Shown here: in pieces, positions 1 to 64,000 of the stretch
How the letters are laid out: the number at the start of each line of letters is the position of its first letter
Numbering within the stretch: position 1 is the first letter of the stretch
Translations under genes and position numbers: made by a program
Notes under the pieces: model-generated
The model's database searches: none
The model's input: only the letters and a program-made list of their open reading frames with translations
Told to the model about the DNA's origin: nothing
Assembly (NCBI GenBank): GCA_945888325.1
Contig: CAMDAC010000004.1
Span: forward strand, 1 to 64,000
Direction of reading: 5' to 3'
From: Candidatus Sulfopaludibacter sp. SbA3
GTDB taxonomy: Bacteria; Pseudomonadota; Alphaproteobacteria; Caulobacterales; Hyphomonadaceae
Length of the DNA: 64,000 bases

Positions 1-251
1 TCCGGCATCGTCACGTCCGGCTGCGCCTCCACCTCGCCAATCAAGAAATCCAGATATGGCGCCAGCTTGGCGTGCCGCCGCCCGCCCACAGGGCGAGGCG
101 TGACGCTCCCCGTCTCCTGCCACAACTTCAGCAGCTTCACCGCAAAGCTGGGGCTTACCCCAAACTGCCGTGCCGCGGCCTGTCGTGAGTTGCCCCGTTC
201 AACAAACGCCACCACTCGGCGACGAAGATCCTTCGAATATGCCTCAGCCAT
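1..251 (-). CDS. IS630-family transposase, N-terminal part (cut by window edge)
   Basis: Reading leftward from an ATG at 249-251, about 83 codons are visible before the window ends. The start MAEAYSKDLRRRVVAFVERG and the following helix-turn-helix (RQAAARQFGVSPSFAVKLL) are typical of the N-terminal DNA-binding domain of IS630/ISSpo-type transposases, often encoded as orfA with a DDE domain in orfB. The DDE catalytic part lies outside the window, so whether the element is intact cannot be judged. It points away from the helicase gene at 328-1800. Confidence 0.85.
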   Translation of the reverse strand, partial: MAEAYSKDLRRRVVAFVERGNSRQAAARQFGVSPSFAVKLLKLWQETGSVTPRPVGGRRHAKLAPYLDFLIGEVEAQPDVTMP

Positions 252-311
252 GAGCCACCTCCTGAAAGAAGTGAATCACAACCCGCCCAAACTGGGAATC
301 TTTGATTCTGC
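1..311. mobile_element. One end of an IS630-type insertion sequence
   Basis: The transposase start at 251 is followed by about 75 bases before the helicase stop codon at 328. This stretch must hold the element's terminal inverted repeat. It carries three GANTC sites (273-277, 296-300, 304-308) and a short dyad (GAATCA at 273-278 with TGATTC at 303-308). The exact boundary and the TA target duplication cannot be set with only one end visible; the right limit given here is approximate. Confidence 0.5.
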
Positions 312-327
312 GTGACCGCGCGACGCT

Positions 328-1800
328 CTAGACGCCGGCACGTTCCGGACGGCGCGAGCGGTTGCCGCCGCCGCCCTGGCCGGGACCGCGGCGCGAGCCG
401 CCGCCATTGCCGCCCGGCTTGCCGCCGCCGGAGGTGCGCTGGAAGTGGCCGCCATTACCGGACGAGCGTTCACCAGCGCCTTGCGTGCGGCCTTCGCCGC
501 CCTGTTGAGGGCGGCGTTCACCGTCCGCCTGCGGACGACGTGCGGCAGGGTCATAGGCGCGGCGCTCGCCGTCCCGCTGAGGACGACGCTCACCGTTTCC
601 GCTGCTGCGCTGCTGGCCTTGCGGGCGCCGGCTTTGCTGCTGGGGTTTGCGCGAGCCGCGATCATCGGACTCTTTTTCGCCGGCGGGACGCGGGCCGAGC
701 TTGTTGCCGATCAGCTTCTCGATGGCACGCAGGTAATCGCGCTCGTCTTTCGAGACGAACGAGATCGCCACGCCCGATGCGCCGGCGCGCGCAGTGCGGC
801 CGATGCGGTGGACGTATTGCTCGGGCACTTCCGGAAGGTCGAAGTTGATGACGTGGGTGAGGTTGTCGATATGGATGCCGCGCGCGGCGATATCTGTGGC
901 GACGAGGACCGGCACCTTGCCGCCCTTGAAGGCTTCCAGCGCGCGTTCGCGTTGCGACTGGCTCTTGTTGCCATGGATGGCGACCGAGTCGATGTCCGAT
1001 GCCGCGAGACGGCGAACTACAGCGTCCGCGCCATGTTTCGTCCGGGTAAAGACGAGGACTGTCTTCACTTCCGGCTTGCGGATGGTCTCCACCAGCAGAG
1101 CCTGCTTTTCGCCCTGCTCAACGAAGCAGATGCGTTGCTCGACCTTGTCGGCGGTGGCCGAAGGCGGGGCGACAGCCACCTGGGCCGGGTCACGCAGGAA
1201 CTGCGCGGCGAGGCCTTCGACGAGTTTCGGCATGGTGGCCGAGAAGAACAATGTCTGGCGTTTGGCCGGGACGTGTTTCGCGATCGCGCGCAGGGCATGG
1301 ATGAAGCCGAGGTCCAGCATCTGGTCGGCTTCGTCGAGCACGAGGACTTCGACGTCCTTGAGGCCGACAGCGCGCTGCTCGATCAGGTCGATAAGGCGGC
1401 CGGGTGTTGCAATGAGCACGTGCACGCCGCGCTCAAGCTTGCGGATCTGCGGGCCGATCTTGGCGCCGCCGCAAACCATCGCGATGCGCAGGCCGAGGCC
1501 AGCGCCGTAGGTTTCGAACGAGGCGGCAATCTGACCAGCCAGTTCGCGTGTCGGAGCCAGCACGAGAACGCGCGCGCCCTTGTGCGGCGCCGGGCCCTGG
1601 TTGCGGAACAGCTTGTCGAGGATCGGGGCAGCGAAGGCCAGCGTCTTGCCGGTGCCTGTCTGGGCGAGGCCCATGACATCGCGGCCGGACATGATCAGCG
1701 GGATGGCGCCGGCCTGGATCGGGGTAGGGGTGGAATAGCCGGCAGCGGTCAGCGCAGATTCAACGCGCGGCGCGAGGCCGAAGGATTGGAAGGTTGTCAT
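328..1800 (-). CDS. DEAD-box ATP-dependent RNA helicase, RhlE-like
   Basis: About 490 residues, starting at the ATG read from 1798-1800 (MTTFQSFGLAPRVESAL). All helicase motifs are present in order: Q motif (TPTPIQ), Walker A AQTGTGKT near residue 46, PTREL, TPGR, the DEAD box, SAT, and the second RecA domain with TDIAARGIHI and HRIGRTARAG. The C-terminal 110 residues are a low-complexity Arg/Gly/Gln tail with repeated GERRPQ-like units, typical of RhlE proteins and likely to bind RNA. The protein would unwind structured RNA in ribosome maturation or mRNA decay. The frame stays open upstream to 2016, but homology begins at 1800. The gene abuts the insertion sequence at its 3' end yet appears full length. 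Confidence 0.92.
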   Translation of the reverse strand: MTTFQSFGLAPRVESALTAAGYSTPTPIQAGAIPLIMSGRDVMGLAQTGTGKTLAFAAPILDKLFRNQGPAPHKGARVLVLAPTRELAGQIAASFETYGAGLGLRIAMVCGGAKIGPQIRKLERGVHVLIATPGRLIDLIEQRAVGLKDVEVLVLDEADQMLDLGFIHALRAIAKHVPAKRQTLFFSATMPKLVEGLAAQFLRDPAQVAVAPPSATADKVEQRICFVEQGEKQALLVETIRKPEVKTVLVFTRTKHGADAVVRRLAASDIDSVAIHGNKSQSQRERALEAFKGGKVPVLVATDIAARGIHIDNLTHVINFDLPEVPEQYVHRIGRTARAGASGVAISFVSKDERDYLRAIEKLIGNKLGPRPAGEKESDDRGSRKPQQQSRRPQGQQRSSGNGERRPQRDGERRAYDPAARRPQADGERRPQQGGEGRTQGAGERSSGNGGHFQRTSGGGKPGGNGGGSRRGPGQGGGGNRSRRPERAGV

Positions 1801-2089
1801 GTGTTCTTTCAAAAATACTTTGCGCCCGGCGCGACACGTCGCGCTGGGGAGCGGGGGTTCTAACGACCCGCGTGAAGAAGGGCGCCTGGGGCTCAGTTGT
1901 TGTCTGTAAGGAGGGCCTACGACAGGGCGAATGTTTCGCCGCGCCAGCTCACGCTGTCCCTGCAAGGCGGCCAAAGCTGCCCAGACAGCGGGCACATGGG
2001 GTAAAACCGCCGACAAGTCAAAGGATTTTCCACAGGGGTGGGTTAACGCCGCCCATCGTCTGTCGGCGGATCGTCTGCCCCGCCGCGGT
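1801..2089. other. Intergenic leader of the helicase gene
   Basis: No convincing gene is seen here. It must hold the helicase promoter and leader on the minus strand. A 6-bp hairpin (GCGCGA at 1829-1834, TCGCGC at 1839-1844) lies about 30 bases upstream of the helicase start. A single DnaA-box-like TTTTCCACA occurs at 2026-2034, which by itself means little. Confidence 0.4.
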
Positions 2090-2692
2090 TCAGGATGGCT
2101 CGAACGGATCGAGCCCTTCCTCCAGAACCTTCAGTGCCACCGCCCGGGCCCGGCCCTTCGGTTTGCCCAGCAGCTCCCCTAGTGTCGGGCCGAACAGGCC
2201 GACCCCGATGGCGAGAATCACGCTGATCAGGATCGCGTCTTCCAGGCGGCTTTCATCCGCTTCGGCCGCGCCGATCTTCTGCCGGATCACCGTTTGCACC
2301 GCCTGGCGCACCGTTCGCAGGCGTTTTGATTCGCCGGTCATCTCCAGCCAGGCGGCGAGGCGGGCGGCGCCTTTGGTTTCGAACGCATCGAACAGGTTCT
2401 GCATGGCCGCTGCCCGCGCCTTGCGGGGGTCGGCCGGCACGTCCATCGCCAGCAGGCCCGAGACCAGCTCGACGATCATCTTTTCCATCAGCGCGGCCTG
2501 AACCGCGTCGATGGTGCCGAAATGATGGAGCACAGTGGCATTTGCCACGCCTGCCTCCTTGGCCACGTCCGCCAGCCGCAGCGACTGAGGTCCGGTTCGC
2601 ACCAGCAGGCGCTCCGCAGCGATGAGAATGTTCTCTCGTGAAGCTTCCGGCGACCGGCGGACCCGGGAAGGGGTGATTTTACTTATCGACAT
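2090..2692 (-). CDS. TetR/AcrR-family transcriptional regulator
   Basis: 200 residues. The N-terminal third has the TetR DNA-binding domain (ASRENILIAAERLLVRTG, then a helix-turn-helix with SLRLADVAKEAGVANATVL and HHFGTIDAV). The C-terminal ligand-binding part is divergent and names no ligand. It is transcribed divergently from the metal-dependent hydrolase gene at 2774, with only 81 bases between them. A palindrome that overlaps the start codon (2683-2704) is a candidate operator, so autoregulation and control of the neighbour are likely (inference). Confidence 0.85.
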   Translation of the reverse strand: MSISKITPSRVRRSPEASRENILIAAERLLVRTGPQSLRLADVAKEAGVANATVLHHFGTIDAVQAALMEKMIVELVSGLLAMDVPADPRKARAAAMQNLFDAFETKGAARLAAWLEMTGESKRLRTVRQAVQTVIRQKIGAAEADESRLEDAILISVILAIGVGLFGPTLGELLGKPKGRARAVALKVLEEGLDPFEPS

Positions 2693-2704
2693 TTTTGTCA
2701 GTAA
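2683..2704. promoter_or_regulatory. Candidate TetR operator palindrome
   Basis: The 22-bp dyad has the form TTA-N2-GACA-N4-TGTC-N2-TAA, with 7 of 11 positions per arm symmetric. It overlaps the start codon of the divergent TetR gene. Half-sites of the TGAC/GTCA kind and this length are common for TetR-family dimers. A second weaker dyad (AGTCT at 2714-2718, AGACT at 2731-2735) lies nearer the hydrolase gene. Confidence 0.5.
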
Positions 2705-2773
2705 CTGCTATAAAGTCTGAAATTCAGTTGAGACTATGTCCCCAATCTCACGCTTGTCAGCAGGAATCACCCG

Positions 2774-3616
2774 ATGACCGCCGCCCGCACCCCTGAAGAC
2801 CTTATCATTCTGCCTCGCGACCTGCATTTTGACGTGGCTACGGCGAAATCCGGCTACTGGCTCGATGGCGACCCGGTCGCGACGGCGGTGATGAACTCGC
2901 TGTCGCTGACATTCCCGGATGGCGAGCGCCTCTTCATGGACGCGGTGCGCGGCTACAAGGACCAACTGAGCGGCAAGCTGGCTCAGGAGGCGAAGGACTT
3001 CATCGCCCAGGAAGCTATCCATTCGCGCGAGCACGTGATGCTCAACAAGATGATCGACCGCAGCAAGTATCCGGTCGAGCCCATCGAGGCCGAAATCCGG
3101 GAGCGGATCGCATTCGCCCGCTCGCGGGGCCCGATCGGCATGTTGATGTCGACGATCTGCCTCGAGCATTTCACCGCCATGCTCGCTGACATGTTCGCCC
3201 AGCACGACGACCTGTTCAAGAAAACCGACCCGGCTTTGCGCGATCTCTGGCGCTGGCATGCCATGGAAGAGACCGAGCACAAGGCGGTGGCCTATGACGT
3301 CTTCCTGATCGCCACCAAGGACTGGCCGGCCTGGCGCCGCTATGTCCGCCGCTGCGTGGCGATGCTGCTGATCTCGTATTTCTTCCCGCGCAATATCACC
3401 ACCTTCGCCTCGTCGATGCTGGTCGCGGATGGCTCCACGCCGGAAGAAGCCAAAAAGGCCGTCAAGCGCTTCCTCTGGAAGGACCCCGCTTTCTTCGGCC
3501 GCGGCTGGAAGATCTGGATCCAGTGGTTCAAACCGGGCTTTCATCCCTGGGACCATGACAACCGCGCCCTGATGTCTGAGTGGCAAGCCGAGTTCAATCT
3601 GGTGGCGGCCGAATAA
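2774..3616 (+). CDS. Predicted metal-dependent hydrolase (PF10118 family)
   Basis: 280 residues. The pattern of conserved acidic and histidine residues matches the poorly characterised PF10118 family: FIAQEAIHSREH near residue 78, CLEHFTAML near 135, and HAMEETEHKAVAYDVF near 165. These resemble the paired E/ExxH motifs of ferritin-like di-iron proteins, so an oxidase or hydrolase role with a bound metal is plausible; the substrate is unknown. The C-terminal part contains a hydrophobic segment (RCVAMLLISYFF). The gene is divergent from a TetR regulator, which suggests inducible expression, perhaps by a lipid or hydrophobic compound (inference). Confidence 0.8.
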   Translation: MTAARTPEDLIILPRDLHFDVATAKSGYWLDGDPVATAVMNSLSLTFPDGERLFMDAVRGYKDQLSGKLAQEAKDFIAQEAIHSREHVMLNKMIDRSKYPVEPIEAEIRERIAFARSRGPIGMLMSTICLEHFTAMLADMFAQHDDLFKKTDPALRDLWRWHAMEETEHKAVAYDVFLIATKDWPAWRRYVRRCVAMLLISYFFPRNITTFASSMLVADGSTPEEAKKAVKRFLWKDPAFFGRGWKIWIQWFKPGFHPWDHDNRALMSEWQAEFNLVAAE

Positions 3617-3702
3617 TTTCCCCCACCTGATTCAGGTTACTGGACAATCGGGGCCCGGCACCTCAACTCTAACCCCAAGGCTGGGGATTGAGGCCGTTCA
3701 GT

Positions 3703-4692
3703 ATGAAACACTTCTGGTCCCGCCTGGCGCTTTCTATTGCGTCGCTTTCGCTTGCGGCGTTTGTCGCGGGCGTGGAAGCGACCGCAGAAACTGCGCCACC
3801 CTCGGTGGAGCCGGCACCGAACTATCTCGGCATCGAACTGCCCTTGCGTCCCGGCGAGCGCGTCATCCCGACTGCGGGCGGCGACTGTTCCGTGGTTGTG
3901 TTTGCCCCGCATAAGGAACGCTATGAGCGCTTCGCCGCGTATTGGCGTACGGCGCGATGGAACGGCTACTGCCGGTTCGGCCTCGCCCATGGCGCCGGCA
4001 TCGTTACCGGCGTGGAGGGAAGCTGGAGCGTCGAGACGTCGATGGTCTATGGCCTGGAGGTCAACCCGGCTGAATCCATCACGGTGGAAACCGGGCAGGA
4101 CGGGGAGATATCCTGGGACCCGTCACTCGACACGCTGAACTTCTTTGCGGGCCCTGCCTTCAGCGATCTCGAAAGCAAACGCTACGTTATCCGGCTTGAA
4201 AAGGAACCATCCGGCGATCTGGAACTCGGTGACATGGTTTCTGAGTGGTATGGTCAGGACTATCTCGAAAAGCGCACGTTCGACGAGAATGGGCGAGAAA
4301 GAACCATCAGCATCAGTGTATGGAATGTCGACACCTTTTGCGGGCTTGGACTTCCGGACGAGTACAAGTCGTTCGAAAAGGAAGTAAAAAAGGCCTGCAA
4401 AAAGACCACCGACAAGCTCGTTCTGCTCCGGCGGGAGGGCTTTGAAGCCGACACCTGGTCGGATCGCCCGATCACCTGGCTGAAATCCTGTCCGGTTAAC
4501 AGGGCGCGAAACGTCAATGATTGCGGCAAGCTGGTGAAGGAATCGCTCGGCAAGGAAGCCGCCGAACTGGATAAGTTTCTCGCCGAGGGCGACGCGGCCG
4601 CGCGCGCTGCGGCGCGGCAGGAAATCATCGGCCGCTACGCCCCGCTGGAAGCGGCCATCGAGGAGCCTCTGCTCGTCGGAGACTTCGAGTAG
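3703..4692 (+). CDS. Secreted protein of unknown function
   Basis: 329 residues from the ATG at 3703; a TTG at 3688 is an in-frame alternative. Residues 1-33 form a clear Sec signal peptide (MKHFWSRLALSIASLSLAAF followed by a polar region), so the mature protein is periplasmic or exported. The mature part has several cysteines (GGDCSVVVF, GYCRFG, DTFCGLG, KSCP, VNDCGK) that could form disulfides, and an Ala/Glu-rich C-terminal helix. I do not recognise a domain. It stands alone between the hydrolase gene and the convergent LOG-family gene. Confidence 0.7.
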   Translation: MKHFWSRLALSIASLSLAAFVAGVEATAETAPPSVEPAPNYLGIELPLRPGERVIPTAGGDCSVVVFAPHKERYERFAAYWRTARWNGYCRFGLAHGAGIVTGVEGSWSVETSMVYGLEVNPAESITVETGQDGEISWDPSLDTLNFFAGPAFSDLESKRYVIRLEKEPSGDLELGDMVSEWYGQDYLEKRTFDENGRERTISISVWNVDTFCGLGLPDEYKSFEKEVKKACKKTTDKLVLLRREGFEADTWSDRPITWLKSCPVNRARNVNDCGKLVKESLGKEAAELDKFLAEGDAAARAAARQEIIGRYAPLEAAIEEPLLVGDFE

Positions 4693-4707
4693 GCCCGTTC
4701 GATCCGT

Positions 4708-5298
4708 CTACAGATCGATTACCACACGCCGGTCTTCCAGCGCGGTGATCGCCGCCTGGGGCGTGGCGCTGTGCACCAGCGCGTCCCGGAACGTCTCCGG
4801 AATGAACCCGCCGGCGATGATGCGGTCGATCAGGTCGAAGAAGGGTTGCCAGAAGCCGTCCTCGTCGAGAAAGGCCATCGGCTTCGCATGCAAGCCTAGC
4901 CGGGCCCAGGAGAGGATCTCCACCGCTTCTTCCAGCGTGCCGATCCCGCCGGGCAGCACGATGAAGGCATCGGCCTCCTCGAACATCATCATCTTGCGGG
5001 TGTGCATGTCCTCGACGATGCGGTGTTCGACATCCTTGAAGATGCGTTCCTTCTGCAACAGGAACCGCGGCATGATGCCGAGCACTTCGCCGCCCGCGCC
5101 ATTCGCCGCGCGTGCGCAGGCGCCCATCAGGCCCACCCCGCCGCCGCCGTAGACCAGCCGGATGCCGCGCCCCGCCAGTTCACGTCCCAGCGCTTCGGCC
5201 AGGCGGATGTAGATCGCGTTCACATTGTCGGAGGCGCCGCAGTAAACGCAGATTGATCCGATGCTCGAGGTTTTCGGGTGGGTCTTGATATCATCCAT
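4708..5298 (-). CDS. LOG-family protein (TIGR00730), nucleoside 5'-monophosphate phosphoribohydrolase-like
   Basis: 196 residues from the ATG at 5296-5298 (MDDIKTHPKTSSIGSICVYC). The Rossmann-like fold has the family signatures YGGGGVGLMG near residue 59 and PGGIGTLEE near 116, with the RKMMMFEEADAF stretch between. Family members cleave nucleoside monophosphates such as cytokinin riboside 5'-monophosphate or AMP into base plus ribose 5-phosphate; the true substrate here is unknown. The frame is open further upstream, but homology starts at this ATG. Its promoter region overlaps the 5' region of the divergent ABC exporter gene. Confidence 0.88.
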   Translation of the reverse strand: MDDIKTHPKTSSIGSICVYCGASDNVNAIYIRLAEALGRELAGRGIRLVYGGGGVGLMGACARAANGAGGEVLGIMPRFLLQKERIFKDVEHRIVEDMHTRKMMMFEEADAFIVLPGGIGTLEEAVEILSWARLGLHAKPMAFLDEDGFWQPFFDLIDRIIAGGFIPETFRDALVHSATPQAAITALEDRRVVIDL

Positions 5299-5404
5299 GG
5301 GCGGGGAGTTTACGCAGCGTTGCGGGCTTCTGCCAGACGGTTTCTCAGGATCGCGCCGGGAGGTATTCCGTGGGTGGGTTTCGTTTTCCAACGTTCCGCG
5401 CCAT

Positions 5405-7258
5405 ATGGCATTCATGAGTTCACATGCACATGCCGCACAGGCGCCCGAAAACCACGACCGGATCGAGAGTGCGGATGGGGGCCTGTGGGCTTCGATCCTG
5501 CGTATCCTGAAGCTGCTCTGGCGGCCGGAGCTGGCCAAATGGCGTCCGGTCATGGCGGTGGCCGTGGTCCTGACGCTGGCTGCGTCGGTGCTGGAGGTCA
5601 TCTCGCCCCTGGTGATGGGCCACGCGATCAACCAGGTCGTGCCGCAGGGGGCCGGCGGCGGCTTTGCTGTCGCGGCGCTCTGGCTGACCTACGGGCTGAT
5701 CCTCAGGTTCGCAGCCGCCGGCCTGCCGCAAGCCCGGGACTGGCTGTTCGCCCCGGTCAGCCAGGATGCCCAGCGGGTGGCGAGCGTGGACGCGTTCGGC
5801 CATGCCCTCGGCCTGTCGCTGAACTTTCACCAGACCCGGCGTACCGGCGCGCTCAACCGCGTCATTGAGCGAGGGGCAGGGGCGATCGATTACCTGATCC
5901 GCTTCCTCGCCTTCAACATCGGCCCGACGCTGATCCGCCTCGTACTGGCGTCGATCGCGCTCGGCGTCGCCTATGACTACCGGCTCGCCCTGATCGCCGT
6001 CGCGACGATTGTCCTGTATGTGATCTGCACGGTCGTCATCACCGAATGGCGCGTGCGCCAGCGCCGGAAGATGAACGAGGCCGACACGCATTTCCGCGCG
6101 ACCTCCGTGGACATCCTGACGAATTTCGAGACCGTCAAATCCTTCGCGGCGGAGACGCGCGAGACCGCCCGGTTCGACAAGGCGATGGGCGATTACAACG
6201 TCCACTATGTCGACACGATGCGCAGCATGTATGTGCTGAACACCGTGCAGGCGCTGGTGATGAACCTTGGCCTGTTGGCTGTAATGGTGCTCTCGGCGCT
6301 GAACGTCATCGAAGGCCGGATGCAGATCGGCGACCTGACGGCGGTGATGCTGATGCTGCTGTCGCTGTATGCGCCGCTGAACATTCTTGGCTGGGCCTGG
6401 CGCGAGATCAAGCAGGGCGCTGTCGATCTCGAGAAGCTGCATGGCCTTCTCGCCATGGTGCCGGAAGTCGAGGATGTGCCGGACGCGAAAGTGCTCTCCA
6501 AGCCGCAGGGCCGGGTGACGTTCGAGGATGTGTCCTTCAATCATGAAGGCCGCTCCGTCGGTGTGCAGAATATCAGCTTCGATGTGCCCGCCGGTGGCAA
6601 GATCGCCTTCGTCGGTACGTCGGGCGCGGGCAAGTCGACGCTGCTGAAACTGCTGTTCCGTTTTTACGATACCGATGGCGGGCGGGTGCTGGTCGACGGA
6701 CAGGACGTGCGCACGGTGACGCAGGAGTCGCTGCGCGCGGCGCTCGGTCTCGTGCCCCAGGATGTCGTGCTGTTCAACGACACGATCCGCGCCAACATCG
6801 CCTATGCGCGCCCTGGCGCGACCGAAGAGGAAATCCGCGACGCGGCCCGCGGTGCCCAGCTGCTCGACTTTATCGAGAGCCAGCCGGACGGCTGGAACAC
6901 CCGCGTCGGCGAGCGCGGCCTGAAACTCTCCGGCGGCGAGAAACAGCGCGTCGGCATTGCCCGGGTCGTGCTCGCAGACCCCGCCATCCTCGTGCTCGAC
7001 GAAGCCACCAGTGCGCTCGACAGCGCCACTGAAGCCGCCGTGCAGGACGCGCTGGAAGCGGCCTCTGCGGGGCGCACGACCCTGATGGTGGCGCACCGGC
7101 TTTCGACCGTCATTTCGGCCGACGAGATCATCGTTCTGGAGGCCGGACGTGTGATTGAGCGTGGTAACCATGCCGCGCTGCTGGCAAAAGGCGGCAAATA
7201 TGCTGATATGTGGCAAAGGCAGGCGCGTAGCACGGATGCTGCATTGGCGCTGACCTGA
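5405..7258 (+). CDS. ABC exporter, Atm1/heavy-metal type, fused membrane and ATPase domains
   Basis: About 617 residues; an in-frame ATG at 5414 is an equally good start, since neither has a strong ribosome-binding site. The N-terminal half is a six-helix type I exporter domain. The C-terminal half holds Walker A (GTSGAGKST), Q-loop (GLVPQDVVLFNDTI), signature LSGGEKQRVGIAR, Walker B and D-loop (ILVLDEATSALD) and the H-loop (AHRL). The VPQDxVLFNDTI stretch is characteristic of the Atm1/NaAtm1 group, which exports glutathione or glutathione-metal conjugates from the cytoplasm. It would act as a homodimer in the inner membrane. The next gene follows after 29 bases and may be co-transcribed. Confidence 0.88.
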   Translation: MAFMSSHAHAAQAPENHDRIESADGGLWASILRILKLLWRPELAKWRPVMAVAVVLTLAASVLEVISPLVMGHAINQVVPQGAGGGFAVAALWLTYGLILRFAAAGLPQARDWLFAPVSQDAQRVASVDAFGHALGLSLNFHQTRRTGALNRVIERGAGAIDYLIRFLAFNIGPTLIRLVLASIALGVAYDYRLALIAVATIVLYVICTVVITEWRVRQRRKMNEADTHFRATSVDILTNFETVKSFAAETRETARFDKAMGDYNVHYVDTMRSMYVLNTVQALVMNLGLLAVMVLSALNVIEGRMQIGDLTAVMLMLLSLYAPLNILGWAWREIKQGAVDLEKLHGLLAMVPEVEDVPDAKVLSKPQGRVTFEDVSFNHEGRSVGVQNISFDVPAGGKIAFVGTSGAGKSTLLKLLFRFYDTDGGRVLVDGQDVRTVTQESLRAALGLVPQDVVLFNDTIRANIAYARPGATEEEIRDAARGAQLLDFIESQPDGWNTRVGERGLKLSGGEKQRVGIARVVLADPAILVLDEATSALDSATEAAVQDALEAASAGRTTLMVAHRLSTVISADEIIVLEAGRVIERGNHAALLAKGGKYADMWQRQARSTDAALALT

Positions 7259-7287
7259 GGCTTGGAAGACACGAAAGGAGCGACGTC

Positions 7288-8187
7288 ATGACGGATGAAA
7301 TCGAGCGCCGCTCCATGCCGTGGCTGAATGTCGTGTTCGACTGGGAAGGCGTGGCGGCGGCGGCGGCAGCTTTCCTCGCATCCCTTCTGCTGGGCTGGAT
7401 CTGGGGTCCGCTGTTCTGGATCGGCTTTGCGGCCATGATTGCGGCCCTGGCGGCGGGCCGCTGGTCGCGCCGGTCCCCGCCTGACCTTGCGGACGGCGTG
7501 GTGGCACCCTGTGACGGGATCGTTCTGAGCATCCAGGGCGAAGAGCCGCCGACGGCTCTGCGTCTCTCGCCGGGCAGTTATGTCCGGATACGGATCACCT
7601 CTTCGCCGCTGACGACCAACAAGCTCTATACGCCGATTGCCGGCGGGGTTGACCTGATCACGCTGGCACAAGGCGAGCCGTCTGTGCCGATGGCGTTCCG
7701 CCCGGACGATGTGGGGCTGACCCGCGCCTATGTGTCGTTCGAAAGCGCCGGCGAGCAGGCCGGCCTAGCGCTGTCGACCGGCGGGTTTGGTCCGCGTATC
7801 GAGCTGGATGTCGAGACCGGCGATGTCGTGCGGCTCGGCCGCGCCTTCGGGACCCGGCGGCTGGGCGGCTGGTGCGACCTGTACCTGCCTGCCAGCCTGA
7901 ACATCCTCGTCTGGCCGGGGCAGACGCTGATCGGCGGTGAGACCGTGATCGGCCGCCTGCGCGCAGAATTCGAAGATGATCTGGTGATCGGCGTGCCCGA
8001 AATCGTGGTGCCGGAACCGAAGCCTGCAACCGTGGCGGCGGCGCCGACAGTTGCCGAAGTGGCGGCCGAGGAAGAAGACTTCTTCGACGATTATCCGGAG
8101 CCGGACGAAGTCGAAGCCCCAGAAGATCCCGCCGCGATCTTTGCCCGCCTGCGCGAAGCGGCCCGCAAGCACGGCGAGAGCGACTGA
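7288..8187 (+). CDS. Phosphatidylserine decarboxylase homologue lacking the self-cleavage serine
   Basis: 299 residues. The first 60 residues carry two hydrophobic segments, as in short-form Psd proteins. The core resembles Psd: VVAPCDGIVLSI (residues 71-82), a region ending in P-I-A-G (116-119), CDLYLP (196-201) and GQTLIGGETVIG (211-222). Active short Psd proteins are cut at the serine of an FGSR-type motif to make the pyruvoyl group. Here the aligned sequence is LGGWCDLYLP, with no serine, and the conserved histidine of the HVNRAP segment is also replaced (TNKLYTP). The last 60 residues are an acidic, Pro/Ala-rich tail not found in Psd. I infer a non-decarboxylating membrane protein. It follows the ABC exporter gene closely. 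Confidence 0.75.
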   Translation: MTDEIERRSMPWLNVVFDWEGVAAAAAAFLASLLLGWIWGPLFWIGFAAMIAALAAGRWSRRSPPDLADGVVAPCDGIVLSIQGEEPPTALRLSPGSYVRIRITSSPLTTNKLYTPIAGGVDLITLAQGEPSVPMAFRPDDVGLTRAYVSFESAGEQAGLALSTGGFGPRIELDVETGDVVRLGRAFGTRRLGGWCDLYLPASLNILVWPGQTLIGGETVIGRLRAEFEDDLVIGVPEIVVPEPKPATVAAAPTVAEVAAEEEDFFDDYPEPDEVEAPEDPAAIFARLREAARKHGESD

Positions 8188-8199
8188 GCTGTCAGGGTA

Positions 8200-9366
8200 T
8201 TACGAGCCGCGGGCCCAGTCGCGCAGATCGGCCACGTAAATCTCCGGTACTTCCATCGCCGCGAAATGTCCGCCCTTCGGCATCTCCGTCCAGCGCGTGA
8301 TATTGTAGGCCCGCTTCGCCCAGCTCTGCGGCGGCGCGAGGATGTATTCTTCGCCCGGATAACTCGCAAACGCGGTCGGCGTCTCGCACCGTTCGCCGTC
8401 GGGCAGGCTGGCGCCGCCTTCCTGGAACAGGGCGTTGTAATACCAAACGCTCGTCGCAATGGCGTCGGTCACGAGATAGATCATCACGTTCGTCAGCAGC
8501 TGGTCGCGCGTGTAGACCTCCAGCAGGCCGCGCTCGCGAAGATCGCTCCAGCCATGGAACTTCTCGAGAATCCATGCCGCTGTGCCCATCGGCGAATCCA
8601 TCAGTGCCATTGCCAGCGTCTGCGGTTTGGTCGCCTGCTGCATCAGGTAGGCGCCTTCCATCTGCATCATCATTTGCGAGCGCTGCAGCCACGCGGCTTC
8701 CTCGGGCGTCTGGGGAAGGGCAGGCGTCGGCCGCATCGCCATCATGTTGAGGTGGATGCCCCGGCAGCCGCCTTTGCCGTCCACCGTGCCATGGTTCTTG
8801 CCGAGCCAGGACGTTACCATCGAGCCCCAGTCGCCGCCCTGCGCGAGGTAGGCCGGATAGCCGAGCACGTCCCGCATCAGCTTGTCCCACAGCGCAGCGG
8901 TCGCCCGCTGGCCAAGCGGCGAGGCCGGCTTGCCGGAAAATCCATAGCCGGGCAGGGACGGGATCACGAGATCAAATGCATCTTCCGCTTTTGCTCCGTG
9001 CTCGGACGGAAAGGCGAGCGGCCCGATGGCCTTCCAGAACTCGTACACGCTCCCCGGCCAGCCATGCGTGATCAGCAGCGGCCGCTTGCCTTTCGCTTCG
9101 CCCACAACATGCACGAAGTGGATTGTCTGCCCGTCCACCTCGGCCGTGAACTGCGGCCAGCGGTTCAGCTCCGCCTCGGCGGCGCGCCAGTCATACGCCT
9201 CCAGCCAGTAGCGCTGGATGTCCTGCATCACCGGCGTCGACATGCCATAGGCAAAGCCTTGCTCGTTCGCGGGGGCGGGGAACCATTTGTACGCCTCCAC
9301 CCGCGCGCTGATCGCGGCGAGTTTTGCGTCAGAGATGTTGATGGTGAAAGGTTTCGGCGCGGTCAT
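8200..9366 (-). CDS. Epoxide hydrolase with N-terminal EHN domain
   Basis: 388 residues. The N-terminal domain (FTINISDAKLAAISARVE to about residue 105) matches the epoxide hydrolase EHN lid. It is followed by an alpha/beta hydrolase core with the oxyanion segment HGWPGSVYEF, the nucleophile elbow GGDWGS (Asp as nucleophile) and a C-terminal histidine in GGHFAAMEVPE. Tyrosines near residues 300-350 could polarise the epoxide oxygen. The family hydrolyses epoxides to diols; the natural substrate is unknown, though the P450 gene at 16112-17446 could generate epoxides (speculative). Convergent with the Psd-like gene. Confidence 0.88.
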   Translation of the reverse strand: MTAPKPFTINISDAKLAAISARVEAYKWFPAPANEQGFAYGMSTPVMQDIQRYWLEAYDWRAAEAELNRWPQFTAEVDGQTIHFVHVVGEAKGKRPLLITHGWPGSVYEFWKAIGPLAFPSEHGAKAEDAFDLVIPSLPGYGFSGKPASPLGQRATAALWDKLMRDVLGYPAYLAQGGDWGSMVTSWLGKNHGTVDGKGGCRGIHLNMMAMRPTPALPQTPEEAAWLQRSQMMMQMEGAYLMQQATKPQTLAMALMDSPMGTAAWILEKFHGWSDLRERGLLEVYTRDQLLTNVMIYLVTDAIATSVWYYNALFQEGGASLPDGERCETPTAFASYPGEEYILAPPQSWAKRAYNITRWTEMPKGGHFAAMEVPEIYVADLRDWARGS

Positions 9367-9431
9367 GGCGGATCCTCGTTTTGAGGAACCCTAGCTGACC
9401 GTGCGCCTCCGGGGGAGACGGTGCCCTTGCG

Positions 9432-9773
9432 TCAAACCGAAAAACTCGTCCCGCAGCCGCAACCGCTCGTCGCGTTCGGGTTCTTGATCTTGAACGCCGC
9501 ACCGATCAGCTCGTTTGCAAAGTCGATTTCGGAGCCCTTGAGGAACTCAAGGCTCATCTCGTCGATCAGCACCCGGGCGCCGTCCCGCTCGATCACGAGG
9601 TCGTCGCCATTGGCCTCAGGTGCAAAGTCGAACTTGTAGGAAAAGCCCGAACACCCCCCACCTTCGACGGACACACGCAGGTAGGCCGCGCCGTCCTGTT
9701 TGGCGAGAATCGCATTAATCCGCTTCGCAGCCGAGGCTGTAAGGGTCACATCCGGTGTAGAAACGTCGGTCAT
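9432..9773 (-). CDS. erpA: A-type iron-sulfur carrier / insertion protein ErpA
   Basis: 113 residues from the ATG at 9771-9773. The three cluster-binding cysteines of A-type carriers are present: GGGCSGFSY in the middle and SGCGCG near the C-terminus. The protein receives Fe-S clusters from the assembly scaffold and passes them to apo-enzymes. Several likely clients lie in this window, such as lipoyl synthase and endonuclease III. The frame stays open far upstream across the opposite-strand dgt gene, but homology begins here. Only 27 bases separate it from the divergent dgt start. The subgroup (ErpA versus IscA/SufA) is judged from overall resemblance. Confidence 0.85.
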
Positions 9774-9800
9774 GGGCAGAACATAAGGACTAAAACCGCG

Positions 9801-10973
9801 ATGGAAAAGAGAGCCCTGTTCGCAACCCGGCACGAAGACAGCCGTGGACGCTTCTTCAATGAGGCGCCTTCTGCGACCCGCACGCCGTTCCAGCGGGACC
9901 GGGACCGGATTATCCATGCGACAGCTTTTCGCCGCCTGAAGCAGAAAACCCAGGTTTTCGTGGCCCACGAAGGCGATCATTTCCGCACAAGGCTGACCCA
10001 TACGCTGGAAGTCGCCCAGATTGCCCGCACGATTGCCCGCACGCTCGGGCTGGACGAAGACCTCGCCGAAACCCTCGCCCTTTGCCACGATCTCGGCCAT
10101 CCGCCCTTCGGCCATGCCGGGGAAGACCAGCTCGACGCCTGCATGGAGCCCTTTGACGGGTTCGACCACAACGCCCAGTCGCTGCGCATCGTCACCCGGC
10201 TGGAGCGGCGCTATCCGCAGTTCGACGGGCTCAATCTGAGCTGGGAGACCCTCGAAGGGCTCGTCAAGCACAACGGCCCCCTGACCGGGCCGGATACGAC
10301 CCTCAACGACCTGCCGGCCGCGTTTCGCGACTTTCCCCACCTGATCGACCTCGAGATCGACCAGTTTGCCGGCCCCGAAGCCCAGGTGGCCGCCTTGTCG
10401 GACGACATTGCCTACAACAACCATGACATCGACGACGGCATTGCCGCCGGTCTGTTCACGGTCGAGGACCTGATGGACCTGCCGGTGGTCGGCGACGCGT
10501 TCCGGGGCGTGCGAATCGAGTTTCCGGACATCGACGACCGGATGGTCACCTACGAGGCCGTTCGCCGCCTGATCGGCCTGTGGATCAATGATCTCGTGGA
10601 CGAGACCCGCGCCCGGGTGAAGCGCTACAAGCCGAAGACCGCCGCAGATGTGCGCGCGATGGATGTGCCGCTGATCGCCTTCTCCGACGCCCTGGCGGGG
10701 CCGCAACGCGCCCTGCGCGCCTTCCTGTATGCCCGGATGTACAAGCATTACCGGGTCAACCGGATGCGTTCGAAAGCAAAGCGCGTGCTGGCGGACCTGT
10801 TCGAGGTGTTCCTGCACGAGCCGCAGACCCTGCCGCCCCCTTGGGGAGGGCTGGCCGATCCGGCGCCAGATGCGCTGCGGGCGCGGATCGTGTGCGACTA
10901 TATCGCCGGAATGACCGACACGTTCGCCCTCGAAGAACACCGCCGCCTGTTCGATTCGCGCAGCCTCGCCTGA
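9801..10973 (+). CDS. dgt: Deoxyguanosinetriphosphate triphosphohydrolase-like protein
   Basis: 390 residues. The HD-domain signature is clear: [16 protein letters not shown] near residue 60, then [14 protein letters not shown] near 95, and NHDIDDGI near 210. The Dgt family splits dNTPs into the nucleoside and tripolyphosphate, controlling nucleotide pools. In alphaproteobacteria this short Dgt-like form lacks a defined dGTP preference. The start follows the divergent erpA start by 27 bases, so both promoters must overlap coding DNA or the leader must be very short. Confidence 0.9.
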
Positions 10974-11075
10974 ACCCGGAATCCAAGCAATCAAGGCGCA
11001 AAGCGGGTCTCTTCAAGGCTCGTTAAGGAAACCGGCCTAGTTGTTAACCGCAGGATTTTGTTCAGGGAGCAACCA

Positions 11076-11876
11076 ATGAGCCGACAAAGCTCACAGGGCC
11101 AAGACTACACCCCCTTTGACGACGACTATCGCGGGTTTGACGCCCGCGAAGAAGAGACCGCACGCGGCCCCCTGATCCTCACGCTCGCCATCGGCGTGCT
11201 GCTGATTTTCGGCGCCGTGGTCTGGAACACCTACCGGCAGGGCGTGCGCCCCGAAGGCGAGGGTCTGCCCAGCGTTTTGGCTGAGGATACGCCGATCAAG
11301 ACCGCCCCCGCCGAAGCTGGCGGCGCCGTGGTCGAGAACACCGATATCCGCTTCTTCGACGAGATGGACGCCTCCGACCGCGAACCTGCTGTCGAGCTTG
11401 CTTCTGCAGGCGCAGAACTCGCGGGCGCCGGCGCGGTCAGTGACGGCCTGCCGACGAACCTCCGCCGCGGCCCCGTGGAACCCGTCACCGACCTGACGGA
11501 CGCGATTTCGCCTGCAGCGGTGGTTGCCGAGCCTGCGCCAGCGGCTGAGGCCGTTGTTACCCCCACGCAGCCCGCGGCCCTCGAAGTGCCACAGGGCCCG
11601 CGCGTGCGCTTCGCGTTTGCGGCGGACGGCACCTACCTCGTGCAGATCGCCGCGCTTCGCTCCGAGGAGGCGGCCGAATCCCAATGGAAACGGGTGACCG
11701 CTTCAGCGCCGGAATTGTATCATGGCGCCACGAAAATGATCCAACGCGCCGACCTCGGCTCGGAGGGTGTATTTTATCGGTTGCGCGTTGGCGCCTTTGC
11801 CGACAGATCGGAGGCTTCGGCCTTCTGTGACGCGGTCAAGGAAGCCGGTGCCAACTGCATCGTGGTGAACGGATAG
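11076..11876 (+). CDS. SPOR-domain membrane protein
   Basis: 266 residues from the ATG at 11076, preceded by AGGGAG at good spacing. A short cytoplasmic N-terminus is followed by one transmembrane helix (LILTLAIGVLLIFGAVVW, about residues 35-52), then a Pro/Ala/Glu-rich periplasmic linker. The C-terminal 75 residues (from YLVQIAALRSEEAAESQWKR) form a SPOR domain, which binds denuded glycan strands at the division septum. The stop codon overlaps the GTG start of nagZ by one base, and the pairing with a peptidoglycan-recycling enzyme fits a cell-wall role. Confidence 0.88.
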   Translation: MSRQSSQGQDYTPFDDDYRGFDAREEETARGPLILTLAIGVLLIFGAVVWNTYRQGVRPEGEGLPSVLAEDTPIKTAPAEAGGAVVENTDIRFFDEMDASDREPAVELASAGAELAGAGAVSDGLPTNLRRGPVEPVTDLTDAISPAAVVAEPAPAAEAVVTPTQPAALEVPQGPRVRFAFAADGTYLVQIAALRSEEAAESQWKRVTASAPELYHGATKMIQRADLGSEGVFYRLRVGAFADRSEASAFCDAVKEAGANCIVVNG

Positions 11877-12913
11877 TGGTCAAAGCCTGCATTCTCAGCG
11901 TATCCGGCCCGGAATTGACTTCCGGCGAAGCGGCCCTGTTCCGGGCGCAAAACCCCTGGGGCGTGATCCTGATGGGCCGCTCCTGCGTCAGCCGGATGCA
12001 GGTGCGCAAACTGGTCGCCGACATTTGGGACGCGACCGGCCGAGAGACGCTGATCTTCATCGACCAGGAAGGCGGCCGCGTGGCGCGACTGAAGGCGCCT
12101 GAATGGCCGCTGTTCCCGCGTGGGGCCGATTACGCGGCCATCTACGCCCGCGACCCCGAGCTTGGCCGCGAGGCCACCTGGCTCGGCCACCGGCTGATCG
12201 CCGCCGAACTCGCGAGCCTCTCGATCCACGCTGATTGCGCGCCGGTGGTCGACCTGCCGGTTCCCGGCGCCCATGACATCATCGGCGACCGCGCCTTCGG
12301 CACCGACCCCGCTGGAATCGCAGACCTTGCTGCCGCAGCCCTCAGGGGCCTTGCCGCGGGCAGCGTCGCAGGGGTCATCAAGCATATCCCCGGTCATGGC
12401 CGCGCCTTCGCCGACAGCCATTATGAGCTGCCGCGCGTCACCGCCGGCGACAATGAACTCTCGAAGGATTTCGACGCCTTCGCCCGGGTCGCCGATGCGC
12501 CGATGGCGATGACAGCTCATATTTCCTACGACGCTTACGACGCCGGCAAGGCCGCGACCGTGTCGCGGATCATGATTCAGGACGTCATCCGCGGCCGAAT
12601 CGGGTTTGATGGCCTGCTGATGACGGATGATCTGGGGATGAAAGCCTTGGGGGGCACACTGACCGAACGCGCAGACGCCTCGATCGCGGCCGGCTGCGAT
12701 GTGCTGCTGCATTGCTCGGGGTTTCTGAATAACCCGGCCGAGATCCTCGCGGAAATGACCGAAGTCGCCACCGCTGCGCCGCATCTCGCGGGCAAGGCCG
12801 AAGACCGCGCCGACAATGCGGACGCCATCGCGCGGCGCACCGAACCGTTCGAGGCCGCGAAAGGCTGGCGCCGGTTCCACGAACTCTTCCCGCAAATGGG
12901 GGCGATGGCGTGA
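11876..12913 (+). CDS. nagZ: Beta-N-acetylhexosaminidase NagZ
   Basis: 345 residues, GTG start within TAGTG at the end of the SPOR gene. A glycoside hydrolase family 3 protein: FIDQEGGRVARL near residue 61, the loop KHIPGHGRAFADSHYELP near 165 that carries the catalytic His, and the nucleophile Asp in LLMTDDLGMKAL near 245. NagZ removes GlcNAc from 1,6-anhydroMurNAc peptides in the cytoplasm during peptidoglycan recycling, and can influence ampC-type beta-lactamase induction. It is translationally coupled to the SPOR gene upstream and scpA downstream. Confidence 0.92.
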   Translation: MVKACILSVSGPELTSGEAALFRAQNPWGVILMGRSCVSRMQVRKLVADIWDATGRETLIFIDQEGGRVARLKAPEWPLFPRGADYAAIYARDPELGREATWLGHRLIAAELASLSIHADCAPVVDLPVPGAHDIIGDRAFGTDPAGIADLAAAALRGLAAGSVAGVIKHIPGHGRAFADSHYELPRVTAGDNELSKDFDAFARVADAPMAMTAHISYDAYDAGKAATVSRIMIQDVIRGRIGFDGLLMTDDLGMKALGGTLTERADASIAAGCDVLLHCSGFLNNPAEILAEMTEVATAAPHLAGKAEDRADNADAIARRTEPFEAAKGWRRFHELFPQMGAMA

Positions 12914-13740
12914 GCGGAGAGGCCATCTCCATTGATGCCCTCTCGGCCGATGTGGCCGAAGCCGACGGCGTGAACCTCTTCTCGGTGGATGTGCCGGGCT
13001 ATGAGGGTCCGCTGCACCTGCTGCTGGAACTTGCGCGCCGTCAGAAGGTGAACCTGCTTCAGATTTCCATGCTGCAGCTCGCCGAGCAGTACATGACGTT
13101 CATCGAGGACGCGCGCAGCAAACGGATTGATCTGGCGGCGGACTACCTGCTGATGGCGTCCTGGCTCGCCTTCATGAAGTCGCGCCTTCTGCTGCCGAAG
13201 CCGGAAGCCCTCGGTGATGACGAGCCAACCGGCGAAGAGATGGCCGCCCGGCTTGCCTTCCGGCTCAAGCGTCTCGACGCAATGCGCGAAGCCGTGCGCG
13301 AACTGGAAGCTGGTCCGGTGCTGAACAATGTCGTGTTCCTGCGCGGCGCGCCGGTGCAGCCGAAAGTCGTCAAGCTTACCGAGTTCACCGCAACCCTTTA
13401 TGATCTGACCTCCGCCTTCGGTTTCATCCGTGACCGGAAGGAAAAGGAAGCGCCGCACCGCATCGAGAAGCAGCCCGTGATGGCGCTCGAGCAGGCGCGC
13501 AATACGCTGCGGGGCCTGCGCAAGCAGCTTGAGAACTGGTCGAGCCTCGACGATATCCGCACGGCGCTGTGCGAGAACACGCCGGAACTTCCGGGCCGGT
13601 CGGTGACCGCCAGCGTCTTCTCTGCCGCCCTCGAACTGACGCGCGACGGTGAGGTCGACATGCGCCAGGACGCTCACTTCTCGCCCATCTATCTTCGCAA
13701 CGCGGCCCGTGCCGGGGAGGGGATCGATGCAACCGTCTGA
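12910..13740 (+). CDS. scpA: Segregation and condensation protein A
   Basis: 276 residues, GTG start overlapping the nagZ stop (GTGA at 12910-12913). The N-terminal kleisin signature is clear: VPGYEGPLHLLLELARRQKV near residue 28 and YLLMASWLAFMKSRLLLP near 79. The C-terminal winged helix (SVTASVFSAALEL) binds the SMC head. With ScpB it forms the SMC-ScpAB condensin that organises and segregates the chromosome. Order nagZ-scpA-scpB is common in alphaproteobacteria, and overlapping ends point to one operon. Confidence 0.93.
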   Translation: MSGEAISIDALSADVAEADGVNLFSVDVPGYEGPLHLLLELARRQKVNLLQISMLQLAEQYMTFIEDARSKRIDLAADYLLMASWLAFMKSRLLLPKPEALGDDEPTGEEMAARLAFRLKRLDAMREAVRELEAGPVLNNVVFLRGAPVQPKVVKLTEFTATLYDLTSAFGFIRDRKEKEAPHRIEKQPVMALEQARNTLRGLRKQLENWSSLDDIRTALCENTPELPGRSVTASVFSAALELTRDGEVDMRQDAHFSPIYLRNAARAGEGIDATV

Positions 13741-14722
13741 GACATTCAAGATGACCCATGACATGGCCGACAACCGCCGCGATGCAATGAGCCAGCTGTC
13801 CGAGGCTCAGGCCCGCGCCGAAGCCGACCTGCTGGGCGGACGCGACGCGGCCTTGGCCGAAGGCGTGCGCCGTGCCGAAGCTGTGCTGTTCGCCGCCGGC
13901 GAACCTCTGTCTGCGGAGCAGGTTGCCGAAATCCTGCCGCAGGGCATTGAGGCGGGCGAAGTGCTGATGGCGCTGCGCGCGGTCTATTCCAAGCGCGGCG
14001 TGAACCTCGTCGAGGTGGCCGGCAAATGGCGTTTCCAGACGGCGCAGGACCTGTCCTACCTGTTCGTCGAAGAACGCCAGGTACAAAAGAAGCTCGGCCA
14101 GGCTGCGCTGGAGACGATGGCGATCATCGCCTACGGCCAGCCGGTGACGCGCGCCGAGATCGAAGCAGTGCGCGGCGTGGCAGTTGCGAAATCCGTGATC
14201 GATACGCTGCTGGAAACCGGCTGGGTGCGCGTGCGCGGCCGGCGTAAGACGCCGGGCCTGCCGATCACCTACGGCACCACCGACAAGTTCCTCGAACATT
14301 TCGGCCTCGAAAGCCTCGACACACTGCCCGGCAAGGCGGACCTCGAAGCCGAAGGCTTACTGACCGACGTGATCCCATCCGGCTTCCAGATGCCTGACGA
14401 AGAGGCGCTGTCGGAAGAAGACATGCTGATCGGCGAACTCGGCAATGTCGAAGACGTCGAAGCATTCGTGACAGACTTCATGGGTGATGAGGCCATTGCT
14501 CCGGTTACGGAGCAAGCTGCTGCGGCGCCGGTTGCCGACGATGGCGATGACGAGGAAGAAACCGAAGGCGGCCTCAGCGTCTTCGCCTATACTCGCGCCC
14601 CGAAACCGGAAGCCGACCCTGAAGCCTTCGACCGCGAAGCCATCCAGGCCGCCGTCCGCAAACTGCGCGGCGAAACCCGCACGCCGCAACAGCCGATGCA
14701 TACCTGGCGGGACGACGAGTAG
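13727..14722 (+). CDS. scpB: Segregation and condensation protein B
   Basis: About 331 residues from the ATG at 13727, which overlaps the end of scpA by 14 bases and follows a strong GGGGAGGGG ribosome-binding site. Two winged-helix domains are visible: AEAVLFAAGEPLSAEQVAEI near residue 52, and QAALETMAIIAYGQPVTRAE followed by RKTPGLPITYGTT. The last 110 residues are acidic and low in complexity, longer than in the minimal family member. ScpB dimers bind ScpA in the condensin complex. Confidence 0.92.
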   Translation: MQPSETFKMTHDMADNRRDAMSQLSEAQARAEADLLGGRDAALAEGVRRAEAVLFAAGEPLSAEQVAEILPQGIEAGEVLMALRAVYSKRGVNLVEVAGKWRFQTAQDLSYLFVEERQVQKKLGQAALETMAIIAYGQPVTRAEIEAVRGVAVAKSVIDTLLETGWVRVRGRRKTPGLPITYGTTDKFLEHFGLESLDTLPGKADLEAEGLLTDVIPSGFQMPDEEALSEEDMLIGELGNVEDVEAFVTDFMGDEAIAPVTEQAAAAPVADDGDDEEETEGGLSVFAYTRAPKPEADPEAFDREAIQAAVRKLRGETRTPQQPMHTWRDDE

Positions 14723-14725
14723 GCC

Positions 14726-15334
14726 TCAAGCCTCCGGCGGCACAAACCGGAACCGCCTCGGCGTATCATAATCCGCATACAGTTCATCCTCGCGTGTGCC
14801 GCCGCCGATGTTGTGGATGAACATGGCGTTGCCCGTCAGCGGATCATGGCCGGAAAAAATCGCGATGTGGGGCAGGCGGCCGCCAAGGCGCATGGTGATC
14901 AGGTCGCCGGCCTGCCAGTCGTCGCGGGTGCCGGGGGCGTCGCGCTCAAGGCCCTGGCGCTGGAAGTAGCGTTCAAGGTTCGGAACGCGGCGATGGTCGA
15001 TGTTCCTGTCGGCACGCGTCAGGCCCCAGGTCCTGGGATAGCTGCCGAAAGCCGCCGTCATGTCGTCATGCACCAGCACCTGCAGGTCGACGTCGAAGGC
15101 GTCGCGGTAAGCGCGGATCACGACATCGGTGCACACGCCGGTCTCGCGCGGGATGTCGCCGCCCGGATAGGCGAGCGTCACATAGGCAGGGTCGTATCCG
15201 GTCGTGACGCCGATCTGCTTCCTCGCGGCGCGCACCAGTTTCTTCGTCCAGACGTTCTCCGCCTCGACCAGCGGTAAGGGCGGCAGCAGCGGCAGCCCGA
15301 GGGCGGAAACAAAAAACGTCCGGCGTGTCCACAT
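14726..15334 (-). CDS. DUF1287 exported protein, papain-like fold
   Basis: 202 residues. The start MWTRRTFFVSALGLPLLPPL is a signal peptide with a near-twin-arginine pattern, so it is probably exported. The mature part matches the DUF1287 family: YPGGDIPRETGVCTDVVIRA supplies a likely nucleophile Cys, and LPHIAIFSG plus IHNIGGGTR supply histidines, an arrangement like NlpC/P60 cysteine hydrolases. A murein or peptide hydrolase role is plausible but unproven. Its stop lies 3 bases from the convergent scpB stop. Confidence 0.8.
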   Translation of the reverse strand: MWTRRTFFVSALGLPLLPPLPLVEAENVWTKKLVRAARKQIGVTTGYDPAYVTLAYPGGDIPRETGVCTDVVIRAYRDAFDVDLQVLVHDDMTAAFGSYPRTWGLTRADRNIDHRRVPNLERYFQRQGLERDAPGTRDDWQAGDLITMRLGGRLPHIAIFSGHDPLTGNAMFIHNIGGGTREDELYADYDTPRRFRFVPPEA

Positions 15335-15377
15335 GGCGCCATTTCAACGCGCGCTTGCGGCAGGATTTTGTCCGAAA

Positions 15378-16049
15378 TCAGAAGCCTTTGAACTCTGCGA
15401 TCTCGTCGACCGGGGCGCGCTCGGCATAGAGATTGTTCGCCTTGTCGGCCTTATCGGGTTTGCCGACGGCGATGCCGCACCAGATCATCTCGGTCGGGCC
15501 AAGGCCGAAATGTTCCTTCAGCGTCGGGCGCAGGATGCCCCAGCATTCCTGCATGCAGGTGCCCCATCCGCGCTCTTCGGCGAGCAGGCAGAGCGTCTGC
15601 AGGTACATGCCGGTGTGGCCCCACTGGCCGTGGCCCATCCGCTCGTCGATGACGATGAACAGCGCCAGCGGCGCGCCGAAGAAGCGGAAATTGTTGGCAA
15701 ACCAGCGCATCCGGCCTGCCCGGTCCTCGCGCGGGATTTCGAGCGCTTCATACAGCATCTCGCCGACGCGGCGGCGGCGGGCTTCATGCGGCTCCCAGAG
15801 GTCTTTAGGATAGATCGGCCGGTCGGTCTGCTCGCCGGCGGGGTTGGTGGCCAGCTTCGCCTGCGCAATCTGGATCACCTTGTCCTTCTCGGCGCCGGTG
15901 ACGGCGATGACGCGCCAAGGCTGGGTGTTGCCGCCTGAGGGCGCGCGCTGGGCTGCGGTCAGCCACGCGCGGACTTCATCCAGGGGGAGGGGATCGGGCA
16001 GGAAGCCCCGCGTGGAAATACGCTGCGCAACGGCCTTCGATACGTCCAT
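15378..16049 (-). CDS. Nitroreductase-family FMN oxidoreductase
   Basis: 223 residues if started at the ATG read from 16047-16049 (MDVSKAVAQRISTRGF); an in-frame ATG at 16067 lies inside a hairpin and is less likely. Features of the family are the N-terminal RxSTRxF motif, APSGGNTQPWRV near residue 40 (FMN phosphate contacts), and WGTCMQECWG plus CGIAVGKPDK near the C-terminus. It probably uses NAD(P)H to reduce nitro compounds, quinones or enones. Its Shine-Dalgarno GGGAGG (16075-16080 on the plus strand) is part of a 10-bp stem, so translation may be structure-controlled. Confidence 0.87.
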   Translation of the reverse strand: MDVSKAVAQRISTRGFLPDPLPLDEVRAWLTAAQRAPSGGNTQPWRVIAVTGAEKDKVIQIAQAKLATNPAGEQTDRPIYPKDLWEPHEARRRRVGEMLYEALEIPREDRAGRMRWFANNFRFFGAPLALFIVIDERMGHGQWGHTGMYLQTLCLLAEERGWGTCMQECWGILRPTLKEHFGLGPTEMIWCGIAVGKPDKADKANNLYAERAPVDEIAEFKGF

Positions 16050-16050
16050 G

Positions 16051-16083
16051 AAAAAACCTCCCGACATCTCTGCCGGGAGGTTT
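16051..16083 (-). terminator. Intrinsic terminator of the P450 gene that also holds the next gene's ribosome-binding site
   Basis: A perfect 10-bp inverted repeat, AAACCTCCCG (16054-16063) and CGGGAGGTTT (16074-16083), with a 10-base loop. On the minus strand it follows the P450 stop at 16112 and ends in six T residues, as an intrinsic terminator does. The same strand's GGGAGG is also the only good Shine-Dalgarno for the nitroreductase ATG at 16049, so the element could regulate both. Confidence 0.75.
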
Positions 16084-16111
16084 AATCAGGATGCGGCCAG
16101 GCGGCCAGTCC

Positions 16112-17446
16112 TTACTTCGGGTGAAGCACGACCGGCATCCAGGTATAGCCGCGCACGAAGGCGCCGGACGTATAGGACGGCTCGGCCAGCACTTCGATAT
16201 GGTCGTAGCGGGCCATCAGCTCTTCCCAAAGGATCTTCAGCTGCAGCTCGGCGAGGCGGTTGCCGACGCAGCGGTGGATGCCGAAGCCGAAGGAAAGGTG
16301 CTGGCGGGCGTTCTTGCGGTCGATGATGAAGTCTTCCGGATTTTCCTTCCAGAAGTTGGTGTCGCGGTTGCCCGAGACGTACCACATGGCGATCTGCTCG
16401 CCTTTCTTGATCGTCTTGCCACGGATTGTCACGTCTTCCAACGCGGTGCGGCGCATGAAGGACAGCGGCGTCTGCCAGCGGATCGTCTCCGACACCATGT
16501 TCGGGATCAGCTCCGGATCCGCCTTCAGCTTCTTGTACTCTTCCGGATACTTGTTCAGCGCATAGACCGAGGCGGTCATCGTGTTGCGGCTCGTGTCATT
16601 GCCGCCGACGATCAGCAGGATGACGTTGCCGAGCAGTTCCATCGGCGTCATGTTCTTGGTCTTGTCGCCGTGCGCGAGCAGGCTGATCAGGTCGCCATTC
16701 TCCGCTTCTGCGCCGCGTTGCTGGAACAGGCCCATGAACGTGGTCAGGCACTGCATCATTTCCTGTTTCCACTGCACTTCGCCGCCGGGGCAGATGTCGG
16801 GGTTGTGCATGTTGGTGGCGATGTCGGACCAGCGGGTCAGCTCGCGGCGGCGTTCCTGCGGATAGCCGAACAGGGTGGCGAGCATCATGCCGGTCAGTTC
16901 GATCGAGACGCGGTCGACCCAGTCGAACGGCTCGCCGACCGGCAGCCCGTCAAGCACCGCCTGCGTGCGCGTGCGGATGACGGACTCGTATTCCTTCAGC
17001 ATGTTCGGCGCGACCGCTGGCTGCACGGTCTTGCGCTGCTCGGAATGGCGCGGCTCGTCCATCGCGATGAACATCGGCATCTCGAAATCTTCGAGCGGCG
17101 GGCCAAGGGTGATGCCGCCATACTCCCACGAGGAGGAGAAGCGCTTGTGGTCGGTATCGACCGCCATGATGTCTTCGTAGAGGGTGACTGACCAGTACGG
17201 GCCGACGAAGCTGTCCGGCGTGTAGTGGACCGGGTCTTCCTTGCGAAGGCGCTCCAGGCGGTCCCAGAACTTGCCCTGGCGCCACATCTCCGGATCGACG
17301 ACGTCCAGCGTTTCGAGGGCGAGTTCGGAAGCCGGGCGCACATGGCCGAAGGTCTCGGTATAGCCAGGGTGCATCGGTTCGCGCGGGGTGACTTTCGGGC
17401 GCTCGAGGGCAGGGTGGTTCTCGAAGGAGAAGGTATCGGCAGCCAT
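16112..17446 (-). CDS. Cytochrome P450, CYP153-like (alkane/fatty-acid hydroxylase type)
   Basis: 444 residues from the ATG at 17444-17446, preceded by CCGGAGG. The P450 landmarks are present: I-helix GGNDTSRN near residue 257, ExxR in SETIRWQTPL near 297, and the heme-binding loop FGFGIHRCVGNRLAELQ near 390. WQTPLSFMRRTALED, MWYVSGNRD and the heme loop closely resemble soluble bacterial CYP153 enzymes, which hydroxylate the terminal carbon of medium-chain alkanes and fatty acids. No ferredoxin or ferredoxin reductase gene is adjacent, so electron-transfer partners must be elsewhere. The CYP153 assignment comes from remembered motifs. Confidence 0.85.
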   Translation of the reverse strand: MAADTFSFENHPALERPKVTPREPMHPGYTETFGHVRPASELALETLDVVDPEMWRQGKFWDRLERLRKEDPVHYTPDSFVGPYWSVTLYEDIMAVDTDHKRFSSSWEYGGITLGPPLEDFEMPMFIAMDEPRHSEQRKTVQPAVAPNMLKEYESVIRTRTQAVLDGLPVGEPFDWVDRVSIELTGMMLATLFGYPQERRRELTRWSDIATNMHNPDICPGGEVQWKQEMMQCLTTFMGLFQQRGAEAENGDLISLLAHGDKTKNMTPMELLGNVILLIVGGNDTSRNTMTASVYALNKYPEEYKKLKADPELIPNMVSETIRWQTPLSFMRRTALEDVTIRGKTIKKGEQIAMWYVSGNRDTNFWKENPEDFIIDRKNARQHLSFGFGIHRCVGNRLAELQLKILWEELMARYDHIEVLAEPSYTSGAFVRGYTWMPVVLHPK

Positions 17447-17563
17447 GGAAAATCCTCCGGTGTCTGGCCCATCTGCGGGGCGATTGAACATTCCGGATTC
17501 TATTTATCACACCCCGTTTCACAAATCCATGACGCCTGCGTCATTTTTGTGAGATTGCGCAGG

Positions 17564-18052
17564 TCAGGCCGGCAGGCGCTCGGCTCTGGCGTCCCGCAGC
17601 GCGCTGCGCAGGCGGCTCGCGAGGCTCTTGCGTTCATCCACCGTGAGGAACCGGCCGATCACCCAGGCGGTGCGGCCGTGCTCGATTCGCAGCCAGCTCG
17701 TGGAGGTCAGCGGTTCATCCAGCTCGACCCGGGCAAAGGCCGCCGGTACTTCGGCAATCTTCTCCCGCCCCTTGGCGTCCAGGTGGCGCATGCGGATCTG
17801 GCGGGCGGTGACGGTGATATGGGTCTGTTCGCGCAGTTTCCGGAAGGAGAGGCGGAACGCCAGCCAGATCGCCAGCATGTCCAGCCCGAAGAAGACGAGA
17901 ATGGGCGCTGCACCCATCGACCAGAACATCAGGCCAGTCAGGAAGAACACCACCGCCACGATGGCCATACCGATGGCAAACCCGCGCTCGCTGAGGGAGC
18001 GGTTGGGGGTCAGGGTCGCGTCCAGGTAGATCGTTTCGGCCGGCTCGGTCAT
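17564..18052 (-). CDS. DUF2244 membrane protein
   Basis: 162 residues. Two adjacent transmembrane helices (AIGMAIVAVVFFLTGLMFW and ILVFFGLDMLAIWLAFRLSF, residues 26-67) are followed by a soluble C-terminal domain with SWLRIEHGR near residue 120. This is the DUF2244 layout, frequent in alphaproteobacteria, often near nth or cytochrome oxidase assembly genes. Function unknown. It diverges from nth with a 44-base gap. Confidence 0.85.
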   Translation of the reverse strand: MTEPAETIYLDATLTPNRSLSERGFAIGMAIVAVVFFLTGLMFWSMGAAPILVFFGLDMLAIWLAFRLSFRKLREQTHITVTARQIRMRHLDAKGREKIAEVPAAFARVELDEPLTSTSWLRIEHGRTAWVIGRFLTVDERKSLASRLRSALRDARAERLPA

Positions 18053-18096
18053 GCCTTTCGACCTAGCACGCCCTTGCGCCGGAAAAAGGGCGCTCT

Positions 18097-18822
18097 ATGC
18101 CTCACCCGATGGCCAAGGCGACGCACCCGAAATCCAAGTTCACCCGCGCGAAAGCCGCCGAGCTGTTCGCGGCCCTCGCGGCCGACCGGCCGGACCCGCG
18201 CACGGAACTGGACTTCGTCAACCCCTTCACCCTGGTCGTCGCCGTCGCCCTCTCGGCGCAGGCGACGGACGTGGGGGTCAACAAGGCCACGAAGAAGCTG
18301 TTCGCCGTGGCCGACACGCCGGAGAAGATGCTGGCGCTGGGGGAAGAGGGCGTCGCCGCCTATATCAAGACCATCGGCCTCTGGCGGAACAAGGCGAAGA
18401 ACGTCATCGCCCTCAGCCGCAAGATCCTCGAGGAGTTCGGCGGCGAAGTCCCCCGCACGCGCGACGAACTGGTGACCCTGCCGGGCGTCGGCCGGAAGAC
18501 TGCCAACGTGGTGATGAACGAAGCCTTCGGGGAGCCGACGATTGCGGTCGACACCCACATCTTTCGCGTCTCCAACCGCACCGGCCTCGCCCCCGGCAAG
18601 ACACCGGACCATGTCGAAGCGGGCCTCGAACGCATCACGCCCATCGAGTTCAAGAAGGGCGCCCACCACTGGCTGATCCTGCACGGCCGCTATGTTTGCA
18701 AGGCCCGCACCCCGGAATGCTGGCAGTGCGCCATCAGCCATCTGTGTGCGTACAAACCAAAGACACCGGACCCGGCGACGATGGGGAAGCTGGGGCCAAG
18801 GGGGCCACGCAAAGTGCCATGA
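18097..18822 (+). CDS. nth: Endonuclease III
   Basis: 241 residues; ATG at 18097 is preceded by AAAGGG six bases upstream. The helix-hairpin-helix LPGVGRKTANVV (catalytic Lys) and VDTHIFRVSNR (catalytic Asp) are intact, and the C-terminal CKARTPECWQCAISHLC supplies the C-X6-C-X2-C-X5-C [4Fe-4S] site. The enzyme removes oxidised pyrimidines and nicks the abasic site in base excision repair. A long hairpin (18835-18872) follows the stop codon. Confidence 0.95.
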   Translation: MPHPMAKATHPKSKFTRAKAAELFAALAADRPDPRTELDFVNPFTLVVAVALSAQATDVGVNKATKKLFAVADTPEKMLALGEEGVAAYIKTIGLWRNKAKNVIALSRKILEEFGGEVPRTRDELVTLPGVGRKTANVVMNEAFGEPTIAVDTHIFRVSNRTGLAPGKTPDHVEAGLERITPIEFKKGAHHWLILHGRYVCKARTPECWQCAISHLCAYKPKTPDPATMGKLGPRGPRKVP

Positions 18823-18834
18823 GACTCCCTCTCC

Positions 18835-18872
18835 CTCGGTCAGGGCCATCGCTTATGATGGCCCTGACCGAG
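18835..18872 (+). terminator. Strong hairpin after nth
   Basis: A perfect 16-bp stem, CTCGGTCAGGGCCATC and its complement at 18857-18872, with a 6-base loop. It lies 12 bases after the nth stop. There is no T-tract, so it may end transcription inefficiently, protect the 3' end, or belong to a repeat family. Confidence 0.6.
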
Positions 18873-18904
18873 AGGGGGTAAAAGTCATGAATTCGGTCGT
18901 TTTC

Positions 18905-19300
18905 TGCAGATACTTGGACGGAGGTGTTGCGCAAGGTCTGGAGGCCGATGGCGTAACGTCCTGAGAGGAATGTACCTTATTCTGTCGCAGCCGCGTTTAT
19001 TGTAGGCATGAGTCCTCCCATTCCGTCGCCAGAGGGTCTCATCCGGTTGCAGGCTTTGCATTCCTGATATCGATTCCTTCTCATTGATTCTCATTTTTTA
19101 TCACTTGGTATCGGTTCTTTCTCGCCTTCTCTCGGGGATGTCGGATTTCGGCCTATGGCCTCTATCCGGCCTACGGTGTGGGGATATGCGGAGTAAAACC
19201 CGGCGCGGAGGGGTGTGGCGCAAGGTTTCCGGAGAAATCTTTCAGGCGCTTGATGCGTCTACGGAATTTTTCCGGGAAGAGGCGGATCTTGTTGCACAAG
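18905..19300. repeat. Dispersed intergenic repeat, copy A
   Basis: About 395 bp that align along their whole length, with few gaps, to 42725-43115. Best-conserved blocks are GGAGGTGTTGCGCAAGG (18920-18936), the run around GCAGGCTTTGCAT, ATTTTTTATCACTTGGTATCG, a hairpin core (TCGGAT-N3-GGCC-N3-GGCC-N3-ATCCG, 19141-19168) and GCGGAGGGGTGTGGCGCAAG. The GGAGG-TGT-GCGCAAG motif recurs three times inside the unit in degenerating form. It sits between convergent genes. No protein family is recognised in it. Confidence 0.8.
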
Positions 19301-19342
19301 ATTCGCCCGGTTTGAGTCCGGTACGAAGGCCGTGCGCAATTG

Positions 19343-19364
19343 CCCTTCTCCCAAAGGAGAAGGG
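19343..19364 (-). terminator. Hairpin after the ATP-grasp gene
   Basis: A 9-bp stem, CCCTTCTCC (19343-19351) with GGAGAAGGG (19356-19364) and a 4-base loop, directly 3' of the minus-strand stop codon at 19367. It is the usual position for a terminator, though no T-run follows on the minus strand. Confidence 0.5.
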
Positions 19365-19366
19365 GC

Positions 19367-20242
19367 TCAAGCCGTCAAACGCCGCTCAACACCTGCCGCC
19401 AGCCGCTCGCCCAGTTCCGGTCCCTCGATGGGGTAGAGATACGGCTCGATCACTTCCAGTTCCATCAGCAGCAGCCCGCCCTCCGCGCCGCGCAGCATGT
19501 CCACGCGGCCGTAGAGCGGCGCCTCGTCCAGCGTGCCAATGATTGCGCGCGCCGCGGCGAGGTCGTCCGCTGACGGATCAATCTTCTCTTCGCGCCCGCC
19601 ATAGGTGGACTGGATGCGGTAATCTCCCGGCTGCGCGCGCTTGATCAGGGCGTGGCAGAAGTCGCCGTCGATGAAGATGAAGGAAAGCTCGCCCTCGGTC
19701 TGGATCATCGGCAGGAAGGGCTGCGCCATCATGGCATGCGGCATCGCCGGGACCGGCTCGCCGCGTTTCACCCGGTGCTGGTCCTTCGCGCCGGCGCCGA
19801 CCTGGCGCTTGAACACGACATCATCCGCGCCGAGCGTATCGAACGCCGCCTTCGCCGCCGCCTCGCTGCAATTGTCCAGCCAGAGCGTCGGGATCAGTTT
19901 GGCGCCCTTGGTTTCCAACTCCCGCAGATAGGTCTTGCGGCTGTTCCAGCGCACCAGCGCCGAGCCGTTGAACAGGCGCGTCTGGCTCTCGATCCGCTCC
20001 AGCGCGGCAAGGAACTCGTCCAGCCGGTCCCAATAGTCCCAGGTCGTGCCGATGATGGCTGCTTCATAGGCGCTCCAGTCGGCCTTGGGATTGTCCCAAG
20101 CCACATCCTCGACCCGGTATCCGCGTGCCTCGAAGGGGCTGCGCAGGGCGTCCATCATGTTGTCATGCTCGAAAGCATCGGTGCGGCGGATGGGCGAGCC
20201 GGGCAAGGTGACGCGGCTTGCGAGGTAGGCGATCTTTTTCAT
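19367..20242 (-). CDS. ATP-grasp family protein (glutathione synthetase/RimK-like)
   Basis: 291 residues from the ATG at 20240-20242 (MKKIAYLASRVTLPGSPIRR). Features of the ATP-grasp fold are the DDVVFKRQVGAGAKDQHRVKR segment (nucleotide-binding lysine and Gly loop), EGELSFIFIDGDFCHALIKR, and a C-terminal metal-binding LMELEVIEPYLYP. The early IGTTWDYWDRLDEF stretch resembles uncharacterised glutathione synthetase-like proteins found in many proteobacteria. It probably ligates an acid to an amine with ATP; substrates unknown. Divergent from adenosine kinase with a 91-base gap. Confidence 0.8.
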   Translation of the reverse strand: MKKIAYLASRVTLPGSPIRRTDAFEHDNMMDALRSPFEARGYRVEDVAWDNPKADWSAYEAAIIGTTWDYWDRLDEFLAALERIESQTRLFNGSALVRWNSRKTYLRELETKGAKLIPTLWLDNCSEAAAKAAFDTLGADDVVFKRQVGAGAKDQHRVKRGEPVPAMPHAMMAQPFLPMIQTEGELSFIFIDGDFCHALIKRAQPGDYRIQSTYGGREEKIDPSADDLAAARAIIGTLDEAPLYGRVDMLRGAEGGLLLMELEVIEPYLYPIEGPELGERLAAGVERRLTA

Positions 20243-20333
20243 GGCCGCGCCTCTAACCGCCTCCGGGCCTTGTGTCCACGGGCGCGCTCTGGCAAGGCGC
20301 GCGTCGGTATCCGGCAGCAAGGGCGAGACCAGA

Positions 20334-21332
20334 ATGAGCGGTGCGAAGTACGACGTCGTCGGCATTGGAAATGCCATCGTGGATATTTTGGCAAGCGCTG
20401 ATGATGCCTTCCTCGCTCAGCATGGCATAGCCAAGGATGCGATGAACCTGATCGAGGAACCGCGCGCCGAAACGCTGACGGCGCTCGCCCGCAACCCGGT
20501 CATCACCTCCGGCGGCTCGGGTGCCAATACGATTGCCGGGCTCGCCAGATTCGGCGCCTCAGCCGCCTACATCGGCAAGATTGCCGAGGATGACCTCGGC
20601 CACCAGTTCATGCGCGAGATGATGGCGACCGGGGTGCCGTTTCACACGCGCCCGCTGACCCAAGGCCCCGCGACGGCGCGCTGCATCATCTTCGTCAATG
20701 ACGAGGGCGCGCGCAGCATGAACACCTTCCTCGGTGCGTCGGTCCTGTTTTCGAAAGAAGACGTCGATGCCCAGATGGTGCGTGACGGGGGCATCCTCTA
20801 TCTGGAGGGCTATCTGTTTGACAAGGACGAGGCGAAAGCCGCCTTCGTTCACGCCGCCGAGATTGCCAAGGCTGCCGGCCGCAAAGTCGCGGTCACGATG
20901 TCTGACAGTTTCTGCGTCGGACGCCACCGGGCCAGCTTCCGTCAACTGGTGCGCGGCTATGCCGACATCGTGTTTGCGAATGAGGCGGAACTGCTCTCCC
21001 TTTACGAAACGGACGACTTCGGCAAAGCCCTCGACGCCCTGCAGGCCGATTGTGCGGTCGCGGCCGTCACGCGCAGCGAAAAAGGCTCAGTTGTCATCGG
21101 CGATGGCGCGCCGATAGCGGTTCCGGCAGAGCCCGTTGCTAAAGTCGTGGATACGACAGGCGCCGGTGATCAGTACGCGGCCGGCGTCCTGTTCGGCATC
21201 GCGCGCGGCCTGCCGCTCGCAAACTGCGCCCGCCTTGGCCACATTGCAGCGGCGGAAGTGATCTCGCATTTCGGTCCGCGCCCGGAGCAATCCTACAAGA
21301 CGCTGGCAGAGAAAGCCGGCATCTTCGCCTAG
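20334..21332 (+). CDS. Adenosine kinase, PfkB family
   Basis: 332 residues from the ATG at 20334. The PfkB signatures are present: GIGNAIVDILA at the N-terminus, the substrate loop TSGGSGANTIAGLARFG near residue 57, and DTTGAGDQYAAGVLFG near 275 with the catalytic Asp. Sequence style matches bacterial adenosine kinases (TMSDSFCVGRHR, FANEAE). It would phosphorylate adenosine to AMP for purine salvage. Its TAG stop shares the CTAG tetranucleotide with the stop of the convergent isomerase gene. Confidence 0.88.
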   Translation: MSGAKYDVVGIGNAIVDILASADDAFLAQHGIAKDAMNLIEEPRAETLTALARNPVITSGGSGANTIAGLARFGASAAYIGKIAEDDLGHQFMREMMATGVPFHTRPLTQGPATARCIIFVNDEGARSMNTFLGASVLFSKEDVDAQMVRDGGILYLEGYLFDKDEAKAAFVHAAEIAKAAGRKVAVTMSDSFCVGRHRASFRQLVRGYADIVFANEAELLSLYETDDFGKALDALQADCAVAAVTRSEKGSVVIGDGAPIAVPAEPVAKVVDTTGAGDQYAAGVLFGIARGLPLANCARLGHIAAAEVISHFGPRPEQSYKTLAEKAGIFA

Positions 21333-21919
21333 GCGAGCACCCGCTCCACATAATCCAGGCGGTCGTGACCGAAGAACAGGTCGTCGTCCACAAAGAAGCT
21401 CGGCGCGCCGAACACACCGCGCGCGAGCGCTTCATCGGTCGTGGCTTTCAGCTTTTCCTTGTTCGCCGGATCCGTCGCCAGCGCGCCGACCGCCGCCGCG
21501 TCGAAGCCGTTCGCGGCGCACACCTTCGCCACTTGTCCCATGTCGCCCAGGTCAACCGGGTTCGGTTGGCCCCAAGCTGCCTCGAACAGCGCCGCGATGA
21601 ACCGGCGCTGCTCCGCCGTGTCGGTCATGCCCGTCGTGGCCCGCAACACGCCCAGCGTATTGATCGGGAAGGCGGGGTTCATATGCACCTGGATGCCGAT
21701 ATGCGCGGCGCAGCGCTGCAGGTCGCGGTTCATGTACTTCGCCTTGGCCGGCACGGTGCCCGGCGGCTTGTTGCCGGAGCCTTGCATCACGCCGCCCAGG
21801 AACATCGGCCGGAAGCGCAGCTCAGCGCCCGTGCGCGCCTCGACGCCCAGCGCCACTGGCAGCGCTAGCCAGGCCGTCGGGCTGGTATAGTCGAAGAAAA
21901 ACTCGAAGAATTTTGCCAT
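21329..21919 (-). CDS. 2-hydroxychromene-2-carboxylate isomerase / DsbA-family oxidoreductase
   Basis: 196 residues (MAKFFEFFFDYTSPTAWLAL). It has the DsbA thioredoxin fold but with a Ser/Thr-containing DYTSPTAW in place of CxxC, like kappa-class glutathione transferases and HCCA isomerase. The C-terminal GVFGAPSFFVDDDLFFGHDR is the conserved cis-proline and glutathione-site segment. Family members isomerise aromatic breakdown products with glutathione. Divergent from an HxlR regulator by 59 bases, which probably controls it. Its stop overlaps that of adenosine kinase by four bases. Confidence 0.87.
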   Translation of the reverse strand: MAKFFEFFFDYTSPTAWLALPVALGVEARTGAELRFRPMFLGGVMQGSGNKPPGTVPAKAKYMNRDLQRCAAHIGIQVHMNPAFPINTLGVLRATTGMTDTAEQRRFIAALFEAAWGQPNPVDLGDMGQVAKVCAANGFDAAAVGALATDPANKEKLKATTDEALARGVFGAPSFFVDDDLFFGHDRLDYVERVLA

Positions 21920-21951
21920 CCGGGCGCCCCTACGTTTTGTTTTGGAACTTA

Positions 21952-21975
21952 TGACAAACTGCGCTAGAACTGTCA
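21952..21975. promoter_or_regulatory. Candidate HxlR operator
   Basis: An inverted repeat TGACA (21952-21956) and TGTCA (21971-21975), separated by 14 bases, lies in the 59-base divergent spacer. An overlapping direct repeat ACTTATGA occurs at 21947-21954 and 21975-21982. HxlR proteins bind as dimers to such spaced repeats. Which element is used is not known. Confidence 0.35.
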
Positions 21976-21978
21976 CTT

Positions 21979-22317
21979 ATGAAATGGTCAGAACTTTCAG
22001 ATAACTGGTGCCCGGTCGCGCGCACGCTCTCGGTGGTCGGAGACCGCTGGACGCTGCTCATCCTTCGCGATTGCTATCTCGGCAAATCCAAGTTCGAGGA
22101 ATTCGCCGAATCCAGCGGTATGACGCGCCACATCCTGGCCGAGCGCCTGAAGCGCCTCGTCGAGGAAGGCGTGCTCGAACGCCGCCTCTATTCCAGCGCG
22201 CCGAAACGCTATGACTACGTGCTGACCGAGAAGGGCGAAGAACTTCGCCCGGCCCTGCGCATCATGAAAGACTGGGGCAAGAAACACATGCCCGTGCGTC
22301 GCGAGGCGAAGGCCTAG
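21979..22317 (+). CDS. HxlR-family transcriptional regulator
   Basis: 112 residues. The winged-helix HxlR pattern is complete: WCPVARTLSVVGDRWTLLIL at residues 10-29, FEEFAESSGMTRHILAERLK, then LVEEGVLERRLYS and KRYDYVLTEKGEEL. HxlR proteins often respond to aldehydes, quinones or electrophiles. The divergent isomerase gene, a glutathione-linked enzyme for aromatics, is the natural target; the amidase downstream (74 bases away) may or may not be included. Confidence 0.9.
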   Translation: MKWSELSDNWCPVARTLSVVGDRWTLLILRDCYLGKSKFEEFAESSGMTRHILAERLKRLVEEGVLERRLYSSAPKRYDYVLTEKGEELRPALRIMKDWGKKHMPVRREAKA

Positions 22318-22391
22318 ACCCAGAGCCCTTATCTGGACAGCCGCCCAAAACCGGCGCTCAATGCCCAAAAACCCGGGAGGAGCGCCGCGCC

Positions 22392-23819
22392 ATGAACATG
22401 TCCGATTTCTCGAACCACGATGGTCTCAGTCTCGCGGAACTTGTCCGCACAAGGCAGGTCACGCCCCTCGAACTACTAGACGCCGCGATTGAAAGGATCG
22501 AACGCCACAACCCGGCGCTGAACGCCGTCGTCCACACCGCGTTCGACGAAGCCTGCGAGACCGCCAAAGGCCCACTGCCGGAGGGCCCCTTCAAGGGCGT
22601 GCCTTTCCTGATCAAGGATCTCGGCCAGCGCGTCAAAGGCTGGCCGCGCACATCGGCGAGTTTCTATGCCGAAGTCGCCGCCGACGCCGACGACAGCGAG
22701 CTGGTGCGCCGGTACCGCGCCGCCGGCCTTGTCCTCGCCGGAAAGACCAACACGCCGGAGTTCGGAATTCCGGGCGTCACCCAGTCTGCCCGCCTCGGCG
22801 CCTGCCGCAATCCATGGAACCCGGATCATGTCTCCGGGGGCTCGTCCGGCGGCGCCGCCGCGTCGGTTGCCTCGGGCATGGTGCCGGTGGCCCATGCCAG
22901 CGACGGGCTGGGATCGATCCGTATCCCGGCGGCGTGCTGCGGCCTTGTCGGCATGAAACCAACGCGTGACCGCAATCCGAATGGCGGCGAGGACACGGAC
23001 CGCGCCATCGGGCTCTCGGTTGATCACGTCGTCTCGCGCACCGTCCGCGACAGCGCGGCCATGCTGGACGCCACCGGCTATCCCGAGCCCGCGAGCCCCT
23101 ATGCCTATCCGTACAAGGAGCGTCCCTATCTTGAAGAAGTCAGCCGCTCGCCCGGCAAGCTGAAGATTTTCTGGTCCGGCGCGACCCCGAGCGGGCGACC
23201 GGTCGATCCGGAAATCCAGTCCGCCCTCGAACGCACGGCAACCTTGCTCGCCGAGCTGGGCCATGAGGTGCGCGAGCAGCCCATCACACTGGACTGGCGC
23301 CAGTTCTACCGGGCCCAGGCGATCGTATCCGGTTCGAACTTCGCCGCCGGCATGGCCCGCATGATCCAGGCGATCGGCCGTGAGCCCGCCGGCGATATCG
23401 GCCCGCTGGCCCGGCGCGGCTATGACCGCGGCCGCGAGATCACTGGTCAGCAGGCGATGTGGGGCTGGCAACAGCTGCGCCTCATGAGCCGGCAGGTGAT
23501 GGCAACTTTCGAAGAGTGCGATGTCCACCTATCGCCGGTGCTCGGTACGGCTGTGCCGCGGGTGGATTGGCTCGATCCGCTCGCGCTCGAAATCAAGGAG
23601 TATGACAAGCGCTCTTCCAAGACCTATCCCTTCACGCCGCCCTACAACATCACCGGCCAACCCTCGCTATCGCTGCCGCTCTGGCAGACGTCCGACGGCC
23701 TGCCGCTCGCCATGATGTTCTCCGGCCGGTATGGCGACGAAGGAACGCTGTACCGTCTCGCGGGACAACTCGAAAAAGAATGTCCGTGGAAGGACAGGAA
23801 GCCGTTTGTCTGGAATTGA
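22392..23819 (+). CDS. Amidase signature-family hydrolase
   Basis: 475 residues; ATG at 22392 (or 22398) after GGGAGGAG. The Ser-cisSer-Lys triad region is clear: FLIKDLGQRVKG near residue 74 (Lys), VSGGSSGGAAASVASG near 152 (cis-Ser), and DGLGSIRIPAACCGLVGMKP near 172 (nucleophile Ser). The C-terminal part PPYNITGQPSLSLPL is typical. The enzyme hydrolyses an amide in the cytoplasm. It is not GatA: no gatB or gatC is adjacent, and the second half is divergent. Substrate unknown. Confidence 0.87.
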   Translation: MNMSDFSNHDGLSLAELVRTRQVTPLELLDAAIERIERHNPALNAVVHTAFDEACETAKGPLPEGPFKGVPFLIKDLGQRVKGWPRTSASFYAEVAADADDSELVRRYRAAGLVLAGKTNTPEFGIPGVTQSARLGACRNPWNPDHVSGGSSGGAAASVASGMVPVAHASDGLGSIRIPAACCGLVGMKPTRDRNPNGGEDTDRAIGLSVDHVVSRTVRDSAAMLDATGYPEPASPYAYPYKERPYLEEVSRSPGKLKIFWSGATPSGRPVDPEIQSALERTATLLAELGHEVREQPITLDWRQFYRAQAIVSGSNFAAGMARMIQAIGREPAGDIGPLARRGYDRGREITGQQAMWGWQQLRLMSRQVMATFEECDVHLSPVLGTAVPRVDWLDPLALEIKEYDKRSSKTYPFTPPYNITGQPSLSLPLWQTSDGLPLAMMFSGRYGDEGTLYRLAGQLEKECPWKDRKPFVWN

Positions 23820-23880
23820 CGAGGTGACCATTGGAGCGGAAGCAAGTGGCGCCAAGCGACGGCTTGCAACAGGGCAGACC

Positions 23881-24624
23881 CTAGACCTGTAGCGGCTTTC
23901 GGCCGAACGCCGCTGTCGCGCATCCGAAAAACAGTTTCCGGCATGCCGTATCAAGGCCTTCGGCGCGCAGATCCGCCGTAAACTGACCCGCATTTCCAAA
24001 CCGCGTGCTGTATTGGCCGATCATCGAGAAGTCCTGTGCGCCGTTCAGGAATACCCGCTCAACCATGGGTAACACTTGTTTGAGGTGGAAAAGATAAAGC
24101 GGACGCAGCGGCCACCCCTTCGGTTCGGAAGCTTCGATCAGGGCAAACGTTCCGCCGGGCTTCAGAACTCTGGCCACCAAGGTCGCCAATCGTTTGTGCT
24201 GCGCGGCATTGAAGGTCTTCAGACCGAACGTGGAAACAAGGAAATCAGCGCTTTCATCCGGGAGCGAGCTGTCCAGGGCATCATCTTCGATGAAGCTGAT
24301 GCGGTGTGCCCGGTGCTGGTGCAAGCGCTCAAGCGCCCGTTTGTGCATGCCGGCTGAAATGTCGATGGCGGTGATGGTGTGAATGTTCGGGGCGGCTTTC
24401 AGCAGGTGCGGCCAGACTTCGCCGGTCCCCGCCATGAGGTCATAACCTTGAAGCGGGCGATCCGCCGGCAGCACAAGAAGCTCTACGCATTGGCGTCTCC
24501 AGCGCTCGGTGAAGCCCATCGAGCAAGCGTAGCTGAAGGCGATGTATTTGCCGGAGCAACGATCAAACAGGTCTTTGAAGTAGGCCGGATCGTAAATGTC
24601 TTGCTGGTCCGGCGCTTTGCTCAT
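23881..24624 (-). CDS. SAM-dependent methyltransferase, UbiE/COQ5-like
   Basis: 247 residues from the ATG at 24622-24624 (MSKAPDQQDIYDPAYFKDLF). Motif I YDLMAGTGEVWP binds SAM, followed by the acidic loop AIDISAGMHKRAL, motif DFLVSTFGLKTF and VLKPGGTFALIE. The arrangement resembles quinone C-methyltransferases, but it is divergent and the substrate is unknown. It starts 10 bases after the hslU stop on the same strand, so it is probably the last gene of the hslV-hslU operon. Confidence 0.82.
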   Translation of the reverse strand: MSKAPDQQDIYDPAYFKDLFDRCSGKYIAFSYACSMGFTERWRRQCVELLVLPADRPLQGYDLMAGTGEVWPHLLKAAPNIHTITAIDISAGMHKRALERLHQHRAHRISFIEDDALDSSLPDESADFLVSTFGLKTFNAAQHKRLATLVARVLKPGGTFALIEASEPKGWPLRPLYLFHLKQVLPMVERVFLNGAQDFSMIGQYSTRFGNAGQFTADLRAEGLDTACRKLFFGCATAAFGRKPLQV

Positions 24625-24634
24625 GCTGGTCAGC

Positions 24635-25942
24635 CTACAGAATAAACTTCGACAAGTCTGCGTTCCCCGCGAGCGTGCCGACCTTCTCGTCGACATAGGC
24701 GGCCGTGATCACGAAGGTCTCGCCCGCCTTGTCGGGGGCGTCGAAACTGATCTCGTCGAGCAGGCGTTCGAGCACGGTTTGCAGGCGGCGCGCGCCGATA
24801 TTCTCGACGGACTTGTTCACCGCTTCGGCAAGGTCGGCCAGCCGGTCGATGGCGGCGTCCTCGAACACGAGTTTCACTTTCTCCGCCGCCAGCAGCGCTT
24901 CGTACTGGCGGATCAGGCTTGCCTCGGGTTCCACCATGATGCGGCGCAGGTCATCGCGTGTCAGCGGATCGAGTTCCACGCGGATCGGCAGGCGGCCCTG
25001 AAGTTCGGGCAAAAGGTCTGATGGTTTCGCAACGTGAAACGCGCCGGACGCTATGAAAAGGATGTGATCGGTCTTGACCGCCCCGCGCTTGGTGGAAACA
25101 GTCGTGCCCTCTATCAGAGGCAGCAGGTCGCGCTGCACGCCTTCACGGCTCACATCGGCGCCGCCCCGGTCCTTGCGCGCGGCGATCTTGTCGATCTCGT
25201 CGAGGAACACGATGCCGTCTTCCTCCACCGCGCTGAGCGCTTCGCGCACCACCTGTTCCTCGTCCACCAGCTTGTCGGCCTCCTCGGTGAGGAGGGGCTT
25301 GTAGGCTTCCTTCACGGTCGTCCGTACACGTTTGGTCCGTCCGCCCATCGCCTTGCCAAGCATTTCGGAGAGGTTGATCATGCTCATCGAGCCTTGCTGG
25401 CCGGGAATGTCGAGCATCTGCATCGGGTTCGATCCGGCGTCCGCAAAGTCGAGGTCGACTTCCTTGTCGTCCAGCATACCGGCACGCAGCTTGGTGCGGA
25501 ACACATCGCGGGTCGAGCGTTGCGCCTCGGCGCCGACCAGCGCGTCGAGCAGGCGCTCTTCCGCCTTGTCCTTGGCGGCCTGAGCGACGCCTGCGCGCTT
25601 CTGTTCGCGCACCATTCCGACAGCCGCCTCAACGAGATCGCGGACGATCTGTTCCACATCGCGGCCGACATACCCAACCTCGGTGAACTTGGTCGCCTCG
25701 ATCTTCAGGAAGGGCGCATTGGCGAGCCGCGCGAGGCGCCGCGAGATCTCGGTCTTGCCGACGCCTGTCGGCCCGATCATCAGGATGTTCTTCGGCGTGA
25801 TCTCCCCGCGCAGGTTTTCCGGCGCCTGCTTGCGCCGCCAGCGGTTGCGCAGGGCGATGGCGACAGCGCGCTTGGCCGCGTTCTGTCCGACAATGTGCCG
25901 GTCAAGTTCGGCAACGATTTCGCGGGGGGTAAGCTGGGTCAT
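24635..25942 (-). CDS. hslU: HslU, ATPase subunit of the HslVU protease
   Basis: 435 residues, the usual length, from the ATG at 25940-25942. Landmarks are [17 protein letters not shown] at the N-terminus, Walker [10 protein letters not shown] near residue 55, the pore loop in [11 protein letters not shown], Walker [12 protein letters not shown] near 250, and the [21 protein letters not shown]-terminal segment that docks into HslV, ending in a hydrophobic LSKFIL tail. It unfolds substrates for HslV in the cytoplasm. An unrelated membrane-protein gene separates it from hslV. Confidence 0.96.
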
Positions 25943-26025
25943 CAGGTGGGTCTCAATATGTCTCGAACTGATATGGGAGCGTCCAGAAGTCCGCCCAACC
26001 ATGTAGACAGTTTCTGGACGGTTTT

Positions 26026-27147
26026 TTACGCGCGTTCGGGCGGAAAAATACGCGCGGCGATTCCCGTTTTCGGCACCCACCCCAGCACCCAGCGCCGCGC
26101 CGTGTGCCACCCGCCGCCGAGCAGGATGATGCCGGTGCCGAGCAGCAGCGTGGTGGCGATGAAACTGGTCGAGCCCCCACCGCCGACCGCATCGACGACC
26201 TGTCCGAGCGCGAGCCAGAAGCTGAACAGGCTGGATACCACAAGTGCGCGCCGGTTCAGCGCGAGGGACAGGAGGCCAAGCCCGATCAGGCAGGCGAGCA
26301 GCAGCGCCGCTTCCGGCGTGCTGGGCGTCGCATTCGGCGCCCCCATGATCATGCCCCGCAGGCCGAGGATGATCTGCGGCGCGGCGGCGACGTGCAACCA
26401 AAAAGCGTTATCCGACAAGCGTGTAATCCGGCCGGGGTCCTTCTGGTCGAACCAGATGGCGGCGGCGAGGGTGGCGAGGCCGATGATAATCGACAGGAAG
26501 CCGCCGAAGATCAGCCCCGCGTCGCCGAAGAAGCCAGCGAAGGTGTAAGCGGCGGCCGCAACCGAGACCGCCATCAGGAACATGCTGAAGGGCAGGCGGA
26601 AGCGCAGCCAGGCAATCGCCGCGGCAGCGCCGCAGCCGATGAACGTGCCCATGCCGGTATTGCCCAGCGTGTCCCAGGCCTGCGTCAGGCTGGTGATGGT
26701 CTTGGCGTTGGCGCCGGTCAGCCCGCTGGCGATCATGCCGAACGAGAGGCCGGAATATAGCGTGAAGATCGAGATCGCCGCCATGCTCGGCAGCAGCATC
26801 CGGCGGCGGCGCCCGAAGTACTCCGCCAGCAACCACATGACCGCTGCCACGGGCATCAGAATGATCGCGCCGAACGCGCCGGCATTGCCTCCAGTGACCA
26901 TCGACCAGAAGTTCGGACCAAAGAAGAGGCCGGTGATGGCGGTGAGGCCCATCGCCAGGATGATGATGCCAATCGTGATGAAGATGTCGTTGAAGTTGTT
27001 AAGGAAGCGTAGGTTCTCGGTCTGCTCCGGCATCGCCCGGGTGACCGGATCGGCGCGCGCGGCGAGGAAGGCTTCGAGACGGCTGGCCTGGTCGCGGGTG
27101 ATGATGCCGGCGTCGGCGGCGGCGCGGATGTCGGACCGGTCAAACAT
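26026..27147 (-). CDS. Polytopic membrane protein, DUF2157-like, between hslV and hslU
   Basis: 373 residues; ATG at 27145-27147 overlaps the hslV stop by 8 bases. A short soluble N-terminus ([20 protein letters not shown], a DUF2157-type lead) is followed by about nine or ten transmembrane helices, such as [19 protein letters not shown] and [20 protein letters not shown]. No catalytic motif is visible. Tight coupling to hslV suggests co-expression with the protease, whether or not they act together. DUF2157 membership is suggested by the N-terminal pattern only. Confidence 0.75.
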
Positions 27148-27697
27148 CAAGGGTTTCGACCGTGAAATGCCCGTTGGTGTACACGCAGATGTCGGCGGCG
27201 ATCTGCATCGCCTTGCGGCCGATCAGCTCCGCATCGCTCTCATACTCGTAAAGCCCGCGCGCGGCGGCGAGCGCAAAATTGCCACCGGAGCCGATGGCGA
27301 CGACATTGTGTTCCGGCTCCAGCACATCGCCCGACCCGGTAATGACCAGCGTGCTGGTCTTATCGGCGACAATCAGCAGAGCTTCGAGCTTTTGGAGGTA
27401 TCGCTCGGTCCGCCAGTCCTTGGCGAGTTCGACGGCCGCGCGCTGCAGCTGGCCCGGGAATCGTTCGAGTTTCTGTTCCAGGCGCTCAAACAGGGTAAAC
27501 GCGTCCGCCGTGGCGCCTGCGAACCCGGCGAGGATAGAGCCATCGGCAATCCGGCGGACCTTTCGCGCGTTTCCCTTCATGATCGTCGGGCCCATCGAGA
27601 CCTGACCGTCTGAAATCATCACCAGCTTGGGGCCTTTGCGCACGGCAATGACCGTGGTGCCATGCCAGGGCAGGCCGGAATTTTCTTGCGTTGTCAT
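27140..27697 (-). CDS. hslV: HslV, peptidase subunit of the HslVU protease
   Basis: 185 residues from the ATG at 27695-27697. A 13-residue leader precedes GTTVIAVRK; processing would expose Thr14 as the nucleophile, as in other HslV proteins. Conserved stretches [33 protein letters not shown] and [16 protein letters not shown] are present. Twelve subunits form the chamber capped by HslU hexamers. It is first in a minus-strand operon with the membrane protein, hslU and the methyltransferase, and is divergent from pstC. Confidence 0.96.
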
Positions 27698-27766
27698 GGC
27701 ATTGAAATTGGCGGAGTTGGCCGGGCGGCGCAAGGGATCGGCGGCTGAAGCGGAAATGTGACGGTT

Positions 27767-27784
27767 TCGTCACTGAACTGTCAC
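27767..27784 (+). promoter_or_regulatory. Pho box upstream of pstC
   Basis: Two direct 7-mers, TCGTCAC (27767-27773) and CTGTCAC (27778-27784), separated by 4 bases. This is close to the alphaproteobacterial PhoB site CTGTCAC-N4-CTGTCAC. It lies 45 bases before the pstC ATG, where a -35 region would be, so PhoB encoded at the operon's end probably activates the operon under phosphate limitation. Confidence 0.75.
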
Positions 27785-27828
27785 ACACCGCTCCTAAGGG
27801 AAGGAAGCGGGCGGGTGAAGGTATCGAG

Positions 27829-29244
27829 ATGTTGCAACAGCTTGGCCAACTACCGATGGGCTGGCTGCTGATCGCGCTGATCGCGGTCTTCGGCTCTGCA
27901 GCATTCTTCATGGGCCGCGTGCGGGCCGAGCGCCTGCTGGTCTCGACCACCTCCCGGATGCACTCGCGCCCCAACTACCACGGCTATTACGTCGCCATGT
28001 GGGCCACCGTCCCGGTCGTTCTCGTCGCCATGGCCTATGCCATCTTCGCCGAGGACCTTACGCGCAGCCAACTTACGCGCGAGTTGCCGTCCTCGTTTGC
28101 GCGCCTGTCACCTGTGGAGCTGCAGAGCTACCTTGAGTCGGTGCGCATGGCGGCCGGTACCGCAGCGAGCGCGGGAGCAGACCGGGTATTCCAGGCGATC
28201 ACCAACCGGTATCTCGAACTGCGCGGCCTCGTGAATACGGGTACGCTGGTGCTGCTCGGCCTGCTGGCCGCAGGCGGTATCTTCTTCGCGCAGCGCCGTC
28301 TCCAACCGAATTTCCGTGCGCGGGCCTTCGTCGAGAACGGCATGCAATTCGTGCTGTTCTTGTGCGCCGGTGTGGCGGTTGCAACCACGGCCGGCATCGT
28401 GCTGTCGCTGCTCTATGAAAGCCTCCTGTTCTTCCAGAAGGTGTCCGCCTGGGACTTCCTGACCGGCACCCGCTGGAACGCGCAGACGGAAGCCGAGTTC
28501 GGCGCGCTGCCGCTGTTCTTCGGCACCTTCATGATCGCGCTGATCGCCATGCTGGTGGCCGCGCCGATCGGTCTTTTCTCCGCGATCTTTCTCTCCGAAT
28601 ACGCCTCGCCGCGCGCGCGTGCCTGGATCAAGCCGATCCTCGAGATTCTCGCCGGTATCCCGACGGTTGTGTACGGCTTCTTTGCGCTGCTCGTGGTCGC
28701 ACCCGGTATCCGGACGGCAGCGATCTGGTTCAACGAAACCGCCATCCGCTTCGGCCTTGCGAGCGAACCGATCCTGGCCGCGCAGCCGACAAGCGCACTG
28801 GCCGCGGGTCTCGTGATGGGGATCATGGTGATCCCGTTCGTGTCTTCCCTGTCAGATGACGTGATCAACGCCGTGCCGCAGACCCTGCGTGATGCCGCCT
28901 ATGCTCTGGGCGCGACGAAATCCGAAACCGTGAAACAGGTTGTTGTCCCGGCCGCCCTGCCGGGCATCATCGCGGCCTTGCTGCTGGCCGTGTCCCGCGC
29001 CATCGGCGAAACGATGATCGTGGTGATGGCGGCGGGCAAGAGCGCGCGCATCTCGATGGATCCGACGTCGGACCTGACGACCATCACGGTACAGATTGTC
29101 TCGCTGATGACGGGTGAGACCGGCTTCGATGACCCGAAGACGCTCTCGGCCTTTGCGCTTGGCCTGGTGCTCTTCATTGTGACCCTCGCGTTCAACGTCG
29201 TCGCCCTGCGCGTCGTCAAGAAATACCGTGAAAAATATGACTGA
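27829..29244 (+). CDS. pstC: Phosphate ABC transporter permease PstC
   Basis: 471 residues, much longer than the roughly 320 of E. coli PstC because of an N-terminal extension with two more hydrophobic segments (residues 10-30 and 55-75) and a soluble stretch. The permease core is typical: FFGTFMIALIAMLVAAPIGL near 222, ILEILAGIPTVVYGFFAL near 270, and the EAA loop ALGATKSETVKQVVVPAALP near 360. With PstA it forms the inner-membrane channel of the high-affinity phosphate importer. First gene after the Pho box; its 3' end overlaps pstA. Confidence 0.93.
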   Translation: MLQQLGQLPMGWLLIALIAVFGSAAFFMGRVRAERLLVSTTSRMHSRPNYHGYYVAMWATVPVVLVAMAYAIFAEDLTRSQLTRELPSSFARLSPVELQSYLESVRMAAGTAASAGADRVFQAITNRYLELRGLVNTGTLVLLGLLAAGGIFFAQRRLQPNFRARAFVENGMQFVLFLCAGVAVATTAGIVLSLLYESLLFFQKVSAWDFLTGTRWNAQTEAEFGALPLFFGTFMIALIAMLVAAPIGLFSAIFLSEYASPRARAWIKPILEILAGIPTVVYGFFALLVVAPGIRTAAIWFNETAIRFGLASEPILAAQPTSALAAGLVMGIMVIPFVSSLSDDVINAVPQTLRDAAYALGATKSETVKQVVVPAALPGIIAALLLAVSRAIGETMIVVMAAGKSARISMDPTSDLTTITVQIVSLMTGETGFDDPKTLSAFALGLVLFIVTLAFNVVALRVVKKYREKYD

Positions 29245-30817
29245 TACCGTCCGCACCTCGGCTCCCAGCGCGGCTGCGGCCAAGCACCTGAAGCGCCGCC
29301 GCGCTGCGGATGGCCGCTTCCGCTATTACGGCCTCACCGCGATTTTCGTGGCCCTCGGCGCGCTTGCCGTGCTGGTGCTGACGATCGGCACGCAGGCCTT
29401 CTCGGCGGCGACCTATAATGTCGTCAAATATGAAGTGACGCTTGATCCTGCGGTGATTGCACCGGAGGGCGCCAACCGGCCGGCCGATATCTCGCGCAAT
29501 GTCGAAGGCTTCTACAGCCTTGTGCGCGATGAACTTCTGACGACCTTTCCGGAAGCCGAAGCGGACCGGGTCTCCCGCCGCGAGCTGTCGGATTTCGTCA
29601 CGCGTCTGGCGGTGCTGCCTACGGCGCGCCTCGTGGCAAACAATCCCGAACTTGTCGGCAACACGATCACGCTGACCGCGCCGCTGAACGACGACCTCGA
29701 CCTTTACCTCAAGGGGCAGGGCGTCAAGGAACGCAAGATCAAGGCCGGCACGGTATCGTCGGTCCAGGGCGAAGAAGACGGCACGTTCCGCCTTGCGGGC
29801 GCTGAAGCGTTTGAGGCGGTCGTCACCGGTCTCGCCGTCGCGAGCGTCGACCGCGCCGAAGATGCGGGTCAGCCAGACGTGCTGCTCACTGCCGGCGTCT
29901 CGACTGGACGGCTGACGGACATCGATGCCGGATCGGCACGGATGGAGCTGTTGACGGGCCGGGCGCAGGATTTTGCGCAGGCACGTCCCACCGCGCGGAT
30001 CATCGTATCGGCTGAAAGCGAGCGCACGATTTCGGACCGTCAGATCGCCTGGGTGCTCGCGCTCAAGGAGATGGGCCGGGTGGACCGGGTGCCGCGCTGG
30101 ACGCTCCTGACCAACTCCGACAGTACGTACCCTGAGCTTGCAGGCGGCCTCGCCGCTATTGTCGGTTCGCTGCTGACAATGCTGATCACCGCGCTGGTCG
30201 CCATGCCGATCGGCATCCTCGCGGCGGTGTATCTGGAAGAATTCGCGCCGCGCAACCGGCTGACCGAGTTCATCGAGGTCAACATCAACAACCTCGCCGC
30301 TGTGCCGTCCATCGTGTTCGGCCTGCTCGGCGCCGCACTCTACATAAACTTCCTCGGCATGCCGCGATCGGCGCCGCTGGTCGGCGGCCTCGTGCTGGCC
30401 CTGATGACCTTCCCGGTGGTGATCATCGCCTCGCGCGCCGCGCTGAAGGCGGTGCCCCCGTCCGTGCGCTCCGGAGCGCTCGCCGTCGGCGCTTCGCAGA
30501 TGCAGACGGTGTTCCACCACGTGGTGCCGCTGGCTGCCCCGGGCATCCTGACGGGCGCTATCCTCGGCATGGCCCGCGCGCTCGGCGAGACGGCGCCGCT
30601 GCTGTTGATCGGCATGGTGGCCTTCGTCGGCGACGTGCCGCGCAGCCCGACCGACGAGTCGACCGTGATGCCGGTGCTGATCTTTAGCTGGTCGAACAAT
30701 GCCGAACGGGCCTGGGAGCCCTTGACCTCAGCGATGATCGTCATCCTGCTGGCCTTCCTTTTGGTTATGAACGGCCTCGTGGTATTCCTGCGGCGCAAGT
30801 ACGAACGGAGATGGTGA
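29237..30817 (+). CDS. pstA: Phosphate ABC transporter permease PstA
   Basis: 526 residues from the ATG at 29237, overlapping the pstC stop by 8 bases; a GTG at 29228 is possible. The first 60 residues include one transmembrane helix, followed by a soluble insertion to about 295 (DUF3333-type, as in many alphaproteobacterial PstA proteins). The permease core follows with [20 protein letters not shown], the EAA loop [20 protein letters not shown] and [16 protein letters not shown]. Partner of PstC. Confidence 0.92.
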
Positions 30818-31641
30818 TGGATACGACCCAGGGAACGCCCGCGATGATGGACGACACGCTCACACTCCCGCGCGCAGCAGACGGTGCTCCTCGAATTGAT
30901 TGCCGCAATATCAAGGTGTTCTACGGCGAAGCGCAGGCGATCCATGACGTGTCGATGACCTTTCCGGACCGCGCCGTAACGGCGCTGATCGGGCCGTCGG
31001 GCTGCGGCAAGTCCACCTTCCTGCGCTGCCTCAACCGGATGAACGACACGATCGAGAACTGCCGCGTCGAAGGCGAGATCCTGATGGACGGCGAAAACAT
31101 CAACGACGAGGACGTCGATCCCGTGCTGTTGCGCTCGCGCGTCGGCATGGTGTTCCAGAAGCCGAACCCGTTTCCGAAATCGATCTATGACAACATCGCT
31201 TACGGCCCCCGTATTCACGGGCTGGCCAACGGCCGCGAAGACCTCGACGCCATTGTCGAGAAAAGCCTGCGCCGCGCCGGCCTGTGGGAAGAGGTGAAGG
31301 ACCGCCTCACTGCGCCGGGCACCAGCCTTTCCGGCGGCCAGCAACAGCGCCTTTGCATCGCGCGCGCCATTGCGGTGCAGCCGGAAGTGATCCTGATGGA
31401 CGAGCCCTGTTCGGCCCTCGACCCGATTGCCACCGCGCGGATCGAGGAACTGATCGACGAATTGCGCAACCGCTACTGCATCGTCATCGTGACGCACTCC
31501 ATGCAGCAGGCCGCCCGCGTGTCGCAGCGCACGGCCTTCTTCCACCTCGGAAATCTCGTGGAAATGGGCGATACCAACCAAATCTTCACCAACCCGCGCG
31601 AGAAGCGCACCGAAGACTACATCACCGGCCGGTTCGGTTGA
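30817..31641 (+). CDS. pstB: Phosphate ABC transporter ATPase PstB
   Basis: 274 residues from the ATG in TGATG at the pstA stop, with GGAG eight bases upstream; an in-frame ATG at 30811 is less favourable. Walker [11 protein letters not shown]-loop [20 protein letters not shown], signature [16 protein letters not shown], Walker [14 protein letters not shown] and H-loop [12 protein letters not shown] are all present. It drives phosphate import and, through PhoU, helps signal phosphate status. Confidence 0.96.
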
Positions 31642-31652
31642 GCGAGGTACGC

Positions 31653-32339
31653 ATGTCTGATCATATCGTTTCTGCCTATTCCGAAGAACTCGAGCGGCTG
31701 TCGGCCGAAATCATGAAAATGGGCGGCATTGTCGAAACCATGATCGTGGATTCGACGCGGGCACTGTCGGCAAATGACCTTGAACTCGCCCGGGCAGTGG
31801 TGGCGCGCGACCCGCTGGTCGACGCCATCGAATCCGACGCCGAGCGGCAGATCGTGTCGCTGATAGCGCGCCGCCAGCCGATGGGTCATGACCTGCGGAT
31901 GATCCTCTCGGCGATGAAGATATCGAGCGAGCTGGAGCGGATCGGCGACCTTGCAAAGAACATTGCCAAGCGCGCGCAGCGCCTGGACGAGAACGTCAAC
32001 GACGAGATGCGCAACGCCATCGTCCGGATGTCGAAGCCCGTGTCGCGCCAGCTCAACAACGTCCTGAACGCCTACGCGTCCGCAAGCCCCGATAAGGCCA
32101 AGGTCGTCTGGGAGTCGGATGACGACATCGACAACCATTACAATTCCGTCTTCCGCGAAATGCTGACCTATCTGGTCGAGGACCCGCGCCGCATCACGGC
32201 GGGCGCGCACATGCTGTTCATGGCGAAGAACCTTGAGCGGATCGGGGATCACTGCACGAATATCGCCGAGTTTGTTTATTACCAGGTCGTCGGGGACTAC
32301 CTCTCCGAACTCGAACGGCCGAAACAGGATCAGGTTTAA
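31653..32339 (+). CDS. phoU: PhoU, phosphate signalling protein
   Basis: 228 residues from the ATG at 31653, 11 bases after pstB. Two tandem three-helix PhoU domains are visible, each with the acidic metal-binding pattern: ISSELERIGDLAKNIAKRAQ near residue 88 and AKNLERIGDHCTNIAEFVYY near 192. PhoU couples PstB to the PhoR kinase and lowers PhoB activity when phosphate is plentiful. No phoR is found in this window. Confidence 0.95.
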   Translation: MSDHIVSAYSEELERLSAEIMKMGGIVETMIVDSTRALSANDLELARAVVARDPLVDAIESDAERQIVSLIARRQPMGHDLRMILSAMKISSELERIGDLAKNIAKRAQRLDENVNDEMRNAIVRMSKPVSRQLNNVLNAYASASPDKAKVVWESDDDIDNHYNSVFREMLTYLVEDPRRITAGAHMLFMAKNLERIGDHCTNIAEFVYYQVVGDYLSELERPKQDQV

Positions 32340-32378
32340 GCCCTTGAAGGGCCGCGCCTACAGAATGGAGCCGACCCA

Positions 32379-33065
32379 ATGAAACCGTATGTGCTGATCG
32401 CAGAAGACGAGAAGGCCGTTTCGGAGCTCTTGCTCTACAATCTCCGCAAGGAAGATTACGATGTGGGCGTCGCTGGCGACGGCGAAGAGACGCTGATCAT
32501 GCTCGACGAGCGCACGCCGGACCTGCTGCTGCTGGACTGGATGCTTCCGAAAGTGAGCGGAATCGAGATCTGCCGGCGCGTGCGCACCGGGGGCGGCAAT
32601 CCCAACCTTCCGATCATCATGCTGACGGCGCGCGGCGAAGAGAGTGACCGGATTCGCGGCCTTGATACGGGTGCGGACGATTATGTGACCAAGCCGTTCT
32701 CGACCACCGAACTGATGGCGCGCGTGCGCGCCGTGCTGCGCCGTATCCGGCCCGGCCTGAAAGAAGATCGCATCACGGTCGGCGATATCGAGATCGACCG
32801 TGTCGCCCACCGCGTGGCGCGCAAGGGGTCGGACATCCACCTCGGCCCGACGGAATTCCGCCTGCTGGATTATTTCATGCAGCACCCGGGCCGCGTGTTC
32901 TCGCGCGAGCAGCTGCTGGATACGGTGTGGGGCTCGGACGTCTATGTCGAGGCGCGCACGGTGGATGTGCATGTCGGGCGCCTGCGCAAGGCGCTTCGCA
33001 ACGGCGGCGGGGATGATCCGATCCGCACCGTGCGCTCGGCCGGTTACGCCTTGCGCGAGGACTGA
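32379..33065 (+). CDS. phoB: Phosphate regulon response regulator PhoB
   Basis: 228 residues. The receiver domain has the acidic pair (IAEDE), the phospho-acceptor Asp in LLLLDWMLPKVSGIEICRR, and Lys in DYVTKPFST. The C-terminal OmpR-type winged helix (LGPTEFRLLDYFMQHPGRVF and EARTVDVHVGRLRKAL) binds Pho boxes. It is the last gene of the operon, so activation via the box at 27767 would be positively autoregulated. PhoR, its usual kinase, must lie elsewhere. Confidence 0.95.
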   Translation: MKPYVLIAEDEKAVSELLLYNLRKEDYDVGVAGDGEETLIMLDERTPDLLLLDWMLPKVSGIEICRRVRTGGGNPNLPIIMLTARGEESDRIRGLDTGADDYVTKPFSTTELMARVRAVLRRIRPGLKEDRITVGDIEIDRVAHRVARKGSDIHLGPTEFRLLDYFMQHPGRVFSREQLLDTVWGSDVYVEARTVDVHVGRLRKALRNGGGDDPIRTVRSAGYALRED

Positions 33066-33089
33066 CGGGCGCCGCAAGCAGCGCCCGTC
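33064..33089. terminator. Hairpin between phoB and the convergent hydrolase
   Basis: A 9-bp stem, GACGGGCGC (33064-33072) with GCGCCCGTC (33081-33089) and an 8-base loop, beginning within the phoB stop codon. A short CCTT follows on the plus strand. It probably ends the pst-pho operon, and may serve both strands. Confidence 0.6.
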
Positions 33090-33098
33090 CTTGAGCCG

Positions 33099-33788
33099 TC
33101 AGCTGAACACTTCAGCCAGGAAAGTTTTCAGATAGGAAAAGCTGCGGCGGTCGGTATCCGCGTGATACTGCGTCGCGTCGCCGGTGGCGCCGACCGTCGT
33201 GAAAGCATGCGTGGCAAGGCCGTGCGCGTGCAGCTGCCAGTCACTGCCGGCAAACTCCTTCGCAATGGCGAGCACGTCGTCCGGCGTCGCCATCGGATCG
33301 CGCCAGCCATGCTCGATCAGCACCTTCGTCTTGATCTTCGGAGCCGGGATATTCTCCGCCGGACGGAACAGGCCGTGGAACGAGGCGACGCCCAGTACGT
33401 CCATTCCGGCGCGCGCCATATCCAGCACGCAGAGGCCGCCGAAGCAGAAGCCGATGGCGGCGGTTTTCGTCGCGCCTGATTTGGCTTTCGCGGCGGCGAT
33501 GCCGGCCGCAAGCCTTGTTTGCAATTCAGCGCGGTTGCCGACCAGCGGATACATCAGTGCTTCGCACTCGGCCTGGTTCGTGCCGCGTTTGCCCTTGCCG
33601 TAAACGTCGATCGCAAAGGCCGCGTAGCCAAACTCCTCGGCAATGATGCGGGCCTTCTGTTTTTCGTTTTCACCGACGCCCGCCCAGTTGTGGCAGATCA
33701 CGACCAGCGGCGCGTCAGGTTTGCCAGCCGGTGTGAGGAAGTAGCCTTCATAGGTCTGGCCATCGATCGTGTAGTCCACTGCGCTCAT
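33099..33788 (-). CDS. Dienelactone hydrolase-family protein
   Basis: 229 residues from the ATG at 33786-33788. An alpha/beta hydrolase with a Cys nucleophile in GFCFGGLCVL near residue 117, an acid in IEHGWRDPM and the His in GLATHAFTTVG. DLH enzymes open dienelactones in chlorocatechol breakdown, but many members have unknown esters as substrates. It stands alone, divergent from the phasin gene, and has no aromatic catabolism genes around it. Confidence 0.88.
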   Translation of the reverse strand: MSAVDYTIDGQTYEGYFLTPAGKPDAPLVVICHNWAGVGENEKQKARIIAEEFGYAAFAIDVYGKGKRGTNQAECEALMYPLVGNRAELQTRLAAGIAAAKAKSGATKTAAIGFCFGGLCVLDMARAGMDVLGVASFHGLFRPAENIPAPKIKTKVLIEHGWRDPMATPDDVLAIAKEFAGSDWQLHAHGLATHAFTTVGATGDATQYHADTDRRSFSYLKTFLAEVFS

Positions 33789-33936
33789 GGGAGGTTCCTC
33801 TCTGTTGTGATTGCCGGGGTGGATAGTGCGTTTCCGCAGGGTCATTTCAAGCTTGGCGGCGATTAGTATGCGCTTTCTAGACTTTTTCCCTAGATCGGGC
33901 GGCATGAACTCATCTTCCCCCGCAAAGGAGCCCCCC

Positions 33937-34758
33937 ATGGCGAAGAAACCCGTGAAATCCACCCAGGCAAAAGCCCGCGCAAAAGCGGCCGCTGTCGGCA
34001 AGAAAGTCGAAGCCCAGTCGACCGAGATGGCTTACAAGATCTGGCTCGCTGGCGTTGGCGCTTATGGCAAAGCCTACGATACGGCGGTTGCCGGCGCGAA
34101 CGTGCTGAACAAGCAATCGGCTGACGTCTTCGAAGATCTCGTGAAGCGCGGTTCGGAAATCGAGCACGATGTCCGCGCCAAACTCGCCGCCGACGAGCGT
34201 GTGGCCGGCGCCTCCAAGCGCGTTTCGAAAACCATCGAGACCGTGCGCGACATGCAGGTGCAGGCCCGCGATCAGTTCGACGCACGCCTTGACCGGATGC
34301 GCGACCTGCTCGGCGTCAAAGGCCTTGCCGATGTGCGCCAGAAAGTCGCCCGCCAGATCGACAAGCTGGAAGACGAAGTCGCCAGCGTCACCTCGAAAGC
34401 CCGCGCGAAAGTTGCAGACTCCGACCTGAAGGCACGCCTGGCGCGTCTCTCGGCCGAGATCGAAGCTGTCGCCGGCGAGACCGGTGCAGAAGTTGCCAGG
34501 ACGGCCAAGAAAGCTGCCCGCAAGACCACGAAGGCCGTGAAAACCGCGTTCGCGGCTTCGGAAGGTGCTGACGACCTGACGCAGGCCACCGGCATCGGCC
34601 CGGCGCTGGCCAAGAAACTGAACGCTGAAGGCCTGACGCGCTTTGCGCAACTGGCCGCACTGAAGAAGGCCGAACTGGAAGCGCTCGACGCGAAAGTGGC
34701 TGGCCGTGGCCGCGTGGCGAAAGCCGAATGGTCGAAACTTGCGAAAGCCGCCGCGTAA
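33937..34758 (+). CDS. Phasin (PhaI/PhaF type) with C-terminal helix-hairpin-helix
   Basis: 273 residues from the ATG at 33937 after AAAGGAG. A basic Lys/Ala-rich N-terminus leads into the phasin domain EMAYKIWLAGVGAYGKAYDT (residues 30-49), close to the KIWLAGIGAY core of Pseudomonas PhaI/PhaF, then long amphipathic helices up to residue 165 and a KKAARKTTKAVK stretch. The last 55 residues (ATGIGPALAKKLNAEGLTRF onward) are a helix-hairpin-helix of the ribosomal L21/topoisomerase-linked type. Phasins coat polyester granules; the basic and helix-hairpin-helix parts suggest DNA contact, like PhaF, which ties granules to the nucleoid. Part of the PHA cluster. Confidence 0.8.
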   Translation: MAKKPVKSTQAKARAKAAAVGKKVEAQSTEMAYKIWLAGVGAYGKAYDTAVAGANVLNKQSADVFEDLVKRGSEIEHDVRAKLAADERVAGASKRVSKTIETVRDMQVQARDQFDARLDRMRDLLGVKGLADVRQKVARQIDKLEDEVASVTSKARAKVADSDLKARLARLSAEIEAVAGETGAEVARTAKKAARKTTKAVKTAFAASEGADDLTQATGIGPALAKKLNAEGLTRFAQLAALKKAELEALDAKVAGRGRVAKAEWSKLAKAAA

Positions 34759-34770
34759 CGAAGACGGAAG

Positions 34771-34794
34771 AGGGCGGGCCGGTCGGTTCGCCCT
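34771..34794. terminator. Hairpin between phasin and phaD-like gene
   Basis: AGGGCG (34771-34776) pairs with CGCCCT (34789-34794), with a further CC/GG pair inside. It lies between the convergent stops, followed by a pyrimidine-rich stretch. Likely a bidirectional terminator; the stem is modest. Confidence 0.45.
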
Positions 34795-35426
34795 TATCCT
34801 TTCGTTTCGTCGAAATGTCGGATCATGCGGCCGAGTGCGGCCGGGCCGGTCTCGCCCATGTAGGGCACCATCAGGCACATCACCTGGAACACCGTCTTGT
34901 GGATGAGGGCAGGGCCGTCATGGACCTCTTTGGTCAAGGCATCGCCGGCGAGCCAGAATGTCAGTGTCGTGATGATCTGGTCGATCAGCGGCTCCCTGAG
35001 GCGCTTGTCGACGGTCAGTGGTCCAGCCTTTTCCAGATCGCTGAGGATCCGTGCAATCGTCTGGCGTTTGGCGGCAACGAGGCTGCGGAAGCGGATGGCA
35101 AGGTCCGGATAGCGGGCCAGCAGGCCGGCCAGGTCGCGGTAGAAGAAGCGGAAGTCGTAAATCTCTTCCAGCAGGATGTAGATGTAGACCCAGTTGTCCT
35201 CGATCGAGGCCAGGCCGCCCTTCGAGCCGCGCAGGATGACGCGCATCTCTTCTTCGAACCGGTCAAACAAGGCCCGGTTGATCGCGTCCTTGCCCTTGAA
35301 GTGATAGTAAAGATTACCGGGGCTGATCTCAAGCGCATTGGCAATATCGACAGACGACAGCCCGCTTTCTCCTTCCTCGTTGAAGAGAAGGAGGCTGACT
35401 TCAAGTATACGGTCCCGTGTTTTCAT
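34794..35426 (-). CDS. TetR-family regulator, PhaD-like
   Basis: 210 residues from the ATG at 35424-35426; a GTG two codons earlier is possible. The start MKTRDRILEVSLLLFNEEGE and the ISPGNLYYHFKGKDAIN helix-turn-helix closely match Pseudomonas PhaD, the TetR-like regulator of medium-chain-length PHA clusters. The C-terminal half (WVYIYILLEEIYDFRFFYRD) is the PhaD-type ligand-binding region, whose ligand in Pseudomonas is thought to be a beta-oxidation intermediate. It is divergent from phaC, with a palindrome right before its start. Confidence 0.82.
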   Translation of the reverse strand: MKTRDRILEVSLLLFNEEGESGLSSVDIANALEISPGNLYYHFKGKDAINRALFDRFEEEMRVILRGSKGGLASIEDNWVYIYILLEEIYDFRFFYRDLAGLLARYPDLAIRFRSLVAAKRQTIARILSDLEKAGPLTVDKRLREPLIDQIITTLTFWLAGDALTKEVHDGPALIHKTVFQVMCLMVPYMGETGPAALGRMIRHFDETKG

Positions 35427-35435
35427 GGCCACACG

Positions 35436-35459
35436 GTCAGTTTGACACCGAAATCTGAC
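35436..35459. promoter_or_regulatory. Candidate PhaD-type operator
   Basis: A 24-bp dyad with arms GTCAG-N-TT and AA-N-CTGAC (7 of 8 outer positions symmetric), 10 bases upstream of the regulator's start and about 125 bases upstream of phaC. Its position suits autoregulation of the TetR gene and control of the divergent phaC-phaZ genes. Confidence 0.5.
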
Positions 35460-35584
35460 TGTGAAACGAATTTTGTGAGTAAATTTACCACGGTCTTTTT
35501 GCCGGATGGCAAGGGACCTGAATTAGACCGGCCACTGGCAGGCCCCTGCCAGGAGAGACCGGCGGGCATCTGGGAGGGACTGGA

Positions 35585-37273
35585 ATGAGCACACCTAAGG
35601 ACGAAATCGCCCAGAATGCGGCGCAGAGCACAACGGCCCTTAACCCGTTGCTGGGCGGCATTAACCGGCAGGAATTGCTGGGCGCCGTGGCGATGATGCT
35701 GCGCTCGTCGGTCACCAATCCGGTGACGACCGCCAAGGCCGCCCGCAAGATTGTCAGCGAGAACACGCAGATCCTGCTCGGAAAGTCGTCGCGCGAAGCC
35801 GACAAGAAGGACCGCCGCTTCAAGGACCCGGCCTGGGAGCACAACCCCTTCTACAAGCGCGGCATGCAGGCCTTCCTTGCGACCCAGGAGCACCTCCACG
35901 AGTGGGTCAGCGAGATCAAGATGAGCGAGCTGGAGCACGCCCGCGCCAAGTTCGTGATGGGCATGATCACCGACGCCATGGCGCCGACCAACACGCTGAT
36001 CGGCAACCCCGCCGCCACCAAGCGCGTCGTCGATTCCGGCGGCCTGTCGCTGCTGAAGGGCATGAAGAACCTCTATGACGACCTGACCAAGAATGGCGGT
36101 CTGCCGTCACAGGTCGACAAGCGTCCCTTCAAGGTCGGCGAGAATCTTGCCGTCTCGAAAGGCGCCGTGGTCTGGAGGAACGAAATGCTGGAGCTGATCC
36201 AGTATGCGCCGACGACGGAGAAGGTTTACAAGACGCCGATCCTGATCATCCCGCCGCAGATCAACAAGTTCTATGCTATGGACCTGACGCCGATGACGTC
36301 GATGGTGCAGTTCCTCCTCGCCATGGAACAGCAGACCTTCGTCATCTCCTGGCGTAATCCGTCCAAGGAGCATCGCGGCTGGGGCCTGTCAGATTATATC
36401 GACAGCCTGATTCAGGCGAGCGACGTGGTCCGCAAGATCACCAAGTCGCCCAAGCTGAACGTCTCCGGCGCCTGCTCAGGCGGAATCACCACGGCGACGT
36501 TTGCGAGCCTCCTCGCCGCAGCGGGCGACAAGCGCATCAATGCGCTGACCTTCATGGTCTGTGTGCTGAATCCTCAGAAGGAAGACAGCGACATCGGCCA
36601 GATCGTCTCCGATGGCAGCCTCGAGATTGCACGGAAAATGTCAAAAGCCCGCGGCATACTGAAAGGCGATGACCTCGCCCGGATGTTTGCCTGGATGCGC
36701 CCGAACGACCTGATCTGGAACTATGTCGTCAACAACTACCTGATGGGCGAAGACCCGCCACCGTATGACGTCCTCTTCTGGAACAATGACACGACGAACC
36801 TGCCGGCGCAGCTGCACTCGGACTATCTGGACATCGCCTTGCACCAGCCCTTCGATCATCCGGGTACGGTCGACGTGGCGGGACATATGGCCGACCTGAC
36901 GAAAGTCACAGCCGATGCGTTCGTGGTGGCCGGTCTCACGGACCACATCACCCCCTGGAAAGCCTGCTACCGAACACCCGGCCTGCTCGGCTCCAAGAAT
37001 GTCGAGTTCGTGCTCTCCTCCAGCGGCCACCTGCAGTCTCTGATCAATCCGCCGGGCAACCCCAAGGCCAAGTATTTCCGCAGCACCCAGATGAAACCGA
37101 CGCCGGACGAATGGGCCGCGAGCGCCGAGGAGCACAACGGCTCCTGGTGGCCGCGCTGGGGCGAATGGTTGAAGGAACGCTCGGGTCCGCTTAAGGCGGC
37201 TCCCGCGAGTGTCGGCACTGCTGCCTTCCCGGTACTATATGCGGCCCCGGGCCGTTACGTATTCAACGACTGA
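35585..37273 (+). CDS. phaC: Polyhydroxyalkanoate synthase, class II-like
   Basis: 562 residues with GGGAGGGAC before the ATG. The catalytic triad is placed as in Pseudomonas PhaC1: Cys297 in VSGACSGGITT, Asp453 in AGLTDHITPW and His482 in SSSGHLQSLINPPGNPKA. The GACSGG box and the GHLQS sequence are class II features; class I enzymes have GYCIGG and GHIAG. WNNDTTNLPAQLH is also conserved. The enzyme joins (R)-3-hydroxyacyl-CoA units into granules; class II enzymes prefer C6-C14 units. It is followed after 10 bases by a PhaZ homologue and flanked by phaD-like and phasin genes. Class is inferred from motifs. Confidence 0.9.
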   Translation: MSTPKDEIAQNAAQSTTALNPLLGGINRQELLGAVAMMLRSSVTNPVTTAKAARKIVSENTQILLGKSSREADKKDRRFKDPAWEHNPFYKRGMQAFLATQEHLHEWVSEIKMSELEHARAKFVMGMITDAMAPTNTLIGNPAATKRVVDSGGLSLLKGMKNLYDDLTKNGGLPSQVDKRPFKVGENLAVSKGAVVWRNEMLELIQYAPTTEKVYKTPILIIPPQINKFYAMDLTPMTSMVQFLLAMEQQTFVISWRNPSKEHRGWGLSDYIDSLIQASDVVRKITKSPKLNVSGACSGGITTATFASLLAAAGDKRINALTFMVCVLNPQKEDSDIGQIVSDGSLEIARKMSKARGILKGDDLARMFAWMRPNDLIWNYVVNNYLMGEDPPPYDVLFWNNDTTNLPAQLHSDYLDIALHQPFDHPGTVDVAGHMADLTKVTADAFVVAGLTDHITPWKACYRTPGLLGSKNVEFVLSSSGHLQSLINPPGNPKAKYFRSTQMKPTPDEWAASAEEHNGSWWPRWGEWLKERSGPLKAAPASVGTAAFPVLYAAPGRYVFND

Positions 37274-37283
37274 GGACTGCCGA

Positions 37284-38123
37284 ATGGCCAGCTACAAGCG
37301 CATGCCGGAAATCACCATGCAGGACGTCGAAGGCGTCATGCTGCGGACCGCGTATTGGGAGAAGCCCGACGGCAGCGACGCGCTGCCGCTGGTCTTCTTC
37401 AACGGCATTGGCGCAAATCTCGAACTGACACTGGCGCTGGGCGACATGTTCCCGGACCGCGAGATCCTGACCTTCGACGTGCCCGGCGTGGGCCTCAGCC
37501 CGGTCACCCAGTGGCCGTACCGCCACTGGATGGCCGCGCGCTGGGCCCGCAAGCTGAGCGACCGGCTCGGCTTCGACGTGGTCGATGTCATGGGCGTCTC
37601 CTGGGGCGGGGCGCTCGCCCAGCAGTTTGCCTTCCAGTACCGCAACCGCGTCAACCGGCTGATCCTCTGCGCTACCTCGTCGGGCATGACGATGATCCCC
37701 GGCCGCCCGGCCTCGCTGTCGCGCATGGTCGATACGCGCCGCTACACCGACCCCGAATTCATGCGCGAGAATTTCGCAACCCTCTACGGTGACCTGGCGG
37801 ACGACTCCGCCGGCCGCCACATCGACGGCCTCCTGCCGCCGGACCCGAAGGGCTACATCTACCAGCTCCTCGCCTTCGCCGGCTGGTCGAGCCTGCCGTT
37901 CATCCGGTTCCTGAAGATGCCCACGCTGGTGATGATGGGCGACAAGGACACGATCGTACCGCTGGTCAACGGCCAGATCCTCAGCTGGGCCCTGCCGGAC
38001 GCGCGCCTGCACGTGGTCGAAGGCGGCGGGCACCTGTTCCTGGTGACGCGCGCCGCCGAGACGGCCAATGTGATCAACGGCTTCCTCCGCGACCCAGCGC
38101 TGCGCGCGGCGAAAGCGGCCTAG
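37284..38123 (+). CDS. phaZ: Intracellular medium-chain-length PHA depolymerase
   Basis: 279 residues from the ATG at 37284, 10 bases after phaC. It shares FNGIGANLEL, LTFDVPGVGLS, the lipase box GVSWGGALAQQFA (Ser106) and GGGHLFLVTRA (His) with Pseudomonas PhaZ; the acid is probably in MMGDKDTIVPL. It releases 3-hydroxyacids from stored PHA inside the cell. The phaC-phaZ pair is the core of the Pseudomonas medium-chain-length PHA operon. Its stop shares CTAG with that of the convergent acyl synthetase gene. Confidence 0.88.
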   Translation: MASYKRMPEITMQDVEGVMLRTAYWEKPDGSDALPLVFFNGIGANLELTLALGDMFPDREILTFDVPGVGLSPVTQWPYRHWMAARWARKLSDRLGFDVVDVMGVSWGGALAQQFAFQYRNRVNRLILCATSSGMTMIPGRPASLSRMVDTRRYTDPEFMRENFATLYGDLADDSAGRHIDGLLPPDPKGYIYQLLAFAGWSSLPFIRFLKMPTLVMMGDKDTIVPLVNGQILSWALPDARLHVVEGGGHLFLVTRAAETANVINGFLRDPALRAAKAA

Positions 38124-39706
38124 TCGCTCATCAGGCGCTCGGCCTGCATGCGGACTGCGCCGTAATCGACCTTGCCGGTGCCCAGCACCGGTATCTGGCC
38201 TACCTTGAACACCCGTCTGGGTACGGAAATTTCCGGCACGCCGTGGCTTTGCGCCCAGGTGAGGATGGGGCCGCGTGACGCTTCCGGCGCCTCGCTAAGC
38301 AGCACGACCTGCTCGCCCTTCTTCGGGTCAGGCAGGGTGACCGCCGCGTGCATGTGATCCGGCCAGACGGCTGCGGCGCAGTTCTCCACCACCGCCAGCG
38401 ACACCATCTCACCGCCAATCTTGGCAAAGCGCTTCACCCGGCCAAGGATCTTGATGAACCCTTCGGCATCGATGTCGACGATATCACCTGTATCATGCCA
38501 GCCATCGTACAGCTTCTCGATGACACCGGGATTGGACGGGCGCAGATAGCCCATCATGATATTCGGGCCGCGGATGTGCAGGCGCCCGCCTTCCGGCATG
38601 CCCTCCACCGGCACCAGCTTCGAGTCCATCCCCGCCATCAGGCGGCCGACCGTACCCGGACGGTTGTTCTCCCACTGGTTCGCCGCGACCACGGGCGAGG
38701 CCTCCGTCGCGCCATAGCCCTCGAGAATCTCGATATTGAACTTGCGCCGCACATAGTCGCGGGTCTCGTCCTTCACCCGCTCCGCGCCGCACACGGCGAG
38801 GCGGATCGAATCCATGTCGCCATCCGCGCCGGTGCGAGCGTATTGCGAGATGAACGTGTCGGTGGCCAGCAGGATCGTCGCGCCGCTCTCGCGGATGCGC
38901 CGGACGATTTCCTTCGGTTGAAGCGGGGAGGGGTGGAAGATCACCTTGATGCCGGCGATCAGTGGTAGCAGCGCGCCGACCGTCAGGCCGAAGCAGTGGA
39001 ACGTCGGCAGCGGATTGAACACGATGTCCGTATCCGGACTAAGCCCGATATGCGCGCGCACTTGTTCGACGTTTGCCATGACGTTCTCATGGCTGAGCAC
39101 CACGCCTTTCGGCTCGCCCTCCGTGCCCGAGGTGAACAGGATCACGCCGGGCTGCTTGTGGCTGAGCGCGGCGCCGACAAAGGTCGGCAGCATCGGCCCG
39201 GCGATTGCAGAGAGCTTGTCGCCGATCGACAGTTTTTCCCGGACGTCTTCCAGGTAGATGATTTCGACCGATTTCGAGAGTTCGGAGATCAGGTCTTCCA
39301 GCCCGCCGAGTTCGACAAATTTGTGCGCCGTGATCAGCCGCTTCACCTTCGCCGCGCGCATCGCCGCCTTGAGGTTCTTCGACCCGGCCGTGAAGTTCAG
39401 CATCGCCGGCACGCGGCCATAGGCCGTCAGCGCGAAAAAGCCGATCACCGCGCCAGCCCCGGTCGGCAGCATCACGCCGACTGATTCGCCCCGCTTCGTA
39501 CCCTTCTTGAGGGCCGAGCCGAGACCGAAGACCGCCCGGATGATTTCCCTATAGGTGAGGATGCGCTCATCCCCGTCGACGAGGATGGGCTTGTCCGGAC
39601 CGAATTCCCGCGCGGCGCGCAGGAGGCCGGTAAACAGGTTGGAGCGGGTGCGTTCTGGCCGATAGACCAGTGGAGCCGGCACAAGCGGCTGGAGCGATTG
39701 CTGCAT
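38120..39706 (-). CDS. AMP-dependent acyl synthetase (acyl-ACP/acyl-CoA synthetase, Aas-type)
   Basis: 528 residues if started at the ATG read from 39704-39706; the frame continues to an ATG at 39769. The adenylation motifs are FTSGTEGEPKGVVLSHEN (P-loop), EGYGATEASPV and YDGWHDTGDIVDID, with GRVKRFAKIGGEMVSL and the C-terminal TGKVDYG lysine. The TFHCFGLTVGALLPL and PGTVGRLMAGM stretches resemble the ligase half of Aas (acyl-ACP synthetase). It activates fatty acids with ATP. Next to phaC-phaZ it may recycle acids freed by PhaZ or feed PHA synthesis, much as AlkK does for alkanoates (inference). Confidence 0.85.
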   Translation of the reverse strand: MQQSLQPLVPAPLVYRPERTRSNLFTGLLRAAREFGPDKPILVDGDERILTYREIIRAVFGLGSALKKGTKRGESVGVMLPTGAGAVIGFFALTAYGRVPAMLNFTAGSKNLKAAMRAAKVKRLITAHKFVELGGLEDLISELSKSVEIIYLEDVREKLSIGDKLSAIAGPMLPTFVGAALSHKQPGVILFTSGTEGEPKGVVLSHENVMANVEQVRAHIGLSPDTDIVFNPLPTFHCFGLTVGALLPLIAGIKVIFHPSPLQPKEIVRRIRESGATILLATDTFISQYARTGADGDMDSIRLAVCGAERVKDETRDYVRRKFNIEILEGYGATEASPVVAANQWENNRPGTVGRLMAGMDSKLVPVEGMPEGGRLHIRGPNIMMGYLRPSNPGVIEKLYDGWHDTGDIVDIDAEGFIKILGRVKRFAKIGGEMVSLAVVENCAAAVWPDHMHAAVTLPDPKKGEQVVLLSEAPEASRGPILTWAQSHGVPEISVPRRVFKVGQIPVLGTGKVDYGAVRMQAERLMSD

Positions 39707-39857
39707 CGGGTAGGGCCCTGACTCGTTTCGTCCCGTTGTTTTGTGTAACATTCTGTCATCTAGCGTCATGCAAGCAAGCGATATTGCAAGTCTGCATATG
39801 CAGCCTGCGCTATGTCACGCTTGCTGAATCGCGCGCCGGGCGCCATTTTAGGTGCCA

Positions 39858-40826
39858 ATGGCAAACCTCATCGACCTGAAATCCAACCCGCCCCGCCCGC
39901 GCCACCCCGAGAAACAGGGCCGGCCGGATACACCTTTGATGCGAAAACCCGACTGGATTCGCGTCAAGGCACCCACATCACAGGGCTATGCCGACACGCG
40001 CGCCATCGTGAAGTCGAAGGGCCTGGTCACCGTCTGCGAGGAAGCCGGCTGCCCCAACATCGGCGAATGCTGGGACAAGAAGCACGCGACGATGATGATT
40101 CTCGGCGACGTGTGCACCCGCGCCTGCTCGTTCTGCAACGTCGCGACGGGCAAGCCCAAACCGGGCGTTGACAGCGACGAGCCCCGCCGTGTGGGCGAGG
40201 CCGTGGCCGAGATGGGCCTCAGCCATGTCGTCATCACCTCGGTGGACCGCGACGACCTTGAAGATGGCGGCGCGATGCACTTCGTCCACACGATCCAGTC
40301 GATCCGCGAGCGGGCTCCCGGCGCCACCATCGAAATCCTGACGCCGGACTTCCTGCGCAAGGATGGCTGGGAGAACCGCGTCATCGACGCGAAGCCGGAC
40401 GTGTTCAACCACAACCTCGAAACCGTTCCGCGGCTTTACCTGACGATCCGTCCGGGTGCGCGCTATTTCCATTCCCTCCGCCTGCTGCAGAAAGTTAAGG
40501 ACCGCGACCCGTCGCAGTTCACGAAGTCCGGCCTGATGGTCGGCCTCGGCGAGACGAAGGAAGAAGTCATGCAGGTGATGGACGACATGCGCTCTGCCGG
40601 TGTCGACTTCATCACCATCGGCCAATACCTGCAGCCGACCCGCAAGCACGCCGCCATCGACCGCTTCGTTACACCGGATGAATTCCGGTCGTATGAAGAG
40701 ATCGCGCGCTCGAAGGGTTTCCTCATGGTCTCCGCCAGCCCGCTGACGCGCTCCAGCCACCATGCCGGTGAAGACTTTGCGAAGTTGCGTGCGGCGCGCG
40801 AAGCGCAGCTCGCGGCGCGCAAGTAG
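39858..40826 (+). CDS. lipA: Lipoyl synthase
   Basis: 322 residues from ATG 39858 (GTG at 39852 is possible). Two iron-sulfur sites are seen: the auxiliary cluster in [12 protein letters not shown] and the radical-SAM CxxxCxxC in [10 protein letters not shown]. The C-terminal end [14 protein letters not shown] contains the conserved Arg-Ser-Ser that ligates the auxiliary cluster. LipA inserts two sulfurs into octanoyl groups on E2 and H proteins. A COQ10-like gene follows after 3 bases, a pairing common in alphaproteobacteria. Confidence 0.95.
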
Positions 40827-40829
40827 GGC

Positions 40830-41303
40830 ATGCCGCGTTTCTCGAAATCCATCCGCGTGCCCTATGGCCCGGCGGACTGTTTCCAGCTGGTGTCCGACAT
40901 CGCGAAGTATCCGGACTTCATCCGCTGGATCACGGCGATGCGCGTCTCCGGTCAGCGTGACGTCCAGCCGGGCGTGACCGAGTGCCAGGGCGAAGCGATG
41001 GTCGGCTTCAAGGGCTTCACCGAACGCTTCACCACGCAGGTCGTGGCGGACGAGCCGGCGAAACGCGTGACGGCTTCCCTGGTGCGCGGCCCTTTCCGGA
41101 AGCTCTTCGCTGAATGGCGCATCTTTGAAACGGTTGGCGGCGCGGCCGACATCACGCTCGAGATCGACTACGAGTTCCGCAACCCGGTGATCGGCTTCCT
41201 CGCCGCGGCCAACCATGACCTTGCGACGGATCGCATCCTGAACGCGTTTCTGGTTGAAGCGCAGAAACGCTTCAGTGTGCCTACCGCATCTGCGCCTGAA
41301 TGA
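40830..41303 (+). CDS. COQ10/RatA-like START-domain protein
   Basis: 157 residues. A polyketide cyclase/START fold with the typical pattern VPYGPADCFQLVSDIAKYPD near residue 10, ECQGEAMVGFKGFTERFTTQ, and a final amphipathic helix. Alphaproteobacterial members are likened to mitochondrial COQ10, which binds ubiquinone for respiration; RatA, the E. coli relative, was described as a ribosome-associated toxin. The COQ10 role is more likely here. Its end overlaps the convergent cinA-like gene by 23 bases. Confidence 0.87.
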   Translation: MPRFSKSIRVPYGPADCFQLVSDIAKYPDFIRWITAMRVSGQRDVQPGVTECQGEAMVGFKGFTERFTTQVVADEPAKRVTASLVRGPFRKLFAEWRIFETVGGAADITLEIDYEFRNPVIGFLAAANHDLATDRILNAFLVEAQKRFSVPTASAPE

Positions 41304-41772
41304 GGTTCAGCGCCGACTCGACCGCCGCCATCCGGATCGCGTCGCGGCTGATCTCGCCGAGTTGAAGATGCTCGTGGATGATCGCCCGGTTTTCGCGCGC
41401 GCAGGCGATGTGTACGGTGCCGACCGGTTTCATCTTGGTGCCGCCGCCGGGGCCTGCGACGCCGGTGATGCCCACGGAGATGTTGGCGCGGCTGTTGGTG
41501 AGCGCGCCTTCGGCCATCATCCGCGCGACCGGTTCGGACACCGCGCCATAGTCGGCCAGTGAATCTCCCGGCACGCCCAGCATCTCTTCCTTCGCGCGGT
41601 TGGAATAGGTGACGAAGCCGCGTTCGAACACGCTGGAAGAACCCGGGATTTCGGTGAACAGGGCGGCGAGCAGGCCGCCGGTGCAGCTTTCGGCGGTCGC
41701 GATCTTCAGGCGCGCCTGTTCGGCGTCGTCGAGGATCAGCATGGCGAGATTACGCAGGCGTTCTGGAAACAT
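41281..41772 (-). CDS. CinA C-terminal domain protein, nicotinamide-nucleotide amidase (PncC-type)
   Basis: 163 residues, the length of a stand-alone PncC. TAESCTGGLLAALFTEIPGS (residues 25-44) and GITGVAGPGGGTKMKPVGTV (residues 99-118) are the family signatures. PncC deamidates NMN to NaMN in pyridine nucleotide recycling. Expressed from the minus strand 20 bases after an enoyl-CoA hydratase gene, so possibly co-transcribed with it. Confidence 0.92.
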   Translation of the reverse strand: MFPERLRNLAMLILDDAEQARLKIATAESCTGGLLAALFTEIPGSSSVFERGFVTYSNRAKEEMLGVPGDSLADYGAVSEPVARMMAEGALTNSRANISVGITGVAGPGGGTKMKPVGTVHIACARENRAIIHEHLQLGEISRDAIRMAAVESALNLIQAQMR

Positions 41773-41792
41773 GGTGCTTACCTACAGGCCGA

Positions 41793-42578
41793 TCAGCGGC
41801 CCGTGAAGACCGGATCGCGCTTCTCGATGAAGGCGGCGGCGCTTTCCTTCGCGTCTTCGGTCTGCATCAGCTTGCGGATCTCGGTGATCGCCCACTTGCC
41901 GGTATCGCGCCAGTCGGGGTCGAGCGTGCGGCGAAGGCCTGCCTTCAGCGCCTTCACGGCCTGGGGCGGATTGGCGGCGATCTTCTCGGCGATGGCGAGC
42001 GCGGTCGGCAGCAGGTCCGCCTGTGGTACCACGCGGCTGACGAGGCCGATCTCTTTCGCTTCGGCGGCGTCGATGATGTCGCCGGTGAAAAGCAGCTCGC
42101 TCGCCTTCTCGCGGCCGACGAGTTGGGCGAGCCGGCCCAGTCCCGGCGCGTCGCAGCATAGACCGCGCTTGACGAAGATCTCGCCCCACTTCGCCGTGTC
42201 GGCCATCACGCGGATGTCCGCCATGATCGACAGTTCCGCGCCCCAGCCTAGGGCGAAGCCGTTGATCGCGGCGATGACCGGAATGTCCGTATGCAGAAGG
42301 GCGTCCGCCGCTGGGGTCAGCCCGCTGGTATCCTTGGCTTTCGCGGCGCGCTCGGGTGTCACCGGCGCGCCCTTGGAGAGGATCTTCTTCACGTCATCGC
42401 CGGAACAGAAGGCCCGCGTGCCCGAACCCGTGATGACGATCACCCGGGCCTCCGAAGTGCGCACGGCATTTTCCAGCGCATCGTAAAGATCATAGTCGAG
42501 CGAGTTCATCGCCTCGGGCCGGTTCAGCGTCAGGACGGTGACATGGCCCCGATGCTCGGTCAGCAGGATGTCGGACAT
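41793..42578 (-). CDS. Enoyl-CoA hydratase/isomerase-family protein
   Basis: 261 residues. The crotonase oxyanion-hole segments are present: RAFCSGDDVKKIL near residue 57 and NGFALGWGAELSIMADIRVM near 108. One catalytic glutamate can be placed in AKWGEIFVKRGL; the usual second-Glu region (CCDAPGLGRLAQLVG) is divergent, so the exact reaction is uncertain. Possible roles are fatty-acid beta-oxidation or CoA-linked degradation. It lies between cinA and repeat copy B. Confidence 0.82.
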   Translation of the reverse strand: MSDILLTEHRGHVTVLTLNRPEAMNSLDYDLYDALENAVRTSEARVIVITGSGTRAFCSGDDVKKILSKGAPVTPERAAKAKDTSGLTPAADALLHTDIPVIAAINGFALGWGAELSIMADIRVMADTAKWGEIFVKRGLCCDAPGLGRLAQLVGREKASELLFTGDIIDAAEAKEIGLVSRVVPQADLLPTALAIAEKIAANPPQAVKALKAGLRRTLDPDWRDTGKWAITEIRKLMQTEDAKESAAAFIEKRDPVFTGR

Positions 42579-42724
42579 GGCGTTTCTCCCCGATTTGTTT
42601 TCACGGAAGCTGTCATGAAGGCGGGCTGTTGAAAATCATGCCCTTGGGGCAGGTTCCTTCTGTTGGCTCAGTCCTGCACCTGCATGAAATGGATATTGAG
42701 GGTTTTGAGGGCTTTTTTTCGGGG

Positions 42725-43115
42725 GTCCGTGGGCGGAGGTGTTGCGCAAGGTTGAGGGGGGGGATTTCATAACGGCTTGGCGGGTATGGGATTTGTTTTG
42801 CGGACGGGGTGTTTCCTGTAGGCGCAAGTTCTCTTTGTTCGCTCACAGACGGCCTCAACCCGTTGCAGGCTTTGCATCCCTGATGTCGATTCACTCTCAC
42901 GACGTCTCATTTTTTATCACTTGGTATCGATCGGCTATCGTTTTCTCTCGGGGTGTCGGATTTCGGCCTGCGGCCTCTATCCGACCTACGGTGTGCGGGG
43001 TGAGACGGAGTATAACCCCGCGCGGAGGGGTGTGGCGCAAGTTTTACGGAGGAATCTTGCAGGCGCTTGGCGCGCCTGGAGATTTTGTTTCCGGAGCGGC
43101 GGTTTTTGTTGCGCA
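42725..43115. repeat. Dispersed intergenic repeat, copy B
   Basis: The partner of copy A (18905-19300), same orientation. Shared blocks include GCGGAGGTGTTGCGCAAGG (42733-42751), GTTGCAGGCTTTGCAT, CATTTTTTATCACTTGGTAT, TCTCTCGGGG, the hairpin TCGGAT-N3-GGCC-N3-GGCC-N3-ATCCGA (42956-42984) and CGGAGGGGTGTGGCGCAAG. The whole 42579-43124 gap has no recognisable gene. The unit lies between the enoyl-CoA hydratase start and the ispDF stop, so it is not limited to convergent gaps. Confidence 0.8.
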
Positions 43116-43124
43116 GGCCAAGTG

Positions 43125-44255
43125 TCAGCCCTTCGGCATCAAGACCGCTATCGCTTCCGCTGCGATGCCTTCGCGGCGGCCGGTGAAGCCGAGGCCTTCG
43201 GTGGTGGTCGCTTTCACGCTGACGGCGTCGAGCGGGAGGCCGAGGAGTTCGGCGGTGCGGGCACGCATGGCCTCTCGGTGGGGTTTCACCTTGGGGGCTT
43301 CGCAGATCACCGTGATATCGCAGCTGTCGATCCGGTAGCCTTTGGCTTCGGCGAGGGTCTGCGCGTGTTTCAGGAAGATGCCGCTGTCGGCATTCTTCCA
43401 GCGCGGGTCTGAGGGCGGAAAATGGTCGCCAATGTCACCCAGGGCGACGGCGCCGAGGATGGCGTCCGTCAGCGCATGCCATCCCGCGTCGGCATCCGAG
43501 TGGCCTTTGAGTTTCGTACCATGCGGAATGTGCACGCCGCAAAGCGTGACGTGATCGCCGGCTTCAAACTCATGGACATCAAAGCCCTTGCCGACACGGG
43601 GCGCGCCTGTTGGCGCAAGGAGGCGGCTCATCATGTCGAAATCCTCAGGGTAGGTGATCTTGGAAAGGCGCAGGGAACCGGCCACCAGAGTGACCCGCGC
43701 GCCTGCCGCCTCGACCGCCGCGAGATCGTCCACAAGGTCTGGCCCGGCCGCTGCCAGCGCGCTGCGGATGGCGCCTAGGCGGAAGGTCTGCGGGGTCTGC
43801 ACCCGGTAAAGCCCTGTCCGGTCGACCGTTTTCAGGCGGCCTTCCTTTTCGGTCTTCAGGGCATCGGACACCGGCAGGGCAGGCGCCGCTGCGTCCGAGA
43901 TATCGAGCGCGTCGATCAGCGCATTGATCGTGGCCTCATCTATGCCAGGCCGGGCTGCATCATGGATCAGCACCTTGGCATCGTCTGGCAGGTCCAGTGC
44001 CGCGAGCCCGCTCAACACCGATTGCGTGCGCGTCGCACCCGGCTCGGCCCGGCTGAACCGCTGCCCGGCACCCGGCGCTCCGACATCCTCACTGGCGACC
44101 ACCACAATGTCGGTCACGGCCGGATGGCGCGAAAACGCGTCGATGGACCAGTCCACCACCCGCCGCCCCAGCAAGGCCTGCCATTGCTTGGGCGCCTCTG
44201 CGCCAGCCCGGAGACCTTTGCCTCCGGCAACGATAAGAACAGCTACGCGAGTCAT
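43125..44255 (-). CDS. ispDF: Bifunctional IspD/IspF enzyme of the MEP isoprenoid pathway
   Basis: 376 residues. The N-terminal IspD part has [33 protein letters not shown] and YRVQTPQTF. The IspF part begins near residue 220 with [14 protein letters not shown], then [19 protein letters not shown] and [19 protein letters not shown]. IspD makes CDP-methylerythritol and IspF cyclises the phosphorylated product to MEcPP with a metal ion. The fused form is typical of many alphaproteobacteria. Divergent from dusB by 128 bases. Confidence 0.95.
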
Positions 44256-44383
44256 CGCGTTGCTTCTAATCGAGCCATTCCGGTGTGACTATACTGCCGC
44301 AGGAAACTCGCCTTCTGCACGAATATTGTGCTGCTCATGATTTGTGCGCTTGCCCGTGCGGCAAAAGTCGTGAAGATAGTGTA

Positions 44384-45388
44384 ATGATCAAATTTAAGGC
44401 ACCTCGTGTTTGGCTGGCGCCGATGTCGGGCGCGACGGACGCTCCCATGCGCCGGCAAGCCGTACGATTTGGTGCGCCTGCGGTGGTTTCCGAAATGGTT
44501 GCGGGCGAGACGCTCGCCAAGGCTCGGCCGGACGTGGTTCGACGCACCTGCCGGCATGAGGGCGCGGGTTTCTGGATCGTCCAGCTCGCCGCGCGCCGCC
44601 CCGGCGACATGCTGCAGGGTGCGCGTCTGATGGCTGAGGCTGGTGTCGATGTCATCGACATCAATATGGGCTGTCCCTCCAAGGAAGTGACCGGCGGCCA
44701 GTCCGGATCGGCGCTGATGCGCGATCTGGGCCTCGCGGGCGAGATCATCGATGCGGCCATTGAGGGCGCCGGCGACCGGCCGGTGACGCTGAAGATGCGG
44801 CTGGGATGGGATGATGCGCGCCGCAATGCGTCGGAACTCGGCCAGATCGCCGAGGCCAAGGGCGTCCAGATGCTGACCGTGCACGGACGCACGCGCTGCC
44901 AGTTCTATGCCGGCGCGGCGGACTGGGCGGCGGTGCGTGAGACGGTCGAGGCGGTGTCTGTTCCGGTCATCGTCAACGGCGACATTCGCGATCCGGCCTC
45001 GGCCAAGGCGGCGCTGGCGCTGTCGGGCGCCCACGGCGTGATGGTCGGCCGCGCGGCGATGGGGCGGCCCTGGCTCGCCGGAGAAATACTCGCGTCGCTT
45101 GAAGGGCGGCGCTGGCGGGCGCCGGAACTTGCGGCGCAGTGCGAAAGCCTTGGCGAACAGATTGCGGACTCGCTGGCCCTCTACGGGCCGAACCTTGGCC
45201 TGCGGATGGTGCGCAAGCATGTCTCGGCGGCGATTGATCACCTTGCCTTGCCGCTGCCGGAGCCCGAACGCCGGGCGCTGCGGTCCGAACTCTGCCGGAT
45301 AGAAGATCCGGCTGAACTCACCCGCGCCCTGCGCGCGGCCTATCTCGAAAGAATGCCCGAGGAGCTGGTCTCAAATGCCTACGCTTGA
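44384..45388 (+). CDS. dusB: tRNA-dihydrouridine synthase B (NifR3 group)
   Basis: 334 residues from the ATG at 44384. FMN barrel motifs are APMSGATDAPMRR, DINMGCPSKEVTGGQSGSAL (with the catalytic Cys), KMRLGW, VHGRTRCQFY and VNGDIRD, GVMVGRAAMGRPW. It reduces specific uridines in tRNA. The nifR3-ntrB-ntrC order is the standard alphaproteobacterial arrangement; its 3' end overlaps ntrB by 14 bases. Confidence 0.94.
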   Translation: MIKFKAPRVWLAPMSGATDAPMRRQAVRFGAPAVVSEMVAGETLAKARPDVVRRTCRHEGAGFWIVQLAARRPGDMLQGARLMAEAGVDVIDINMGCPSKEVTGGQSGSALMRDLGLAGEIIDAAIEGAGDRPVTLKMRLGWDDARRNASELGQIAEAKGVQMLTVHGRTRCQFYAGAADWAAVRETVEAVSVPVIVNGDIRDPASAKAALALSGAHGVMVGRAAMGRPWLAGEILASLEGRRWRAPELAAQCESLGEQIADSLALYGPNLGLRMVRKHVSAAIDHLALPLPEPERRALRSELCRIEDPAELTRALRAAYLERMPEELVSNAYA

Positions 45389-46436
45389 CCAAACGCGGCC
45401 TGCTAACCTGTCAGAGCTTGCGCCTGTCGCCCTGCTGCACATCGATGCAAGGCGGCGCATCTGCAATGTGAATGCGGCGGCGGAGTCGCTGCTGCAGCTG
45501 TCACGCCGCGCGATGATCGACCGGCCGCTGAGCGAAGTGATCTATCACGACTCGCCGCTGTTCGAGCTGATCGACCGGGCGGCGCGTGAGCCTGCCGAGA
45601 TCACCGCGCCGTCGACGCCGGTGTCCGGTCCGTCGGTGCCGATGCGCACCATCTGCGATGTGCGCGTGCGCAGTGTGGACGGCGGCGATTTCATCCTCGT
45701 GCTCGGCGAAGCACCGGCGCGCGATCCCTCCGAGGGCATTGCGGGCGCGGCAGGCTTTGGCCGCATTCTCGGGCACGAAGTAAAGAACCCGCTGGCGGGC
45801 ATCATCGGCGCGGCCCAGTTGCTGGAGCGTCAGGGTCTCGCGGAGCAGGCGGAGCTGTTAGACATCATCAAGGACGAAGCGCGCCGCATCGAGCGGTTGG
45901 TCAACCGGCTTTCGGCGTTCGAGCTGTTCTCTGCGCCGCGCATGCAGAGCTGCAATGTTCACGCCTTGCTCGACAAGGTGATCGCCTCTGAACGCGCGGC
46001 GATGGGGCCGAAGATCGAGTTCAAGCGGGAGTTCGATCCTTCGCTGCCGGACATCCAGGCGGACCCGGACCACCTGCAGCAGGCCTTCCAGAATATTGTG
46101 CGCAACGCTGCCGAAGCGGCCTCCGAGGACAATGGCCGGGGCGAAGTGACCATCCGCACGGCTTACGCTGCGGGATTGGCCATGCGGCAGGCGCGGCTCG
46201 GCTCCGGCTTGCGGCGCGCCATGCTGATTTCGTTCGAAGACAATGGCCATGGTATCCCGCGTGAACGCCAGGCGACCATTTTTGATGTTTTCCAGAGTTC
46301 AAAGTCGGGTGGCCGTGGACTCGGGCTGTCGGTCGTGAGTGAAGTCGTCACTGCACATGGCGGTCAGATACGCGTTGACAGCCAGCCGGGATCGACCCGG
46401 TTCACGGTTCTCTTGCCACTCGTGGAGGCTGGCTGA
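45375..46436 (+). CDS. ntrB: Nitrogen regulation sensor kinase NtrB
   Basis: 353 residues, cytoplasmic, no membrane segment. An N-terminal PAS domain (LAPVALLHIDARRRICNVNA) precedes the H-box FGRILGHEVKNPLAGIIGAA with His134. The N-box (NIVRNAAEAA), G1 (FEDNGHGIP) and G2 (GGRGLGLSVV) ATP-binding boxes follow. NtrB phosphorylates NtrC when PII signals nitrogen shortage. Translationally coupled with dusB upstream and ntrC one base downstream. Confidence 0.94.
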   Translation: MPTLDQTRPANLSELAPVALLHIDARRRICNVNAAAESLLQLSRRAMIDRPLSEVIYHDSPLFELIDRAAREPAEITAPSTPVSGPSVPMRTICDVRVRSVDGGDFILVLGEAPARDPSEGIAGAAGFGRILGHEVKNPLAGIIGAAQLLERQGLAEQAELLDIIKDEARRIERLVNRLSAFELFSAPRMQSCNVHALLDKVIASERAAMGPKIEFKREFDPSLPDIQADPDHLQQAFQNIVRNAAEAASEDNGRGEVTIRTAYAAGLAMRQARLGSGLRRAMLISFEDNGHGIPRERQATIFDVFQSSKSGGRGLGLSVVSEVVTAHGGQIRVDSQPGSTRFTVLLPLVEAG

Positions 46437-46437
46437 C

Positions 46438-47811
46438 ATGGCCGACAAGACCGTTCTGCTCGCCGAAGATGACGCGAGCATTCGCCTGATCGTCAACCAG
46501 ACGCTTGTTTCGGCAGGCTATGAAGTGCGCGCGACCAGTTCGCCCGACGCGCTGCAGCGCTGGGTGCGCAACGGGGAAGGGGATGTCGTCGTCACCGACG
46601 TCTATCTCGGCGACACGTCGATCTTTGATCTGCTGCCGTCGATGAAACTCGCCCGGCCGGACCTGCCCTTCATCGTGATGAGCGGGCAGAACACGATCCT
46701 GACTGCTGCATCGGCGGCGGAGCATGGCGCGTTCGACTACCTGCCGAAGCCGTTCGACATCGATGTGCTGTCGAGCCTCGTGCGGCGCGCCTTGAAGTCC
46801 TCGCCCAGCGTGGAGCGGCTGATCCATCCGGAAGCGCAGAAGGCGGTCCAGGATGCAGGGCTGCCGCTGATCGGACGCTCCGATGCGATGCAGGAAGTCT
46901 ACCGCCTGATTGCCAAGGTGATGAACACGGACCTGACCGTGCTGATCGAAGGCGAGAGCGGCACCGGCAAGGAACTGGCGGCGCGCGCGATCCATCAGCT
47001 CGGTCATTCCAAGAATGGCAAGTTCATCGGGCTGGACCTGGCCGCCATGCCGGCCGCCGGGATCAACCGCGAACTGTTCGGCGTGAATGGCACCGACGGC
47101 GCCGTGCACATGAAGGGCGGCACGCTTTATCTCGACGAGATCGGCGACCTGCCGGCCGAGGCGCAGGCGCAACTGGTCAAGCTGCTGCGCGATTCCGGCG
47201 GCGCGCGCCTGATCGCCTCGACGCGGCGCAATCTGGGCAAGCTCGTCGAAGAGGGCAAGTTCCGCGAGGATCTCTACTACCGCCTCAACGTGATGCGCCT
47301 CGCGATCCCGCCGCTGCGTCACCGTAAGGAAGACATCCCGGAACTCGCCCGCGCCTTCCTGATCCGGGCGCAGCGCCAGGGCCTCGCGGCCCGTACGTTC
47401 GAGAAGTCGGCGCTCGACCTGATGGCCGCCTATGACTGGCCGGGCAACGTGCGCGAACTCGAGAACCTCGTGATCCGTCTCGCGGTGCTGAGCTCCGACA
47501 CGATCATCACGCTGATGGATGTCGAACGCGAGATGCGTATGGGCGCCTCAGAGCAGGCGAGTGGCCATGCCGGCTTTGAAGCTGAAGTCGAGGCACTTCT
47601 CCACCGCTATGTCATGGGTGATCTCGTGACGGGCGGGGAGAGCGGCGATTCGATGGTGCACAGCTCGGTGATCGACCGGGTTGAGCGCCCCTTGATCCGG
47701 CTTGCCCTGTCGGTGACCTCCGGAAACAAGGTTAAGGCGGCTCAGCTGCTGGGCATGAACCGCAACACCCTGCGCGCGAAGATCAATGCGCTCGGAATTG
47801 CAGAAGACTGA
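46438..47811 (+). CDS. ntrC: Nitrogen response regulator NtrC lacking the GAFTGA loop
   Basis: 457 residues. The receiver has its Asp in VVVTDVYLGD. The AAA+ domain has Walker A GESGTGKE (172-179) and Walker B LYLDEIGD (230-237), then DYDWPGNVREL-like and WPGNVRELENL sensor regions and a C-terminal Fis-type helix-turn-helix (KVKAAQLLGMNRNTLRAKIN). Between ELFG (212-215) and Walker B the usual ten-residue-longer segment with GAFTGA is missing: ELFG is followed by VNGTDGAVHMKGGT. GAFTGA is needed to engage sigma-54, so this NtrC probably does not act as a classical sigma-54 activator, as reported for Rhodobacter capsulatus NtrC. Confidence 0.93.
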   Translation: MADKTVLLAEDDASIRLIVNQTLVSAGYEVRATSSPDALQRWVRNGEGDVVVTDVYLGDTSIFDLLPSMKLARPDLPFIVMSGQNTILTAASAAEHGAFDYLPKPFDIDVLSSLVRRALKSSPSVERLIHPEAQKAVQDAGLPLIGRSDAMQEVYRLIAKVMNTDLTVLIEGESGTGKELAARAIHQLGHSKNGKFIGLDLAAMPAAGINRELFGVNGTDGAVHMKGGTLYLDEIGDLPAEAQAQLVKLLRDSGGARLIASTRRNLGKLVEEGKFREDLYYRLNVMRLAIPPLRHRKEDIPELARAFLIRAQRQGLAARTFEKSALDLMAAYDWPGNVRELENLVIRLAVLSSDTIITLMDVEREMRMGASEQASGHAGFEAEVEALLHRYVMGDLVTGGESGDSMVHSSVIDRVERPLIRLALSVTSGNKVKAAQLLGMNRNTLRAKINALGIAED

Positions 47812-47828
47812 TTGACGACGCCCCATTC

Positions 47829-47865
47829 CGTGGCCTTAATGCACCAGTGTTGCAATAAGGCCACG
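47829..47865 (+). promoter_or_regulatory. Long palindrome between ntrC and ntrY
   Basis: CGTGGCCTTA (47829-47838) and TAAGGCCACG (47856-47865) are perfect inverse complements; inside, TGCA (47840-47843) and TGCA (47851-47854) extend the dyad with one mismatch. There is no T-tract, so it is not a simple terminator. The TGCACC half resembles NtrC half-sites, but the spacing differs from the enteric TGCAC-N7-GTGCA. It could be an operator or an RNA hairpin just before ntrY. Confidence 0.5.
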
Positions 47866-47869
47866 TAAT

Positions 47870-50182
47870 GTGTGTCCGGATTGCAACGGGGCTGGGGCCC
47901 TCATTGAGCCGGATTGCGTGTCGACAGCTACAAACTCAACTGCCACCAAAGCCAGCTGGGCCCTCTTCGAGGGCCTTTTCATCATCGCGGCCCTCGTCGC
48001 GGTGTTTGCGACTTTTATAGCCATATCCGGCGCTGCGCCCAATGATCCGACGGCAGGTGCCACGCCCTGGCTCCTCGGGCTGAACTTCGTCCTGCTGATC
48101 GTGCTCGCGGTGATCGTCGTGCGCGAATACCTGGCCATCCGAGGCGACAGCAATGATGGCGGTGGCAAGCTGGCCCGCCGGTTCGTGCTCCTGTTCGGCT
48201 TTTCGGCGCTGATTCCGTCGCTGGTCGTCGCCGTGTTCATGGGCGCGTTCATCACGCGCGGCCTCGACCGCTGGATCGGCGAACGTGTCGACCAGCTGAT
48301 GGAGCAGAATACCGAAATCTTCCGGACCTATGTCGACAACTTCCAGACGACGTTCGAGTCCGACATGCGCCTCGCCGCCATGGACGTGGAGAACTTTGCC
48401 AAGCAGGTCGACCAGTCCCTCGCCGGCGCCGGCGCGCCGGAAGTGGCCGCTTTTGCGTCGACCGAGTTCTTTGACGGCCTGCGTTCCGAACTCGCGATCC
48501 GCGAATTCCTGACGATTGCCATTCTCGGCCCGGACGGTGTGGACCTCATCGCCGAAGCGAGCGTGCAGGACGCCATCCTGCTGTCTCCCCCGCAAGCGGC
48601 GTTCCAGGAAGCCGATGGCGGCGCCGTGGCCACAACGCTCTATGAGGGGCGCGGCATCGCGACCGCGCTGATCCGGATTTCTGCGCCGGTCGATGGCTAC
48701 ATCTACGCGGTGAAAGTGTTCGACCGGAACGCCGCAAGGTCCTTGCGCGAAGCCGAGACGGCCCTCGAAGAATACAACGCCGCCAAGCGCAACAGTGGGC
48801 GCCTGCAGGCGATCTTCGTGATCGGGTATGCCCAGATCGTGGGTCTCGTCCTGCTGCTCGCAGGGCGCCTTGGTCTTGAAGCGGCGGGCAGGATTACCGG
48901 TCCGATTGGCCGCCTCGCCTCGGCGGCGCATGCTGTGCGGGACGGGGACCTTGAGGTGCGCGTGCCCGTCAGTGGACCCGTGGACGAGGTGCACGCGCTG
49001 AGCAGCTCGTTCAACGCGATGACCGAGCAGCTTTCCGGTCAGCAGAATGCGCTCATCCGTGCACGGAAGGACGAGGAAGACCGGCGCCGTTTCGTGGAAA
49101 CCTTGCTGGGAGAGCTTGGCGCGGGTGTGATCCGGGTGGACCGGGAAGAGCGCATCACGCTGGCCAACCGATCGGCCTGTGAAATCCTGGGGCTGGACGA
49201 GGTGCCGGAAGGCGCCCTGTTGGCCGATGTGGCACCGATCTTCGAGCGGATCGTGCGCGACACGTTCGAGCGCAACGCCGCCGTGGACGCGAGCCTCGAA
49301 CTGACGCGGGACGGCGAGCTGCGCAGCATCCGGCTGAAGTCTGCGCCGGAAGCAACCGGCGGCTGCGTGCTGACGTTTGACGATACGACGCGGCTGATCT
49401 CGGCGCAGCGCCAGCTGGCCTGGCGCGACGTGGCGCGCCGGATTGCGCACGAGATCCGAAACCCGCTGACGCCGATCATGCTGTCGACCGAGCGGCTGCG
49501 CCGGCGGTACGCGTCCAAGATTGATGATACTGACGGGGTGTTCGACCGCTGCATCGAGACCATCCTGCGCAAGGTCGACGAGATCGCGCGGATGGTTGAG
49601 GAATTCTCGAACTTTGCCCGCATGCCGAAGCCGAGCATTGCACCGTTCGACATGCGCGCTGTGCTGCAGGGCGCGAGCTTTGCGCAGAGTGTGGTATCGC
49701 CCGACATAGACATCGAACTCGAGACGGACCTCGCAGAGGCGCCTTTCCTCGGAGACGAGCGGCTGCTCGCGCAGGCTTTCGGCAACCTCCTGAAAAACGC
49801 GGCGGAAGCCATCGAAGGCTTGCCGATCGAAAACGACGTGTCCGGACAGATCCGCATCCTGCTGTCCAACGACCTGGGCGGGCTGGAGATCGTCATTGAA
49901 GACAACGGGCCGGGCTTTCCCGCCGAAGTGCGTAACCGGCTGCTGGAGCCTTACGTGACCACGCGCGAAAAGGGCACCGGCCTTGGTTTGGCCATCGTGA
50001 ACCGCATCATAGCCGATCATGGCGGCTCGATCTCGCTGCAGAACCGTCCGGACGGTTTGAAAGGTGCGCGCGTGCGCGTGCTGCTTCCGGAAAATGGCGC
50101 GCTCACCATGCAGGCGGTCGACACGACTGAAGGCGAGCTGGTTCACGATAGCGGGCGTCTGCCCGGATCATTGAGTTTGTAG
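47870..50182 (+). CDS. ntrY: Membrane sensor histidine kinase NtrY
   Basis: 770 residues from GTG 47870; a GTG at 47918 is a plausible shorter start. Three N-terminal membrane helices (residues 30-55, 65-85, 102-125), a periplasmic region to about 310, a fourth helix, then a HAMP domain (GRITGPIGRLASAAHAVRDG), a PAS domain (RVDREERITLANRSACEILG), the H-box RRIAHEIRNPLTPIMLS with His527, and ATPase boxes NLLKNAAEAI, EDNGPGFP, GTGLGLAIV. It pairs with NtrX, and in relatives it links nitrogen metabolism with redox and envelope signals. Confidence 0.94.
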   Translation: MCPDCNGAGALIEPDCVSTATNSTATKASWALFEGLFIIAALVAVFATFIAISGAAPNDPTAGATPWLLGLNFVLLIVLAVIVVREYLAIRGDSNDGGGKLARRFVLLFGFSALIPSLVVAVFMGAFITRGLDRWIGERVDQLMEQNTEIFRTYVDNFQTTFESDMRLAAMDVENFAKQVDQSLAGAGAPEVAAFASTEFFDGLRSELAIREFLTIAILGPDGVDLIAEASVQDAILLSPPQAAFQEADGGAVATTLYEGRGIATALIRISAPVDGYIYAVKVFDRNAARSLREAETALEEYNAAKRNSGRLQAIFVIGYAQIVGLVLLLAGRLGLEAAGRITGPIGRLASAAHAVRDGDLEVRVPVSGPVDEVHALSSSFNAMTEQLSGQQNALIRARKDEEDRRRFVETLLGELGAGVIRVDREERITLANRSACEILGLDEVPEGALLADVAPIFERIVRDTFERNAAVDASLELTRDGELRSIRLKSAPEATGGCVLTFDDTTRLISAQRQLAWRDVARRIAHEIRNPLTPIMLSTERLRRRYASKIDDTDGVFDRCIETILRKVDEIARMVEEFSNFARMPKPSIAPFDMRAVLQGASFAQSVVSPDIDIELETDLAEAPFLGDERLLAQAFGNLLKNAAEAIEGLPIENDVSGQIRILLSNDLGGLEIVIEDNGPGFPAEVRNRLLEPYVTTREKGTGLGLAIVNRIIADHGGSISLQNRPDGLKGARVRVLLPENGALTMQAVDTTEGELVHDSGRLPGSLSL

Positions 50183-50194
50183 AGGAAACGGGCC

Positions 50195-51583
50195 ATGGCA
50201 CTGGACATTCTAGTCGTAGATGATGAGCCGGATATCCGGGAACTGATGGCCGGCGTGCTCGGCGATGAGGGCTATTCGGTGCGCACCGCCGACACGGCAG
50301 AGCGCGCGCTGGAAGAAGTCCGGTCTCGCACGCCGCGTCTGGTGATCCTTGACGTCTGGCTGCAGGGCAGCGGCATGGATGGCTTGTCGCTTCTGAAATA
50401 TCTGAAGTCGATTGACCCGATCCTGCCGGTCATCGTGATCAGCGGCCACGGCAATATCGAGACGGCGATCGCGGCCATTCGGCGCGGCGCGTTCGACTTC
50501 ATCGAGAAGCCGATCAAGGCTGACCGGCTAATGCTGGTGGTGGAGCGCGCGATTGAATCTGCGGCGCTTCGCTATGAGAACGCCGCGCTGCGCAACCGCG
50601 CCGGCGATGAAGAGCGCTGGATCGGCAACAGCCAGGCGGCGGCCACGCTGCGGGCCTCGATCGAGAAAGTGGCCCCGACGAATTCCCGCGTGCTGATCTC
50701 GGGCCCTGCCGGTGTCGGCAAGGAGCTGGCGGCGCGTCTGATCCACAAGAGTTCGACCCGTGTGGAAGGACCATTCGTCGTCGTCAACGCGGCCACGATT
50801 GCGCCGGACCAGATGGAAAATGCGCTGTTCGGTGAAGAGGATTCGCAGGGCCGGACGATCCGCGTCGGCCTGTTCGAGCGCGCCCATACCGGCACGCTGC
50901 TGCTGGACGAAGTGGCGGACATGCCCATCGGCACGCAGAACAAGATACTCCGGGTGCTGACCGAACAGCGGTTTCAGCGGGTCGGCGGCCGGTCGGACGT
51001 CAGCGTGGACGTGCGCGTCATGGCGGCGACCACCAAGGACCTGCGGGCAGAGATCGAGAAGGGGAACTTCCGCGAGGATCTGTTCTACCGGCTGAGCGTC
51101 GTGCCGCTTCGCGTTCCGTCGCTGTCCGAACGCCGGGACGACATCGTGGAACTGGCGTCTTATTTTTGTGAGCGCATTGCCGAAACCTCAGGTCTCATCT
51201 TCCGCAACTTCACGCCCGAGGCGCTCGCGGTGCTCCAGTCCATGGAATGGCCGGGCAACATCCGCCAGCTGCGCAACCTGGTCGAGCGCATCCTGATCCT
51301 CTCGCCGTCTGATACGACCCGTCCGATCAGCGTGGACGAACTGCCGCGCGATCCCGGCCGATCGGCCGCCTCGCCGGCGGCCCAGTCCGGCTCGGCCGAC
51401 CTGGTTGGCCTGTCGCTGCGCGATGCCCGCGAGCAATTCGAGCGGGAATACCTGACCCTGCAGATTACGCGGTTTAACGGAAACATATCGCGGACGGCTG
51501 AATTCATCGGTATGGAACGCTCCGCCCTCCACCGAAAATTAAAGGCTTTGGGCATAACAACCGGCGTGCGGCACGATAGCTGA
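50195..51583 (+). CDS. ntrX: Response regulator NtrX
   Basis: 462 residues. The receiver has Asp in LVILDVWLQGSGMDGL and Lys in DFIEKPIKA. The AAA+ domain begins near 150 with Walker A GPAGVGKE and Walker B LLLDEVADMP. As in other alphaproteobacterial NtrX proteins the segment after ALFGEEDS (usual site of GAFTGA) reads QGRTIRVGLFERA, without the sigma-54 loop. The end has a Fis-like helix-turn-helix (ISRTAEFIGMERSALHRKLK). Partner of NtrY, 12 bases downstream of it. Confidence 0.94.
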   Translation: MALDILVVDDEPDIRELMAGVLGDEGYSVRTADTAERALEEVRSRTPRLVILDVWLQGSGMDGLSLLKYLKSIDPILPVIVISGHGNIETAIAAIRRGAFDFIEKPIKADRLMLVVERAIESAALRYENAALRNRAGDEERWIGNSQAAATLRASIEKVAPTNSRVLISGPAGVGKELAARLIHKSSTRVEGPFVVVNAATIAPDQMENALFGEEDSQGRTIRVGLFERAHTGTLLLDEVADMPIGTQNKILRVLTEQRFQRVGGRSDVSVDVRVMAATTKDLRAEIEKGNFREDLFYRLSVVPLRVPSLSERRDDIVELASYFCERIAETSGLIFRNFTPEALAVLQSMEWPGNIRQLRNLVERILILSPSDTTRPISVDELPRDPGRSAASPAAQSGSADLVGLSLRDAREQFEREYLTLQITRFNGNISRTAEFIGMERSALHRKLKALGITTGVRHDS

Positions 51584-51607
51584 TACCCGGGCTGAAAGGC
51601 TGAACTG

Positions 51608-52981
51608 ATGCATGTTCTGATCTGCGGCGCCGGACGCGTGGGGCAGGGTATTGCCCGGCGACTCGCGCGCGAGAAGCACGAAATCACGATCATCGACGAG
51701 AACGCCGATCTGGTCGATCAGGTCTCGATTGATCTCGACGTGCGCGGCATTGTCGGCCACGCGGCGCACCCGGACGTATTGAAGCGGGCGCGGGCGGCGG
51801 ACTGCGAGATGATCATCGCGGTCACCCACTTCGATGAAATCAACATGGTGATCTGCCAGATCGCCCACACGGTCTTTTCAGTGCCCTTCAAGATCGCGCG
51901 CGTGCGCGACAGGTCGTACCTCGACCCCGCATGGAAGAACATCTTCTCGCGCGAAGGCCTGCCCATCGACATGGTCATCTCGCCCGAAGCGGAAGTGGGG
52001 GATGCCATCCTCCAGCGCTTCCGCACGCCGGGCACGATCATGAGCGCGGCCTTCGCGGGCGGCAAGCTCAAGCTTCTCGGCTTCGAGCTCGGCGCCGATA
52101 ATCCGCTGATCGACCTTCCGGTCGACCAGATGCGCGGCGTGTTTCCGGACCTCTCGGCACGGATCATCGGCATCGGCCGCGGCGCCGAAATCCGCGCCCC
52201 GCGCGGACGCGACGTGCTGAAGCCGGGAGACCGCGCCTATATTGCCGTGCTCGACACACATGCCGAACGCCTCACCTCGATCTTCAACCGCGACCAGAGC
52301 CGACTCGATCACGTCGTCATCATCGGCGGCGGCAATGTCGGGCTGCACGTCGCCAAGGTGCTCGAGAAGGAAAGCCACATCCGTGTACGGTTGATCGAGC
52401 GCAGCGCCGAGCGGGCCAACAAAGCCGTGGCGCAGGTCAAGCGCTCCATCGTGATCCAGGGGGACGGTCTCAACCCGGACATCCTTGCTGAAGGCGGCGT
52501 TGACCGGGCAGACTTCGTCATCGCGATCACGGACGACGACAAGACGAACCTGCTGATCAGCAACCTCGCCAAGCGGGCAGGCGCCAAGCGCGCGCTGGCG
52601 CTGATCAACGCGCCCGAACTCGCCAGCCTCGCCGCCGACATGCGGGTGGACACCGTGCTGGACCCTCGCGCCCTGACGGTCTCGCAGGTTCTGCTTCGCA
52701 TGCGGCGCGGCCGGATCCTCGGCCTCCAGTCTCTGGAAGACGGCCTCGCGGAAGTCGCCGAGGGCGTGACCCTTGAGTCGTCCTCGCTGATCGGCAAGCC
52801 GCTCGGCTATGACGACATGCCGGAAGGCGTGACCGCCGCCGCTGTCTTGCGCGGCAACCAGATCCTGATGGCCGATTCCGATGTCATCGTGCGGCCCGAA
52901 GACCATCTCGTGATATTCTACGAAGCCGAAATGGTCCGCAGCGTCGAGAAATTCTTCCGGGTCAATCCGGACTACTTCTGA
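51608..52981 (+). CDS. trkA: Trk potassium uptake regulatory protein TrkA
   Basis: 457 residues. Two tandem RCK units, each with a Rossmann NAD-binding motif (ICGAGRVGQGIARRLA near residue 4 and IGGGNVGLHVAKVLE near 238) followed by a TrkA-C domain. It binds NAD(H) or ATP and gates TrkH at the inner-membrane face. Placement between ntrX and trkH is conserved in alphaproteobacteria. Confidence 0.95.
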   Translation: MHVLICGAGRVGQGIARRLAREKHEITIIDENADLVDQVSIDLDVRGIVGHAAHPDVLKRARAADCEMIIAVTHFDEINMVICQIAHTVFSVPFKIARVRDRSYLDPAWKNIFSREGLPIDMVISPEAEVGDAILQRFRTPGTIMSAAFAGGKLKLLGFELGADNPLIDLPVDQMRGVFPDLSARIIGIGRGAEIRAPRGRDVLKPGDRAYIAVLDTHAERLTSIFNRDQSRLDHVVIIGGGNVGLHVAKVLEKESHIRVRLIERSAERANKAVAQVKRSIVIQGDGLNPDILAEGGVDRADFVIAITDDDKTNLLISNLAKRAGAKRALALINAPELASLAADMRVDTVLDPRALTVSQVLLRMRRGRILGLQSLEDGLAEVAEGVTLESSSLIGKPLGYDDMPEGVTAAAVLRGNQILMADSDVIVRPEDHLVIFYEAEMVRSVEKFFRVNPDYF

Positions 52982-52984
52982 TCC

Positions 52985-54391
52985 ATGAATTACGCGTCCG
53001 TCGCCCGTGTCCTGAGCCTGCTCATGCTGATCGTGGCGGGCGCAGGCATATTTGGCGCCGCCATTGCGGTATTGGCGGGTGAGACGCCGCAGGTCATTTC
53101 GCTCGGCGTCACCGCCATGGGCATCCTGGTCGCCGCCGCGAGCGTCCTGCTGCTGACACCGAAACCGGAGCGCAAGGCGCGCCCGTCGGACGGTCTCGCC
53201 GTGGTGATCCTCTGGTGGCTGCTGACACCGCTCGCGACCGCCATGCCATTCGTGTTCGGCGTCGCCAACAGCTCGGTCATCACCGCCATCCACGAGGCCG
53301 CCGCGTGCCTGACTACGACCGGCCATTCGGTCATCCGCGTGTCGAGCGCCGAGTGGCCCGCGAGCCTGATCTACTGGCGCGGGGCCTTGCACCTCCTGGG
53401 CGCCTTTTCAGCCATTGTAACCGCTGCCGGCGTCTTCGCGGCGGTGAATCTCGGCGGACCGGGTGTGCACCGCACGGTCCTCTTTTCCCTTCCCGAAAGT
53501 AGCTTCTTCGATGCCATGCCCCGGATTGCGGGACCGGTATCGCTGATGATCGGTGTCGGGGTCCTCTTGATGTTCGTCGCCCTGCTCGTGCTGGGTGTCG
53601 AGCCGGGCAGGGCGCTCGGTGATGCCGTCAGCGTCATCACGACCGGACTCGTGCATCCCGACGCACTGGACCTGGCACCGGCGTCGGCGGCGGTCTCCAT
53701 CGTGCTGGGCATAGGCCTCCTGCTCGGCTCACTCGGGCTCGTCTTCTGGCTGCCGTTCCGGAATCGCGCCTTGGCATCGATCGTCCAGGATCCGGAGATC
53801 GTGGTGTTTGCCGGGTTTGCGGTGATTTTTGCGGGTTTTGCGTTGATTGCCGGGCTCGCGGCCGGCGATGCGCTCGGCTGGTCGATTGCGACCCTCTCGA
53901 CCTCAGGCATTCCGCTGGGCACGCCCGGCGCAGCCGATGCCATTCCGTTGACGGTCTATGTCATGCCCTGCCTGATCGGCGGCTCGGCGCTGGCGGCCGC
54001 TGGCGGCATCAAGCTGGCGCGGGTGGTCGTCCTTGGGCAGAGGGCCGGGCAGGAGTTCCAGCAACTTGGATATCGCCGGTCAGTTGTCAGCTTCCGCTTC
54101 CGGGACCGGGAACTGGATGAGCGCAGCGTGATCGGGGTCTGGGTCTACTTCGTCGCCTATGTTCTGGCGGTCTTCGTGTTCCTGGTCGGTTTCAGCTTCG
54201 CGGGCCTCGGCTTTGACGACGCCATCCGCCTCTCGATCGGCGGGCTGACCTCATCGGGCGGACTGGTTGCCGGATCTGACACGAATTTGGGCCCGGCCAG
54301 CGAAATCCTCCTGATCATTGCCATGCTTCTGGGCAGGCTGGAGATTTTGACCTTGCTACCTGCGCTTTCACTGAGCTTTTGGCGGGGCTGA
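52985..54391 (+). CDS. trkH: Trk potassium transporter membrane subunit TrkH
   Basis: 468 residues, 3 bases after trkA. About ten membrane helices with four K+-filter P-loops: AACLTTTGHSVI near residue 107, VITTGLVHPDALD near 219, ATLSTSGIPLGT near 303, and IGGLTSSGGLVAG near 419. The TrkH monomer repeats this helix-pore-helix unit four times. It imports potassium under TrkA control. Confidence 0.93.
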   Translation: MNYASVARVLSLLMLIVAGAGIFGAAIAVLAGETPQVISLGVTAMGILVAAASVLLLTPKPERKARPSDGLAVVILWWLLTPLATAMPFVFGVANSSVITAIHEAAACLTTTGHSVIRVSSAEWPASLIYWRGALHLLGAFSAIVTAAGVFAAVNLGGPGVHRTVLFSLPESSFFDAMPRIAGPVSLMIGVGVLLMFVALLVLGVEPGRALGDAVSVITTGLVHPDALDLAPASAAVSIVLGIGLLLGSLGLVFWLPFRNRALASIVQDPEIVVFAGFAVIFAGFALIAGLAAGDALGWSIATLSTSGIPLGTPGAADAIPLTVYVMPCLIGGSALAAAGGIKLARVVVLGQRAGQEFQQLGYRRSVVSFRFRDRELDERSVIGVWVYFVAYVLAVFVFLVGFSFAGLGFDDAIRLSIGGLTSSGGLVAGSDTNLGPASEILLIIAMLLGRLEILTLLPALSLSFWRG

Positions 54392-54462
54392 CCCTTGCGC
54401 ACCTGCAGCAAACGACTTAGCTCGGGGACATAACAAAAACACTAGCAGGAAAAGCAAAACGC

Positions 54463-54711
54463 ATGTCAGCTGACAAAAAACAAAACCTGCAGGACACTTT
54501 CCTCAACGCTGTTCGCAAGTCCCGCACACCCCTTACTGTCTTCCTGGTAAATGGTGTTAAACTACAGGGCGTTGTCACTTGGTTCGACAACTTCTGTGTA
54601 CTGCTCCGGGGTGACGGGCGTCCGCCGCAACTCGTCTACAAGCACGCGATCTCGACGATCGCGCCGAGCGCACCTGTCCAGCTTTTCGACGAAGAGATGG
54701 ACGGAGACTAG
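54463..54711 (+). CDS. hfq: RNA chaperone Hfq
   Basis: 82 residues. Sm1 ([20 protein letters not shown] and [19 protein letters not shown]) and the Sm2 motif LVYKHAIST are intact, followed by a short acidic tail as in other alphaproteobacteria. Hfq hexamers pair small RNAs with mRNAs. A 71-base A-rich gap with its own possible promoter separates it from trkH; hflX follows in the conserved order. Confidence 0.97.
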
Positions 54712-54717
54712 TCCGGA

Positions 54718-56040
54718 TTGACCGAGAAATTCGTTGATCGCCTGCCGGCGCCGGAAATTGCCGGCGTGGTTATCCCGTGGTTCACGCCTGCAGATCGTCC
54801 GACACCGGACCGGTTGCGCGAGACATCGGGCCTTGTTGAAGCCCTTGGTTGCCAGCTCGGCTTTGTCCGGCCGGACCAGATCCGCAAAGTCAATCCGTCC
54901 TTCCTGCTGTCCGGCGGAATCGTGGACCGCATGGCGGCGGACCTTGAAGCCGAAAACTGCACGCTGGCCGTCATCGACGGCGCGCTGACTCCGGTTCAGC
55001 AGCGCAACCTCGAGAAGCGCCTCGGCATGAAGGTCATCGACCGGACCGGGCTGATCCTCGAAATCTTCGGCCTCCGGGCACGGACGAAAGAGGGGCGACT
55101 GCAGGTAGAGCTGGCGCGCATCCTGTATGAGCGCTCGCGCCTCGTGCGCACGTGGACCCACCTTGAACGCCAGCGCGGTGGCTCCGGATTCCTGTCGGGC
55201 CCCGGCGAGAGCCAGCTCGAGGCGGACCGCCGGATGCTGGATGACAAGATCATCCGCCTGCGGGGCGATCTGGATGAAGTCAAACGTACCCGGTCCGTGC
55301 AACGGGCGGGACGACGGCGCTCCGGCACGCCGGTCGTGGCACTGGTCGGCTATACGAACTCCGGCAAGTCGACCCTGTTCAACCGTCTCACCGGAGCCGA
55401 CGTGTTCGCCAAGGACATGCCGTTTGCGACGCTGGATCCGACGATCCGCAAGCTGCAGCTGCCTTCGCTTGGAGAAGCTGCACTGATCGACACGGTCGGT
55501 TTCATTTCGGACCTGCCGACACACCTGATCGACAGTTTTCAGGCGACGCTTGAAGAGTCCCTGCAGGCAGACCTTCTGGTGCATGTGCGAGACCGGTCGA
55601 GCGCCGCAGATCTCGAGCAGGCGAGCGACGTGATGAAGGTGCTCGAACGGCTGGAGAAAGAGTCCGGCATGACCCTGCCGCCGCTCATCGAAGCCTGGAA
55701 CAAGATCGACGCGGTGCTGCCAGCGCATGCGGAATCGCTGAAGACGCTCGCGGCTTCGCAAACAGACGTGCCCGCTGTTGCCGTGTCGGCGCTGACGGGA
55801 GACGGCGTCGAGACGCTGCTGCAGCGCATCGAAAAATCCCTGCTGCATGGGCAGCAGGAAATCGAACTTGTGCTGGCGCCCGAAGCGGGCCGCGCCCGTG
55901 CGTGGCTGCACCAGAACGGCGATGTGACCGGCGAGCGGACTGAGGATGATGGCGCGTCGCATCTCGTGGTGCGTCTGTCGGTTGAGCGCCTCGGTCAGTT
56001 CAGAGCCGAGTTCCCGGGCCTGCTTCCGGTAGCGGGCTAA
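54718..56040 (+). CDS. hflX: GTPase HflX
   Basis: 440 residues from a TTG at 54718, six bases after the hfq stop. The N-terminal HflX domain ends in a coiled coil with QRGGSGFLSGPGESQLEADR. The G domain has G1 GYTNSGKST, G3 DTVGFISDLP and G4 NKID. HflX splits stalled 70S ribosomes during heat stress. The TTG start is chosen because homology begins right there. Its TAA stop shares bases 56037-56040 with the mazG stop. Confidence 0.93.
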   Translation: MTEKFVDRLPAPEIAGVVIPWFTPADRPTPDRLRETSGLVEALGCQLGFVRPDQIRKVNPSFLLSGGIVDRMAADLEAENCTLAVIDGALTPVQQRNLEKRLGMKVIDRTGLILEIFGLRARTKEGRLQVELARILYERSRLVRTWTHLERQRGGSGFLSGPGESQLEADRRMLDDKIIRLRGDLDEVKRTRSVQRAGRRRSGTPVVALVGYTNSGKSTLFNRLTGADVFAKDMPFATLDPTIRKLQLPSLGEAALIDTVGFISDLPTHLIDSFQATLEESLQADLLVHVRDRSSAADLEQASDVMKVLERLEKESGMTLPPLIEAWNKIDAVLPAHAESLKTLAASQTDVPAVAVSALTGDGVETLLQRIEKSLLHGQQEIELVLAPEAGRARAWLHQNGDVTGERTEDDGASHLVVRLSVERLGQFRAEFPGLLPVAG

Positions 56041-56867
56041 CCGCGCTCGGTCTGCTTGACCCGCTGCCAGTAGGCTTCCTGCTCGTCCAGCGTCAGGGAC
56101 GCGAACTCGACCGTATCGGCTTTTGACGCTTGCTCCATCGCCCGGAAGCGGCGTTCGAACTTAGCGTTTGCCTTGCGCAGCGCCTGTTCCGGGTCGACCG
56201 ACAGGCGCCTTGCGAGATTGGCGACCACGAACAAGAGGTCACCGACTTCATCTTCGACCGCGTCTGCGTCACCGCTGGCGATCGCTTCCTTCACTTCCGC
56301 GATTTCTTCCTCGAGCTTGTCGAAGATCGGCGGCGTTTCGGTCCAGTCAAATCCGGTCCGCGCGGCGCGTTTCTGCAGCTTCTCGGCGCGCAGCAAGGCG
56401 GGCAAGGCGCGTGCGACTCCGTCCAGCGCGCTGGGGGCGGCATCGCCTTTCGCCTTGGATGCACGTTCGGCGGCTTTCACCGCCTCCCACGCCACGGTTT
56501 GTTCGTCTGCGGAGCGTCCGTCGCCTTCATCGCCGAAGACATGCGGATGGCGACGGATCATCTTGTCAATGATCGCGGCCACCACATCGGCGAGCGCAAA
56601 CGCGCCTTGCTCTTCCGCCATCCGGCTGTGGAACATCACCTGGAACAGGAGGTCGCCGAGTTCGTCGCGCAGCTCGCCCATGTCGGCGCGCTCGATTGCG
56701 TCGGCGACCTCGTAGGCTTCCTCGATCGTGTAGGGCGCAATCGTCGCGAAGTTTTGCTCAAGGTCCCAGGGGCAGCCCGAGACCGGGTCCCTGAGCCGCG
56801 CCATGATTCGGGCCAGCTCGCGGAAGGCGGTGGCGGCGTCTTCGGTTCGGTCATTCTCTCGCTGCAT
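56037..56867 (-). CDS. mazG: Nucleoside triphosphate pyrophosphohydrolase MazG
   Basis: 276 residues from the ATG at 56865-56867. Two tandem MazG helical domains: CPWDLEQNFATIAPYTIEEA near residue 31 with the ExxE12ExxD metal site (ELRDELGDLLFQVMFHSRMA), and a second with FDKLEEEIAEVKEAI and VEDEVGDLLFVVANLARRL. MazG removes non-canonical or excess NTPs. The frame runs open farther upstream, but homology starts at MQREN. Convergent with hflX. Confidence 0.93.
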   Translation of the reverse strand: MQRENDRTEDAATAFRELARIMARLRDPVSGCPWDLEQNFATIAPYTIEEAYEVADAIERADMGELRDELGDLLFQVMFHSRMAEEQGAFALADVVAAIIDKMIRRHPHVFGDEGDGRSADEQTVAWEAVKAAERASKAKGDAAPSALDGVARALPALLRAEKLQKRAARTGFDWTETPPIFDKLEEEIAEVKEAIASGDADAVEDEVGDLLFVVANLARRLSVDPEQALRKANAKFERRFRAMEQASKADTVEFASLTLDEQEAYWQRVKQTERG

Positions 56868-57030
56868 GCGCCACTCCGGTGCTGGTCTTCGTCTTGCCGT
56901 GGCCACTGCGCCTGCGCAAGCGGCGGCTGCCCCCATGGGGACCAGCGATTGACATAGGCTGCCAGCCGCGAGACGGGAGACCATCTCCAAACACGTTGTT
57001 CGCTGGCGTCGACGCCGGCAAGGTGAGGGT

Positions 57031-57909
57031 ATGAAGGACAAGCTGGCGCTGATCGGATTCGAATGGGCTGGCACGCAGCTGCGCGCCTGGGCCTTCGATG
57101 GCGACGGCGAGATCCTGTCCTCTTTCCATACCCGCGAGGAACCGGTAGCCGGGCACCGCGACTGGCCGGGCCGCGTGCGGTTCCACCTGGCGGAATGGCT
57201 CGGTGTCTCGCCGGAGGTTCCGGTCATCGGCTGCCGGGATGTGTCGGCGTCCCTCGCGGGCGAAGGCAATGTCGCGCTGAATGCGCCCCTGCCGCTGACC
57301 CAGCTGGCCAGCCATCTGGGCCTGCAGGCGGGCATTCACCTCGTCCCGTGGATCGGCCAGCTGTCGCCGCCGGACCTGACCTGCGGCGCGGAAACGGTGC
57401 TCTACGGGCTGGGTGAGGCGAACGGCTCGATCTGTATCGCCGGCCACCATACCCAGCACTGCGTCGTCGAGCATGGCCGGGTGCTGGAGTTCTCGACCGA
57501 GATCACGGCGGAGCTGCGCGACCTGCTGCTCTCGCACGGCACGCTCGCCCTGGACGAGGCCAGTGCGCAGGCCTTCGACATGAAGGTTTTCAAGGACTGG
57601 ATCGAACGGGCCCTCGATACCGACGACTCGCCGCCGGTCTTCTCGGTGGAGGCGGCGATCCGGCAAGGTTCGCTCTCGGCCGGCAACAAGGCGGCGGCGC
57701 TGGCGGGCCTGATGATTGGCGCGGACGTGGCGGCGCACTATGATCCGGGTGACGAAGTCCTGCTGGTCGCCGACGGACCGCTGCTCGAGGCTTATGGTTT
57801 CGCGCTGGACGCCCTTGGCGCGGATGTCGAGGAAACCTCGGCGGTGGAAGCCCTGCAGGACGGCCTGTTCGAGATTGCCGATCTTGCCGGACTGCTCGGC
57901 GAGGATTAA
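57031..57909 (+). CDS. DgoK-like (2-dehydro-3-deoxygalactonokinase family) protein with altered active site
   Basis: 292 residues. The overall pattern follows the DgoK family: an N-terminal ATPase-like segment (IGFEWAGTQLRAWAFDGDGE), CGAETVLYGLG near residue 118 and a C-terminal GNKAAALAGLMIGADV with VADGPLLEAYG. Compared with the family pattern I remember (DWGTS, GEET, PGTHSKW), this protein has EWAGT, GAET and AGHHTQH. Several of the residues expected to bind nucleotide or sugar acid are therefore changed. It may no longer be a kinase. The gene pairs with a similarly altered SMP-30 homologue 34 bases downstream. Confidence 0.7.
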   Translation: MKDKLALIGFEWAGTQLRAWAFDGDGEILSSFHTREEPVAGHRDWPGRVRFHLAEWLGVSPEVPVIGCRDVSASLAGEGNVALNAPLPLTQLASHLGLQAGIHLVPWIGQLSPPDLTCGAETVLYGLGEANGSICIAGHHTQHCVVEHGRVLEFSTEITAELRDLLLSHGTLALDEASAQAFDMKVFKDWIERALDTDDSPPVFSVEAAIRQGSLSAGNKAAALAGLMIGADVAAHYDPGDEVLLVADGPLLEAYGFALDALGADVEETSAVEALQDGLFEIADLAGLLGED

Positions 57910-57943
57910 GGCCCGCTGTGACCGCAAGGAAGCCTGACCTTCG

Positions 57944-58825
57944 ATGATCATTACCCCCGAATGCGTTGCGCCTACCGGATGCCTCATCGGGCAGTCTCCG
58001 CTGTGGAGCCCTTCCGAGGGCTTCCTGTGGTGGGTCGACCAGAAACGCGCCAAGCTGCACCGCTACAACCCGCGCACCGGCAACACGCGGCGCTACGAGC
58101 TGCCGGTCCGGCCGAGCCGGATCGCCCTGTTTGACGGCCTGCTGCTGATGGCGGCGGACCGGGAGATCGGGTTCTTTGATCCGGCGACCGAGGTGTACGA
58201 GCGTCTGGCCGTCGTCGAGGGCGAGCCGGAAACCAATCGCACGAGCGATGGCGGCGTGGCGCCGGACGGGTCCTTCTGGTTCGCGACCGAGGACGATGCC
58301 GAGCGTGAGCCGGTCGGCAATTACTACAGGTACGGCCCGGACAAGACGATCTCGCCGATCCGGCTGCCGTCGGTGATGATGTCCCGGACGTTCGAGTTTT
58401 CGCCGGATGGCCGGACGTTTTACACCTGCGATTCCGCCGAATGCGAAGTCCTCGCTCACGATTTTGACCCGGAAACCGGCGCCGTTACGGGGCGCCGTAC
58501 CTTCGCGTTCACGCATGAACTGGGCGGCATGCCGTTCGGTTCGGCGGTCGATCAGGAGGGCGGGCTTTGGGTGTGTCTCCACGGCGCCTCGCGTGTTGTA
58601 CGGTTTACGCCGGCGGGGGATGTCGACCGGGTCATCGTGCTGGCCGCGCCTTTGCCGACGGGGTGTGCGCTGGGCGGTGAGGATATGCGGACGCTGTTCA
58701 TCACGACCTCGCGGGCGGGACTGAGCTTCCCGCAGCTCGACTCGAGGCCGCTCTCGGGGAGCCTCTTTGCGGTCACGGTGGATATTCCGGGTATGCCGGC
58801 ACGCAGTTTTGGTCCCATCCGCTGA
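57944..58825 (+). CDS. SMP-30/gluconolactonase-family protein with altered metal site
   Basis: 293 residues forming a six-bladed propeller sequence (repeated WWVDQ, FSPDGRTFYTCD, VDQEGGLWVCL). Active SMP-30 lactonases bind a divalent metal through Glu (in GE-x-P), Asn (NDG), Asn (NG before the FSPDG blade) and Asp (PDG). In this protein the positions read GQSP (Gln17), SDG, R-T before FEFSPDG, and PFG. All four ligands seem replaced, so lactonase activity is doubtful. The fold should remain. It follows the DgoK-like gene closely and both belong to sugar-acid pathways. Confidence 0.78.
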   Translation: MIITPECVAPTGCLIGQSPLWSPSEGFLWWVDQKRAKLHRYNPRTGNTRRYELPVRPSRIALFDGLLLMAADREIGFFDPATEVYERLAVVEGEPETNRTSDGGVAPDGSFWFATEDDAEREPVGNYYRYGPDKTISPIRLPSVMMSRTFEFSPDGRTFYTCDSAECEVLAHDFDPETGAVTGRRTFAFTHELGGMPFGSAVDQEGGLWVCLHGASRVVRFTPAGDVDRVIVLAAPLPTGCALGGEDMRTLFITTSRAGLSFPQLDSRPLSGSLFAVTVDIPGMPARSFGPIR

Positions 58826-58963
58826 TCACGCCGTCTCACTCGACGCGGGATTTTTATCATTTTTTATCGTTGTGTCGCAGGGAAGCGGCGTCTCCGGCGG
58901 CCAGTCTGGCGCACGCAGGGAGTCGCTTTCGCGTGTCTGAACACCCACAACGAAAGCCATTCC

Positions 58964-60193
58964 ATGTCGACATCGCTGACAAACCACCGCGATTTGCGGA
59001 CCGGTCGTTCCATCTGGATGGCGCGCCGGGGGCCTTCGGTGGCTTGTGCGCCGCTGACCCGGAACATCAACTGCGATGTGGTCGTGATCGGCTCCGGGAT
59101 TTCGGGGGCGTTGATCGCCGAGAACCTGAATGATGCCGGACTGAACGTGGTGATCCTTGACCGGCGGGGGCCGGGGCAGGGATCGACTCCGGCGTCGACG
59201 GCGATGCTTCAGTATGAACTCGACACGCCGATGGTGCTCATGGCGAAACGGATTGGCCGGGAGCGTACGGAACGGATCTAGCACCGCTCGCGCCTGGCAG
59301 TGGACGCGCTGCGGGAGCGTACCGAGCGGCTCGGGATCAAGGCCGATACGGCGACCCGGGGGTCGATTTACCTGAATGGCAACGTGCTGGACGCGGAGGG
59401 GCTGGCGGACGAAGCCGATGCCCGGCGCCGGGCGGGGTTCGAGGTCGAGTTGCTGAAACCAGCGGCAGTGAAAGACAGGTACGCCATCGCGGGTCGGCAT
59501 GCGATTGTGGGGTTCGGCAACTATTCAGCCGACCCGAGGCAGTTGGCGGCGGGCTACCTGAATGTCGCGATCGATCGCGGCGCCCGGCTCTATGCGCCGG
59601 TGGATGTGACCGATGTCGAGCCGTCGAACCTGGGCGTGCTGGTCCATACCGATCAGGGCCGCCAGATTTCGGCGAACCATCTTGTGGCCGCGACCGGCTA
59701 CGAGATGATGAAGGGCATTCCCCGCAAGGGAAACAAGATCATCTCGAGCTGGTCGATCGCGACCAAGCCCCAGCCCCGCAACATCTGGCCCACGGCTGCG
59801 ATGATCTGGGAGGCCAATGATCCCTACCCCTACATCCGCACGACCCCGGCGGGCGAGGTGATCTGCGGCGGCGAGGATGAGGAGATCAGCGACGCCGAGG
59901 AACGGGACGCCAAGATCGATGCGAAAACCAGAGCGTTGTCCCGGAAACTGGCGGCGCTGGTGCCGAACATCGACGCCGCGCCGGTCCACGCCTGGGCCGG
60001 CAGCTTCGGCGACAGTGCGGTCGGGACCCCGACGATCGGACGCATTCCGGGGATGGCAAACTGCTATGCCGCGATGGGATATGGCGGGAATGGCATCACG
60101 TTTTCGATGATGGCGGCCCAGATGCTGCGCGGCCTGATCACCGGATACGGCGATGGCGACAGCGAACTGGTCAGCTTTCATCGCGACTTCTGA
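58964..60193 (+). pseudogene. FAD-dependent oxidoreductase (DAO family) interrupted by an in-frame TAG
   Basis: Codons 1-105 encode an N-terminal FAD-binding fold (DVVVIGSGISGALIAENLND, then VVILDRRGPGQGSTPAS). The frame meets TAG at 59279-59281 and then continues in the same frame without a shift to 60193, covering the rest of the glycine/D-amino-acid oxidase domain and the C-terminal FAD motif GNGITFSMMAAQML. The sequence around the stop reads ERI-stop-HRSRLAVDAL, where a Tyr codon (TAC/TAT) is expected. Alternatives are a sequencing error, a recent nonsense mutation or suppression. A GTG at 59300 could restart a truncated protein lacking the FAD N-terminus. Confidence 0.82.
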
Positions 60194-60364
60194 GGGTTAA
60201 GGATCGCCTCCCGGTTGATCCGGGCCGGGCGGCAAAGCGTTTGCCCCCTTGCCTGAAGGGCCGGGATGCCCACATCGGTTACCAGCGTCACATCCTGCAC
60301 ATTTTCCGTGGACGCGCGCCTGTAAACGGGCTAATCGCCCGCCTTTGAAAAACGAGTGATTGTG

Positions 60365-60601
60365 ATGGCCGAAAAGCCGACCAAGGCGCCGCAAGCGCCG
60401 AAAGAGAAGAAAAAGCGGGTAGGACCCCTGACTTTCCTCGCGCAGGTGCGCGCGGAAGGCAACAAGGTGACCTGGACCACCCGCCAGGAGACCATTCAGG
60501 CGACGATCTTCGTGATCATCATGTCGATCCTGATCGCAATCTTCCTTTTCCTGGCCGATACCCTCATAACAATGTTCGTGAACTTCGTCCGGGGCGCCTG
60601 A
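60365..60601 (+). CDS. secE: Preprotein translocase subunit SecE
   Basis: 78 residues from the ATG at 60365. A Lys/Pro-rich cytoplasmic N-terminus, the amphipathic segment FLAQVRAEGNKVTWTTRQET (conserved KVTWP-like motif with Thr in place of Pro) and one transmembrane helix IFVIIMSILIAIFLFLADTL. SecE stabilises SecY. The secE-nusG order is universal in bacteria. No tRNA-Trp is seen upstream in this window. Confidence 0.93.
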   Translation: MAEKPTKAPQAPKEKKKRVGPLTFLAQVRAEGNKVTWTTRQETIQATIFVIIMSILIAIFLFLADTLITMFVNFVRGA

Positions 60602-60645
60602 AGGTGCTTTCCGCGAATCCAGATCAACAGGAGCGCTCTCGGCCC

Positions 60646-61188
60646 ATGCCTGAAGCCAAATGGTATATCGTCCACGCCTATTCGAACTTCGAAAAGAAGG
60701 TCGCCGGCACGATTCGTGAGCAGGCCGAACGCAAGGGCCTGACGCACCTCATCGAAGAGATCGAAGTGCCCACCGAGGAAGTGGTCGAGGTCGCCCGCGG
60801 CAAGAAGAAGACCGTGGAGCGGCGCTACTTCCCCGGCTACGTGCTTATGAAGGCCCAGCTGACCGACGACATCTACCACCTCGTCAAGGACACCCCGAAA
60901 GTCTCCGGATTCCTCGGCGCCGAAGGCGGCAAGAAGCCGCTTCCGGTTCGCCAGCGCGAAGTCGACCGGATCCTCGGCAAGTCGACCGACGTGGCAGCCG
61001 AACGCCCCCGCGCCCGGATCACATTCGAGATCGGCGAGCAGGTTCAGGTCAACGATGGTCCGTTCCAGGGCTTTGAAGGCGCCGTTGAGGAAATCGACGA
61101 AGCCAATGGCCGCCTGAAGGTGACCGTGTCGATCTTCGGCCGCGGAACGCCCGTGGATCTGGAATTCGACCAGGTCGTGAAGGTCTGA
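60646..61188 (+). CDS. nusG: Transcription termination/antitermination protein NusG
   Basis: 180 residues from the ATG at 60646 (MPEAKWYIVHAYSNFEKKVA). The NGN domain includes VERRYFPGYVLMKAQL, and the KOW domain has FEIGEQVQVNDGPFQGFEGA near residue 128. NusG binds RNA polymerase clamp and links it to Rho or the ribosome. A weakly spaced AGGAG lies 12 bases before the ATG. Usually followed by rplK; here a tRNA follows instead and the ribosomal operon is not in the window. Confidence 0.95.
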   Translation: MPEAKWYIVHAYSNFEKKVAGTIREQAERKGLTHLIEEIEVPTEEVVEVARGKKKTVERRYFPGYVLMKAQLTDDIYHLVKDTPKVSGFLGAEGGKKPLPVRQREVDRILGKSTDVAAERPRARITFEIGEQVQVNDGPFQGFEGAVEEIDEANGRLKVTVSIFGRGTPVDLEFDQVVKV

Positions 61189-61256
61189 GAATCATCTGTC
61201 CGGCATGCGCACGGCCTTGAATCGAGGGGCCCTCGCCTGTATGCCGAAATCTGATT

Positions 61257-61333
61257 GCCGCCTTAGCTCAGTTGGTTAGAGCGCTGGTTTGTGGAACCAG
61301 AGGTCCCCCGTTCAAGCCGGGGAGGCGGTACCA
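61257..61333 (+). tRNA. tRNA-His (anticodon GTG)
   Basis: A 77-base cloverleaf including an encoded CCA. Acceptor arms GCCGCCT and AGGCGGT pair (first pair G-U), the anticodon stem CTGGT/ACCAG encloses a loop with GTG, and the T-arm CCCCG-TTCAAGC-CGGGG is intact. Position -1 is T and the discriminator base is A73. Most bacterial tRNA-His molecules have G-1 and C73; loss of both is known from a subgroup of alphaproteobacteria whose HisRS has changed accordingly. Confidence 0.93.
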
Positions 61334-61561
61334 TCCCTCCCGTTCCTTGTATTTGCAGTAAATTGCGGCATTGACGCAGGTGAGTGCACGTGTTGCAAAA
61401 GGGTCGCGGTGTGCGGACTTTTCCGCGGCGAATGGTTGATTTTACCCGGAATTCGCTCGCAGATCCCGCAAAAACGGATTAACACGCAAATGTGCGGTTC
61501 TATCCGTATCATCCTGCGGCCGAAGGCAATCCCGCCCTCGGCACACAAAAGGGGATTGAGT
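61334..61561 (+). other. Leader region of the OmpA-family gene
   Basis: 228 bases without a convincing gene, holding the promoter and leader of the porin gene. A TTGACG at 61371-61376 could be a -35 box, with a weak -10 at the right spacing; I do not assign it firmly. The stretch GGGGATTGAG just before the ATG provides the ribosome-binding site. Confidence 0.4.
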
Positions 61562-62725
61562 ATGAAGAAAACTCTTATGTGCGCGACTGCCGCGGCCGCT
61601 TTTGCGTCTGCCGGCCTCACTGCACAAGCTGAAGGTTGGTACTCGCGAGCCGACCTCCAATACACGTTCGATGGCCGCGTCGATCACGACTCGCTTGCTG
61701 CTGTGAACGGCAAGCTGTCCGACAATTCGGACGCTTCTGAACTCCTCGGCGCCGGCGTCGGTTTCGGCTACGGTTACGATAACGGCCTGCGCTTCGAAGG
61801 CGCTATCGGCTATCGTGGCGGCGACCTTGACGTTTCGGACACCATCGGTGGTACGGCGCCTGGCACCTCGGTCAATCCGGATGGCACTGTTGCCGTCATG
61901 GATGTGATGATCAACGGTATCTATGACTTCAACAAGGACGGCACCATCAGGCCGTACATCGGCGCTGGCGTCGGCGGCACGCGTATCCGCGCCAAAGCCT
62001 CCAACCGCACCGTCGGTGCGGCGCCGAACCTGAGCGCCACCAACGGCTTTACGGACACGGCTGCCGGTCTTGCCTGGCAAGGCCTTGCGGGCATCGGCTT
62101 CAAGCTGTCCGACCGCCTCGCTCTGGACCTCGGCTACAAGTACTTCAACGCTCAGGAACTTGAGTTCGCCGGCAAGCACACGGGTCCGGACTACACGGTC
62201 GATTACACGGACCATACGGCGACCATCGGTCTGCGCTACGCCTTCGGCGTGACGCCGCCGCCGGCTGCACCGCTGCCGCCGCCACAGCCGCCGGCGCCGC
62301 CTCCGGAGCCGCCTCCGGCACCACCACCACCGCCTCCGCCGGTGGAAACGACCGAGACCGTTGCGCAGCAGTGCTCGGCCCTCAACCAGCAGTTCGTCGT
62401 GTACTTCGAGTGGGATCGCTCGGACCTGACGAGCCAGGCTTCTGCGGTTATCGACCAGGCCGTTGCGAACATCGCAGCCGGCACCGGTTGCGCCGCGGGT
62501 TCCGTGACGATCGTCGGCCACACCGACACGTCGGGCGCCCCTGCTTACAACGAAGCCCTGTCGGTTCGCCGCGCAGACGTCGTTGCAGCAGCCCTGTCCG
62601 CTGCCGGCATCACGGCCACGATCGACAAGTCGGGTAAAGGCGAAACCGCCCTTGCCAAGGCAACCAATGACGGCGTGCGCGAGCCGCTGAACCGTCGTTC
62701 GGAAGTCACGATCGTCGTCCAGTAA
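61562..62725 (+). CDS. OmpA-family outer membrane porin with peptidoglycan-binding domain
   Basis: 387 residues from the ATG at 61562. A signal peptide (MKKTLMCATAAAAFASAGLT, cleaved near AQA-EG) is followed by an eight-stranded beta-barrel domain to about residue 230 with GVGFGYGYDNGLRFEGAIGY and YIGAGVGGTRIR. A proline-rich linker (residues 232-262) leads into the OmpA C-terminal domain, with FVVYFEWDRSDLT, VGHTDTSGAPAYNEALSVRR and the final NRRSEVTIVVQ. It anchors the outer membrane to peptidoglycan. A strong terminator follows, in line with high expression. Confidence 0.94.
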   Translation: MKKTLMCATAAAAFASAGLTAQAEGWYSRADLQYTFDGRVDHDSLAAVNGKLSDNSDASELLGAGVGFGYGYDNGLRFEGAIGYRGGDLDVSDTIGGTAPGTSVNPDGTVAVMDVMINGIYDFNKDGTIRPYIGAGVGGTRIRAKASNRTVGAAPNLSATNGFTDTAAGLAWQGLAGIGFKLSDRLALDLGYKYFNAQELEFAGKHTGPDYTVDYTDHTATIGLRYAFGVTPPPAAPLPPPQPPAPPPEPPPAPPPPPPPVETTETVAQQCSALNQQFVVYFEWDRSDLTSQASAVIDQAVANIAAGTGCAAGSVTIVGHTDTSGAPAYNEALSVRRADVVAAALSAAGITATIDKSGKGETALAKATNDGVREPLNRRSEVTIVVQ

Positions 62726-62748
62726 CCACTGGAAGACCTGCAAATCAG

Positions 62749-62783
62749 ACGGCCCGGCAATTTGCCGGGCCGTTTTTGTTTTT
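62749..62783 (+). terminator. Intrinsic terminator of the OmpA-family gene
   Basis: A 10-bp GC-rich stem, ACGGCCCGGC (62749-62758) with GCCGGGCCGT (62764-62773), a 5-base loop, then TTTTTGTTTTT. A textbook rho-independent terminator, 24 bases after the stop. Confidence 0.92.
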
Positions 62784-62838
62784 AGGGGTTCGCGGCCAAG
62801 GCTTGCCGCCCTGTTCCACCTGTGAAACCAAGGGGCCC

Positions 62839-64000
62839 ATGACAGACCTCACCAAGCTAACCGCCGATGATGAAGCCGCGCGCGAGCGCCTGTATGCCGG
62901 CGCGGCCGGAATGGTGGCGCGCACGCGCACCTGGTCGGCGCACAATACCGGCAGCCTGAACACCGACGGGCTGAAGCGATTCGCGCCGATGCTGGCGGAT
63001 GCCTTTGCGGCGCTTGAGGCGGACATCCAGCTGGTCCAGGGGCCCGGATTCGAAGCGGTGGGCGCCGACGGGAAGGTGACGGAAACGCATTCCGGACCGA
63101 TCGTCGAAATCACCTCGCGCCCGGAGGCCCCGGTGCAGGTCGTGATGTCCGGCCACTATGACACGGTGTTTTCGCCGGGCGTTTTCGAAACGGTCACCGA
63201 CCGCGGCGACGGCACCATCAACGGGCCCGGCATGGCCGACATGAAGGGCGGCATCTGCGTGATGCTCGAGGCGCTGAAAGCGTTCGAAGCGGGGCGCCTG
63301 AAGGACACGCTGGGCTACAGGATTGTTCTGACCCCGGATGAAGAGATCGGCAACTTCTCCAGCAACGAAGCGCTGCGCCGCGCGGCCTCGTCCGGCGCGC
63401 TGATCGGCATGACGTATGAGCCGGCGATGGAAACCGGCGCGATGGCGGGCGGACGCAAGGGCTCTGCGGTGTTCGACATCGTGCTGCACGGGCGCGCGGC
63501 GCATGCAGGCCGCGCCAAGGAAGAAGGCCGCAGCGCCATCGAAGCGGCAGCGGAGCTGGTGGTCGGGCTTGAAGGGCTCAACAACCAGTTCGGCGGCGTG
63601 ACGTTCAATGTCGGCTCGATCGATGGCGGCGCGCCGGTCAACATCGTGCCGGATCTGGCGATCGTCCGTTTCGGGGCGCGCGCGCCGGATCATCAGGCCG
63701 CGGAATGGGCGACGCAGCAGGTGCAGCGCCTGTTCGACAAGGCGACGTCGCGCGATGGTATACACGGCCATCTGCACGGCGGATTCTATCGCCCGCCCAA
63801 GCCGCGTAACAGCGCGCAGCAGGCGCTGTTCGACGCTGTGCATGCGACGGGGCGCGCGATCGGGCTCGACATCGAGTTCGTCGATACCGGCGGCGTGTGC
63901 GAGGGCAACAACATTTTCGCGGCGGGCGTGCCGAACGTCGATACGCTGGGCGTGCGGGGCGGGCGGATTCACTCGAACGATGAATTCGTCATTACAGAGA
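62839..64000 (+). CDS. M20-family metallopeptidase (glutamate carboxypeptidase-like), 3' end outside window
   Basis: 387 codons from the ATG at 62839 run off the right edge without a stop. The two-metal site of CPG2-like enzymes is visible: SGHYDTVFSP (His), NGPGMADMKGG (bridging Asp), TPDEEIG (catalytic and ligand Glu), TYEPAME (Glu) and the last His in GRIHSNDEF near the edge. The lid domain includes GRAAHAGRAKEEGRSAIEA. Since the final ligand is present, only a few tens of residues seem to be missing. It cleaves a C-terminal amino acid or an amidated substrate; which one is unknown. Confidence 0.9.
   Translation, partial: MTDLTKLTADDEAARERLYAGAAGMVARTRTWSAHNTGSLNTDGLKRFAPMLADAFAALEADIQLVQGPGFEAVGADGKVTETHSGPIVEITSRPEAPVQVVMSGHYDTVFSPGVFETVTDRGDGTINGPGMADMKGGICVMLEALKAFEAGRLKDTLGYRIVLTPDEEIGNFSSNEALRRAASSGALIGMTYEPAMETGAMAGGRKGSAVFDIVLHGRAAHAGRAKEEGRSAIEAAAELVVGLEGLNNQFGGVTFNVGSIDGGAPVNIVPDLAIVRFGARAPDHQAAEWATQQVQRLFDKATSRDGIHGHLHGGFYRPPKPRNSAQQALFDAVHATGRAIGLDIEFVDTGGVCEGNNIFAAGVPNVDTLGVRGGRIHSNDEFVITE

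Follow-up and report, generated by a model that had tools for sequence, protein, structure and literature searches.

A pha locus of Hyphomonas whose polyhydroxyalkanoate synthase belongs to a class II-like clade of alphaproteobacteria

Genes and features of the pha locus

The window analysed, a 64-kb stretch of DNA (64,000 nucleotides) from a host of the genus Hyphomonas, carries a pha locus in which all five genes (5/5) were found intact. The phasin with its KIWLAGVGAY core, the PhaD-like regulator beginning MKTRDRIL, PhaC, PhaZ and the acyl synthetase described in the initial annotation were all confirmed in the sequence.

In the phasin (33937..34758, + strand), residues 22-152 form a granule-binding domain of the PhaF/PhaI type; a short segment rich in Lys follows, and the C-terminus (approximately residues 205-273) is a helix-hairpin-helix tail. 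The protein passes Pfam PF05597 (39.8 bits; cut-off 28.8) and is the only PF05597 match in the genome. Against PF14520 (HHH_5), the score was 20.0 bits in the window (cut-off 27) and 29.6 bits in the Hyphomonas locus L121. A helix-hairpin-helix tail, according to a pattern drawn up after the tails had been read, was present in 30/30 loci of the genus; the histone-like Lys/Ala/Pro tail of PhaF-type phasins was absent from the window phasin, while a Lys/Ala/Pro-rich tail was observed in 5/5 phasins of sister lineages. The match to the PhaH family (NF045508) was restricted to residues 133-270 and reached 47.9 bits, below the cut-off of 250, and no protein anywhere in the genome exceeded this cut-off. 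Two other helix-hairpin-helix-type tails in the genome were discounted as PhaH, as they belong to other proteins, one of which resembles ribosomal protein S1 by reading. The predicted structure of the phasin was of low confidence (mean pLDDT 62.7), and the best Foldseek match of this model was a Y-family polymerase (E 0.22).

The TetR-type regulator (34794..35426, - strand; PF13972, 101 bits) matched the TetR proteins of the pseudomonad-type loci L170 and L171 at 39.5% over 190 and 37.6% over 197 of its 210 amino acids. The gene matched in both is the one after the second phaC; on this identity the regulator is a PhaD homologue. The divergent intergenic region between tetR and phaC contains a 28-bp imperfect palindrome, GTTTGACA-N12-TGTGAAAC (35440..35467), which is a candidate operator and would be the predicted binding site of the regulator. 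It was retained in 29/30 genus loci, and was present in L098-L103 when one position was relaxed. The palindrome occurs once in the whole genome without mismatch; with up to three mismatches, three matches were counted, two of which are the same site on both strands, and this was reached by 0/100 shuffles. No full match was found at the phasin gene, the only one in the 64-kb window being that at phaC.

The synthase gene phaC (35585..37273, + strand) is followed by phaZ (37284..38123, + strand), which encodes an intracellular PHA depolymerase. The best-ranked family of PhaZ was TIGR02240, poly(3-hydroxyalkanoate) depolymerase, at 216.6 bits and below the cut-off of 250.6; the motifs GIGANLEL and GVSWGG were both seen. 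S106, H250 and an Asp at 220 or 222 were located by motif, and are presumably the catalytic residues. In 80/80 named loci phaC is followed by a phaZ homologue on its own strand, within 600 nt in 77 of them. A TetR homologue was identified in 48/80 loci (upstream on the opposite strand in 30/80); 32/80 had no TetR match and 37/80 no phasin match. In 16/80 loci, phaC, phaZ, phasin and tetR all lie on one strand in this order; L170 and L171 are similarly arranged (phaC-phaZ-phaC-tetR) but for their second phaC. As proposed, PhaZ and TetR are homologous to their counterparts in pseudomonad-type clusters.

The AMP-binding acyl-activating enzyme (38120..39769, - strand) is Aas-like; its best families were Aas-type acyl-ACP ligases, below cut-off, whose models describe longer fusions. 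Its assignment to the pha system was not borne out. A close homologue adjoined phaC in 5/80 named loci, all close to the window, with matches of 24-29% in three more loci, and it was therefore rejected as a core member and is regarded as a neighbour. A looser association is possible, since in the neighbouring clade two clusters of Burkholderiaceae type have another AMP-binding gene adjoining phaJ, and 24-25% matches occur directly ahead of phaC in L175 and L178. The presence of a CYP153-like P450 in the window (16112-17491, - strand) was corroborated, with CYP153A7 as the best solved relative (482.5 bits); its role in storage was discounted, as nothing beyond nearness, at approximately 16 kb, connects it to the locus. 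Elsewhere in the genome, three MaoC-type proteins exceeded the Pfam cut-off and are candidates for PhaJ.

Class and phylogeny of the synthase

The window PhaC scored 700.2 bits on the class II model TIGR01839 (cut-off 855.4) and 501.7 bits on the class I model TIGR01838 (cut-off 622.65), 199 bits under its class II score and below both cut-offs. Pseudomonad-type synthases, to which it is 47-49% identical, reached 1024-1080 bits on the class II model. The length (562 aa) and the catalytic Cys-Asp-His are those of a pseudomonad-like class II enzyme. C297, D453 and H482 were invariant in 16 aligned sequences including that of the window, and align with C296, D451 and H479 of a pseudomonad-type synthase, as had been proposed. 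The locus contains one phaC, so that the two synthases flanking phaZ, a trait of the pseudomonad cluster, are absent. A second phaC on another contig of the genome is class I and over its cut-off (642.3 vs 622.65).

Phylogenetic analysis was performed on 90 rows, including that of the window, picked evenly by group from a set of 161 that had been thinned from 213 extracted frames and takes in 70/80 named loci. The midpoint-rooted tree includes the long rows L001, L040 and L077. The class I and class II sides separated at 100/100, with the window PhaC on the class II side, within a 50-row alphaproteobacterial clade (support 100/97). An adjoining 19-row group (100/93) comprised pseudomonad-type and Burkholderiaceae-type rows and one alphaproteobacterial row. 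The branch uniting these two groups, without L040, was supported at 87/75 only, and long branches meet there; the basal branching order on the class II side is less certain. Together with the higher class II score, the 100/100 split agrees with the class II affinity first ascribed to this PhaC and places it outside class I.

Residues bearing on the monomer range

Gln481 was present in 125/125 clade rows compared, and Ala occupied this position in 33/33 class I rows. Position 325 is Cys in the window and Ser in 15/15 pseudomonad-type rows; the commonest class I letter is Thr and the commonest Burkholderiaceae-type letter Ala. Position 484 is Ile in the window, Leu in 15/15 pseudomonad-type rows, and Ile in 12/14 Burkholderiaceae-type rows, of which the remaining 2 have Val. 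Position 484 varies within the genus, with Leu in 11/29 further rows, and is Leu in 78/84 distinct clade rows outside the genus. According to the available excerpt of PMC4636328, PhaC2 of Cupriavidus JMP134, class II by tree, makes short-chain polymer only, showed activity with 3HB-CoA but none with 3-hydroxyoctanoyl-CoA, and carries Ile484. On that account, sequence class does not settle the monomer range. Our best guess is a broad or mixed range of short- and medium-chain monomers.

The initial annotation proposed a Pseudomonas-like system storing C6-C14 hydroxyacids only, possibly derived from alkanes through the CYP153 P450. The position of PhaC on the class II side and its Gln481, a PhaZ nearest to the TIGR02240 depolymerase, the PhaD homologue at the locus and the P450 in the window are all consistent with this. 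However, Cys325 and Ile484 differ from the uniform Ser and Leu of the pseudomonad-type rows, the JMP134 enzyme described in that excerpt (PMC4636328) shares Ile484 and is inactive on the C8 substrate, and no gene for medium-chain precursors was recognised among the five at the locus, which makes an exclusively medium-chain product rather unlikely. We also consider it improbable that the enzyme is built like class II but works as a short-chain synthase, as JMP134 PhaC2 does, providing a second, differently regulated source of PHB or PHBV beside class I. Such a function would fit the Ile484 common to JMP134 PhaC2 (PMC4636328, in excerpt) and most Burkholderiaceae-type rows, but this residue is not fixed in the genus or clade, Cys325 matches neither the class I nor the Burkholderiaceae-type letter, and the depolymerase and regulator look like those of medium-chain systems. 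The sphingomonad Caenibius makes PHBV; since the available part of PMC9027588 assigns its synthases to class I, it lends this function no support.

Inheritance, proposed function and comparison with known systems

A class II-type synthase had been considered odd for this host, which did not hold: a window-type PhaC was found in 35/37 genomes of the genus, and also in several other alphaproteobacterial orders. Across the class it is uncommon (7/289 genomes drawn), and the TIGR01839 cut-off was passed by 0/289 of these genomes. In composition, the phaC GC3 of 0.837 was not unusual, lying within the range seen in 14 genes that are not part of the pha locus (0.739-0.861), whereas tetR (lowest GC, 0.583), the phasin gene (lowest GC3, 0.734) and phaZ (highest GC3, 0.925) were at the extremes of the 19 genes compared. 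Although the gene content overlaps that of a pseudomonad-type cluster and these three genes are compositionally marginal, the idea that a pseudomonad pha cluster was recently acquired by horizontal transfer was rejected as extremely improbable on the tree, the identity to pseudomonad-type PhaC, the genus-wide presence and the ordinary phaC GC3. The earlier view that the cluster is not a simple recent copy is in keeping with the tree and profile scores and, judged by its sequence, the window PhaC is not a pseudomonad enzyme. The 47-49% identity, the separate clade, the presence in 35/37 genus genomes and the conserved phaC-phaZ pairing point to an old, native alphaproteobacterial branch, and the module was probably inherited mainly vertically. 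In the open-licence PMC text available in part, no report was found of a class II synthase clade, or its product, in Hyphomonas or other alphaproteobacteria; an excerpt of PMC5944434 notes a Rubrimonas sequence close to the pseudomonad group, and speculates that class II arose in alphaproteobacteria.

We therefore favour, with a probability of roughly 0.75, a complete Hyphomonas carbon-storage module of an old alphaproteobacterial class II branch, parallel to that of Pseudomonas and kept within lineages. PhaC would polymerise (R)-3-hydroxyacyl-CoA on the granule, and PhaZ would free the monomers again. The precursors would come from beta-oxidation, through an (R)-enoyl-CoA hydratase whose gene lies outside the locus. 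The phasin would coat the granule, its tail probably tying it to the nucleoid. The PhaD-like regulator would act at the palindrome lying between tetR and phaC and control both genes, and the separate class I synthase would serve short-chain polymer.

More tentatively, and at somewhat less than even odds, class II-type storage would be old and largely native in alphaproteobacteria, with its own, probably mixed, monomer range, and the PhaF-type phasin would, on the branch leading to Hyphomonas, have lost a histone-like tail and gained a PhaH-like helix-hairpin-helix tail. The phasin seems to have swapped one kind of presumed DNA-binding tail for another. If so, one phasin joins the PhaF and PhaH designs, in a genome where no PhaH passes the family cut-off. 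At the same locus, two unrelated presumed DNA-binding tails are found on a single kind of granule domain, a natural experiment on tying storage granules to the chromosome. Furthermore, synthase class is commonly taken as monomer type, and a large alphaproteobacterial branch that lies on the side of class II and differs at two specificity-linked positions allows this rule to be tested and provides enzymes for making mixed polymers.

The Pseudomonas class II pha cluster, as read in L170 and L171, has homologous PhaC, PhaZ, PhaD-type TetR and PF05597-like phasins. The Hyphomonas locus differs from it in having one synthase rather than two, a divergent, upstream tetR, an upstream phasin gene with a helix-hairpin-helix tail, and a PhaC under the class II cut-off. 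Like the Hyphomonas locus, the phaC2 cluster of Cupriavidus pinatubonensis JMP134 (PMC4636328, in excerpt) and the similar Burkholderiaceae-type clusters L210 and L211 have a single class II-like synthase with Ile484 and a PhaZ-like hydrolase; L210 also has a phasin, but of the Phasin_2 type. Unlike the Hyphomonas locus, the JMP134-like Burkholderiaceae-type clusters carry a MaoC-type phaJ beside phaC, and they belong to the neighbouring clade and not the same one.

For the phasin, two counterparts are described in the accessible part of a review (PMC13052382). PhaH of Caulobacter crescentus (Salinas et al. 2023, via PMC13052382) has a C-terminal helix-hairpin-helix domain, which the Hyphomonas phasin shares, its granule domain being of the PF05597 type instead. 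PhaF of Pseudomonas putida combines a PF05597-type granule domain with a histone-like domain as presumed DNA-binding tail. As the phasins of L170 and L171 were not scored as Lys-rich by our rule for 60-residue tails, the likeness to PhaF rests on this partly available review and not on the tail count. The Hyphomonas phasin and PhaF are alike in their PF05597-type domain and presumed DNA-binding tail, which in Hyphomonas is helix-hairpin-helix and not histone-like, and which may similarly tether granules to DNA.

Class of the synthase

The five genes of the locus are intact and match the initial annotation, which had described a Pseudomonas-style medium-chain-length polyhydroxyalkanoate (PHA) locus: a phasin gene (33937-34758, + strand), tetR (34794-35426, - strand), phaC (35585-37273, + strand), phaZ (37284-38123, + strand) and an acyl synthetase gene (38120-39769, - strand). 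Residues C297, D453 and H482 of PhaC showed no variation across 16 aligned sequences, and align with C296, D451 and H479 of one pseudomonad-type synthase. "Pseudomonad-type" is our reading, based on class II scores above the cut-off together with a phaC-phaZ-phaC-tetR gene order in two clusters (L170, L171), as is "Burkholderiaceae-type", partly from likeness to the cluster of Cupriavidus pinatubonensis JMP134.

The window PhaC scored 700.2 bits against the class II model and 501.7 against the class I model, each under its own cut-off (855.4 and 622.65 bits, respectively). The class II cut-off was passed by 13 of 398 genomes drawn from the phylum, all from one family (1024-1080 bits), and by none of 289 drawn from the window's class. 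A further 15 of the 398, every one of the window's class, scored 601-700 bits on this model, the next score being 472; among the 289, seven scored 625-704, one 548 and the others 490 or less. Scores of 703-771 bits were obtained for 14 of 150 genomes in the family of G576, a Burkholderiaceae-type genome (next score, 463).

In a midpoint-rooted tree of 90 PhaC rows, class I and class II were split at 100/100, and the window PhaC lay inside an alphaproteobacterial clade of 50 rows (support 100/97). The adjoining 19-row group (100/93) comprised the pseudomonad-type and Burkholderiaceae-type rows with one alphaproteobacterial row, L077; the branch uniting these two class II-side groups without L040 reached only 87/75. 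By model scores and tree, the class II affinity proposed for this PhaC is real. L040 (also L177; genome G226) is an intermediate synthase with a GFCAGG box, 548 bits on the class II model and a long branch at the class II-side base; no match to the window's PhaZ was found within about 7 kb on each side of it.

Distribution and gene neighbourhood

A class II-like phaC was present at no less than 70% identity in 35 of 37 Hyphomonas genomes; of the remaining two, one is 84% complete and the other (99%) has a class I gene only. Beyond the family, 12 of 24 genomes from other families of the order carried it at 56% identity or more. Titles among the best 80 of the 592 stretches confirmed in named genomes include Hyphomonas, Henriciella, Robiginitomaculum, Aquidulcibacter, Candidatus Phycosocius, Caulobacter, Marinicaulis, Kordiimonas, Tepidicaulis, Parvibaculum, Erythrobacter and Sphingomonas. 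The class II-like gene occurs in two Parvibaculum MAGs (L146, L156); for P. lavamentivorans, one PHB synthase is named in the accessible portion of its genome paper (PMC3368416). This lineage has the system as a native one, so the locus is less surprising in this host than had been claimed.

The host genome comprises 3.28 Mb in 65 contigs. Two related records have the same neighbours and a PhaC 98% (L090, titled Acidobacteria) or 92% (L092, titled Candidatus Sulfopaludibacter) identical to the window's. The title of L092 is wrong, the record belonging to the window's genus; that of L090 is probably a mislabelling too.

Neighbours were counted by BLAST with the window's proteins (E 1e-5) in the best 80 of the 592 named loci, counts that are lowered by short contigs and distant sequences. 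A PhaZ homologue lay 3' of phaC on the same strand in all 80, within 600 nt in 77. TetR matches occurred in 48, of which 17 had the gene downstream on the strand of phaC and 31 had it on the opposite strand, 30 of them upstream; phasin matches in 43; the order phaC-phaZ-phasin-tetR in 16; and a close acyl synthetase in five.

A phosphate uptake and control set (27829-33065; pst transport genes, phoU and phoB, named by reading) directly precedes the locus. Homologues of phoU and phoB were likewise present at L090-L093, L095, L097 and L173, and none were found in the 6.9 kb covered upstream at L121. That PHA storage is linked to phosphate limitation would be a testable idea. Between phoB and the phasin gene sits a dienelactone-hydrolase family gene (PF01738; 33099-33800), as in 9/9 Hyphomonas loci compared. 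The window also holds a CYP153-like P450 (16112-17491), with CYP153A7 as closest solved relative; there are seven P450 matches genome-wide.

Monomer range

The window PhaC carries C, S, Q and I at positions 325, 477, 481 and 484, respectively, in pseudomonad numbering. Gln481 was present in 125/125 clade rows, and Ala in 33 class I rows. Cys325 was found in 29/29 further genus rows and 67/84 distinct clade rows beyond the genus, whereas 15/15 pseudomonad-type rows have Ser; Ile484 was found in 18/29 and 6/84, respectively, against Leu in 15/15. Engineering at E130, S325, S477 and Q481 is covered in the portion available of one review (PMC3815930). Ile484 is shared with JMP134 PhaC2, which, according to the extract available, is class II by tree, active on 3HB-CoA and inactive on 3-hydroxyoctanoyl-CoA (PMC4636328). 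Medium-chain polymer from the window PhaC is possible but unproven; we consider a mixed monomer range the most likely. A class I synthase scores over its cut-off elsewhere in the genome, so a polymer consisting solely of 3-hydroxybutyrate would refute the initial annotation only if the strain lacked this class I gene.

Candidate operator and phasin tail

Two details are new, a palindrome and the phasin tail. The palindrome (35440-35467) is the single conserved block in an alignment of the tetR-phaC intergenic region from the window and 47 loci, some genomes being present under two handles. Its pattern occurs once in the genome with zero mismatches and, with two mismatches, at two other places versus one in the control. 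Of the 30 genus loci L003-L032, 29 contain it, the exception being L021. Relaxing one position extended the matches to six sister-lineage loci (L098-L103); the relaxed pattern was absent from L096 and L104. The palindrome is the best candidate operator for the TetR protein, whose binding there, like the sign of regulation, is inferred.

The granule domain of the phasin is the sole PF05597 match in the genome. The tail is of the helix-hairpin-helix kind, with PF14520 at 29.6 bits (over its cut-off) in the related locus L121 and weaker, at 20.0, in the window. By a pattern written after the tails were read, this tail was present in 30/30 genus loci (L003-L032). A Lys/Ala/Pro-rich tail was present in all five sister-lineage loci with a phasin at the same place (L098, L099, L101, L102, L103) and in L128, L129 and L179; L096, L100 and L104, the last of them short, yielded no phasin. 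Many other phasins (Aquidulcibacter, Phycosocius, Caulobacter) had neither kind. On these sequences, the simplest reading would be a single tail exchange on the branch to Hyphomonas.

At L119, L122, L123, L125-L131, L134, L138-L140 and L144, phaC-phaZ is flanked by two phasin-like genes, one on each side; the one after phaC-phaZ is mostly Lys-rich, which recalls PhaI and PhaF.

In the part of a review available (PMC13052382), DNA binding is ascribed to a histone-like domain in PhaF and to a helix-hairpin-helix domain in Caulobacter PhaH. The window phasin has the PhaF-type front in common with the former and the PhaH-type tail in common with the latter.
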